Shown here: in pieces, positions 1 to 36,611 of the stretch
Numbering within the stretch: position 1 is the first letter of the stretch
Layout of the letters: each line of letters starts with the position of its first letter
DNA from: Chitinimonas sp. BJB300
Lineage (GTDB): Bacteria; Pseudomonadota; Gammaproteobacteria; Burkholderiales; Chitinimonadaceae
DNA: 36,611 nt
Assembly (NCBI RefSeq): GCF_002735695.1
Contig: NZ_PDZH01000041.1
Span: forward strand, 1-36,611
Reading direction: 5' to 3'
The notes under the pieces: generated by a model
The model's input: only the letters and a program-made list of their open reading frames with translations
Told to the model about the DNA's origin: nothing
Databases searched by the model: none
Translations under genes and position numbers: made by a program

Positions 1-69
1 TGCGGTGTTCTGAACCGGGTGTTGCCGATTGCCTACTTCGACCGCCTTGGTGTACCAAGACTCGCCTAA
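1..69 (+). CDS. C-terminal end of an ORF, probably a group II intron-encoded protein
   Basis: Frame 1 is open from the first base to a TAA at 67-69, giving the last 22 residues, ending YFDRLGVPRLA. The stop lies only about 15 nt before an RNA hairpin that looks like group II intron domain V. That is where the reverse transcriptase/maturase ORF in domain IV normally ends. The protein itself is too short to identify, so the call rests on the downstream RNA. It could be the tail of another mobile-element protein. Confidence 0.45.
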   Translation, partial: CGVLNRVLPIAYFDRLGVPRLA

Positions 70-81
70 CCTCAACTTCTC

Positions 82-158
82 GAACCGCCCGGTGCGGACC
101 CGCATGCCGGGTGGTGTGGCAGGGGTCAGCCAGGTAATCTAGCCGCCCCTATGCCGAT
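82..158 (+). ncRNA. 3' end of a group II intron (domains V and VI)
   Basis: Positions 84-92 (ACCGCCCGG) pair with 107-115 (CCGGGTGGT) over 9 bp including one G-U. A 2-nt bulge (TG, 105-106) follows an inner TGCG/CGCA stem at 93-104. This is the size and bulge pattern of domain V. AGGGG (121-125) then pairs with CCCCT (146-150), followed by an unpaired A at 151 and an end at ...CCGAT, as in domain VI with its branch-point A and a terminal AY. The intron would end near 158 and the 3' exon would begin near 159. Most of the intron lies outside the window. Confidence 0.6.
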
Positions 159-309
159 TTCTGGCGTGTTTTTTGGGTTGAGATCATGACGAATATCGGA
201 TCGCCGGCGCTTTTTTATGCCAAATGAATCAAAAGATATGAAGCGGTTTGAGTGGCACTTATGGACCGCTCCGAAAGCCTTTACGCGCTACAAAGTGTTG
301 AGCAGGTAC

Positions 310-702
310 CTAGATGTCGTCCTTCCCCGTTGACGTGACGCGCGGTTGTAGCTCGCAGCGTTTGGCTTGGCAGCGTACCGCCGGCTTGGGGAGGATTGAG
401 CAGGTCGACATCTCACCTCGGGCGGTGACTTCCGCTTGGCGTGCTGTGTGATGTTGTTCGGCCAGGGACTTGATCGTTGCTTCATCGCCATCTCGGCTGG
501 ACCAGGGCAGGTAGCTTTCCGGCCCACCGCACGCGCGTGCGCCCACACCGATTACGTGGCAATCGTCATTGGTCTCGCAACTTGCAGCGCCAATGGCGGT
601 TTGCAGTGCCTGCAGCGTATTTGCGACGTCGATTCTGGTTGCAGCGGCAGCAGGGAGGCTAAAGGCGAGGGTGAGCGCCAGACAGCGTAGGGCAGGGGGC
701 AT
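310..702 (-). CDS. Small secreted Cys-containing protein, unknown function
   Basis: The ORF is open further upstream, but the ATG at 702 is preceded by a GGAG ribosome-binding site about 8 nt away and starts a clear signal peptide (MPPALRCLALTLAFSLPAAAA, cleavage after Ala), so 702 is chosen. The mature part is about 110 residues with paired cysteines: CETNDDC, ACGGP and, near the end, STC, RC and KRC. This suggests a disulfide-stabilised periplasmic or exported protein. The ACGGP-x-SYLPWS stretch recalls small conserved hypothetical proteins of proteobacteria, but no function can be given. It is transcribed divergently from nrdA, 615 bp away. Confidence 0.72.
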   Translation of the reverse strand: MPPALRCLALTLAFSLPAAAATRIDVANTLQALQTAIGAASCETNDDCHVIGVGARACGGPESYLPWSSRDGDEATIKSLAEQHHTARQAEVTARGEMSTCSILPKPAVRCQAKRCELQPRVTSTGKDDI

Positions 703-812
703 GGTGACTCCGTAAGTGAATATGAGCATTGAGCAGGCCATCATCGGCCAGTGGGCGGGTCGCAGCAAGTGGGAGATATTGGTTATCCGTTTTATGCGCC
801 AAGTCCACTTCT

Positions 813-840
813 CTACATATTGTCCACCGATTTATCCACA
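813..840 (+). promoter_or_regulatory. Upstream copy of the nrdA control motif: NrdR-box core plus DnaA box
   Basis: CTACATATTG (813-822) is identical to the core of the NrdR box at 1009-1018, and a perfect DnaA box TTATCCACA follows at 832-840. The same pair of motifs, in the same order, occurs again nearer nrdA (1009-1018 and 1045-1053). No second NrdR core lies 31-32 bp away, so this copy may be a remnant or a weaker site. The ACA/TGT flanks of the full NrdR consensus are missing here. Confidence 0.5.
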
Positions 841-954
841 AGCTGCGGGTAACGGGTTACGAGTGGTTTTGGGTGATTTTTCCGTTTGATTTTGGGCAGG
901 GCAACCGGCCCGTCTTTTGATAGCCAGCATCTACGTTAGTTGAGCAGTTCAAAT

Positions 955-983
955 TTGCCAGAGAAGGCATCAACTACTACACT
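955..983 (+). promoter_or_regulatory. Probable sigma70 promoter of nrdA
   Basis: TTGCCA (955-960) and TACACT (978-983) are separated by 17 bp and resemble -35 and -10 hexamers. Transcription would start near 990, leaving a leader of about 330 nt before the nrdA ATG at 1318. The -10 lies inside NrdR box 1, the usual arrangement for repression by NrdR. Confidence 0.5.
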
Positions 984-989
984 TAGTAG
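974..989 (+). promoter_or_regulatory. NrdR box 1
   Basis: CTACTACACTTAGTAG sits within a perfect inverted repeat, ACTACTA (973-979) and TAGTAGT (984-990) around 4 nt. Its centre CTACACTTAG fits the palindromic NrdR core CwAtATaTwG at 7 of 10 positions. It overlaps the putative -10. Box 2 lies 32 bp downstream, about three helical turns, which is the spacing known for paired NrdR boxes. Confidence 0.75.
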
Positions 990-1005
990 TAAGTACGGTT
1001 AAAAA

Positions 1006-1021
1006 ACACTACATATTGTGT
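1006..1021 (+). promoter_or_regulatory. NrdR box 2
   Basis: ACACTACATATTGTGT matches the published consensus acaCwAtATaTwGtgt at 15 of 16 positions. Together with box 1, 32 bp upstream, it forms the tandem operator bound by NrdR, the zinc-ribbon/ATP-cone repressor of ribonucleotide reductase genes. No nrdR gene is in the window. Confidence 0.88.
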
Positions 1022-1053
1022 TTTTCCACATTTTATACACCGAATTATCCACA
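1022..1053 (+). promoter_or_regulatory. Cluster of DnaA boxes upstream of nrdA
   Basis: TTTTCCACA (1022-1030) fits TTWTNCACA, TTATACACC (1033-1041) fits at 8 of 9, and TTATCCACA (1045-1053) is the perfect high-affinity DnaA box. All are on the + strand, directly after NrdR box 2. DnaA control of nrdAB is established in E. coli, where DnaA boxes lie at the nrdA promoter, so replication-linked regulation is a reasonable inference here. An origin of replication is not indicated, because there is no dnaA/dnaN and no long AT-rich stretch. Confidence 0.65.
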
Positions 1054-1158
1054 CCCCGTTGCGGGTCTGCCGCGATGTGACTTTAAGTGTGTGCATACCG
1101 AGTTTTGGTGCGGTGGTCTGCCGGCATCCATCACCCAGCCTGAACAGGCAGCTACTCA

Positions 1159-1250
1159 GAACCTGTTCAAATAGTCTGGAGCGGATGAGGGCTTTCGAGC
1201 AGTACTTGAGCCCTTGATAAGGAACGCGCAGTAAGACATTGAACAGGCTT
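1159..1250 (+). repeat. Short family A palindromic element (A1) in the nrdA leader
   Basis: It begins GAACCTGTTCAAATAGTCT and ends AGACATTGAACAGGCTT, nearly complementary arms. Read on the minus strand, its interior (TTACTGCGCG, GGGCTCA, CTGCTCGAAAGC) matches the family A copies at 11458 and 14860, but the centre is missing, so the copy is only 92 bp. It lies between the NrdR/DnaA sites and the nrdA ribosome-binding site and would form a hairpin in the leader RNA. Confidence 0.7.
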
Positions 1251-1317
1251 AGCAGCCTTGGCATCAGCATCGTACGGCCAAGGCTTATCAATCAACATTC
1301 AAAGGAGCCCTCCTTAC

Positions 1318-4227
<2,910 letters not shown>

Positions 4228-4481
4228 CACCGATACCAGCGAGTTGGCTGCGAGGGAAAGCGATGCAGCCATCATTCTCGATGGGCTTGTACCGGGTGGC
4301 GAGGCAGCTGCCATAGATAGTAGTGCCGAGCCTGCCCGCGCGGTTGAGATCGATAAGGTTGTAGCGAAGCTGCTTGAGCCAACCAGTAGGACACCCAAAG
4401 CACCGGGGCGGTTGCGGGCTTGGCGAACATCGTGGCCCAAGTGGTAGTGCAGCGTTGAGTTCAGTAGACGTAGCAATGAGA

Positions 4482-4512
4482 AAGCCCGCGATGTTGCGAG
4501 CATCGCGGGCTT
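4482..4512. terminator. Strong hairpin between nrdA and nrdB
   Basis: AAGCCCGCGATG (4482-4493) and CATCGCGGGCTT (4501-4512) form a perfect 12-bp stem with a 7-nt loop. No run of T follows on the + strand, so a classic rho-independent terminator for nrdA is uncertain; read on the minus strand it is followed by TCTCATT. It may attenuate readthrough into nrdB or protect an nrdA mRNA end. Confidence 0.5.
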
Positions 4513-4609
4513 GATCTGAAAGGCATGGTGGTAAGGGAGTCCCTCTGCCGCCATCTGTGTACTTTCCAGATTTTAGCGGCTTTGCCGCGTATGTTTTGAG
4601 CGAGAGTCC

Positions 4610-4820
4610 GTCTCGCGCCCGTCTTACTTTCTTTGCTTCGCCAAAGAAAGTAAGCAAAGAAAGGCGAGCCCGACGGTGTCGCCGGCCTACGGCTGGTGCC
4701 CTGCGCTTCTCGACTGTCGCGGCCTGGGCCGAAACTCGCCCACTTGGTGGGCTCAAACAGGCGGCCCCGGACTGCTCCGCGTCAGTCTGTGATGCTCGGC
4801 GACGCCAACGGACATAGGGT
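4610..4820. repeat. Dispersed repeat with long hairpin between nrdA and nrdB
   Basis: CTTACTTTCTTTG (4623-4635) and CAAAGAAAGTAAG (4642-4654) make a perfect 13-bp stem around CTTCGC. GCAAAGAAAGGCG and GC-rich sequence follow, including AACTCGCCCA and CTCAAACAGGCGGCCCC. I recognise this hairpin plus GC-rich tail as a kind of intergenic repeat widespread in beta- and gammaproteobacteria. The boundaries are approximate. ORFs here on either strand look like chance reading frames. Confidence 0.6.
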
Positions 4821-4905
4821 GCGCTGTAGAAAAATGTGCGATGCCCCGATGTGTGGCTGATCGATATGCGAAATTGAAGAACTAAGTAATATTCAGGAGA
4901 AAAAA

Positions 4906-6015
4906 ATGCTGTCTTGGGAAGAAACCTCTGCTGCACAAACCGCAGCCAAGCCGGCTACTAACCCACAGGCCCCTTCCAGTGGGCAAGCCAGCCCCACCGG
5001 TCGCGTCAGCGCCGTGGACAAGCGCATCATCAATGGTGGTACCGACGTCAACCAGTTGGTCCCCTTCAAATACAAATGGGCTTGGGAGAAATACCTCGCT
5101 ACCTGCGCCAACCACTGGATGCCGCAGGAAATCAACATGCAGCGCGATATCGAGCTGTGGAAGAACCCCAACGGCCTGAGCGAAGACGAGCGCCGTCTGG
5201 TCAAGCGCAACCTGGGCTTCTTTGTCACGGCCGACAGCTTGGCGGCCAACAACATCGTGCTGGGCACCTATCGCCACATCACTGCGCCCGAATGCCGCCA
5301 GTTCCTGCTACGTCAGGCTTTCGAAGAAGCCATCCATACCCACGCCTACCAATACATCGTGGAAAGCCTGGGTTTGGATGAGGCCGAAATCTTCAACGCC
5401 TATCACGAGATCAAGTCCATTCGTGACAAGGACGACTTCCTGATCCCGTTTATTGACGCGTTGACTAACCCCACCTTCAAGACGGGCACCCCCGAGACCG
5501 ACCAGCAACTGCTGAAGTCGCTTATCGTGTTCGCCTGCATCATGGAAGGCATGTTCTTCTACGTCGGCTTCGTGCAAATCCTGGCGCTGGGCCGCCAGAA
5601 CAAGATGACCGGTGCCGCCGAGCAGTACCAGTACATCCTGCGCGATGAGTCGATGCACTGTAACTTCGGCATCGACCTCATCAACACCGTGAAGATGGAA
5701 AACCCACATCTGTGGACCGACGCCTTCAAGGCCGAGCTGACCGGCTTGTTCCAAAAAGCGGTGGATCTGGAATACGCCTACGCTGAAGACACCATGCCAC
5801 GAGGTGTGCTGGGCCTGAATTCCGGCATGTTCAAGGACTACCTGCGCTTCATCTGCAACCGCCGTATGCAGCAGATTGGGCTAGAACCGATGTTCCCTGG
5901 TGCAACCAATCCGTTCCCGTGGATGAGTGAGATGATCGACTTGAAGAAAGAGAAAAATTTCTTCGAGACACGGGTGATTGAATATCAGAGTGGTGGCGCG
6001 TTGAGCTGGGACTGA
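4906..6015 (+). CDS. nrdB: Ribonucleoside-diphosphate reductase beta subunit (class I)
   Basis: This is the radical-generating small subunit, 369 residues; the ATG is preceded by AGGAGA (4895-4900). Metal ligands are in place: D110 (FFVTADSL), E141 and H144 (EEAIHTH), E213 (IMEG), E247 and H250 (DESMH). The radical tyrosine is Y122 in [10 protein letters not shown]. From memory the overall sequence resembles the Chlamydia trachomatis R2 clade (KYKWAWE near the start; NPFPWMSE and [12 protein letters not shown] at the end). In chlamydial class Ic proteins the tyrosine is Phe and the Asp ligand is Glu; here both are canonical, so a di-iron or Tyr-radical enzyme is expected. MLSWEE at the start also resembles Pseudomonas NrdB. 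It lies 678 bp after nrdA and has a strong terminator behind it. Confidence 0.97.
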
Positions 6016-6056
6016 TAAATAAGGCCGCGTCGAGCGACACATAATTTTTCACGGCA

Positions 6057-6093
6057 CAAGACAAAGCCCCGCATTTTGCGGGGCTTTGTCTTG
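6057..6093. terminator. Rho-independent terminator after nrdB
   Basis: CAAGACAAAGCCCCGCA (6057-6073) pairs perfectly over 17 bp with 6077-6093 around a TTT loop; the descending arm contains GGGGCTTTGTCTT. It lies 41 bp after the nrdB stop and should end the nrdB transcript. Confidence 0.88.
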
Positions 6094-6192
6094 GAATCAC
6101 GCTTTACATGGAGCACTTGCATTACACCCCTCAGTTGTAAAGTTATTGCCTGGCTCAACCCAAGATATATGCTCTTCTCTTAACTACAGTCT

Positions 6193-6301
6193 GGTGCAAA
6201 GCAACGTAGCCGTTTGGTGTCTCCCCTTCCGGGGAGGGTGAGAGGAGCGAGCAGCACATAAGCCCTGATCATGGCTGCGCAGTAAGATTGTGGACAGGTT
6301 A
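6193..6301 (-). repeat. Truncated family A element (A2) abutting the astacin stop codon
   Basis: On the minus strand it starts TAACCTGTCCACAATCT directly after the TGA stop of the astacin gene and continues TTACTGCGCAGCC, CAGGGCTTATGTGCTGCTCG. It also carries the extra module with paired CCCC/GGGG and a TTGCTTTGCACC stretch seen in the long copy at 14860. The far arm is missing. It would form the 3' untranslated hairpin of the protease gene. Confidence 0.7.
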
Positions 6302-7921
6302 TCAATACCAAACCCATTGTTGCCATGGCACTGATTTATTTTGTGCAGGAAACAGCCCTACACCGTTATTGTTGGTGACCGATAAAGCGGAACGAGGGTG
6401 TGAAGTATTGATCAATTTACCGGCCTCATAGCGCCATTCAGCAACAGCAGGTGGATTGTCTGTGCCACACTGCTGTGAAGTATTAACACTGGCAAGACCA
6501 ACCTCTTTACCGGTGAAGAGGTCCTTCAGGGAAAGACAATGTGCCGCAGCCACATTGATAAGACGGCCGTTGGCTTCTTGCCGCCACAACTGCAAAGGTT
6601 GATCCGCATCACAAGGGGCAAGCCCTACAGACATCTCTTTATCCCACGCTGAAATCTTGTAGGCCTCATCTATTGCCACGGGCTCAGTCTGCTGTTTGCT
6701 GCTGGCAAGCCGTTTTGCTTCCAGACACATCTTTTGCTCACTGCCTTCCGGCTTCCATAATGAAACCAATTGGCGGAATGACCGTGCCACACATGCTGGT
6801 TTGACAACGCTGACACGGAAGACCGCCATGCCGGTTTTACCATCGACGGTACGGAAATGGAAAAAAATTCGATTGGGTCTTGTATCTGTTTTTGCATCGT
6901 AATGGGTCAACGCGCCAGGTTGTGCCTGAACCTTGATCGTGTAAGCATTATCGGCCTGACGGACCGCGCTTGCCGTAATCAAGTGGTTCTCACTTTCAAC
7001 GCGTGGGGCGTCAGTGATTGGGGCATCGGATAGCACCTTCAACTCGACTTCACCGGCATTGTTCTCTGCCAGTACCAACTCGTATTTGCTCAGTACTACA
7101 CGCAACTTATTGTCCGTGGGAATTGGCACAGTATTCATGGGAGCGCCGCCATACAGCGCCTCAAGCCCCGCAATATCGCCTGCAGAGAGGGTGTTGCGCG
7201 GGAATGCGCGCATGGTGGCAGTTGGGTTGCGTAAGGCTAAGCCCTGCTCGGCTTCGTAATGCATTACTGAGTCCAGATCGTAAGGACCTATATCCAGTAT
7301 GTTTTTGTGATCATTTCCGAGATTACGAGCAAGGGTGGCATTTACAGGGTCGCAAACATCCTTGAATGGACTGTCCTCAACGTCTCGGGTAACGGTTACG
7401 TATTGGTCACGGTCCGAGCGTTGGTGTTCATGGCCAAAGCCGACGGCATGCATTAGCTCATGCAAGACCGTATCGATGGTCTGGCAACTTGGGGTGAGTA
7501 CGAGCTCCTGGGGCCCGCCTGCTCTGCCCATCCATGCATGACACATCGGTTCACCATAGTAACCGGGTGGGTATTCGGCCTCCCCATCAGAAGGCCCACC
7601 GAGTAGATAGATATAGTCCGACTCGTTTGTCCGCTCCACAAACCGTACTGCACTGTTTTCAGCAATATGTCTGGCTGCCTCTAAAAACAGGGCACGGACT
7701 TTGGGTGAGGCATTGGTCAATACATAAGGAATCGTACGGTTGGGCCACCGATTTAACTTAGTTGATGTCACGGCACGTTTACCGCGCTTTAGATGGGTTA
7801 CAGCTTTTTCATTACTCGTATTGGGGCTAGCAAAGGGAGTTGGCAATTCAGCTGCATGTACTGCACCTGCCATTAGCAAGGGCAGGAAAACGTCTATTTT
7901 CTTCTTAAAAAACGGGGGCAT
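6302..7921 (-). CDS. Secreted astacin-family (M12A) zinc metalloprotease with C-terminal ricin-type lectin domain
   Basis: The 539-residue precursor starts with a signal peptide (about 1-23, ending GAVHA). The catalytic domain (about 54-257) carries the zinc site HELMHAVGFGHE (H154, E155, H158, H164) and the Met-turn SVMHY (218-222), the astacin signature. Residues about 265-380 look like a beta-rich linker domain. The last 145 residues resemble a ricin B beta-trefoil, with cysteines, repeated L-x-L-W/Q-x-W patterns (LQLWRQ) and the ending WQQWVWY. The enzyme is probably exported and binds carbohydrate. The ribosome-binding site is weak (GGATAAG). A family A repeat follows the stop directly. 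A remnant of a related gene lies at 17511-17615. Confidence 0.9.
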   Translation of the reverse strand: MPPFFKKKIDVFLPLLMAGAVHAAELPTPFASPNTSNEKAVTHLKRGKRAVTSTKLNRWPNRTIPYVLTNASPKVRALFLEAARHIAENSAVRFVERTNESDYIYLLGGPSDGEAEYPPGYYGEPMCHAWMGRAGGPQELVLTPSCQTIDTVLHELMHAVGFGHEHQRSDRDQYVTVTRDVEDSPFKDVCDPVNATLARNLGNDHKNILDIGPYDLDSVMHYEAEQGLALRNPTATMRAFPRNTLSAGDIAGLEALYGGAPMNTVPIPTDNKLRVVLSKYELVLAENNAGEVELKVLSDAPITDAPRVESENHLITASAVRQADNAYTIKVQAQPGALTHYDAKTDTRPNRIFFHFRTVDGKTGMAVFRVSVVKPACVARSFRQLVSLWKPEGSEQKMCLEAKRLASSKQQTEPVAIDEAYKISAWDKEMSVGLAPCDADQPLQLWRQEANGRLINVAAAHCLSLKDLFTGKEVGLASVNTSQQCGTDNPPAVAEWRYEAGKLINTSHPRSALSVTNNNGVGLFPAQNKSVPWQQWVWY

Positions 7922-8039
7922 TACTTATCCTATTTCAACAAAAACGGTCCGCCGTGCTTATCAACTGCTGCACGGGTATTTCAGGGAAGACCTAGATCGA
8001 TGGCGTTACAACTAGTTCCCTGAAAACCCGTTCGCGGAA

Positions 8040-8144
8040 ATCAGGACTTATGAGCTGCTCGAAATCCTCATGTACCCAAAGTACATTCCGGTTTCTGCGC
8101 TGCGTCCTGCTGACAGTTGCTCGCGACAGATCGTAAACAGGCTC
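8040..8144 (+). repeat. Family A element (A3), left arm degraded
   Basis: CTCATGTACCCAAAGTACATTCCGG gives the central family A palindrome (GTAC/GTAC). The sequence then follows the family through CCTGCTGACAG to the right end ACAGATCGTAAACAGGCTC, followed by TAA. The left terminus is not clearly preserved. It lies in the 441-bp gap between the GH3 gene (3' side) and the protease gene (5' side). I see no gene in the rest of that gap. Confidence 0.65.
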
Positions 8145-8362
8145 TAAGAAGCGATTGAAACTTGTTGCGTTAGAATGTGCGCTGACGAGTTAATTGCTTT
8201 GGCAATGCAATGGTTAGCCTCAGTAATTGCCTGCGTCAGGCTAGTTTGGCAAGTTGGTTATCGATTGAGTCCCGCACAATTTCTTGTTCCCGGGCAATTC
8301 CTGGTGGTAAATGGGCATGCCGATGACCGTGTCGCCGACGCGCAGCAGACATCGAGCAGGTT

Positions 8363-10447
8363 CTAATACGGCAAACCAAATCCATGCGGATAGCGTAGCG
8401 GGCCCGATGTTCCATCGGGGTTCTGCGCATAGATGGCAACAGGCAATTTGCCCACCGGGCTCTTCAAGCCCAGCATGGCGTCAACGGCGGCTGGCATTGA
8501 CGGGCCGCGCCATCCTCCCTCGTACCCATAGTAGGAATAGGTGGCCAAAGTGGCATCGGCGACATCATCGTAATTCACTACGTCATACGGGGCGCGCAGT
8601 GTTATATGGATAACCTTTTTCCCCACTGTTTTTGCATACTCCATGGCGTAACGAATTTGTTGCGCTTCACTTGTTACCCCCGCTTGCGATTTGAGTAGGA
8701 AGCTCGCGGAACTGGGTTGTTCGTCTTCAGTGTTGAAAACAAGTGAGCCTTCGATGTTGCTTGTTACCGGTAGCTGACGCATCGAGTAGGGTTGCGAGAG
8801 CGGAATGGGCCTGTCTGGGTCGCCATTGCGTTCGACCGGTGTAACGCTGGTCGATAGCGTACCAAATATGACGATATCGGCATTATCAATGGCCTTCCGC
8901 TGATCTAGCCACGTCATATTGCTCCGCTTGGCCCCGGTTACGAGTGGGTATCCAAGCTCGACAAAGCGCCGTCGCATCGCTTCGGCTTGTTCACCCCACG
9001 GTGTCAGAATGAAAATCTTTTTGCCTTGCGCCTGTAGCGGCAAGACACCCCCAGCGTTGCGGATGAGTGTGATGGACTTCTGCGTAATATCTTGCTCGAT
9101 TGCCCGATGGACCGGGCTGCCGATCAATGCACGATCTGGCGCCGGCTTGCTTGGGCCATTCGGCATAATGCCATTGCGTAGTTTCATCTCTACGATCCGT
9201 GCCACAGAACGATTGAACTCTTCCCGATTGATCACGCCTGAGTCGACCGCTGCCGTTACTTGATCAATCAATGCCGTGAGGCGCGTCACATCCGCTGCCA
9301 CGCGGAATTCGACGGGCATCAGGGCGATATCGACATTTGCCTGGAAGACCTTGATCACCGCATCCCCTTGTTCAAAGAAATTGGCAATTCCCTTCATGTC
9401 CAGCGCGTCGGTGATCGTTACGCCCCGATAACCCAACTCGCCACGCAAAATATCGTGTTGAATCTTCCTGGACATGGTCGCGGGCACCACCATACGTTCG
9501 CCGGTTCGCGTCACGAATTGTGTATCGTCAAGTGCGGGATACTGAATGTGCGCGGTCATGATCATGCCGGGAGCCTGTCCTGACTGTATGGCTTGCCGAT
9601 ACGGCGCGAGATCAATGGCGTAGGCCTCGGCGCGCGTCTTGTTGACGATGGGCAAACCATAGTGAGAATCCGTAGCTGTATCGCCATGACCTGGGAAGTG
9701 TTTGAACGTACCAATCACGCCTTGGCTTGCCATCCCTTGCACCGTGCGATACCCCAATAAGCTGATGGTCGCAGGATCGTCACCATATGCACGGACGTTG
9801 ATGACGGGATTGAGAGGATTGCTATTGACGTCCACATCCGGCGCGAAGTTCAGGTTGAAACCGACAGCTGCAATTTCTGTTGCGAGTACACGGCCTTGAT
9901 CGTAGGCAAGCTGATCATTTTTTGTCGCTTCATAGGCAGCGCCAAGCGCCATATTGCCGGGAAACGTAGTCGCTACAACACGCGGCAAACGGAATACATT
10001 GCCGCCTTCTTCGTCTGTCCCTATCAATAAACCTACCTGAGTGCTGGAGGAGACAGTACTTCTGAGTTGGGCGGTGAGGCGTATTGTCTGTTCTATGTCG
10101 ACAAGGTTGTTCGAGAACAAGATGACGCCGCCAATCCTGCTTTCGCGCAGTGCATTGCTGACGGCTTCGGGCAAATCGGTCATTCCGTTGGTGCAGCCGG
10201 GCTGATCAACTGAGCACCAATATCGAAACGCCATCATGATTTTCTGACCCACTTTTTCACGGGTCGACATCCGTTCGACGATGCGGTTTGCTTTTTCTGT
10301 CACTGGGTCTGTGCTATTACCCCCACATCCGCTTAATAAGGCTACGGAGATCAAGCCTAGAGATAAAGGCAGGCACCTGAATGCCCTGTTTTGAGGCACC
10401 GTCGTTTTGCTTGCGGTGGGAATAGTCATGTCTAGATTGACTGTCAT
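8363..10447 (-). CDS. Glycoside hydrolase family 3 lipoprotein, probable beta-N-acetylhexosaminidase
   Basis: The 694-residue protein has a lipobox LLSGC (lipidated C41), which predicts attachment to the outer or inner membrane. The GH3 barrel follows. KHFPGHGDTATDSH (249-262) is the NagZ-type loop with the Asp-His acid/base dyad (D260, H262). The nucleophile is D347 in GVTITDALDM. MTAHI (298-301) and GTDEEGG (143-149) also fit. The second half (about 440-694) is the alpha/beta sandwich domain found in two-domain GH3 enzymes. By family it would release terminal GlcNAc from peptidoglycan fragments or chitin oligosaccharides. The start at 10447 is preceded by GGGGG; a second Met six codons later has no ribosome-binding site. 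Confidence 0.9.
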   Translation of the reverse strand: MTVNLDMTIPTASKTTVPQNRAFRCLPLSLGLISVALLSGCGGNSTDPVTEKANRIVERMSTREKVGQKIMMAFRYWCSVDQPGCTNGMTDLPEAVSNALRESRIGGVILFSNNLVDIEQTIRLTAQLRSTVSSSTQVGLLIGTDEEGGNVFRLPRVVATTFPGNMALGAAYEATKNDQLAYDQGRVLATEIAAVGFNLNFAPDVDVNSNPLNPVINVRAYGDDPATISLLGYRTVQGMASQGVIGTFKHFPGHGDTATDSHYGLPIVNKTRAEAYAIDLAPYRQAIQSGQAPGMIMTAHIQYPALDDTQFVTRTGERMVVPATMSRKIQHDILRGELGYRGVTITDALDMKGIANFFEQGDAVIKVFQANVDIALMPVEFRVAADVTRLTALIDQVTAAVDSGVINREEFNRSVARIVEMKLRNGIMPNGPSKPAPDRALIGSPVHRAIEQDITQKSITLIRNAGGVLPLQAQGKKIFILTPWGEQAEAMRRRFVELGYPLVTGAKRSNMTWLDQRKAIDNADIVIFGTLSTSVTPVERNGDPDRPIPLSQPYSMRQLPVTSNIEGSLVFNTEDEQPSSASFLLKSQAGVTSEAQQIRYAMEYAKTVGKKVIHITLRAPYDVVNYDDVADATLATYSYYGYEGGWRGPSMPAAVDAMLGLKSPVGKLPVAIYAQNPDGTSGPLRYPHGFGLPY

Positions 10448-10699
10448 TTGAGGATACCCCCTATGAAAAAGATGGGTTGACGGAAGTCGCTATCTCCAAC
10501 CAAATGAGCGCCTGTTCAACGATTTACTGCTCGTCCATCTTCTGGGGCTTATAGGCTGTTCGAGTTACAACGACTGCGAGATCACTACGTGTGTTCCATC
10601 GCAATCTGTGCATGGGGAAAGTAAAAAGTTCAGCAACGCGTGCTTTTGCCAGTTTGGTAAATAGGCAGCGCAAACCCAGGTGGATAGCCGCATCCCAGG

Positions 10700-10824
10700 T
10701 TTTGCACCTAGGGCAAGATAGGCAAAAACAGTCGAGGAAGCGGCGTTTACGCGTGGTGAATGCGCATTCCGAGGGTGTTTTCAACGCCATATTGCCGACG
10801 CACTAGCAGACTTTAGACAGGTTC
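10700..10824 (+). repeat. Family B element (B0), left end lost
   Basis: From about 10710 the sequence follows family B: GGGCAAGATAGGCAAAAACAG, GAGGAAGCGGCGTTTAC, CATTCCGAGGGTGTTTTCAACGCC and the right arm AGACTTTAGACAGGTTC, followed by TAA. The matching left arm is absent. Between the GH3 start and about 10700 I see no gene. Confidence 0.7.
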
Positions 10825-10916
10825 TAACAGCCATATCTCCATTAGGACAGGTATATGGCAGGTTACGTCCCAGGCAGCGCCCACCAGGGTTCGCTGCCTA
10901 CTGACCTTGAACGTAC

Positions 10917-11370
10917 TTATTTAGGTGCAGCTTCAGCCAGCGGCATGCCCTTGGTGCCGGCATAGAACACGATGAGTGTCACCGGTGAGTTACCGGTTAG
11001 ACCGCGATGTAGCGCACCCACCATTTCAGGTAGTACTTCACCTTGGCTGAGGTGCTTTTTCTCGCCAGTCTCCTTTTTCTCAACCGTCAAATCGCCAGAC
11101 AGGATATAGCCCGCGTTTGGCATGGGGTGGGTGTGCCAAGGTAGTTCTGTATTGGGTGGGATGATGATTTTCAGCACGATCAGTTCAGGGGGGGCCGCCA
11201 GGGTAGGCCGTATAGGTGACCCCATCCCAGGACGTCCCACTTCGCAATAGGGTTTCTGTTTGGACCTTTTGAGTGGCTTCTGCGCTAAGTGCATTCAAAG
11301 GTAAAAGCACACACACGCCTAACACGGCTTTTAGGGCGGGCAAACTGTGCTTACGGAAAACTTGCTGCAT
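10917..11370 (-). pseudogene. Frameshifted secreted cupin-domain protein
   Basis: Two overlapping frames make one protein. The first half starts at the ATG at 11370 (AGGAG ribosome-binding site 8 nt upstream) with a signal peptide (LPALKAVLGVCVLLPLNALSA) and runs to TAYPGGPP then TGA. The second half resumes ELIVLKIIIPPNTELPWHTHPMPN and reads to the stop at 10917. The switch occurs at seven G (C on the coding strand) at 11188-11194; with six, the frame would be continuous (GGPPELIV). The cupin metal motif is visible as PWHTHPMPNAGYILSG with HRG later. Intact, it would be a periplasmic cupin of about 150 residues. It may be a pseudogene, a phase-variable gene, or a sequencing error in a homopolymer. 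Confidence 0.82.
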
Positions 11371-11457
11371 ACCACTCTCCTGTTTCTTCATACGTAAAAA
11401 ATGCCCCTGTATGACGGTGGTTTATGCCGGAGGTTCTATGGTTGTCGGTGTTTCTGA

Positions 11458-11599
11458 GAACCTGTTTACGATCTTACTGCGCAGGCATTATTCAGGGCTC
11501 ATGTGCTGCTCGAAAGCCTCATGTACAAAAGTACATTCCGGTTTCTGTGCTGCGCTTCACCCTGCTGGCGCCTGCTCGTGACAGATCGTAAACAAGTTC
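11458..11599 (+). repeat. Complete short family A element (A4), 142 bp
   Basis: The arms GAACCTGTTTACGATCT and AGATCGTAAACAAGTTC are complementary except for one position. They are flanked by TGA direct repeats (11455-11457 and 11600-11602). The centre holds ATGTAC AAAA GTACAT. Intact TNA duplications and terminal repeats without coding capacity define it as a MITE-like element. The 230 bp that follow, up to 11831, contain only a further solo end (GTAAACAGGTTC near 11715-11726) and no gene. Confidence 0.82.
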
Positions 11600-11831
11600 T
11601 GAGAGGGAAAGAGGTGGAACCACATCTGGTAAAGACCAGTTGGTCCTTATTTTGACCATTGGTTCACGGAAGACCGTGGGGGGCGTACATAGTCTCGAAA
11701 GGATGCTGACGAGGCGTAAACAGGTTCTGGCAGCGACAGAGGCAAGCTATGTGCTGTAAGGCGTTCAATGCGGCGTTAGACCTTTCGCTTTTTGTATACG
11801 CATCAGGAACTGACAACTTGGAGGATCTCGT

Positions 11832-12284
11832 ATGCCATTAACAACGCGAAATTGGGCCACCCAGGCTGGTTATCCGCAAGCGGGACCGGCGCTTCCCACA
11901 CTTCCGCCCTCTGCGCAAGCCGGTGTTTCGAATGCGATAGGAGAACTTCAAGCGAACCACTTATTTGGTGGCCCGGGTCCTACCAATGTGACGGCTACAT
12001 ATGGTTGGCGCATCGATCGGCAGAATGCTCCGGCCGGTTTTGTTAATCTCAGCGTGCAGCGGAACGGTGTCGGAGCACCAAGCACTGTCGCCTCAGTCTT
12101 TTTACCTACAGTGCTTAACATTGCACCAGGGCCTGGCGGGCCGGCGGCGCAGCCATTTGCTTCCCGAATTTCCGAACTACTGCGTGCGGTTCGCCGTGGA
12201 CTTGAGGAGAGCTTCGCCACGTATGCTGCCGGCCCGCCGGCGCAGATTACCCGTAGAGAAGTTACGGGCAATTTTTCTTCGTGA
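11832..12284 (+). CDS. Hypothetical protein, 150 residues
   Basis: The ATG at 11832 has a good ribosome-binding site, GGAGG at 11820-11824. I do not recognise the protein. It is rich in Pro, Gly and Ala (PALPTLPPSAQAG, NIAPGPGGPAAQP), with no signal peptide and no membrane segment. The middle part (TATYGWRIDRQNAPAGFVNLSVQRNG) looks beta-rich and soluble. The last 40 residues (ASRISELLRAVRRGLEESFATYAA) look helical and basic. It stands alone between repeat elements and the downstream sequence is repeat-derived, so an imported or decaying gene is possible. Confidence 0.5.
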   Translation: MPLTTRNWATQAGYPQAGPALPTLPPSAQAGVSNAIGELQANHLFGGPGPTNVTATYGWRIDRQNAPAGFVNLSVQRNGVGAPSTVASVFLPTVLNIAPGPGGPAAQPFASRISELLRAVRRGLEESFATYAAGPPAQITRREVTGNFSS

Positions 12285-12317
12285 CAGATTGGCCGAAACG
12301 CCTGGTAACCTCATCTG

Positions 12318-12550
12318 CAGGGTGAAGCGCAGCGTAGAAACCGGCATGTCCCTGGGTACAAACAGCCGCGAAATGCTTGGTGCGAAGCACCCTAGCTGTT
12401 CGGCAGCCCCCTCGCGGGGGCTTTCGAGCAGCATATGTGCTCTGGTAGAGAGCGTGTACTTACTAGCTTCCTTGCACGGCGAATTGGCCGAAGCATTGCC
12501 TTGGCTTGAACCAACCCATCTTGCAATTGCGCGAGACTTTAGACCGGTTC
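12318..12550 (+). repeat. Degenerate, possibly composite family A/B element (A5)
   Basis: From GCAGGGTGAAGCGCAGCG (12323 on) to about 12450 it follows the long family A copy at 14860, including GGTGCGAAGCACC and CCCCCTCGCGGGGG hairpins and TTTCGAGCAGCAT. The right end, CGCGAGACTTTAGACCGGTTC followed by TGA (12531-12550), is instead of family B type. The left arm is not recognisable. From 12551 to 12702 I see no convincing gene. Confidence 0.55.
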
Positions 12551-12702
12551 TGAGGCATTGCATCTCAATAGCCGAAACGATGCCCCTAATACATTAGAAA
12601 AATCTGTTGAACGATCGCGTAGATGGCGGGTCACCACATCACGTGGCTTGATGTATCGGGTCACGACGTATTCGATCATGGTTTGAATAGAGGATAAGCA
12701 TC

Positions 12703-13332
12703 ATGGATCAGCTCAGTCATAAGGCAGTTATGCAATTCAATAGCGGTTTTTTCCCCGCGCTAGCGCCAGGCCAGGCGCCCACACTTAAGCATCAAGGACA
12801 GATTAGAGAGCGGGACTGTAACGAAACGGTCCTTTCAAACAAGCGCGATAAAGAGAGCCATTCTCCTGCCACTGTCGATAACCAGGGCCTTGCCCCATTT
12901 TTTGAAATGATCTCGTTCAAGCACGTCAAAAGACTGCCGGTGGTGGCCATTGCCATAGTGGGATTTATGAGTCATGCCACCGCATCTGTTATTGCCTGCC
13001 CAACCGTTTCCGAGATAACACAAAGTGAGGGCGCATACGGCGGTTATGCCTACACGGCTACTGCAGCGAATGGAAAGCAATGGCTGGGTGAAAATCCCAT
13101 GGCGGATCAGGCCGATCTGGGGAAAGTGCGCTTTAACGAAGCTTATATCCTTACCGCGAAGCAATTCGTAGCGTGTGACTATGTAGGCAAGAATGGGAGC
13201 GGTATGAGGATGGCCTTGAAAACTACCTCTGCTGCCAGGCCGATAGGCGCATTGTGGGTAGAGCAGACACAGTCCAAATGGCACTGTGCTGCCCCGGTGC
13301 GGAGGGCCCGATCCAGCTGCGTGTACATTTGA
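12703..13332 (+). CDS. Small secreted protein, DUF3757-like, with an unusual N-terminal extension
   Basis: Residues 69-209 look like a self-contained exported protein. It has a signal peptide from the internal Met at 12907 (MISFKHVKRLPVVAIAIVGFMSHATA), then ACPTVSEI, a Tyr/Gly stretch, KQWLGENP, ACDYVG and a C-terminal KWHC...SSCVYI. This C-P, W-x-G, C-x-Y and terminal Cys pattern fits my memory of DUF3757; the match is tentative. The ATG at 12703 has a fair ribosome-binding site (AGAGGA, about 8 nt upstream), while 12907 has none. The first 68 residues are polar and bury the signal sequence, so either the long frame is real and export is affected, or 12907 is the true start. A terminator follows at 13414-13443. 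Confidence 0.6.
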   Translation: MDQLSHKAVMQFNSGFFPALAPGQAPTLKHQGQIRERDCNETVLSNKRDKESHSPATVDNQGLAPFFEMISFKHVKRLPVVAIAIVGFMSHATASVIACPTVSEITQSEGAYGGYAYTATAANGKQWLGENPMADQADLGKVRFNEAYILTAKQFVACDYVGKNGSGMRMALKTTSAARPIGALWVEQTQSKWHCAAPVRRARSSCVYI

Positions 13333-13352
13333 ATAAGTTAGGCGTTGGCACT

Positions 13353-14846
13353 TTACGTTCGAATGGCTGCCAAGTCTGGCGGTATCGATGTCATGACGCA
13401 TCTTTGGCAAGCGAAAGCCGTGTTGCAACAACACGGCTTTTTTACTGCGATACAAACCGCAACAGCAATCAGAACACCTGCCACGCCGAACGTGATATGC
13501 ATGCCCACAGCGACGTCGTGGGGCTGCGCTGTCGTGATGTTTGTCGTCCCCGATGCAAATACAAATACCGCACCCATCATCGATGCACCTGTGATGAGTC
13601 CAAGGTTGCGCGAAAGATTCAGCAGGCCGGAAGCCACACCCCGTTGATCGACTTGGATGTGGGTCATGACCATGGTGTTATTGGCCGCCTGGAATAGCGC
13701 GTAGCCGGAGGTGACGATGATGATGGGGGCAACATAGCCTGGTATGCCAAATGTTGCCGGAAGCATGCTCAGCATAGTAGCACCAGCCCCGATGCCAATG
13801 AGCCCGATAAGGGTCGTGGTGCGTGTACCGACATGGTCCACGATGCGACCGGCAGGCATGCCACACAGGGCGGCAACGATTGGCCCAATCGACATGATGA
13901 GCCCGCCACGCGTGGTGTCGAGTGCGAGCACACGTGAGAGATAAAACGGGCCGACGACCAACGTCGCCATGATCACTGTGGAAACCAGCACACTCATGGC
14001 GAGGCCGGCGCTCAACGGCGGATCACGGAGCATCGCCAGTCGGACCAAGGGCGAAGCGGCTTTCGTCTCGGCGAATAGGAATGCGCCCATGCCGACCGCA
14101 GCCGACAACAGCAGTGCCGCGTTGCGTAAACCGAACTGGCCGTGCCCCGTTGTCATGGCGAGCGCATAAGCCGCGAGTGTGAGAGTAAGCAGCAGCGTAC
14201 CGACGTAGTCGAAGCCAATCAGACTTGCCTTTTGCCCTTGCGCATCAACGGGCAAAGCATGGAGTGTAAGTAGAAACGTCATCACACCCAGCGGCACGTT
14301 GATGAGGAAGATGGCTTGCCAACCGAACGCCGAGATCAAGATGCCGCCAAGTGACGGTCCGAGCGCGGTGCCTACCGCGGACATGGTCCCCAGCAAGCCC
14401 ATTGCGCTACCGGTTATATCCTTTGGGACGATGTCTGCGACGAATGCCATGCTCAGGGCCATCATGATGGCTGCCCCCAAGCCTTGGGCGGCCCGTGCGG
14501 CGATTAACATCCATAGTGTAGAGAGGGTGCAGCACAGCGAAGCCACAACGAAGAGAATGATGCCGACAAGCAATAGACGTCGGCGGCCGATGAGATCGCC
14601 CAGCCGTCCGACGCTGACGATCACGGTGGTAATGGCGAGGAGATAGGTGAGGACAACCCACTGGACTTGCTGGAAGGAGGCGTTGAACACCTGAGCCAGC
14701 GTTGGCAAAGCGATATTGGCGATGCTGGTGCCCAGCGACGACAGCAACATGGATAGTGAAAGGCTGGCGAGCGCCCACCGAGCCAAGGGTGAATAGGCTC
14801 CAGGTTCAGCCGTGTCTTTACCTCTCTCATCCGCAATGGGCTTCAA
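13353..14846 (-). CDS. MFS drug efflux transporter, DHA2 (14-TM, EmrB/QacA-type)
   Basis: The 497-residue membrane protein exports toxic compounds by proton antiport, by family. About 14 hydrophobic segments are visible. Motif A is GRLGDLIGRRR after TM2, and the antiporter motif C region reads GTALGPSLGG in TM5. AAGERMVQG-type motif B appears as AARAAQGLGAA. The start is well supported by AAGGAG 5 nt upstream. A family A element (14860-15061) begins 13 bp upstream of the start codon. The LysR gene beyond it is divergent and is the likely regulator. The last 20 or so codons are Cys-rich and read through the terminator of the convergent gene, so the original stop may have been lost. Confidence 0.92.
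   Translation of the reverse strand: MKPIADERGKDTAEPGAYSPLARWALASLSLSMLLSSLGTSIANIALPTLAQVFNASFQQVQWVVLTYLLAITTVIVSVGRLGDLIGRRRLLLVGIILFVVASLCCTLSTLWMLIAARAAQGLGAAIMMALSMAFVADIVPKDITGSAMGLLGTMSAVGTALGPSLGGILISAFGWQAIFLINVPLGVMTFLLTLHALPVDAQGQKASLIGFDYVGTLLLTLTLAAYALAMTTGHGQFGLRNAALLLSAAVGMGAFLFAETKAASPLVRLAMLRDPPLSAGLAMSVLVSTVIMATLVVGPFYLSRVLALDTTRGGLIMSIGPIVAALCGMPAGRIVDHVGTRTTTLIGLIGIGAGATMLSMLPATFGIPGYVAPIIIVTSGYALFQAANNTMVMTHIQVDQRGVASGLLNLSRNLGLITGASMMGAVFVFASGTTNITTAQPHDVAVGMHITFGVAGVLIAVAVCIAVKKPCCCNTAFACQRCVMTSIPPDLAAIRT
13414..13443 (+). terminator. Rho-independent terminator for the DUF3757-like gene, inside the MFS 3' end
   Basis: AAAGCCGTGTTG (13414-13425) and CAACACGGCTTT (13429-13440) form a perfect 12-bp stem with a 3-nt loop, then three further T to 13443 (six T in all). 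It lies 82 bp after the convergent + strand stop and within the coding sequence of the MFS gene. Confidence 0.85.
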
Positions 14847-14859
14847 TGGAAACTCCTTA

Positions 14860-15061
14860 GAACCTGTTTACGATCTGTCACGAGCAACCGTTAGCAGGGT
14901 GAAGCGCAGCGCAAAAACCGGAATGTACGTGGGTACATGAGGCTGCGAACTTCTTGGTGCAAAGCACCGTAGCAGTTCGGCGTCCCCCTTGCGGGGGGGG
15001 GGGCTTTTGAGCAGCACATGAGCTCTGATTACGGCTGCGCAGTAAGATCGTAAACAGATTC
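14860..15061 (+). repeat. Complete long family A element (A6), 202 bp
   Basis: The arms GAACCTGTTTACGATCT and AGATCGTAAACAGATTC are flanked by TTA direct repeats (14857-14859 and 15062-15064). Compared with the 142-bp copy at 11458 it carries an extra module of about 60 bp in the middle, with its own small hairpins (GGTGC AAA GCACC; CCCCC TTGC GGGGG) and a run of 11 G at 14993-15003. It separates the MFS gene from any promoter in the intergenic region. Confidence 0.85.
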
Positions 15062-15071
15062 TTATGCATGG

Positions 15072-15087
15072 CTATTCCCCGGAATAG
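15072..15087. promoter_or_regulatory. Palindromic operator candidate between MFS and LysR genes
   Basis: CTATTCC (15072-15078) and GGAATAG (15081-15087) form a perfect 7-bp inverted repeat with a 2-bp spacer. A second, imperfect inverted repeat lies nearby (GGCGCATC and GATGCGTC around 15146-15175). LysR regulators usually bind dyads in such divergent regions, so either is a candidate site. Confidence 0.4.
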
Positions 15088-15198
15088 GGCAGTCAAAGAT
15101 GAAAAGCTATAGGCCTTGAGCGTACGCCGCCTTCTGGTCTGTCGGAAGGCGCATCAGTTGCATTGAATAGATGCGTCTGACGCCATGTATGGGGCGCG

Positions 15199-16107
15199 TT
15201 GTGCTATGGTTGGCACGAGTCGATACCTGATCTCAATCTACTGATTACCCTCGACGTGTTGCTTGAGGAAGGCAGCGTTGTGCGGGCCGCAAAGCGGTTG
15301 AGGCTTAGCCCGTCGGCGATGAGCCGGGCGCTGGCGCGGTTGCGGCAGACGACGGGAGACCCGTTATTGGTGAGAGCCGGACGTGGTCTTGTTCCGACAC
15401 CCCGAGCGATTGAGCTTCGCGAGCGCGTCAGCCTGCTTGTGCAGGAAGCTGAAGCCGTTCTGCGCCCGTCCACGGCGCTCAATATGGCGCAGCTGGCCCG
15501 AACATTTACAGTACGGACGAGCGAAGGTTTTGTAGAAAACTTCGGCTCACGCCTCATCGCCCGCCTGTACGAGGATGCACCGGGTGTACGACTACATTTC
15601 GTGCCTAAACTGGAAAAGCACAGCACGCTGCTGCGGGATGGCACGGTTGATCTTGAAACCGGGGTGGTAGGTCAGACTGTGAGCCCCGAGATTCGCAGCC
15701 GTGCTTTGTTCCAGGACCGATTTGTCGGGGTGGTGCGGCAAGGGCATGAACTTTGTCTTGGCAACGTTACGTCCGCGCGTTTTGCATCGGGCAGACATGT
15801 TCTTGTATCACGGCGGGGTCTCGAAAAAGGGTTGATTGACGAAGCTTTACAGCTTGTCGGGCTCGAACGAACGATATCCACCGTCGTGGCCGGTTTTTCG
15901 ACTGCCTTGTTCATCGCACGCACCTCGGATTTAATCGCGACTGTTCCAGAGCGTCACACCGGGTGCTTGCGCGAAGGCATGTATAGTTTTCCGCTACCGG
16001 TTGATGTACCGGAGATAACGGTGTCCATGCTTTGGCACCCGCGCCATGATGCCGATCCGGCCCATCGTTGGTTGCGGCAATGCGTGAAAGATATTTGCAC
16101 GTTCTAA
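15199..16107 (+). CDS. LysR-family transcriptional regulator
   Basis: The N-terminal winged helix is clear: IPDLNLLITLDVLLEEGSV, then RAAKRLRLSPSAMSRALARLR (about 28-50), with LVRAGRGLVPTPRA as the wing. The remainder is a LysR substrate-binding domain. The start used is TTG at 15199, because the conserved DLNLL segment begins only 11 residues later and no in-frame ATG fits. It is divergent from the DHA2 efflux gene and is probably its regulator, responding to an exported compound. The length of 302 is normal for the family. Confidence 0.9.
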   Translation: MCYGWHESIPDLNLLITLDVLLEEGSVVRAAKRLRLSPSAMSRALARLRQTTGDPLLVRAGRGLVPTPRAIELRERVSLLVQEAEAVLRPSTALNMAQLARTFTVRTSEGFVENFGSRLIARLYEDAPGVRLHFVPKLEKHSTLLRDGTVDLETGVVGQTVSPEIRSRALFQDRFVGVVRQGHELCLGNVTSARFASGRHVLVSRRGLEKGLIDEALQLVGLERTISTVVAGFSTALFIARTSDLIATVPERHTGCLREGMYSFPLPVDVPEITVSMLWHPRHDADPAHRWLRQCVKDICTF

Positions 16108-16216
16108 CCTGTGTTTAGCCGCCTCACTCAAGCAGAACGATGCTTGTCGGCAACGGCGCACTACCACATACGCTTGCTTACTATGGATACATATTCTTAA
16201 TTCAGGAGTATGCAGA

Positions 16217-17017
16217 ATGAAGCACCGCCTAGCCGTTTTTGCCTTGGCCTATCTGGCTACATTACTAGCCTGGGCAGATGACTTGGATAAAATACTCAAA
16301 AAGGGAGAAATCATTATCGGTGTGCGGGCTGGCGCGCCGCCTTTTGGTTTCTTCGATAAAGCCAGAAACAAAGTATCGGGTTATGACGTAGCATTTGGAG
16401 ACTACGTTGCTACCAGGCTGGGCGTTAAAGCCGTCTTCCAACCCTTGGACCCTGCTGAGCGTATTCCGGCACTTCAAAGTGGAAAAATTGACTTGATTGT
16501 TGCGGCATTAACCAAGACAGCTGCGCGAGAAAAAGAACTGGACTTTAGCGTGGGTTACTTTGTTGCTGTGCAAAAGCTGGCGGCAAGACGAGGCCGATTC
16601 CGTAGTTTATCGGATGTTAACAACGCTAAAATCTGTTTTGCTGAAGGGACAACGGCAGATCAATGGATCCCAGATAATTTTCCAAAAGCAGTGCTCGTAC
16701 CGGCAGTGGGTTATCCGCAAGCTTTCAGCATCTGGCAAGCCGGAGGGTGTGATGCTGTCGCGGGCCAGGCGACGATCCTGAAAGGCAACATTCGCAAGCT
16801 GCCCAGAAATGCCGGTATTGCCGTACTCGATGATCTTCCGCTGGGGATGGAGACTTTTGCCATGGCCGTGCGCAAGGGGGAAACAAGGCTGAAGGAACGA
16901 GTTAATAAAGCATTAATTGACTCGGAAAAGAATGGCGATGCTGTACGTATATATGAACAATATTTTGGTGAGGATTCGGCCGTGCCACAGTTACGGATGT
17001 TCAAAATACAAGGTTGA
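16217..17017 (+). CDS. Periplasmic amino-acid-type solute-binding protein (SBP family 3), without its transporter
   Basis: It has a signal peptide (about 1-20, LAYLATLLAWA) and an AGGAG ribosome-binding site at 16204-16208. The mature part follows the family 3 pattern: ILKKGEIIIGVRAGAPPFGF, SGYDVAFGDYVATRLGVKAVF, RIPALQSGKIDLIVAALTKTAAREKELDFS and a C-terminal domain with YGEQYF-like IYEQYFG. The length of 266 is typical. No permease or ATPase gene is adjacent, so it either serves a transporter encoded elsewhere or acts as a sensor. A promoter-like TTGCTT...TATTCT precedes it. Confidence 0.88.
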   Translation: MKHRLAVFALAYLATLLAWADDLDKILKKGEIIIGVRAGAPPFGFFDKARNKVSGYDVAFGDYVATRLGVKAVFQPLDPAERIPALQSGKIDLIVAALTKTAAREKELDFSVGYFVAVQKLAARRGRFRSLSDVNNAKICFAEGTTADQWIPDNFPKAVLVPAVGYPQAFSIWQAGGCDAVAGQATILKGNIRKLPRNAGIAVLDDLPLGMETFAMAVRKGETRLKERVNKALIDSEKNGDAVRIYEQYFGEDSAVPQLRMFKIQG

Positions 17018-17510
17018 CTACGCACTACATAACTTAACTTAAAGACAATCTCTCTATTATCAGGGTAAATGACGTCAGAAATATTCGCTGGTTTTATTAG
17101 AGGTAGGGGTGGTTATTTAACAGAGTGATTTATCCAAAGTGCCGCTTACTAGATAAAGAGAATACGTGCTGGCTGTACCCATTTCTGTGCAATTGCGTGG
17201 GTACGATTGGAAGTGAAGGCTAGCGATTGGGCTTCCATTGCTCGGATTATGTAATACCAGGCGGCCGCCATGGCATATCGCAATGCGTTCAGTCATATCA
17301 GCCCAGCCGCAATGGCTATGGCCTTGGCACATTGGGTCAAGCCGATGAAATAGACTTCGTATCGCCGAGCGCGCGGTGGGTGGTAAGCCTGCGCCATGTT
17401 TAGGTACACGCAATTCCCATTCATCATCTCGGCGTTTGCATGACAGTTCGACCGCGGGCCATGTGCCAATACATTGTCGACCTCTGCTCCACCTCGAACG
17501 TAAGCCAAGT
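17018..17510. other. Intergenic region without a recognisable gene
   Basis: Short frames on both strands lack ribosome-binding sites and recognisable motifs. Part of it may be decayed sequence from the astacin-like gene whose last codons survive just downstream. Confidence 0.5.
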
Positions 17511-17615
17511 GCGGCTTATTCTTGGTCTGCTTTGAGTTATATGGTCGATGGAATCTCGTTGCTGTTCCCAACATCAAACAGGAAAGTGACTTGGCAGCAA
17601 TGGGCTTGGTATTGA
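17511..17615 (+). pseudogene. Remnant of the C-terminus of an astacin/lectin protein
   Basis: In one frame, SALSYMVDGISLLFP and VTWQQWAWY followed by TGA align with the end of the protease at 6302-7921 (SALSVTNNNGVGLFP ... VPWQQWVWY). About half of the last 30 residues are identical. Upstream the similarity is lost and the frame is unrelated. It is on the opposite strand from the intact gene, about 10 kb away. Confidence 0.7.
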
Positions 17616-17739
17616 GCCGGCACTGAAAACCCCGTGCTACTTTGCGCCCCCCACGACACGGGTCTGCCAGACTGGGGTACGGAGGAAAAGCTGCGGTCGA
17701 TTCAACGGCCGCAGCTGCTTGCTACACCCTGTACCAGAA

Positions 17740-19134
17740 TCAGCGTTGGATAAGCGTCATCAACATGCCGTGTCGGGGCCGCATGGTAACGGCGACTTCT
17801 CTTTCAACCGGATGGTCGGGCAATAGTTGCAAGTCATAGCGCTGGGCAATTTGGGCCAATAGCAGCTGGCCTTCCATCATCGCGAAATGGTTGCCGATAC
17901 ATACCCGCGGGCCGCCCCCAAACGGCAGGTAGGCACAGCGATGATGTTGCAGCTGGGTTTCTCCCGGTAGAAAACGCTCGGGGTCGAAGCGGTCGGGTTC
18001 GCGCCAGAAAGCTGGGTGACGGTGCAGCAGGTCGCTGACCACCATGGCCACTTCACCACGCCGCAAGCTATAGCCCGCCACCGAGGTATCCTTCAATACC
18101 GCCCGGGGTAGTACGGGTGCTGGCGCGAACAGCCGCATTGATTCTTCAAATACCGCTCGGGTGTAAACCAATTGGGGCAGGTCGGCATAGTCTGGTGTGC
18201 GGCCACCCAGCACGGTTTCCAGCTCTTCACGCAGCTTGGCGCGCACTTCAGGATGCTGTGACAGCAGATACCAGGTCCAGGTCAGGCCATTGGCTGTCGT
18301 CTCGTGCCCTGCGCCGAAGATGGTGGCGATTTCGTCACGCAACTGCTGGATCGACATGCTTTCCTTGCTGTCCGGATCACGCGCGGCCAATAGCATATCA
18401 ATCAGGTCCCCTCGTGGCGTGCCGCTCTCCAGGCGCTTGTTGATCAGGTCGTAAAGCAGGACATCGAGTTCCTTCATGGACCTGTTAAATGCCCGGTTGC
18501 GAGCGGTTGGCCAGCCGGAGGGCAGCAGCAGCGGGTTATTCAGGCTGCTGAAGGCATAGCGTAGGAGTAAGGGAAAGCGTTCGCCAACGAAGTCGGTTTT
18601 GTCCAGTAAATCGGCCCCAAACATGGTCTGGCCTATCACATCGATGGTGACGCGCATCATTTCCTGCGAGATATCCACTACCTGCCCGGGTTGGAAAACC
18701 TGCTGCCAACGTCTCAACAAGCGGCTGCCGGCCTCAGTCATTGCATCGGCCATCGTGGCGATCTGCACTTTGTGGAACATGGGCTGCATCATCTGGCGCT
18801 GGCGCTGCCATGACTCACCGTAATTAGTTACCAAGCCCTTGCCCAGTACCAGACTCAGACCAATTTCCCGTTTCTCTCCCAGTTCAGACAGCTTGCCGAA
18901 ATGCTCTCTTTCCTTGATGAGTAGCTGCTCCGCCATATCAGGATGGGCAAGTATATGGATACTGCGCGATGCCAGACGGATACGAAAGATATCGCCAAGC
19001 TCGGCGCGGCTGCGGGCCAGAAAGCCCAGCATATCGGCCCGATAAGGTTTCAGATGGCCAAATAGGAAGTGCCCGGCAGGGGTAGGTGCACACAATAAGG
19101 GGGCGCCACCGGGTAGTGCGGCGGACGATGACAT
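17740..19134 (-). CDS. Cytochrome P450 monooxygenase
   Basis: The 464-residue soluble P450 has all signature elements: the I-helix oxygen site AGHETT (275-280), the K-helix ExxR pair E331-R334, the PERF segment (FDPERFLPG, about 383-391) and the haem loop FGGGPRVCIG with thiolate C412. No membrane anchor is seen. The sequence style (class E, CYP4/CYP102-like) suggests fatty-acid or other hydrophobic substrates, but the substrate cannot be assigned. No ferredoxin or reductase gene is adjacent, so electrons come from elsewhere. Confidence 0.93.
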   Translation of the reverse strand: MSSSAALPGGAPLLCAPTPAGHFLFGHLKPYRADMLGFLARSRAELGDIFRIRLASRSIHILAHPDMAEQLLIKEREHFGKLSELGEKREIGLSLVLGKGLVTNYGESWQRQRQMMQPMFHKVQIATMADAMTEAGSRLLRRWQQVFQPGQVVDISQEMMRVTIDVIGQTMFGADLLDKTDFVGERFPLLLRYAFSSLNNPLLLPSGWPTARNRAFNRSMKELDVLLYDLINKRLESGTPRGDLIDMLLAARDPDSKESMSIQQLRDEIATIFGAGHETTANGLTWTWYLLSQHPEVRAKLREELETVLGGRTPDYADLPQLVYTRAVFEESMRLFAPAPVLPRAVLKDTSVAGYSLRRGEVAMVVSDLLHRHPAFWREPDRFDPERFLPGETQLQHHRCAYLPFGGGPRVCIGNHFAMMEGQLLLAQIAQRYDLQLLPDHPVEREVAVTMRPRHGMLMTLIQR

Positions 19135-19364
19135 GTAGGTCTCCTCGTGCAGGGAATTTGGTCTTTGCCACTAGCTGCTGGCTGGTGCCGCGATGACGCC
19201 TGCTCACCATCGCGGGCCCTTTACCTTAGTTCTGGCCGCAGACAATAGACAATGATAGGCATCACCTACACGACGAAGAATAGACGCAGCAACGCGATAC
19301 GCCACCTCCCAGCCGGCGGAGTCGGTATGGGTTTTGGTGCGCGTAATGGTTTAGCGATTTGTCG

Positions 19365-19471
19365 CCGCAGCTGCGATCAGGGCTCATGTGCTGCTTGAGG
19401 TCCTCATGTACAAAAGCACATTCCGATTTCTGTGCTGCGCTTCACCCTGCTGACAGCTGCTCGTGGCAGAT
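19365..19471 (+). repeat. Family A element (A7) cut by the IS5-family insertion
   Basis: GATCAGGGCTCATGTGCTGCTTGAGG, CTCATGTACAAAAGCACATTCCG and CACCCTGCTGACAGCTGCTCGTGGCAGAT follow the 142-bp family A copy closely. The right arm (expected CGTAAACAGGTTC) is replaced at 19472 by the insertion sequence. The left arm is degraded. From 19135 to 19364 I see no gene. Confidence 0.7.
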
Positions 19472-20530
19472 GGCTTTGTTGCATAACCCCACCACCCGCT
19501 ACGGTATGCTAAGGCGATGAACGTCACAACGCCCCAGAACATCAAGCCCAAGCAGCGCTACACAACGACTAACTGGCATGAGTACGACGCCGCGCTGACT
19601 GCACGCGGATCCCTGCTGGTCTGGCTCGACAAAGACATGCAGTGGCTGGCCCAGCCTGCCGGCAACAATGGCCGGCCTGCCAAATACACTGACGCTGCCA
19701 TCCAGTTTTGTCTGAGCATCAAATGCCTGTTCAATCTGCCGTTGCGACAGAGTCTGGGCATGGTGCAGAGCCTGCTCCAATTAGCTGGGCTCGACTGGGC
19801 GGTGCCCGATCACTCTACCGTATGCCGCCGCCAACGCACCATGCAGGTCCAGATCGGCTATCGTCGCAGCAACGGCGCGCTGCATGTGCCGGTCGACAGC
19901 ACCGGCATCCAGTTCCTGGGCGAAGGCGAGTGGAAACGCAAAATACATGGTGCCGAATATCGTCGGCAATGGCGCAAAGTCCACCTGGGCATCGACGCCG
20001 AAACCTTGGAAATCCGGGCCATAGAGGTAACCGGCAACGGCGTGGGCGACGCCCCCATACTGCCGGAGTTGCTAATGCAGCTGCCGGCGGATGAGCCGGT
20101 TGCGACGGCAACACGGGATGGCGCCTATGACACACAGGGTTGCTACGCAGCGCTGGTTGGCCGGGGGATCATGCCGGTGATTCCGCCGCGCAAGAACGCC
20201 AAGCCTTGGAAGTCGAAAATTCCCGGCAGTGAGGTGCGTAATGCGGCGATTGCGGCGTGCAAACGCTTGGGGCGACGAATCTGGAAACGTTGGAGCGGCT
20301 ATCACCGCCGCAGTCTGGTGGAAACGAAGATGCACTGTTTCAAGCGACTCGGTAGCCGGGTGATGGCACGCACCTTTGATCGGCAGGTGGCGGAACTACA
20401 AGTACGCGCGGCGCTGTTGAACCGCTTTACCACCCTGGGTTGCCCGAAGACCGTAGCGGTGGCAGCGATGGGCTAAATCCGCCTTGGGAAAGGGGATGCT
20501 CAATCTTCGGTGGGGTTATGCAACAAAGCC
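19472..20530 (+). mobile_element. Complete IS5-family insertion sequence (1059 bp)
   Basis: Perfect 22-bp terminal inverted repeats, GGCTTTGTTGCATAACCCCACC at the left (19472-19493) and its complement at the right (20509-20530), enclose one transposase gene. Flanking sequences (left GGCAGAT, right TCGCAAC) show no direct repeat, and the family A element at the left does not continue at the right. A deletion or recombination next to the element is therefore likely after insertion. Confidence 0.93.
19517..20476 (+). CDS. IS5-family DDE transposase
   Basis: The 319-residue transposase occupies almost the whole element. The catalytic triad is visible as D127 (VPVDSTG), D201 (TRDGAYDT) and E269 (SLVETKMHCFKRLG), the last in the Y/R-x2-E-x6-K arrangement of this family. 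No frameshift or internal stop is seen, so the element may still be active. The start at 19517 is 45 bp inside the left end. Confidence 0.93.
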   Translation: MNVTTPQNIKPKQRYTTTNWHEYDAALTARGSLLVWLDKDMQWLAQPAGNNGRPAKYTDAAIQFCLSIKCLFNLPLRQSLGMVQSLLQLAGLDWAVPDHSTVCRRQRTMQVQIGYRRSNGALHVPVDSTGIQFLGEGEWKRKIHGAEYRRQWRKVHLGIDAETLEIRAIEVTGNGVGDAPILPELLMQLPADEPVATATRDGAYDTQGCYAALVGRGIMPVIPPRKNAKPWKSKIPGSEVRNAAIAACKRLGRRIWKRWSGYHRRSLVETKMHCFKRLGSRVMARTFDRQVAELQVRAALLNRFTTLGCPKTVAVAAMG

Positions 20531-20543
20531 TCGCAACATAAAA

Positions 20544-20572
20544 AGAGGGGTGCTATGCACCCCCTTTTTTTT
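20544..20572 (+). terminator. Rho-independent terminator after the insertion sequence
   Basis: GGGGTGC (20547-20553) and GCACCCC (20557-20563) form a stem around TAT, followed by a C and eight T. On the other strand it also ends in T-rich sequence. No intact gene of the host precedes it apart from the transposase, so it may be left from a gene removed beside the IS. From 20573 to 20953 I see no gene. Confidence 0.75.
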
Positions 20573-20953
20573 GGGCTGGCCACATAGGGTGCGTGATTGG
20601 CTACGACAGGCGGGTAGTGCGCCTCCTGCAGCGCAACGTCGCCTCTTTACCACAGCACCGCTAGTCGGCTGCAGTGGTTCTTCGCGCTTTGTCGCTTACG
20701 TTCTTCCTGCTTGATGGCAGGAATGAATATATAAATGAATCACCTACTTCCAGTTGGGGCCTGTGTTAGTGGAATCGATAGCGCCAGTTTAATGCCATGT
20801 CCAGAGGCGTTGAAGATTATGTTGCGCATCCCTGATGTTGGGGGTAAGCAGTAGCATCGGCAAAAATTCTTAGAAGAATACGGCTGAGAAGAGATCAATC
20901 AGCGCGGCGAGCTTGTACCACCGAGAGTTCATGCAGCGCATTCAGGAGGTGGT

Positions 20954-21040
20954 ATGGCTGTGGGGATTCGATTCCAAATGATAGAGACCTGCATGCGCAT
21001 GGGTTGTCTGGTTAGCCCATGGCAGGTTTGCTGGCGTTAG
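20954..21040 (+). CDS. 28-residue leader ORF before the GGDEF-EAL gene
   Basis: An almost ideal Shine-Dalgarno, AGGAGGTGGT, precedes the ATG at 20954. The frame (MAVGIRFQMIETCMRMGCLV, then SPWQVCWR) ends at TAG 21038-21040. The TAG touches the AGGACAGGG stretch that would serve as ribosome-binding site for the next start at 21055. The peptide has no recognisable domain. The geometry suggests a coupled or regulatory short ORF. It could also be chance, as the peptide itself shows no sign of function. Confidence 0.45.
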   Translation: MAVGIRFQMIETCMRMGCLVSPWQVCWR

Positions 21041-21054
21041 GACAGGGCGTGGGA

Positions 21055-23160
21055 ATGAATGCTAAACCGCCCATCGAGCCAACGCTATTGCTGGTCGATG
21101 ACTTATCCTCCAACCTGCTGAGTCTAAAGGCATTGTTGGACGATGGCTCCCGTCGCCTGCTTACTGCCAACAGTGGGGAAGCGGCGCTGGAGACCCTGCT
21201 GAGCGAGACGGTCGCTCTGGTATTGTTGGATGTGCAGATGCCGGGCATGGATGGTTTTGAAGTGCTGCGTCTGATGCGTAACAACCGGCGCACGCGTGAT
21301 ATTCCCGTATTGTTGCTGACAGCGCATATGGATGGTGATGTATCAATGCTGGCCGGGTATGAAGCGGGCGCGATTGATTACCTTACCAAGCCGATTCGAA
21401 GTGAAATACTGTTGGCGAAGGTGGCCAGCTTGCTTGAATTGCAAAACGCACGTCTGCAATTGCAATTGATTAACGAAGAAATCACCCAAGCCAGAGAGTT
21501 TTACTCTTCGATTCTGGATACCACGGGTGAGGGTATTCTGGTGGTGGGGGCTGATCTTGAGATCAGTTATGCTAATCCTGCCGCACGCCGATTGCTGGGT
21601 AGCCAGCAGATGAGTGATCTAGACCTGCCATTTTCAGTATATATACCTTGTGAAAGTAGCAGCATGTCGGCGTCCAGCGTATCTGTGCCCCGCCCAAGCA
21701 GCTATTTTACTCATCTCGCCATGTTGCGTACTGCGTATGGCAGTGAATTATCGGTCCAACTTTCGTGTGCCCAACTGCCTGGATCGAAAGGGAGTTGGGT
21801 GGTGGCTTTTCAAGATGTGGGGCCGATAACACGGCTTGAGCAAGAGTTACGTCATCAGGCGGTGACTGATCCCCTGACAGGCCTGCGTAACCGGAAGGGC
21901 TTCTTCCAGACCTTGAACAATGTGTTGTCTCGTGCGCTGCGCCAGTCGGAAATGGTGGGCCTGCTTTACCTTGATCTGGATGACTTCAAGTTAGTGAATG
22001 ATAGCCTGGGCCATGCGGTGGGAGACCAGTTGCTGAAAGCTTTTTCTGAGAGACTGAGCCAGCAATTGCGTCGTTATGACGGTGTATGCCGGCTTGGCGG
22101 GGACGAGTTCACCATTGTGCTGGAGGCGATGAACGACGAGGCGCAGATATCGGGTGTGGCAGAAAAAATTATCCAAGCTCAGCAGCAGTCCTATGATATT
22201 GCCGGCCATAGCTTAAATATGAGCGTGAGTATCGGCATCGCTACTCACCCGGACTGTGGTACCACTGCCGAGGAATTGTTGCAGTCGGCAGATACGGCCA
22301 TGTACCAGGCTAAGCGGGAAGGCCGGAATAATTTCCGGCATTTCTCGCCCGAGATGAACAGCCGTGTGCGGGTCAGGGCGCTTTTGCTCGATAGCCTCCG
22401 CCGCGCCATGATCGAGGAGCAATTTTTCCTCGTCTATCAGCCGCAAGTCCGGGTCAGTGATGGGCGTATGACGGGTATGGAGGCATTGCTGCGTTGGCAG
22501 CATCCAGAGGCGGGCCTGATCAACCCTGCCACCTTTATTCCGCTATTGGAAGAGTCTGGTCTGATCGTGCAGGTCAGTCGCTGGATATTGCGTGAAGCTT
22601 GTGAACAACGCCGTGCCTGGGCGGGCCAACTGGCTGATGATGTGACGGTGTCGGTCAACCTATCGGCCAAGCAGTTTGCGGACGAACACCTCCTGAACGA
22701 TATCGCGATGTTGCTTGAAGAAACCCAGCTTCCATCCCATTGCCTGGAGCTGGAAGTGACGGAAGGGGCGGTGATTGGTGATATGCATACCAGCCAGCGT
22801 TTGATTGGCGAGCTCAGGAAGATGGGTGTCCGTATTTCTATGGATGACTTTGGCACCGGTTATTCCTCGTTGGCTTATTTGAAGCAGCTGACATTGGATG
22901 TGCTGAAAATCGACCGGTTGTTTGTTTCCAATCTGCCCAATGACAAGCGTGACCAAACCATTGCCCGTGTCATTATTCAATTGGCGCACGATTTGGATTT
23001 GGAAGTCATCGCCGAAGGGGTGGAGACTGCCGAACAATTGGCACTGCTGGCCGATATGGGCTGTGAGACGATCCAGGGATTTTATTTCTCCAAGCCATTA
23101 CCGGCATCCGAGATACCTAAGTTGCCGGCCCACTTTAAGACTCACTGTGGTCTCAACTAA
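21055..23160 (+). CDS. Response regulator with PAS, GGDEF and EAL domains (c-di-GMP turnover)
   Basis: The start at 21055 is preferred over 21019 because AGGACAGGG precedes it; the product is 701 residues. The order is REC (acidic pair in LLLVDD, phospho-acceptor D59 in LLDVQMPGMDG, Lys in YLTKP), a short coiled coil, PAS (about 145-260), GGDEF (348-352) and EAL (from 476). The diguanylate cyclase site is intact, with an inhibitory RxxD site (RRYD) five residues before GGDEF. The EAL domain also keeps EALLRW, VNLSAKQF, ELEVTEG, DDFGTGYSSL, LKIDR and EGVET, so it may both make and degrade c-di-GMP. Its partner is probably the hybrid kinase encoded convergently at 24128-27610. Confidence 0.95.
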   Translation: MNAKPPIEPTLLLVDDLSSNLLSLKALLDDGSRRLLTANSGEAALETLLSETVALVLLDVQMPGMDGFEVLRLMRNNRRTRDIPVLLLTAHMDGDVSMLAGYEAGAIDYLTKPIRSEILLAKVASLLELQNARLQLQLINEEITQAREFYSSILDTTGEGILVVGADLEISYANPAARRLLGSQQMSDLDLPFSVYIPCESSSMSASSVSVPRPSSYFTHLAMLRTAYGSELSVQLSCAQLPGSKGSWVVAFQDVGPITRLEQELRHQAVTDPLTGLRNRKGFFQTLNNVLSRALRQSEMVGLLYLDLDDFKLVNDSLGHAVGDQLLKAFSERLSQQLRRYDGVCRLGGDEFTIVLEAMNDEAQISGVAEKIIQAQQQSYDIAGHSLNMSVSIGIATHPDCGTTAEELLQSADTAMYQAKREGRNNFRHFSPEMNSRVRVRALLLDSLRRAMIEEQFFLVYQPQVRVSDGRMTGMEALLRWQHPEAGLINPATFIPLLEESGLIVQVSRWILREACEQRRAWAGQLADDVTVSVNLSAKQFADEHLLNDIAMLLEETQLPSHCLELEVTEGAVIGDMHTSQRLIGELRKMGVRISMDDFGTGYSSLAYLKQLTLDVLKIDRLFVSNLPNDKRDQTIARVIIQLAHDLDLEVIAEGVETAEQLALLADMGCETIQGFYFSKPLPASEIPKLPAHFKTHCGLN

Positions 23161-23285
23161 TCCAGTAGTGTCTGAATTGCCCTGTACCGTGTGATTGATC
23201 GCCCTAGCCTCTCATAGGCAGGCAGAGTGCAATACCAGGTTTTTGCGCTAATCCGTTCGCTTTTTATCCTGCCAAAATCTGATCG

Positions 23286-24107
23286 CTAATGTTTTCTGTA
23301 AATCCGTTCAGCTCGGGCAATTGTGTCAAATTGATCTTTATAGGGCGAGAACTGGATGCTTTCCTTGCTGCCAAGCCCAAGAAATCCCCGATGGACCAGT
23401 GAATCGTGAAAGAGCCCCAGCGCCCGGGCCTGTAGGTGGTGGTCGAAATAGATCAGCACATTGCGGCAGGAGACAAACTGAGTTTCTACAAACACGTTAT
23501 CGGTGGCTAGGCTGTGGTCGGAAAATACGCAGTACTGGCGCAGGGATTGGTCTATTAGGGCCGCACCATAAGCCGCCAGATAATAATCAGAAAAAGCCGC
23601 TTTGCCGCCAGCCTGCTGATAGTTGCTGGTATAGCGGGGCAGGTGCTTGATGGGAAAGATACCGCGCTCGGCGCGGGCCAGATTACGCGGGTTAATGTCG
23701 GTGGCGTAAATCTGGCTGCGCTCCAGCAGGCCTTCCTCGCGCAGTAAAATGGCAAGGGAATAGACTTCTTCTCCGGTGCTGCAACCGGCCACCCAGATGC
23801 GGATTCGGGGGTAAGTGGCCAGTACGGGTAGCACTTCATCCCGCAGGCGTCGGAAGTAGGCCGGGTCGCGAAACATATCGCTGACGGGCACGGTGAGGTA
23901 TTGCAGCAACTCCTGGAAGCTGGCTGAGTCGGCTGTCACCTTTTGGTGCAGGTTGGTCAGGTTGGTATGGTTCAACCGGCTGATGGCATGGAGCACCCGC
24001 CGCTTGAGCGAGGGCTGTGCATAGTGGCGGAAGTCGTATTGGTAGCGTGTAAAGATGGTTTCCAATAGTGCGGCCAATTCTGAGGTGGCGTTGGATTTCT
24101 CATCCAT
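23286..24107 (-). CDS. CheR-type protein-glutamate O-methyltransferase
   Basis: The start at 24107 (MDEKSNATSELAALLE) gives 273 residues, normal for CheR, and lies 20 bp after the kinase stop; the longer frame to 24230 overlaps the kinase and has no homologous look. An N-terminal helical domain (FRHYAQPSLKRRVLHAISRL) precedes the SAM-binding domain, with WVAGCSTGEEVYSLAI as motif I, IYATDINPRNLARAERGIF, and SCRNVLIYF as the usual CheR CRNVLIYF signature. It methylates chemoreceptor-type glutamates. Because no CheB or receptor gene is nearby, its target may be linked to the adjoining hybrid kinase. Confidence 0.92.
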   Translation of the reverse strand: MDEKSNATSELAALLETIFTRYQYDFRHYAQPSLKRRVLHAISRLNHTNLTNLHQKVTADSASFQELLQYLTVPVSDMFRDPAYFRRLRDEVLPVLATYPRIRIWVAGCSTGEEVYSLAILLREEGLLERSQIYATDINPRNLARAERGIFPIKHLPRYTSNYQQAGGKAAFSDYYLAAYGAALIDQSLRQYCVFSDHSLATDNVFVETQFVSCRNVLIYFDHHLQARALGLFHDSLVHRGFLGLGSKESIQFSPYKDQFDTIARAERIYRKH

Positions 24108-24127
24108 GGCATCAGTCTGATGTTGGT

Positions 24128-27100
24128 TCAAGTACGGGCCGAGTGGGGAGACCAGACACGAATCAATGACAGTAGTTTGTCTATCTGCACTGGTTTGGAA
24201 AGGTAGTCGTTTGCACCGGCAGCCAAGCATTGGTCGTGGTCATCTTGCATGGCGCGTGCAGTCAGGGCAAGGATAGGGAGCGCGGCAAAATGGGGCCGCA
24301 GGCGAATTTGCCGCATGGCTTCGTAGCCATCCATGATAGGCATCATGATATCCATCAGCACCAGGGAAATACTGCGGTCGCTGTCCAGCTTTTCCAAAGC
24401 TTCGGCCCCATTGCGGGCAATGATGACTTTCGCGTCCAATGCTTCCAGCGCACTGCTCAGCGCAAAGACATTGCGTACATCATCGTCAACCAGCAACAGC
24501 GTACGCCCCTTTAGGCTTTGTTCATCGTCCTGGCGGGCCTGTTGCAGCAGGTGTTGGCGTTCCGGCGCCAGCGTGTGTTCCACCTGATGCAGGAATAGCG
24601 TTATTTCATCAAGTAATCGTTCGGGTGAACGGGCACCCTTGATGATAATGGCACGTGCGTAGTGGCGCAGTTCGGCTTCCTCTTCCGCAGATAAGTCTCG
24701 GCCGGTGTAGACAATGACAGGTGGGAAAGAACAGATATTTTCTTGGGCCATACATTTGAGCAATTCATGCCCAGCCATGTCGGGTAGGGTCAAGTCCACT
24801 ACCATGCAATCGAATAATTTGTTGCGCAGCAGTGTCAGTGCTTCTTCCGCCAATGCAGTGGTCTGGACTTTGACAGAGCTGTCTTCTATCAGACGGCGGA
24901 TGCTATCGGCTTGCAGTGGGTCATCTTCTACGACCAATACATACTGGATGGTCTGAGCCAGACGGGTTTCCAAGCGACTGAATACCACACGCAGCGTGTC
25001 GGCATCGGCGGGTTTGCGGACATGGCCGATGGCGCCCAGTTGCAATGCTGGTTCGCTACTGTCAGTGCCGGATATCACATGTACGGGAATGTGCCGGGTG
25101 GCTGGGTCCTGCTTGAATTGTTCCAGCAAGATCAGGCCGGAGTAGTCAGGTAGTTTGATGTCGAGCAGGATGGCTTGCGGTAGGTAGGTCTTGGCCATGG
25201 CGAGGCCGTCGCTTGCGGTATCGGCTAGCAGGCAATAGAAACCGCGCTCATGCGCTAGTTCGTAAAGGCTGCGCGCAAATTGTGGATGATCTTCGATGAC
25301 CAGTATCTGGCGGCCATTTTCGGGGAGAATGGCACTGTCGTCTAAAGGGGTGGTGTGCTTTTGAGCTGGTGCTGGGGTGTTGATTACCTCGGTGGCGGTA
25401 GATGATGGCAATGACGATAGCGATTGGTCGATCAGGCCACCTGGCTGCATGCCTGGCGGCGTCACGGGCAAGGTCAGGGTAAATGTGCTGCCTACGCCGA
25501 GTTGGCTGTGCAGGGTAATCTGGCCACCCAGCATCCGAGCCAGATTGCGTGAAATCGAAAGTCCAAGCCCCGTGCCGCCATAGCGGCGTGTTGTCCCATT
25601 CTCTGCTTGGCGGAAGGCTTCAAAGATGGATTCTTGATGCTCGGGCGCGATGCCGATGCCATTGTCGCTGACAGCAAAAGCCAGAAAGCCATCCGATGGA
25701 ATGGATACCTGCAGTTGCACGCTGCCGTGTTCGGTGAACTTCAATGCATTGGCCAGTAGGTTTTTCAGGATCTGCATCAACCGGGCGGCATCACTAAAAA
25801 TAGTGGTAGGCGTATCAGGTAACAATTGCAGATTGAGCGACAACTGCTTTTCAGTCGCGATTGGGAAAAACAACTGCTTCAAATCATCCAGCAGCGCTGG
25901 CAGCTTCACATTCGACCACTGGATGTCCAGCTTGCCGGCTTCCACCTTTGACAAGTCGAGTATGTCGTTGATGAGGTGCAGCAGATCATTGCCTGAGGTG
26001 TAGATGGATTCTGCAAACTGCACTTGGTCTGGGCTTAAGTTTCCCTTACGGTTTTCTGCCAATAGCTTGGCAAGGATCAGCGTACTGTTCAATGGTGTGC
26101 GCAGCTCGTGCGACATATTGGCCAGAAATTCGCTTTTATAGCGGCTGGCGCGCTGGATTTCCGCTGCACGGGATTCCAGGTGTGAGTGGGCTTGTTTGAG
26201 AGCCTCGTTGCGCTCATTCAAGGTTGCACTCTGTTCTTCCAGCCGTTGATTACTCTGCTCCAGTGCTTGCTGTTGGATTTGGAGGCGGGCTTGCGAATCA
26301 AGCAAGGTGTGGGATTGTTCTTCCAACTCTTCGTTGGTGGCGCGTAGTTCCTCTTGTTGGGCTCGCAGTTCTTCATTCAGTCTTTGGGATTCCAGTAGAA
26401 CTTCCTGCAGACGCAAACGGTATTGCAGGGCTTCGACAGCTTTGCCGATTTTGAAAGTGATCTGGTTAGCGAATTCCAAGCCTTGGTCTGGCAAATCGCC
26501 TAGAAAGCCGAGTTCTATAACGGCATTGACACGCTTGCTGTCGCAGGTGGGGATGATGAGCAACTGGTGAGGAAGGCTACTACCTAGAGCGGAGCAGACG
26601 GGTAGGTAATTAGCCGGTAGGTGTTTCAATTGCATGACTTGATTGATTGCAGCAGCTTGACCTGCCAGGGTCTCATGGAGTTTGAAATTGGAAAGAGGAA
26701 AGAGTTTGGCTGGGGGATGGGCGTAGTGGGCAGTAGGGTGAAAGTTTATGCCATCGTCGCTAATGTAAACGGCACCCACAGAGGCGCCTAGATAGCTGAC
26801 AAGACTGTTAAGTACCTTCTCGCATAATTCAATCATTGACTGTTCACCTACCAGCAGCGTGGCCAGACGGGTCTTGCCAGTCGCCAACCAAGCTTCACGC
26901 GCCAAACGATTGTTTTGGTCTTGCTGCAGTTCTAATGTAGCGCCGTACACATTCGCCAACTTCAGCATCTGTCGCCGGCCAACCAAGGCCAGTACGACAC
27001 CGGAAATCACACCTGTCGCCATCGTGAGGGATGTCAGCCAGAAGATAGTCGTGTTGGCGGCTTTGCTACGCGCCTTACGTTGGGAATCCTCCACCTCCCG

Positions 27101-27610
27101 TAAGCTTCTCAACAACAAGCGCATTTCATCCATCAACTTCTTTCCATCTCCGACGCGCGCCAATTCCACGATGGCGGCGAGACCATTTTCCTCATGGCGC
27201 AGCAATATGATTTGTTGTGCAAATTGTTGCCATCGATCAAACAAGTTTTGAAACCGCTTCAATCGAATTTGATAGTCGGGATTACTGGCGGTGATGGCGG
27301 TGAAGTCGTCCCATGCTTCGGGAAAGTTGGCGTTGGCTGTCTGATAGGGAGCTAGAAATTCATCCAGGCCGGTCAGGCTATAAGCCCGCAAACTGGTTTC
27401 TGCGTCGACCAATAACTTCGAGACCTTATTGGACTTGGTAATGATGTCCTCGGAATGCGCAATCAAACCGTTGACCGATTGCAGATACAACACCAGCCCG
27501 ATAAATATCAGCGATGAGATGATGGCCAATACCAGGGGGATACTGATGTGCCGTACCAAGGAGCGTCGAAATGCATCCTGGGTCAGGTCATACGGCTGTG
27601 GGGCTTCCAT
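24128..27610 (-). CDS. Hybrid sensor histidine kinase: CHASE3-GAF-HisKA-HATPase-three receivers
   Basis: The 1160-residue membrane kinase has TM1 (about 22-46), a periplasmic CHASE3-like domain (47-185), TM2 (188-210), a GAF-like domain (about 245-395) and a long Glu/Gln-rich coiled coil (398-485). HisKA follows with H501 in NMSHELRTPLN, then a complete ATPase domain (NLLANALKF, DNGIGI, GGTGLGL). Three receiver domains end the protein, each with its Asp: D817, D939 and D1087 (LMDIMMPIMDG). It closes with a receiver, no HPt. Output probably passes to CheR and to the REC-GGDEF-EAL protein in the same locus. A ribosome-binding site (GGAGG, in CGGGAGGAAT) precedes ATG 27610. Confidence 0.95.
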   Translation of the reverse strand: MEAPQPYDLTQDAFRRSLVRHISIPLVLAIISSLIFIGLVLYLQSVNGLIAHSEDIITKSNKVSKLLVDAETSLRAYSLTGLDEFLAPYQTANANFPEAWDDFTAITASNPDYQIRLKRFQNLFDRWQQFAQQIILLRHEENGLAAIVELARVGDGKKLMDEMRLLLRSLREVEDSQRKARSKAANTTIFWLTSLTMATGVISGVVLALVGRRQMLKLANVYGATLELQQDQNNRLAREAWLATGKTRLATLLVGEQSMIELCEKVLNSLVSYLGASVGAVYISDDGINFHPTAHYAHPPAKLFPLSNFKLHETLAGQAAAINQVMQLKHLPANYLPVCSALGSSLPHQLLIIPTCDSKRVNAVIELGFLGDLPDQGLEFANQITFKIGKAVEALQYRLRLQEVLLESQRLNEELRAQQEELRATNEELEEQSHTLLDSQARLQIQQQALEQSNQRLEEQSATLNERNEALKQAHSHLESRAAEIQRASRYKSEFLANMSHELRTPLNSTLILAKLLAENRKGNLSPDQVQFAESIYTSGNDLLHLINDILDLSKVEAGKLDIQWSNVKLPALLDDLKQLFFPIATEKQLSLNLQLLPDTPTTIFSDAARLMQILKNLLANALKFTEHGSVQLQVSIPSDGFLAFAVSDNGIGIAPEHQESIFEAFRQAENGTTRRYGGTGLGLSISRNLARMLGGQITLHSQLGVGSTFTLTLPVTPPGMQPGGLIDQSLSSLPSSTATEVINTPAPAQKHTTPLDDSAILPENGRQILVIEDHPQFARSLYELAHERGFYCLLADTASDGLAMAKTYLPQAILLDIKLPDYSGLILLEQFKQDPATRHIPVHVISGTDSSEPALQLGAIGHVRKPADADTLRVVFSRLETRLAQTIQYVLVVEDDPLQADSIRRLIEDSSVKVQTTALAEEALTLLRNKLFDCMVVDLTLPDMAGHELLKCMAQENICSFPPVIVYTGRDLSAEEEAELRHYARAIIIKGARSPERLLDEITLFLHQVEHTLAPERQHLLQQARQDDEQSLKGRTLLLVDDDVRNVFALSSALEALDAKVIIARNGAEALEKLDSDRSISLVLMDIMMPIMDGYEAMRQIRLRPHFAALPILALTARAMQDDHDQCLAAGANDYLSKPVQIDKLLSLIRVWSPHSART

Positions 27611-27732
27611 ATTCCTCCCGCAACTCTTTAAGAGTGATCAGGCGGAATCATCTGCTTGTGACTCCTACCCCTTAAGTTATATGTCATAAGCGGGCAAGGA
27701 CGAAGCGGGATGGATATGCAGGCCGGGTTTTA

Positions 27733-27872
27733 GAACCTGTTCAATGTTTGCTGCGTGTCGGCGATAGGGCGTTGAAAATACCCTTGGAATGCGCATTTAC
27801 CACTTGTAAACGCCGCCTCCTCCGACATTTTCGCCTTGTCTTGCCTTAGCTCGCGAGACTTTGAACAGGTTC
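27733..27872 (+). repeat. Complete family B element (B2), 140 bp
   Basis: The arms are GAACCTGTTCAATGTTT and AGACTTTGAACAGGTTC. The interior matches the copy at 30536 (CGTTGAAAATACCC, ATTTACCACTTGTAAAC, TTTTCGCCTTGTCTTGCC). It is flanked by TTA and TAA. A second solo end, CAGGTTC (27887-27893), follows 14 bp later and overlaps the ubiA stop codon. Confidence 0.83.
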
Positions 27873-27892
27873 TAACAGATATCGATCAGGTT

Positions 27893-28774
27893 CTAGATGG
27901 GAATGCTGAACCGGTAATCGAGGACAATGGCGGCAAATAGGACAGCGCCTATCCAATTATTCGCCAGGAAAGCCTTAAAGCATTTAGTACGGTCTCCGCC
28001 TTTGATCCTGGGGTATTGCACCCCCATCAGAAGGGCCGCGATTAACAAACCAAGGTACCAAAGCAAGCCACGTTGCAACTGCCAGCCAATCGCTACCATG
28101 CCTGCAAGGAAGAGGGCGTGGCAAAACATGACTGCCTCGGCATCGAAGCGACCGAATGTGATGGCGCTGGTCTTGATGCCGATCTTCAAGTCATCAGGTT
28201 TGTCCACCATGGCGTATTCAGTGTCATAAGCAACTACCCAGAACAAATTGGCCAACACAAGGTACCAAGCTATGGCGGGTACCGTATCTTGTGTCGCTGC
28301 GAAGGCCATGGGTATGCCAAAACTAAAGGCAATGCCCAGATAAGCCTGTGGAATCGGCAAAAAGCGTTTGGTGAATGGGTAGCTGGCGGCAATCAATACT
28401 GCAGGAATCGATAACAGCATGGTCAGCCGGTTCAATGGCAACAAGAGTCCGAAAGCCATCAACGCCAGCGCCCCGGCCAATATCAGCGCTTCCTTCGTAG
28501 AAACGCTGCCAGTCGCCAATGGTCGATCTTTGGTGCGTTCGACGTGGCGGTCGAAATCGCTATCGGCATAGTCGTTGATCACACAGCCGGCCGAACGCAT
28601 CAGTACGGTGCCGAGGATGAAGATCCAGACAACGACTATATTCGGTTGCCCGGCACTGGCGACCCACAGTCCCCATAGCGTGGGCCAGAGCAATAACAGA
28701 ATGCCAATGGGCTTGTTCAGTCGCATCAGCTTTTCATATTGGTTTAAGCGTGCGGTGAGGTCGGGCAGCGTCAT
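27893..28774 (-). CDS. ubiA: 4-hydroxybenzoate polyprenyltransferase
   Basis: This integral membrane prenyltransferase attaches the polyprenyl tail to 4-hydroxybenzoate in ubiquinone synthesis. Both Mg-diphosphate motifs are present: NDYADSDFD (67-75) and YDTEYAMVDKPDD (183-195). The 293 residues form about eight or nine membrane segments. The ATG overlaps the ubiC stop by 4 bp (ATGA), so the two are translated together. Its TAG stop is built from a solo repeat end (TAGAACCTG on the coding strand). Confidence 0.96.
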   Translation of the reverse strand: MTLPDLTARLNQYEKLMRLNKPIGILLLLWPTLWGLWVASAGQPNIVVVWIFILGTVLMRSAGCVINDYADSDFDRHVERTKDRPLATGSVSTKEALILAGALALMAFGLLLPLNRLTMLLSIPAVLIAASYPFTKRFLPIPQAYLGIAFSFGIPMAFAATQDTVPAIAWYLVLANLFWVVAYDTEYAMVDKPDDLKIGIKTSAITFGRFDAEAVMFCHALFLAGMVAIGWQLQRGLLWYLGLLIAALLMGVQYPRIKGGDRTKCFKAFLANNWIGAVLFAAIVLDYRFSIPI

Positions 28775-29313
28775 GAAATAGGTTCCCTTAGGGCCGGCAG
28801 AAAGACTTCGGTAATCAGAATACGGGCACTGCCCAGTTCAAAGCGCGAGCGACGTGCCCATAGGATAGCGGGTAAGCGGCCAATCGCCTTGTGGCTGGAT
28901 TGATATAGCGCATGGCGGCGATTGATGCTGCGAAAGGCCAGACGGCTGCGACGAATTTGCGGGTTGGCGAACAAGGTGGCACCAAGTGGCTTTAAGCCCT
29001 GACGTCGCAGGCTATGGTAACCATGGACCAAGGCGTGCCGAGGCATCACGGAATGGGCAAACACCAGTGGGGTATCGCCACTCATCAACAGCACCTCCCG
29101 CACCATCGCCATTTCACGACGTACCAAACCCAGTGCGGCCAGTTCGTCCCGGTTTGGCATAGCCCAATGTTGGCTGAGCAGGCGTACGTGGAAGTTGGGA
29201 TAGCGGGCGATCAGGCGGGCGGTAAGCGAGCCGGGGTGCTGCAGCCAATGGCGCAATTCGCGCGGGGAGAGGCTGGCAGGGTGGACCCAGCGATGGCTGG
29301 CGATGTGCGGCAT
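28771..29313 (-). CDS. ubiC: Chorismate pyruvate-lyase
   Basis: It makes 4-hydroxybenzoate from chorismate, the substrate of UbiA encoded next. The ATG at 29313 is chosen (180 residues, MPHIASHRW...), as the family starts close to this point; an upstream TTG at 29367 would add 18 residues. Family features are LRHWLQHPGSLTARL, VREVLLMSGDTPLVFAHSVMP (the WLR-E-L-x-G-x-P-x-x-A-x-x-V-x-P pattern) and the ending WARRSRFELGSARILITEVFLP, with the product-binding R and E. Order and overlap with ubiA support the call. Confidence 0.93.
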   Translation of the reverse strand: MPHIASHRWVHPASLSPRELRHWLQHPGSLTARLIARYPNFHVRLLSQHWAMPNRDELAALGLVRREMAMVREVLLMSGDTPLVFAHSVMPRHALVHGYHSLRRQGLKPLGATLFANPQIRRSRLAFRSINRRHALYQSSHKAIGRLPAILWARRSRFELGSARILITEVFLPALREPIS

Positions 29314-29461
29314 TGCGGTATGGACGGCAGGAAAGGGCCGATTATGCCAGAGCCACCGATGTATCAAGTGCTGATATGCGTAGCACGGGTAAGTGCTGAT
29401 AGCGGTTTGTTTTAAGTCCAGACACTATTGCGCGCCCCATAATCGGTGTGGGGAGCTTGAG

Positions 29462-30187
29462 GTGCTGAATTTGTCTATCCCATCCTATCCTGATTATCGT
29501 ACCGAGCTTTGGCATGGCGCACGTGACTCCTTGCCCATGCTGGTCGGGTCGGCCCCATTTGCCTTGATTTTTGGCACATTGGCGGCCAGTAGCGGTCTAT
29601 CGGCAATGGCTACGCTGGCCATGTCGCTGTTTGTTTATGCGGGTTCGTCACAGTTTATTGCAATCAGCTTGCTGGCCGGTGGTGCTGGCTTGGCTGTTAT
29701 CGTCGTCACCACGTTCGTGGTCAACCTTCGCCATGCACTGTATTCAGCTACCTTTCTGCCGTATGTGGCGGGATTGGCGCAGCGCTGGCGCATTCCGCTG
29801 GCTTTTTGGTTGACGGACGAGACCTTTGCTGTAGTCCAACACCGCTATGGCGCCGCCGATGCATCACCGCATAAACATTGGTATTACCTGGGTTCGTGCT
29901 TGGCGATGTACAGCAATTGGCTTATTTGGACGTTGGTAGGCGGGCTGCTGGGCCATGCCGTGCCGGGTTTGGATCAAATGGGCTTGGAGTTTGCGATGGC
30001 AGCCACGTTTACTGGCATTGTGGTGCCGGTATTGAAAAACCGGCCCATGGTTGCAGCCGCATTGGCGGCGGCGGTAGTGGCGTTGGCTGCGCGCGAGCTG
30101 CCGTACAAATTGGGTCTGATGCTGGCTGCCTTGGCGGGTGTACTGGTCGGTTTGTGGCTGGAAAGCCGGGAAGAGGGGGCAAAGTGA
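29462..30187 (+). CDS. azlC: AzlC-family branched-chain amino acid exporter, large subunit
   Basis: The GTG at 29462 with GGGAG about 8 nt upstream is preferred over a longer GTG frame from 29393, because the family starts near the ELWHGARDSLPMLVGSAPFALIFG helix. The 241-residue protein has several hydrophobic helices and the AzlC hallmark YAGSSQFIA and NLRHALYS. AzlC and AzlD together export leucine-type amino acids or analogues. Its TGA overlaps the azlD start (GTGA). Confidence 0.92.
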   Translation: MLNLSIPSYPDYRTELWHGARDSLPMLVGSAPFALIFGTLAASSGLSAMATLAMSLFVYAGSSQFIAISLLAGGAGLAVIVVTTFVVNLRHALYSATFLPYVAGLAQRWRIPLAFWLTDETFAVVQHRYGAADASPHKHWYYLGSCLAMYSNWLIWTLVGGLLGHAVPGLDQMGLEFAMAATFTGIVVPVLKNRPMVAAALAAAVVALAARELPYKLGLMLAALAGVLVGLWLESREEGAK

Positions 30188-30510
30188 GCAACGATGAACT
30201 GCTGTTGATTGCCGGTATGGCGATTGTCACCTTCCTGATCCGTTATTCCTTTTTTGCTTTGGGCGACAAGGTCCACTTTCCCCCTTTGGTGAAGCGCGCC
30301 CTGCGGTATGTACCGGTAGCTGTGTTGACGGCGATTACCGTGCCGATGGTGTTATTGCCTGATGGCCAGCATTGGCACCTCGATTGGCGCAATGCCTGGT
30401 TGCTGGGCGCGGTGGTCAGCGGGCTGATTGCTTGGCGTTACCAACATCTGCTGTCGGCCATTGGCGGCGGCATGGCGGTATTTTTTATTGCCCGCTGGCT
30501 GTTGGCGTAA
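30184..30510 (+). CDS. azlD: AzlD-family small subunit of the amino acid exporter
   Basis: The 108-residue membrane protein starts at GTG 30184, overlapping the azlC stop by 4 bp, and ends in LLA. It has TM helices with the typical TFLIRYSFF, RALRYVPVAVLTAITVP and GGGMAVFFIARWLL segments. It forms the transporter with AzlC; the overlap implies coupled translation. A complete family B element starts 26 bp after the stop. Confidence 0.9.
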   Translation: MSNDELLLIAGMAIVTFLIRYSFFALGDKVHFPPLVKRALRYVPVAVLTAITVPMVLLPDGQHWHLDWRNAWLLGAVVSGLIAWRYQHLLSAIGGGMAVFFIARWLLA

Positions 30511-30535
30511 GCGGGTAAATCAATGATGCTGCTAA

Positions 30536-30675
30536 GAACCTGTCTAAAGTCTGCTGCGCGTCGACATTACGGCGTTGAAAACACCCTCGGAATGTTCATT
30601 TACCACTTGTAAACTCCGCTTCCTCAGCTGTTTTCGCCTTGTCTTGCCTTGGCTCGCGAGACTTTAGACAGGTTC
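30536..30675 (+). repeat. Complete family B element (B1), 140 bp, perfect arms
   Basis: GAACCTGTCTAAAGTCT and AGACTTTAGACAGGTTC are exact complements, flanked by TAA direct repeats (30533-30535 and 30676-30678). Inside, GAAAACA and TGTTTTC, and TTTAC and GTAAA, pair symmetrically about the centre, so the whole element can fold into one long hairpin. It lies between convergent azlD and the thioesterase gene and could serve both as a terminator. Confidence 0.87.
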
Positions 30676-30681
30676 TAAGTT

Positions 30682-31131
30682 TCATGGTTGTTTGAGCGGT
30701 ACCTCGACAAAGTCGTCTGTACGGCCTAGCTCAGCAAAAATGGCCTGCAGGGCTGGAGGCGGTGCCATCAGCTTGCGCGCGCACAGGTCCAGCCATGCAC
30801 CGCTGACTTCATGGCGGGCAGCTAGCCGGCCATCTTCTTTGAATATTTCGTGCCGGATGCTGAAGCGGCTGCCATCGATAGCCAATGCGGCGATACGGAC
30901 TTCAATCTGCAGCCGTTCGCTCATCCTCACTTCTTTGAAGTATTCAGTACTTTCCTTGAAAATTACCGGGCCAAAGGCATTCTGCTGAAACTGATCAAAG
31001 CCAAAACCTGAAGCACGCAGCCATTCGATGCGGGCATGGGTACAAAAATCAGCGTAGGCGCTATGGCGGACATGCTGATTAGCATCGCAGTCTACCCAGC
31101 GTACTTCAATCGGCTGGCGAAAAACGGACAT
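30682..31131 (-). CDS. Acyl-CoA thioesterase, hot-dog fold (4HBT/YbgC-like)
   Basis: The 149-residue protein opens with IEVRWVDCDANQHVRHSAYADFC, the 4HBT start with the catalytic Asp (usual form D-x-D-x-x-G-H-V-N-N; here NQHVRH, so the canonical Gly and Asn differ). The remainder (FDQFQQNAFGPVIFKESTEYFKEVRMSERLQIEV) fits one hot-dog domain. A GGGAG ribosome-binding site precedes the ATG. It hydrolyses acyl-CoA thioesters, substrate unknown. Confidence 0.85.
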   Translation of the reverse strand: MSVFRQPIEVRWVDCDANQHVRHSAYADFCTHARIEWLRASGFGFDQFQQNAFGPVIFKESTEYFKEVRMSERLQIEVRIAALAIDGSRFSIRHEIFKEDGRLAARHEVSGAWLDLCARKLMAPPPALQAIFAELGRTDDFVEVPLKQP

Positions 31132-31335
31132 GGTGAGCTCCCGATAGTGAAGTGCACATGCTAGGCTATGTTCAGTAAATCAAGCAACCGCTTGGTTAAA
31201 TCAATGATGCCTGTGACTAAATATTGGCTACGTAGGATAGGTAATCTGCCAATCAAGGTGCGTTGGGTGAAAGCGCCATTATTTGTCGAAGGCTATTAGT
31301 CATTTACACCAGTCGATGCAGATGGGGGAATGATT

Positions 31336-32187
31336 TCAATGGTGTTGCCGTGCGCGTACCATTTTTACCAGCCGCTCAAATAGGCTAACGTCCTGCTCAT
31401 TCTTCAATAGCGCGCCAGACATGGGCGGCAGACCGTCACCCGTCTTGAGCGCCGAAGGTGCGACTTGGTCGGCCAGCAGCAATTTGAGCCAGTCGATTAG
31501 TTCCGAGGTCGAGGGTTTCTTCTTCAATCCCGGTAAGTCGCGGAGCGCATAGAATAGTTCCAGCGCCTCAGCCAGCAGTTCTTCGTGCAAGTTAGGGAAA
31601 TGCACGGCCACAATCTGGCGCATGGTGTCTTTGTCGGGGAAGCGGATGTAATGGAAGAAGCAGCGGCGCAGAAAAGCATCCGGCAGCTCTTTTTCGTTGT
31701 TGCTGGTAATGATGATGATGGGCCGGTGCAGTGCGGTAATTGTTTGGCGTGTCTCGTAAACATCGAAAGTCATACGGTCTAATTCCCGCAACAGATCGTT
31801 GGGAAATTCGATGTCGGCTTTATCGATTTCATCAATCAGCAGAATGGCGCGTTGTTCGCTCTCAAAGGCTTCCCAAAGCTTGCCGCGCACAATGTAGTTG
31901 CTGATGTCGTTGACGCGCGCATCACCCAACTGACCATCGCGCAGGCGCGACACAGCGTCGTATTCGTATAGGCCTTGCTGGGCTTTGGTAGTGGATTTGA
32001 TATGCCAGCTAATCAACGGTGCGTTGAGATTACGGGCGATTTCTTCAGCCAGAAGTGTTTTACCGGTGCCGGGCTCGCCCTTGATCAACAAGGGGCGTTG
32101 TAATGTGATGGCGGCATTGACCGCCAGCAATAGGTCAGGCGTGGCAATGTAGTGATCGGTGCTGGTAAAGCGATTGGCTTGGCTCAT
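31336..32187 (-). CDS. MoxR-family AAA+ ATPase
   Basis: The 283-residue ATPase has Walker A GEPGTGKT (37-44), Walker B LLIDEID (116-122), sensor 1 TSNNEKELPDAFLRRC with the arginine finger, and a C-terminal lid with PSTSELIDW. MoxR proteins act as chaperones for metal-centre insertion or envelope complexes, usually next to a VWA-domain gene; none is adjacent here. An AGGA ribosome-binding site precedes the ATG. The 204 bp before 31336 and the 204 bp upstream of the start show no gene. Confidence 0.92.
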   Translation of the reverse strand: MSQANRFTSTDHYIATPDLLLAVNAAITLQRPLLIKGEPGTGKTLLAEEIARNLNAPLISWHIKSTTKAQQGLYEYDAVSRLRDGQLGDARVNDISNYIVRGKLWEAFESEQRAILLIDEIDKADIEFPNDLLRELDRMTFDVYETRQTITALHRPIIIITSNNEKELPDAFLRRCFFHYIRFPDKDTMRQIVAVHFPNLHEELLAEALELFYALRDLPGLKKKPSTSELIDWLKLLLADQVAPSALKTGDGLPPMSGALLKNEQDVSLFERLVKMVRARQHH

Positions 32188-32391
32188 GGGGCATCCTTGT
32201 CGAATGCCTAGATTCTAACCAAGCAAACACCCATTGCGGCTGGCAAGTAGCGCAGATATACGAACTTTCAGATGCATCGGGCGCGTTCTATCCACTAGCT
32301 TTGCAAGGCCAGCGATGGATAACGCCATGCGCTTTATCTCAAGCGCACGCCGCCTGCAATTGCTTTGAAAGGGTATTGCGGTAAAGCGTGA

Positions 32392-32808
32392 TTAGCGCGC
32401 GTAAGCTGCTTCGATATCTTCAAGCGTCAAGTGCCAACGCGACAACATACGGCTATAGACGGCAAGCTCAGGCTCGGAAATGACTTTGTCGGCTTTGGCC
32501 ATATCCAGCGCCAATGTAGCGACCAGGAGCTGCTTCTTTGGCTCGGTCACTGTTTCCAGTAAATCGTCGATACGTTGCCGGTCTACCAGTTTGATGCTGC
32601 CGTTTTCGTCAGCTTCATCACTCAAGTCATTACAGTAGGCATGAAGCACTTCGATAAAACGGGTGCGACTGATACCCAGCGCTTCATAAATGTGAAGGGT
32701 TTCCAGGCTGTCGATTTCGCGTGGGTCCATATTGCCGTCGCTCATCATCAGCATCACCAGCAGGCGAGCCATAGCTTCAGGGCTGTTGGCGGGGTATTTC
32801 TTCATCAT
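32392..32808 (-). CDS. TerB-like helical protein
   Basis: The 138-residue acidic helical protein has the TerB/TerB-like arrangement: MARLLVMLMMSDGNMDPREIDSLETL, then LVATLALDMAKADKVISEPELAVYSRM. Both stretches have the paired acidic D-G/x-x-x-E pattern of tellurite-resistance TerB domains, thought to bind metal. Function unknown. It overlaps the upstream thioesterase by 4 bp (ATGA), with AGGAG inside that gene's end, so the pair is co-translated. Confidence 0.75.
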   Translation of the reverse strand: MMKKYPANSPEAMARLLVMLMMSDGNMDPREIDSLETLHIYEALGISRTRFIEVLHAYCNDLSDEADENGSIKLVDRQRIDDLLETVTEPKKQLLVATLALDMAKADKVISEPELAVYSRMLSRWHLTLEDIEAAYAR

Positions 32809-33245
32809 GTTGGAGTCTCCTGCATACCTAATGCGCTAAGGAATTCAACCGGTACAGATGCCGGTTTGCGGATGGTATAGTCAAAAAACAAAATACCAGT
32901 TTTTGCGTGCAATGCGTCGCGATTATCGGCTTGTTTGCGGAACCTATAAAATAAATCACAGCCATATTTATTGAACTCGGTGCTGGCGACTTCAGCAACC
33001 AAGGTTTCTCCCCAAAACACTTCTGATTTGAATATCAGCACTGCGTCGGTAAGGATCATGCCAAGCCCACCGATATCTAATTCCGTTAAGCCCAGCGATT
33101 GCAGAAATCGCAGTCGTACTTCATGCACCAGCGTCAATGCCGAGTCATTCCCTAAGTGGCCACCATAATTGATATGGCCAATGCCTACCGATAATTCGGT
33201 GCGAAAAGGAAAAGAATCGGGGAGTTCGAGTTTCACGCGTGCCAT
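32805..33245 (-). CDS. Hot-dog thioesterase
   Basis: The 146-residue protein has VGIGHINYGGHLGNDSALTLVHEVRLRFL followed by ILTDAVLIFKSEVFWGETLVAEV, the alpha helix and strands of a 4HBT-like hot-dog domain. In this sub-group the helix begins at the N-Y-G-G-H-L-x-N-D motif. The substrate is unknown. It is translated together with the TerB-like gene. The ribosome-binding site is weak. Confidence 0.82.
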   Translation of the reverse strand: MARVKLELPDSFPFRTELSVGIGHINYGGHLGNDSALTLVHEVRLRFLQSLGLTELDIGGLGMILTDAVLIFKSEVFWGETLVAEVASTEFNKYGCDLFYRFRKQADNRDALHAKTGILFFDYTIRKPASVPVEFLSALGMQETPT

Positions 33246-33379
33246 GTATTTAGTCGCAGGCTTCTCATTAGTGGTCAGTGTAAGCCTCGTCGGACCTGCT
33301 GGGCAACCCGGAAGCTATAGTAGACTCAGGCTGTTGCCGGATTGCTGGGTTCCGTCAAAATGATAAAAAGGAATGCATC

Positions 33380-33832
33380 ATGTACCAACGTATTCTGGTT
33401 CCGGTTGATGACAGCGATACATCTCGCCAAGCCTTGCTAGAGGCTACCCGATTTTGCCATAACCAACACGGAAAGATCCGGCTGGCCCATGTAATCAATC
33501 TGGCGCAATTTACCTGGGGTGGCGCAGAGTTTGTCGATGTGGGCGAACTGCAAGGTAATTTACGCCAGTCGGGTCGTACGGTCTTGGAAAAGGCAGCTGC
33601 TTTGATGCAGGAAAATGGCGTGGAAGCCGAGACGACGCTGATTGAGATATGGGGCGGTACTATTTCCAGCGCGATCATCGAGGATGCGACCAACTGGCCG
33701 GCAGATATTGTCGTGATGGGTTCGCACGGTTGGACGGGGCTGGATCATTTGTTGTTGGGCAGTGTGGCTGAAGGTGTAGTGCGACATGCACCGGTGCCAG
33801 TACTTATTATCCCCATTAAACGTAAAAAGTAA
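33380..33832 (+). CDS. Universal stress protein, UspA family
   Basis: The 150-residue single-domain Usp begins RILVPVDDSDTSRQAL and ends with the ATP-binding loop GSHGWTGLDHLLLGSVAEGV (G-2x-G-9x-G-S/T) and PVLII. AAGGAA lies just before the start. Usp proteins of this kind bind ATP and act in stress survival; the specific role is unknown. It is 23 bp before the radical SAM gene, probably co-transcribed. Confidence 0.92.
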   Translation: MYQRILVPVDDSDTSRQALLEATRFCHNQHGKIRLAHVINLAQFTWGGAEFVDVGELQGNLRQSGRTVLEKAAALMQENGVEAETTLIEIWGGTISSAIIEDATNWPADIVVMGSHGWTGLDHLLLGSVAEGVVRHAPVPVLIIPIKRKK

Positions 33833-33855
33833 GTTGCTGCAAAAAGTGGAAACTC

Positions 33856-34728
33856 GTGCCTGAAAGCAAAACCAAACCGTTGGTACCGCTTGCGGTTACC
33901 GATCACCGCCGCGATATCCTCGGCTTCCGGTATATCTATCCTGTGGTTTCTCGCCGTGCGGGTGGTGTGTCGGTGGGCGTTAATCTCAATCCCAATAATG
34001 CCTGTAATTGGCGCTGCATCTATTGCCAGGTGCCCGACCTTGTACGAGGTAATGCGCCCGAGTTGGATTTGACGTGCCTGGAAGCAGAATTGGCTAGTCT
34101 GCTTGAGGACATTGTCTATGGCGATTTCATGCAGCGCAGCGTGCCCAAGGATGTGCGGCGTCTAAATGATGTGGCGCTATCCGGCAATGGGGAGCCTACC
34201 GCTAGCCGCCACTTCGGTGAAGTAGTGGATCTGGTAGGCAGGCAACTGGATCAGTTTGGACTGCTGGGCCAGATAAAGTTTGTTCTCATCACCAACGGCA
34301 GCCAGTTGTATAAGCCCGGTGTGCAGAATGCGCTGTCGCGTTTAAAAGCGCTTAATGGCGAGATTTGGTTCAAGTATGACCGGGCACCGGTGAATAACCA
34401 TAGCTTTGTTAATCAGATTGCCTTGACGCCGGCTCAGGTCAAACGCCATCTGTTGGCGGCGACCACGCATTGCCCCACTTGGCTACAAACCTGCATGTTC
34501 ATGCTGGACGGCGTTTTGCCAAGCGAGGAGGAAATCGTTGCATGGCTAGATTTGTTGCGCGAAGCCATGGACGCAGGCGCGCGCCCAGAGGGGGTATTGC
34601 TATATGGGTTGGCCCGCGCATCTACCCAGGCGGAAGCCGGGCGCTTGGCGAAAGCACCTGATGACTGGATGCGTGCGTTGGCCTGCCGCATCGAGGCATT
34701 TGGGTTACCGGTGAGATTAAGCCTTTAG
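33856..34728 (+). CDS. Radical SAM protein
   Basis: The start is GTG 33856. CNWRCIYC (C50, C54, C57) is the CxxxCxxC site for the 4Fe-4S cluster, and ALSGNGEPTAS matches the GGE-type SAM-binding motif. The 290 residues fit a minimal radical SAM barrel of the COG0731 or related type, possibly RNA- or protein-modifying; the reaction is not identifiable. Its TAG stop uses the first base of the repeat at 34728. Confidence 0.88.
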   Translation: MPESKTKPLVPLAVTDHRRDILGFRYIYPVVSRRAGGVSVGVNLNPNNACNWRCIYCQVPDLVRGNAPELDLTCLEAELASLLEDIVYGDFMQRSVPKDVRRLNDVALSGNGEPTASRHFGEVVDLVGRQLDQFGLLGQIKFVLITNGSQLYKPGVQNALSRLKALNGEIWFKYDRAPVNNHSFVNQIALTPAQVKRHLLAATTHCPTWLQTCMFMLDGVLPSEEEIVAWLDLLREAMDAGARPEGVLLYGLARASTQAEAGRLAKAPDDWMRALACRIEAFGLPVRLSL

Positions 34729-34866
34729 AATCTTTTCAACGTCTGCAGCGCGTCGGTGATACGGCGTTGAAAACACAGTTGGAATGTTCACTTACTGTAG
34801 TAAATTCCGCCTCCTCGGTTGTTTTCGCCTTATTTCACCCTAGCGCACTAAGTTGTGAACAGACTC
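34728..34866 (+). repeat. Family B element (B3), 139 bp, diverged
   Basis: The arms are GAATCTTTTCAACGTCT and AAGTTGTGAACAGACTC, less conserved than in other copies, and no 3-bp repeat is visible at the right side. The interior (CGGCGTTGAAAACACAG, TTACTGTAGTAAATTCCGCCTCCTC, TTTTCGCC) is clearly family B. Its first base completes the stop codon of the radical SAM gene. Confidence 0.8.
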
Positions 34867-34891
34867 TGCGGGCCTCCCCAAGCAGGCATAA

Positions 34892-34927
34892 TATGTAAAA
34901 CGCGCACTTTGGTGCGCGTTTTACATA
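34892..34927. terminator. Bidirectional rho-independent terminator
   Basis: ATGTAAAACGCGCAC (34893-34907) pairs perfectly with 34912-34926 around TTTG, extended by one T-A pair to 34892-34927. The A/T-rich outer part (AAAA/TTTT) gives U runs on both strands. It serves the XRE gene (stop at 34976) and possibly the radical SAM transcript. Confidence 0.85.
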
Positions 34928-34975
34928 GTTTTCAAGCTGACCAAATCGACCAGCTGGGGAAAACTGGGCTCGCTA

Positions 34976-35287
34976 TCAGGCGGCTTGATCTTTGTTCTCG
35001 ATTTCCTGTGCCTTCACCGCTTTTTGCAGGCTCTTGTACAGGTCAGGATGGTTGTCCCGGAGGTATTCGATGATTTCGAAGTCCTCGCGACGGACGCGAC
35101 TAAGATCAACTTGCTCTACATGCACTAGGCGCAACAATTCCCGCACCGGCTTGGGCATGTTCCTACCGCTCTCATAGCGTGAGCCACCGCTTTGGGTGAC
35201 GCCAATCTGGGTCCAAAACTCTTGTTGGTTAAGGCCCAATTTGCGACGTACGTCGCGAGGGTTAAAGATTTTCTCAAAAATTTTCAT
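34976..35287 (-). CDS. XRE-family helix-turn-helix regulator
   Basis: The 103-residue protein has an XRE-type HTH in the first half (VRRKLGLNQQEFWTQIGVTQ, then SGGSRYESGRNMPKPV), with the recognition helix around TQSGGSRYESGR. The C-terminal half (REDFEIIEYLRDNHPDLYKSLQKA) is helical. It resembles small HTH proteins common in Neisseriales. GAGAAG precedes the ATG. The target is unknown. Confidence 0.85.
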   Translation of the reverse strand: MKIFEKIFNPRDVRRKLGLNQQEFWTQIGVTQSGGSRYESGRNMPKPVRELLRLVHVEQVDLSRVRREDFEIIEYLRDNHPDLYKSLQKAVKAQEIENKDQAA

Positions 35288-35748
35288 AATATGCTTCTCG
35301 TGTGGCGTGTGCGACTATTATCCTGTCATGATGTCCATTCAGTTCGCCTATGCCGAATGGTACTCTCGTCCTGTCAAGTGAGCATTTCCACTTTCGCTTC
35401 GATTAGACAGGCCAAGAAATCAGAAAGACTCAAAACAAGTGCAATATTACTTTGCTTACAGCCTATGCGCGAGGCATGTTGCACTGCATTGGTCAGTTTT
35501 CATAAATTTTTCTTGGCTTTGTGTCGATTAGGATTGTGAAAAGGGCACAAAGTTTCTTAAAGCAGATTTGAGTTGACTTGGCTGGAAATGTTGCTCCTCA
35601 AGGCTGTAAGCCATGTTGCTGTTAATGACATCATGCTAATGACGAAGATTGTTCGGGATAACGCCCTTCATGAATTTGGGTAATCCCTTACGCCTAGCTG
35701 ACATAGCACGCTTTGGCATTTGTTAAGATCTAGAACTTTCAATCACTT
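35288..35748. other. Intergenic region, 461 bp, no gene seen
   Basis: This is the most AT-rich stretch of the right half. Frames on both strands are short, with no ribosome-binding site or known motif. It should hold divergent promoters for the XRE and GntR genes; TTAAGAT near 35720 is a possible -10 for the latter. Confidence 0.5.
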
Positions 35749-36414
35749 GTGGCGGGCCGAATTTATCGGCCATCGAATTCGATGAGTACATTGGTTGACA
35801 AGATCGTTCAAGCGATACGGCGAGATATTTACAACGGTAATTTAGAGGCTGGGGAGCCATTAAAACAGGTTGAGCTGGCTAATCGCTATGGGGTTAGCCC
35901 TATCCCCCTGCGCGAAGCCTTGCAGCGCCTGCAGGTGGAAGGTTTAGTGGAATACTTTGCCTACCGTGGTGCTATTGTGGCGCGCACGAAAAAAAGTGAA
36001 ATCATCGATATTGTCGGTATTCGCAATGTATTAGAGCCGCTGGCTTTTCAAATGGCGTTGCCGACGTTGGACGATGAACAGCTTGCCCGTTTGACTGTAT
36101 TGACGGATGAGTTGGAGTCGCCTCAGGCCAGCGACGCTGCTTATTTTATGGTCAAAATTTTTGACTACTATGCAGTGCTGCTGGCTAAGGCGCAAAGGCC
36201 TCTCTTACTAGAGATGATTCAAACTAATCTCAAGCGTGCGATACGCTATTACGCGGAGGTTGTCAGGCGTCTTGATGGCCAGCAGCCGCTGCTGCCCAGC
36301 CGGCATGAGTATCTGGAGGCTTTACGCAGGCGTGATATGAATAGATTGGTCACTGTGCTGGAAAACCGGCATGCCAGCTATGTGTCTTTTATCGAAAAGC
36401 ATTTCAAAGACTAA
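35749..36414 (+). CDS. GntR-family regulator, FadR/FCD subfamily
   Basis: The 221-residue protein has a GntR winged helix (IVQAIRRDIYNGNLEAGEPL, ELANRYGVSPIPLREALQRLQVEGLV) followed by the all-helical FCD ligand domain (RNVLEPLAFQMAL ... SRHEYLEALRRRD). The usual metal-binding residues are partly visible (D-x-x-x near DYYAVLL, SRHEY). The start is GTG 35749; an ATG at 35782 is equally possible, since neither has a strong ribosome-binding site. The TAA stop is followed at once by a family B element. Confidence 0.88.
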   Translation: MAGRIYRPSNSMSTLVDKIVQAIRRDIYNGNLEAGEPLKQVELANRYGVSPIPLREALQRLQVEGLVEYFAYRGAIVARTKKSEIIDIVGIRNVLEPLAFQMALPTLDDEQLARLTVLTDELESPQASDAAYFMVKIFDYYAVLLAKAQRPLLLEMIQTNLKRAIRYYAEVVRRLDGQQPLLPSRHEYLEALRRRDMNRLVTVLENRHASYVSFIEKHFKD

Positions 36415-36490
36415 GAACCTGTTCAAAGTCTCGCGAGTTAGGGCAAGGCAAGGCGAAAATAGCGGAGGAAGCGGAATTTACTACAGTAAC
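36415..36490 (+). repeat. Family B element (B4) cut by an insertion sequence
   Basis: GAACCTGTTCAAAGTCTCGCGAG and GGCAAGGCGAAAATAGCGGAGG, then GCGGAATTTACTACAGTAA, match the reversed B1 and B3 copies. At about 36490 the match ends and unrelated sequence (CTGATGTTACGCAG) begins. It starts directly after the GntR stop TAA (36412-36414), which would be the TNA target. Confidence 0.78.
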
Positions 36491-36611
36491 TGATGTTACG
36501 CAGTGCATACGATAACCTGTCGCCATGAAGAACAAAGAACTCGATTTGTACACCGACTATTTGCTGAGCACGTTTGGTGCGGCGACAGCAACGGGCTTGT
36601 CGGCGATGGTA
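36490..36611 (+). mobile_element. Left end of an insertion sequence, cut by the window edge
   Basis: The left boundary is set by where the B4 repeat breaks off. CTGATGTTACGCAGTGCATA should be the left terminal repeat. A transposase start follows 35 bp later. The right end is outside the window, so inverted and direct repeats cannot be tested. Confidence 0.65.
36525..36611 (+). CDS. N-terminus of a transposase (IS4/IS701-like), partial
   Basis: The first 29 codons are in the window: MKNKELDLYTDYLLSTFGAA, then TATGLSAMV. The LYTDYLL-x-x-FG-x-x-TATGLS pattern is one I associate with transposases of the IS4/IS701 type; exact family uncertain. The frame is open to the window end. Confidence 0.65.
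   Translation, partial: MKNKELDLYTDYLLSTFGAATATGLSAMV

Follow-up and report, generated by a model that had tools for sequence, protein, structure and literature searches.

NrdR boxes and an adjoining row of predicted DnaA boxes at the nrdA promoter of Chitinimonas and other betaproteobacteria

Which signals does the control region of nrdA read in Chitinimonas sp. BJB300, and does its layout bring NrdR and DnaA together? The region lies in a whole contig of 36,611 nucleotides, hereafter the window, in which NrdR boxes and DnaA-like boxes stand side by side upstream of the gene. The tie between dNTP supply and replication initiation has been little tested outside E. coli; for Bacillus subtilis and Caulobacter, control of reductase genes by DnaA is proposed, without detailed analysis, in the accessible part of PMC8203912. 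Joint control of nrdA by NrdR and DnaA is already known in E. coli, and what is new here is the geometry. We propose that the nrdA promoter is probably under two linked controls, NrdR and DnaA, with DnaA holding transcription down.

The features of the locus are collected in Table 1. Both proteins are encoded in the window's genome: NrdR matches TIGR00244 with 185.1 bits and DnaA matches TIGR00362 with 587.2 bits, each over the cut-off. The closest named NrdA is that of Chitinilyticum piscinae (77%), followed by that of Crenobacter (76%), and in the NrdA tree the window's family, f1, shares a clade with Chitinibacteraceae, Neisseriaceae and Chromobacteriaceae rows. The ATP-cone matches in NrdA fall in two stretches. 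A divergent open reading frame (310-702, minus strand) has no Pfam match at E 0.01, and its start looks signal-peptide-like by eye.

Table 1. Coordinates of genes and predicted control elements at the nrdA locus of the window.
Feature	Position	Strand	Details
NrdR-like CTACATATTG copy	813-822	+	11/16 to NrdR consensus
Distal DnaA double box	820-840	+	weaker TTGTCCACC 820-828, 3-bp gap, consensus TTATCCACA 832-840
Sigma-70 type promoter TTGCCA-17-TACACT	955-983	+	TTGCCA 955-960, 17 bp, TACACT 978-983
NrdR box 1, CTACTACACTTAGTAG	974-989	.	covers the -10; weak match in the window
NrdR box 2, ACACTACATATTGTGT	1006-1021	.	15/16 consensus positions
Triple DnaA-box row, TTTTCCACA-2 bp-TTATACACC-3 bp-TTATCCACA	1022-1053	+	32 bp in all
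DnaA boxes of the row		+	TTTTCCACA 1022-1030; TTATACACC 1033-1041; TTATCCACA 1045-1053
Conserved covarying stem-loop of the nrdA leader	1045-1096	+	last DnaA box contributes its 3' half to the outer helix
nrdA, class I ribonucleotide reductase large subunit with ATP-cone	1318-4227	+	PF02867, PF00317, PF03477
nrdB, ribonucleotide reductase small subunit	4906-6015	+	PF00268

The first-pass annotation had described a pair of NrdR boxes 32 bp apart, the first covering the -10 of a promoter with a 17-bp spacer, and three DnaA boxes within 32 bp, and all of these were found where it had placed them. The NrdR boxes are palindromes of 16 bp each, whose starts are 32 bp apart. It had also described the DnaA boxes as overlapping the NrdR boxes, a point that needs correction, as in the window box 2 ends at 1021 and the row begins at 1022, adjoining it without overlap. 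The second promoter that it had considered possible at 813-840 was rejected: the scan of 700-1320 gives one promoter-like site, that at 955-983, and shuffled sequences average 0.7. The promoter layout is common to the window and its family in the alignment. Judging from the -10, transcription would start near 990, which would place the DnaA row in the predicted leader, at about +30 to +65 of the transcript.

These elements exceed what chance would give. NrdR box 2 is the only strict NrdR pattern match in the window's genome, both strands considered, and the window (36.6 kb, both strands) holds three TTWTCCACA sites, all of them in the nrdA control region. The double-box pattern, in which two 9-mers are separated by 2 or 3 bp, matches in the window at 1022-1040, 1033-1052 and 820-839. 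In 915,275 bases of simulated first-order sequence, neither a double box whose 9-mers both reach the strength used nor an NrdR box matching at 15/16 positions was present.

Comparison with related nrdA promoters, which the first-pass annotation had called for as a check, was performed on 190 upstream regions: 10 from the window's family, 80 from named betaproteobacteria, and 100 from the same order. An NrdR pair with a score of at least 22 is present in 184 of the 190, whereas reversed and simulated regions reach that score in 2 of 190 each; 172 of the 184 pairs have a spacing of 31 or 32 bp. With a laxer threshold of 20, the pair is found in 188 of 190 regions, versus 29 reversed and 20 simulated ones; these 188 regions are the basis of the counts of -10 elements, DnaA rows and offsets given below. 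The -10 sits inside NrdR box 1 and reads TAGAAT in 70 of the 188, while a TTG lies 16 or 17 bp 5' of it in 117, each other spacer from 10 to 29 accounting for 0-11 regions. The accessible parts of PMC2892513, PMC12176259 and PMC12051234 describe NrdR-controlled promoters as covered by a pair of 16-bp palindromes at a distance of about 31-32 bp. In comparison with these, the pair of the window is ordinary, at the usual three-turn spacing; its box 1 is a weak match.

The DnaA row is tied to this pair. Strict TTWTNCACA sites from -400 to +400 number 79 in the 188 regions, of which 50 are within 60 bp after NrdR box 2 (29 on the plus strand and 21 on the minus strand); 10 further sites lie in the 20 bp preceding that stretch, where they are able to overlap the NrdR box. 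Rows were scored as chains of 9-mers with 2-bp or 3-bp gaps, and with weights and a cut-off of 12 that were chosen after the sequences had been viewed, 52 of 188 regions reach a score of at least 12, versus 3 of 188 when reversed (52 versus 3 of 184 at the NrdR-pair threshold of 22). Some of these 52 are made up of weak boxes, and lower cut-offs leave a smaller excess, 64 versus 31 of 188 at 8 and 120 versus 113 at 4.

The register of the boxes is conserved, and in the window the row proceeds in one-turn steps. Same-strand 9-mers in offsets 0-59 after NrdR box 2 number 101, versus 24 for reversed 9-mers, and peak at offsets 0, 10-11, 22-23 and 34-35, with 20, 17, 22 and 9 boxes, respectively. 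Another 7 boxes are at offset -1, a one-base overlap with NrdR box 2, as in family genomes G005, G003, G006 and G001, where the first DnaA box overlaps the last base of the NrdR box. The row meets NrdR box 2 within one base both in the window's family and in several others.

Rows scoring at least 12 are present in 10/10 loci of f1, 5/5 fetched loci of f5 and 5/5 of f27, in two of three f14 loci (not G112) and one of two f51 loci (not G101), and also at Chitinilyticum, Crenobacter and Vogesella loci, the last two having rows of four boxes when weak ones are counted. In f32 the row starts about 10 bp later. Loci of the Paraburkholderia type carry a row on the other strand, with four boxes in L034, L041, L043 and L044 and three in L050, at 4-5 bp from NrdR box 2, so exact abutment is not universal. 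When mapped on a tree built from 88 NrdA proteins, the same-strand row is present in 12 of the 13 rows of one clade (SH-aLRT 100) and, outside that clade, in two tree rows, L056 and L073; the opposite-strand row is found in 5 of 6 rows of the Paraburkholderia clade and in one Thiobacillus. The labels require six changes on the tree, versus a shuffled mean of 19.1, with none of 200 shuffles as low. This distribution points to several origins of the row, part of which losses could explain. That separate lineages have DnaA rows beside NrdR box 2, on one strand or the other, suggests that the link has been selected for repeatedly. Most sampled Burkholderia, Cupriavidus, Comamonadaceae and Oxalobacteraceae loci have no DnaA row, so nrdA control can do without it. 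Joint control by NrdR and DnaA, the central claim of the first-pass annotation, thus appears well supported by the conservation of pairs (184/190) and rows (52/188).

In the ten family genomes, same-strand TTWTNCACA pairs within 25 bp give 9 matches, 7 of them at nrdA, and the reversed pattern gives 1. The double-box pattern gives 36 matches, 17 of which are at nrdA in 8 of the 10 genomes (G007 and G009 have no match to it there), and 4 when reversed. In the window's own genome, its matches are the three at nrdA and three copies of one sequence on contigs C10, C81 and C141, possibly a mobile element. The sequence TTATCCACA also occurs in the dnaA upstream regions of the five genus members examined, which supports its identity as a DnaA box in them. 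The replication origin oriC adjoins dnaA, and the possibility that the cluster is part of oriC was rejected because of the distance between nrdA and dnaA: in G001 they are at 0.92 Mb and 2.46 Mb, respectively, of one 5.29-Mb contig, in G002 dnaA opens a 5.65-Mb contig that has nrdA at 3.54 Mb, and in the window's genome (G000) they are on different contigs.

The E. coli nrdAB promoter is controlled by DnaA and NrdR, and Fis, IciA and H-NS have also been reported to act on it. Like the window, it combines NrdR boxes with a DnaA double box at a class I reductase promoter. The E. coli K-12 double box, TTATCCACA-3-TTATGCACT, is at -162/-150 from the start codon, upstream of NrdR boxes at -93 and -62, whereas in the window the order is reversed and the row comes directly after NrdR box 2. 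The window has no DnaA double box close upstream of its promoter, the mark of the E. coli type, and, unlike E. coli nrdAB, it has a distal DnaA box. The leader stem-loop described below may be a further difference from E. coli nrdAB. The accessible part of PMC11317965 gives, from E. coli DnaA ChIP-seq, a rule of 9-mers with 2-bp or 3-bp gaps, with nrdA among the targets; in comparison with the E. coli double-box targets (oriC, polA, purH, DARS1/2 and nrdA), the window presents the same gaps and three boxes. Nothing found in the sources covered, mostly outside the subscription journals, describes a leader stem-loop at nrdA or DnaA boxes lined up behind an NrdR pair. The reversed order yields a testable prediction of the sign of DnaA control.

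With the first DnaA box starting right where NrdR box 2 ends, NrdR and DnaA would have to be either in contact or mutually exclusive. A row placed 3' of the predicted start can hardly be expected to bring in RNA polymerase from upstream, which favours repression or an interplay with NrdR. At high dATP, a NrdR tetramer would bridge both boxes and shut the promoter. Just before initiation, with ATP-DnaA at a high level, DnaA would assemble cooperatively on the row and keep transcription low, perhaps aided by a loop to the distal box. After initiation, a drop in ATP-DnaA would open nrdA while replication consumes dNTPs, until the build-up of dATP allows NrdR to close it again. According to the accessible part of PMC8203912, high DnaA-ATP represses E. 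coli nrdAB and activation occurs at low levels, and the portion available of PMC2500167 reports that nrdAB mRNA goes up in a dnaA46 mutant, and in a dnaC mutant too. Since activation by DnaA is also reported and nrdAB rises in the dnaC mutant as well, the sign of control given here is a guess based on position. As to NrdR, the part of PMC12051234 available states that binding is strongest when the centres of its boxes are separated by a whole number of turns. A bolder version, which we put forward tentatively and hold to be considerably less probable than dual control itself, would have the NrdR tetramer, the DnaA row and the distal box on one helix face, where an ATP-DnaA loop together with the row competes or locks with NrdR; dATP and the initiation state would be read at one joint, built independently in several betaproteobacterial lineages and on either strand.

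The sign could also be the opposite, with DnaA on the first box displacing NrdR from box 2 and thereby raising nrdA at initiation. We regard this as a possibility to be taken seriously, yet clearly the less likely direction. The tight junction speaks for it (20 of the boxes counted above start immediately behind NrdR box 2 and 7 share one base with it), as do the need of both boxes for high-affinity NrdR binding (PMC12051234, accessible part) and the ability of E. coli DnaA to activate nrdAB (PMC8203912, likewise). However, in Paraburkholderia the rows are on the other strand with 4-5 bp in between, and a DnaA row in the transcribed leader would be expected to block RNA polymerase. It is improbable that the cluster serves mainly to titrate DnaA or exchange its nucleotide, as datA and DARS do, and lies at nrdA by chance. 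Such sites combine DnaA boxes with IHF and/or Fis sites. By the patterns used, the nrdA cluster is among the densest DnaA-box places of these genomes, but in several families it keeps a set place relative to NrdR box 2, apparently through separate origins. Hardly credible, finally, is a chance AT-rich leader with DnaA-like boxes beside an ordinary NrdR promoter: although AT-rich leaders do yield some TTNTNCACN matches, and no excess remains at the loosest row threshold, the strict sites are concentrated in 60 bp over 188 regions, the register is conserved, and the 0.9 Mb of simulated sequence contains no double box.

The region 1045-1096 could instead act mainly as RNA, its stem-loop setting mRNA stability or elongation and the last DnaA box being kept partly for pairing, which we consider rather unlikely. 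The stem-loop is common to 9 of the 10 family genomes, from the last DnaA box onward; the 5' strand of its outer helix is the CACA end of that box, and its inner hairpin has 7 bp. In favour of a role as RNA, 8 of 15 pairs change on both sides in eight sequences, versus a shuffled mean of 4.1 with none of 500 as high, and slid structures have at most 3 such pairs. In the outer helix, 4 of 8 pairs are weak or vary with mispairs, and most of the covariation signal is carried by the inner helix. Furthermore, with 150 of more than 1000 first-look candidates per genome scored, the stem-loop model matches 9 of the 10 family genomes once each, at nrdA, and G009 not at all; sequences from eight of the nine matched genomes went into building it, and the other, G006, is nearly the same as G003. 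Against this reading, other families carry the DnaA row without the stem-loop, which therefore fails to explain the row; no intrinsic terminator was found in the leader, and the window's copy alone folds no better than shuffled sequences (z -0.93). In the 35 of 180 non-family loci searched, the best match to the stem-loop has an E of 0.7. Rfam has no family for it above threshold, and the single Rfam match (E 3.5, on the other strand and far under the gathering score) was rejected.

For the preferred reading, repression by DnaA from the row, the distal box may offer a second contact. A copy of TTATCCACA is found upstream in 6 of 7 genus members, G004 being the one without a distal box, at distances to the last proximal box of 213, 213, 202, 202, 203 and 213 bp, two classes that differ by about one helical turn. 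With the base composition of the window, this 9-mer would turn up in 250 bp with a probability of about 0.0007, and the DNA between distal box and promoter has diverged, with 42-58% identity in five of the six (gapped alignments). In the window, 114 bp separate the end of the distal box from the -35. Given seven genomes, one without the box and two almost identical, the phasing rests on about two length changes; the short-distance classes of G003/G006 and of G002 may be separate one-turn losses, the forks of the tree being unsettled. In these few genomes, the conserved distal box and its spacing suggest a DNA loop.

The loop, which the first-pass annotation had raised as a possibility, thus gains some support, while its duplicated module stands in part. 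The copies at 813-840 exist: CTACATATTG recurs at 1009-1018, 196 bp from the upstream copy, and the two TTATCCACA sites are 213 bp apart. The DnaA-like half is the one kept in 6 of 7 genus members, whereas CTACATATTG upstream of NrdR box 2 is found in the window only, not in the nine other family members. A duplicated NrdR/DnaA module was therefore rejected, and the upstream CTACATATTG copy is probably a product of chance or recent.

In the wider class, an NrdR box followed by a DnaA box within 30 bp is found in 14 of 369 genomes, versus 1 match of the reversed pattern, and the opposite order, with the DnaA box first, in 11 of 369, with no reversed one among the matches listed. Of the 13 NrdR-then-DnaA matches other than the window's, 6 have an NrdA relative in the next ~2 kb, 5 of them at 22-25% identity, and 7 have none, so this pairing of boxes is widespread but does not always precede an NrdA gene. 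By eye, one of these seven has a class II reductase-like gene, and three, L230, L233 and L236, have the NrdR and DnaA boxes before NrdA-less stretches with HtrA-like genes further downstream. In L240 and L241, an NrdR box is followed by the gapless 9-mers TTTTCCACA-GATTCCACA-TTTTCCACA, before a distant NrdA relative.
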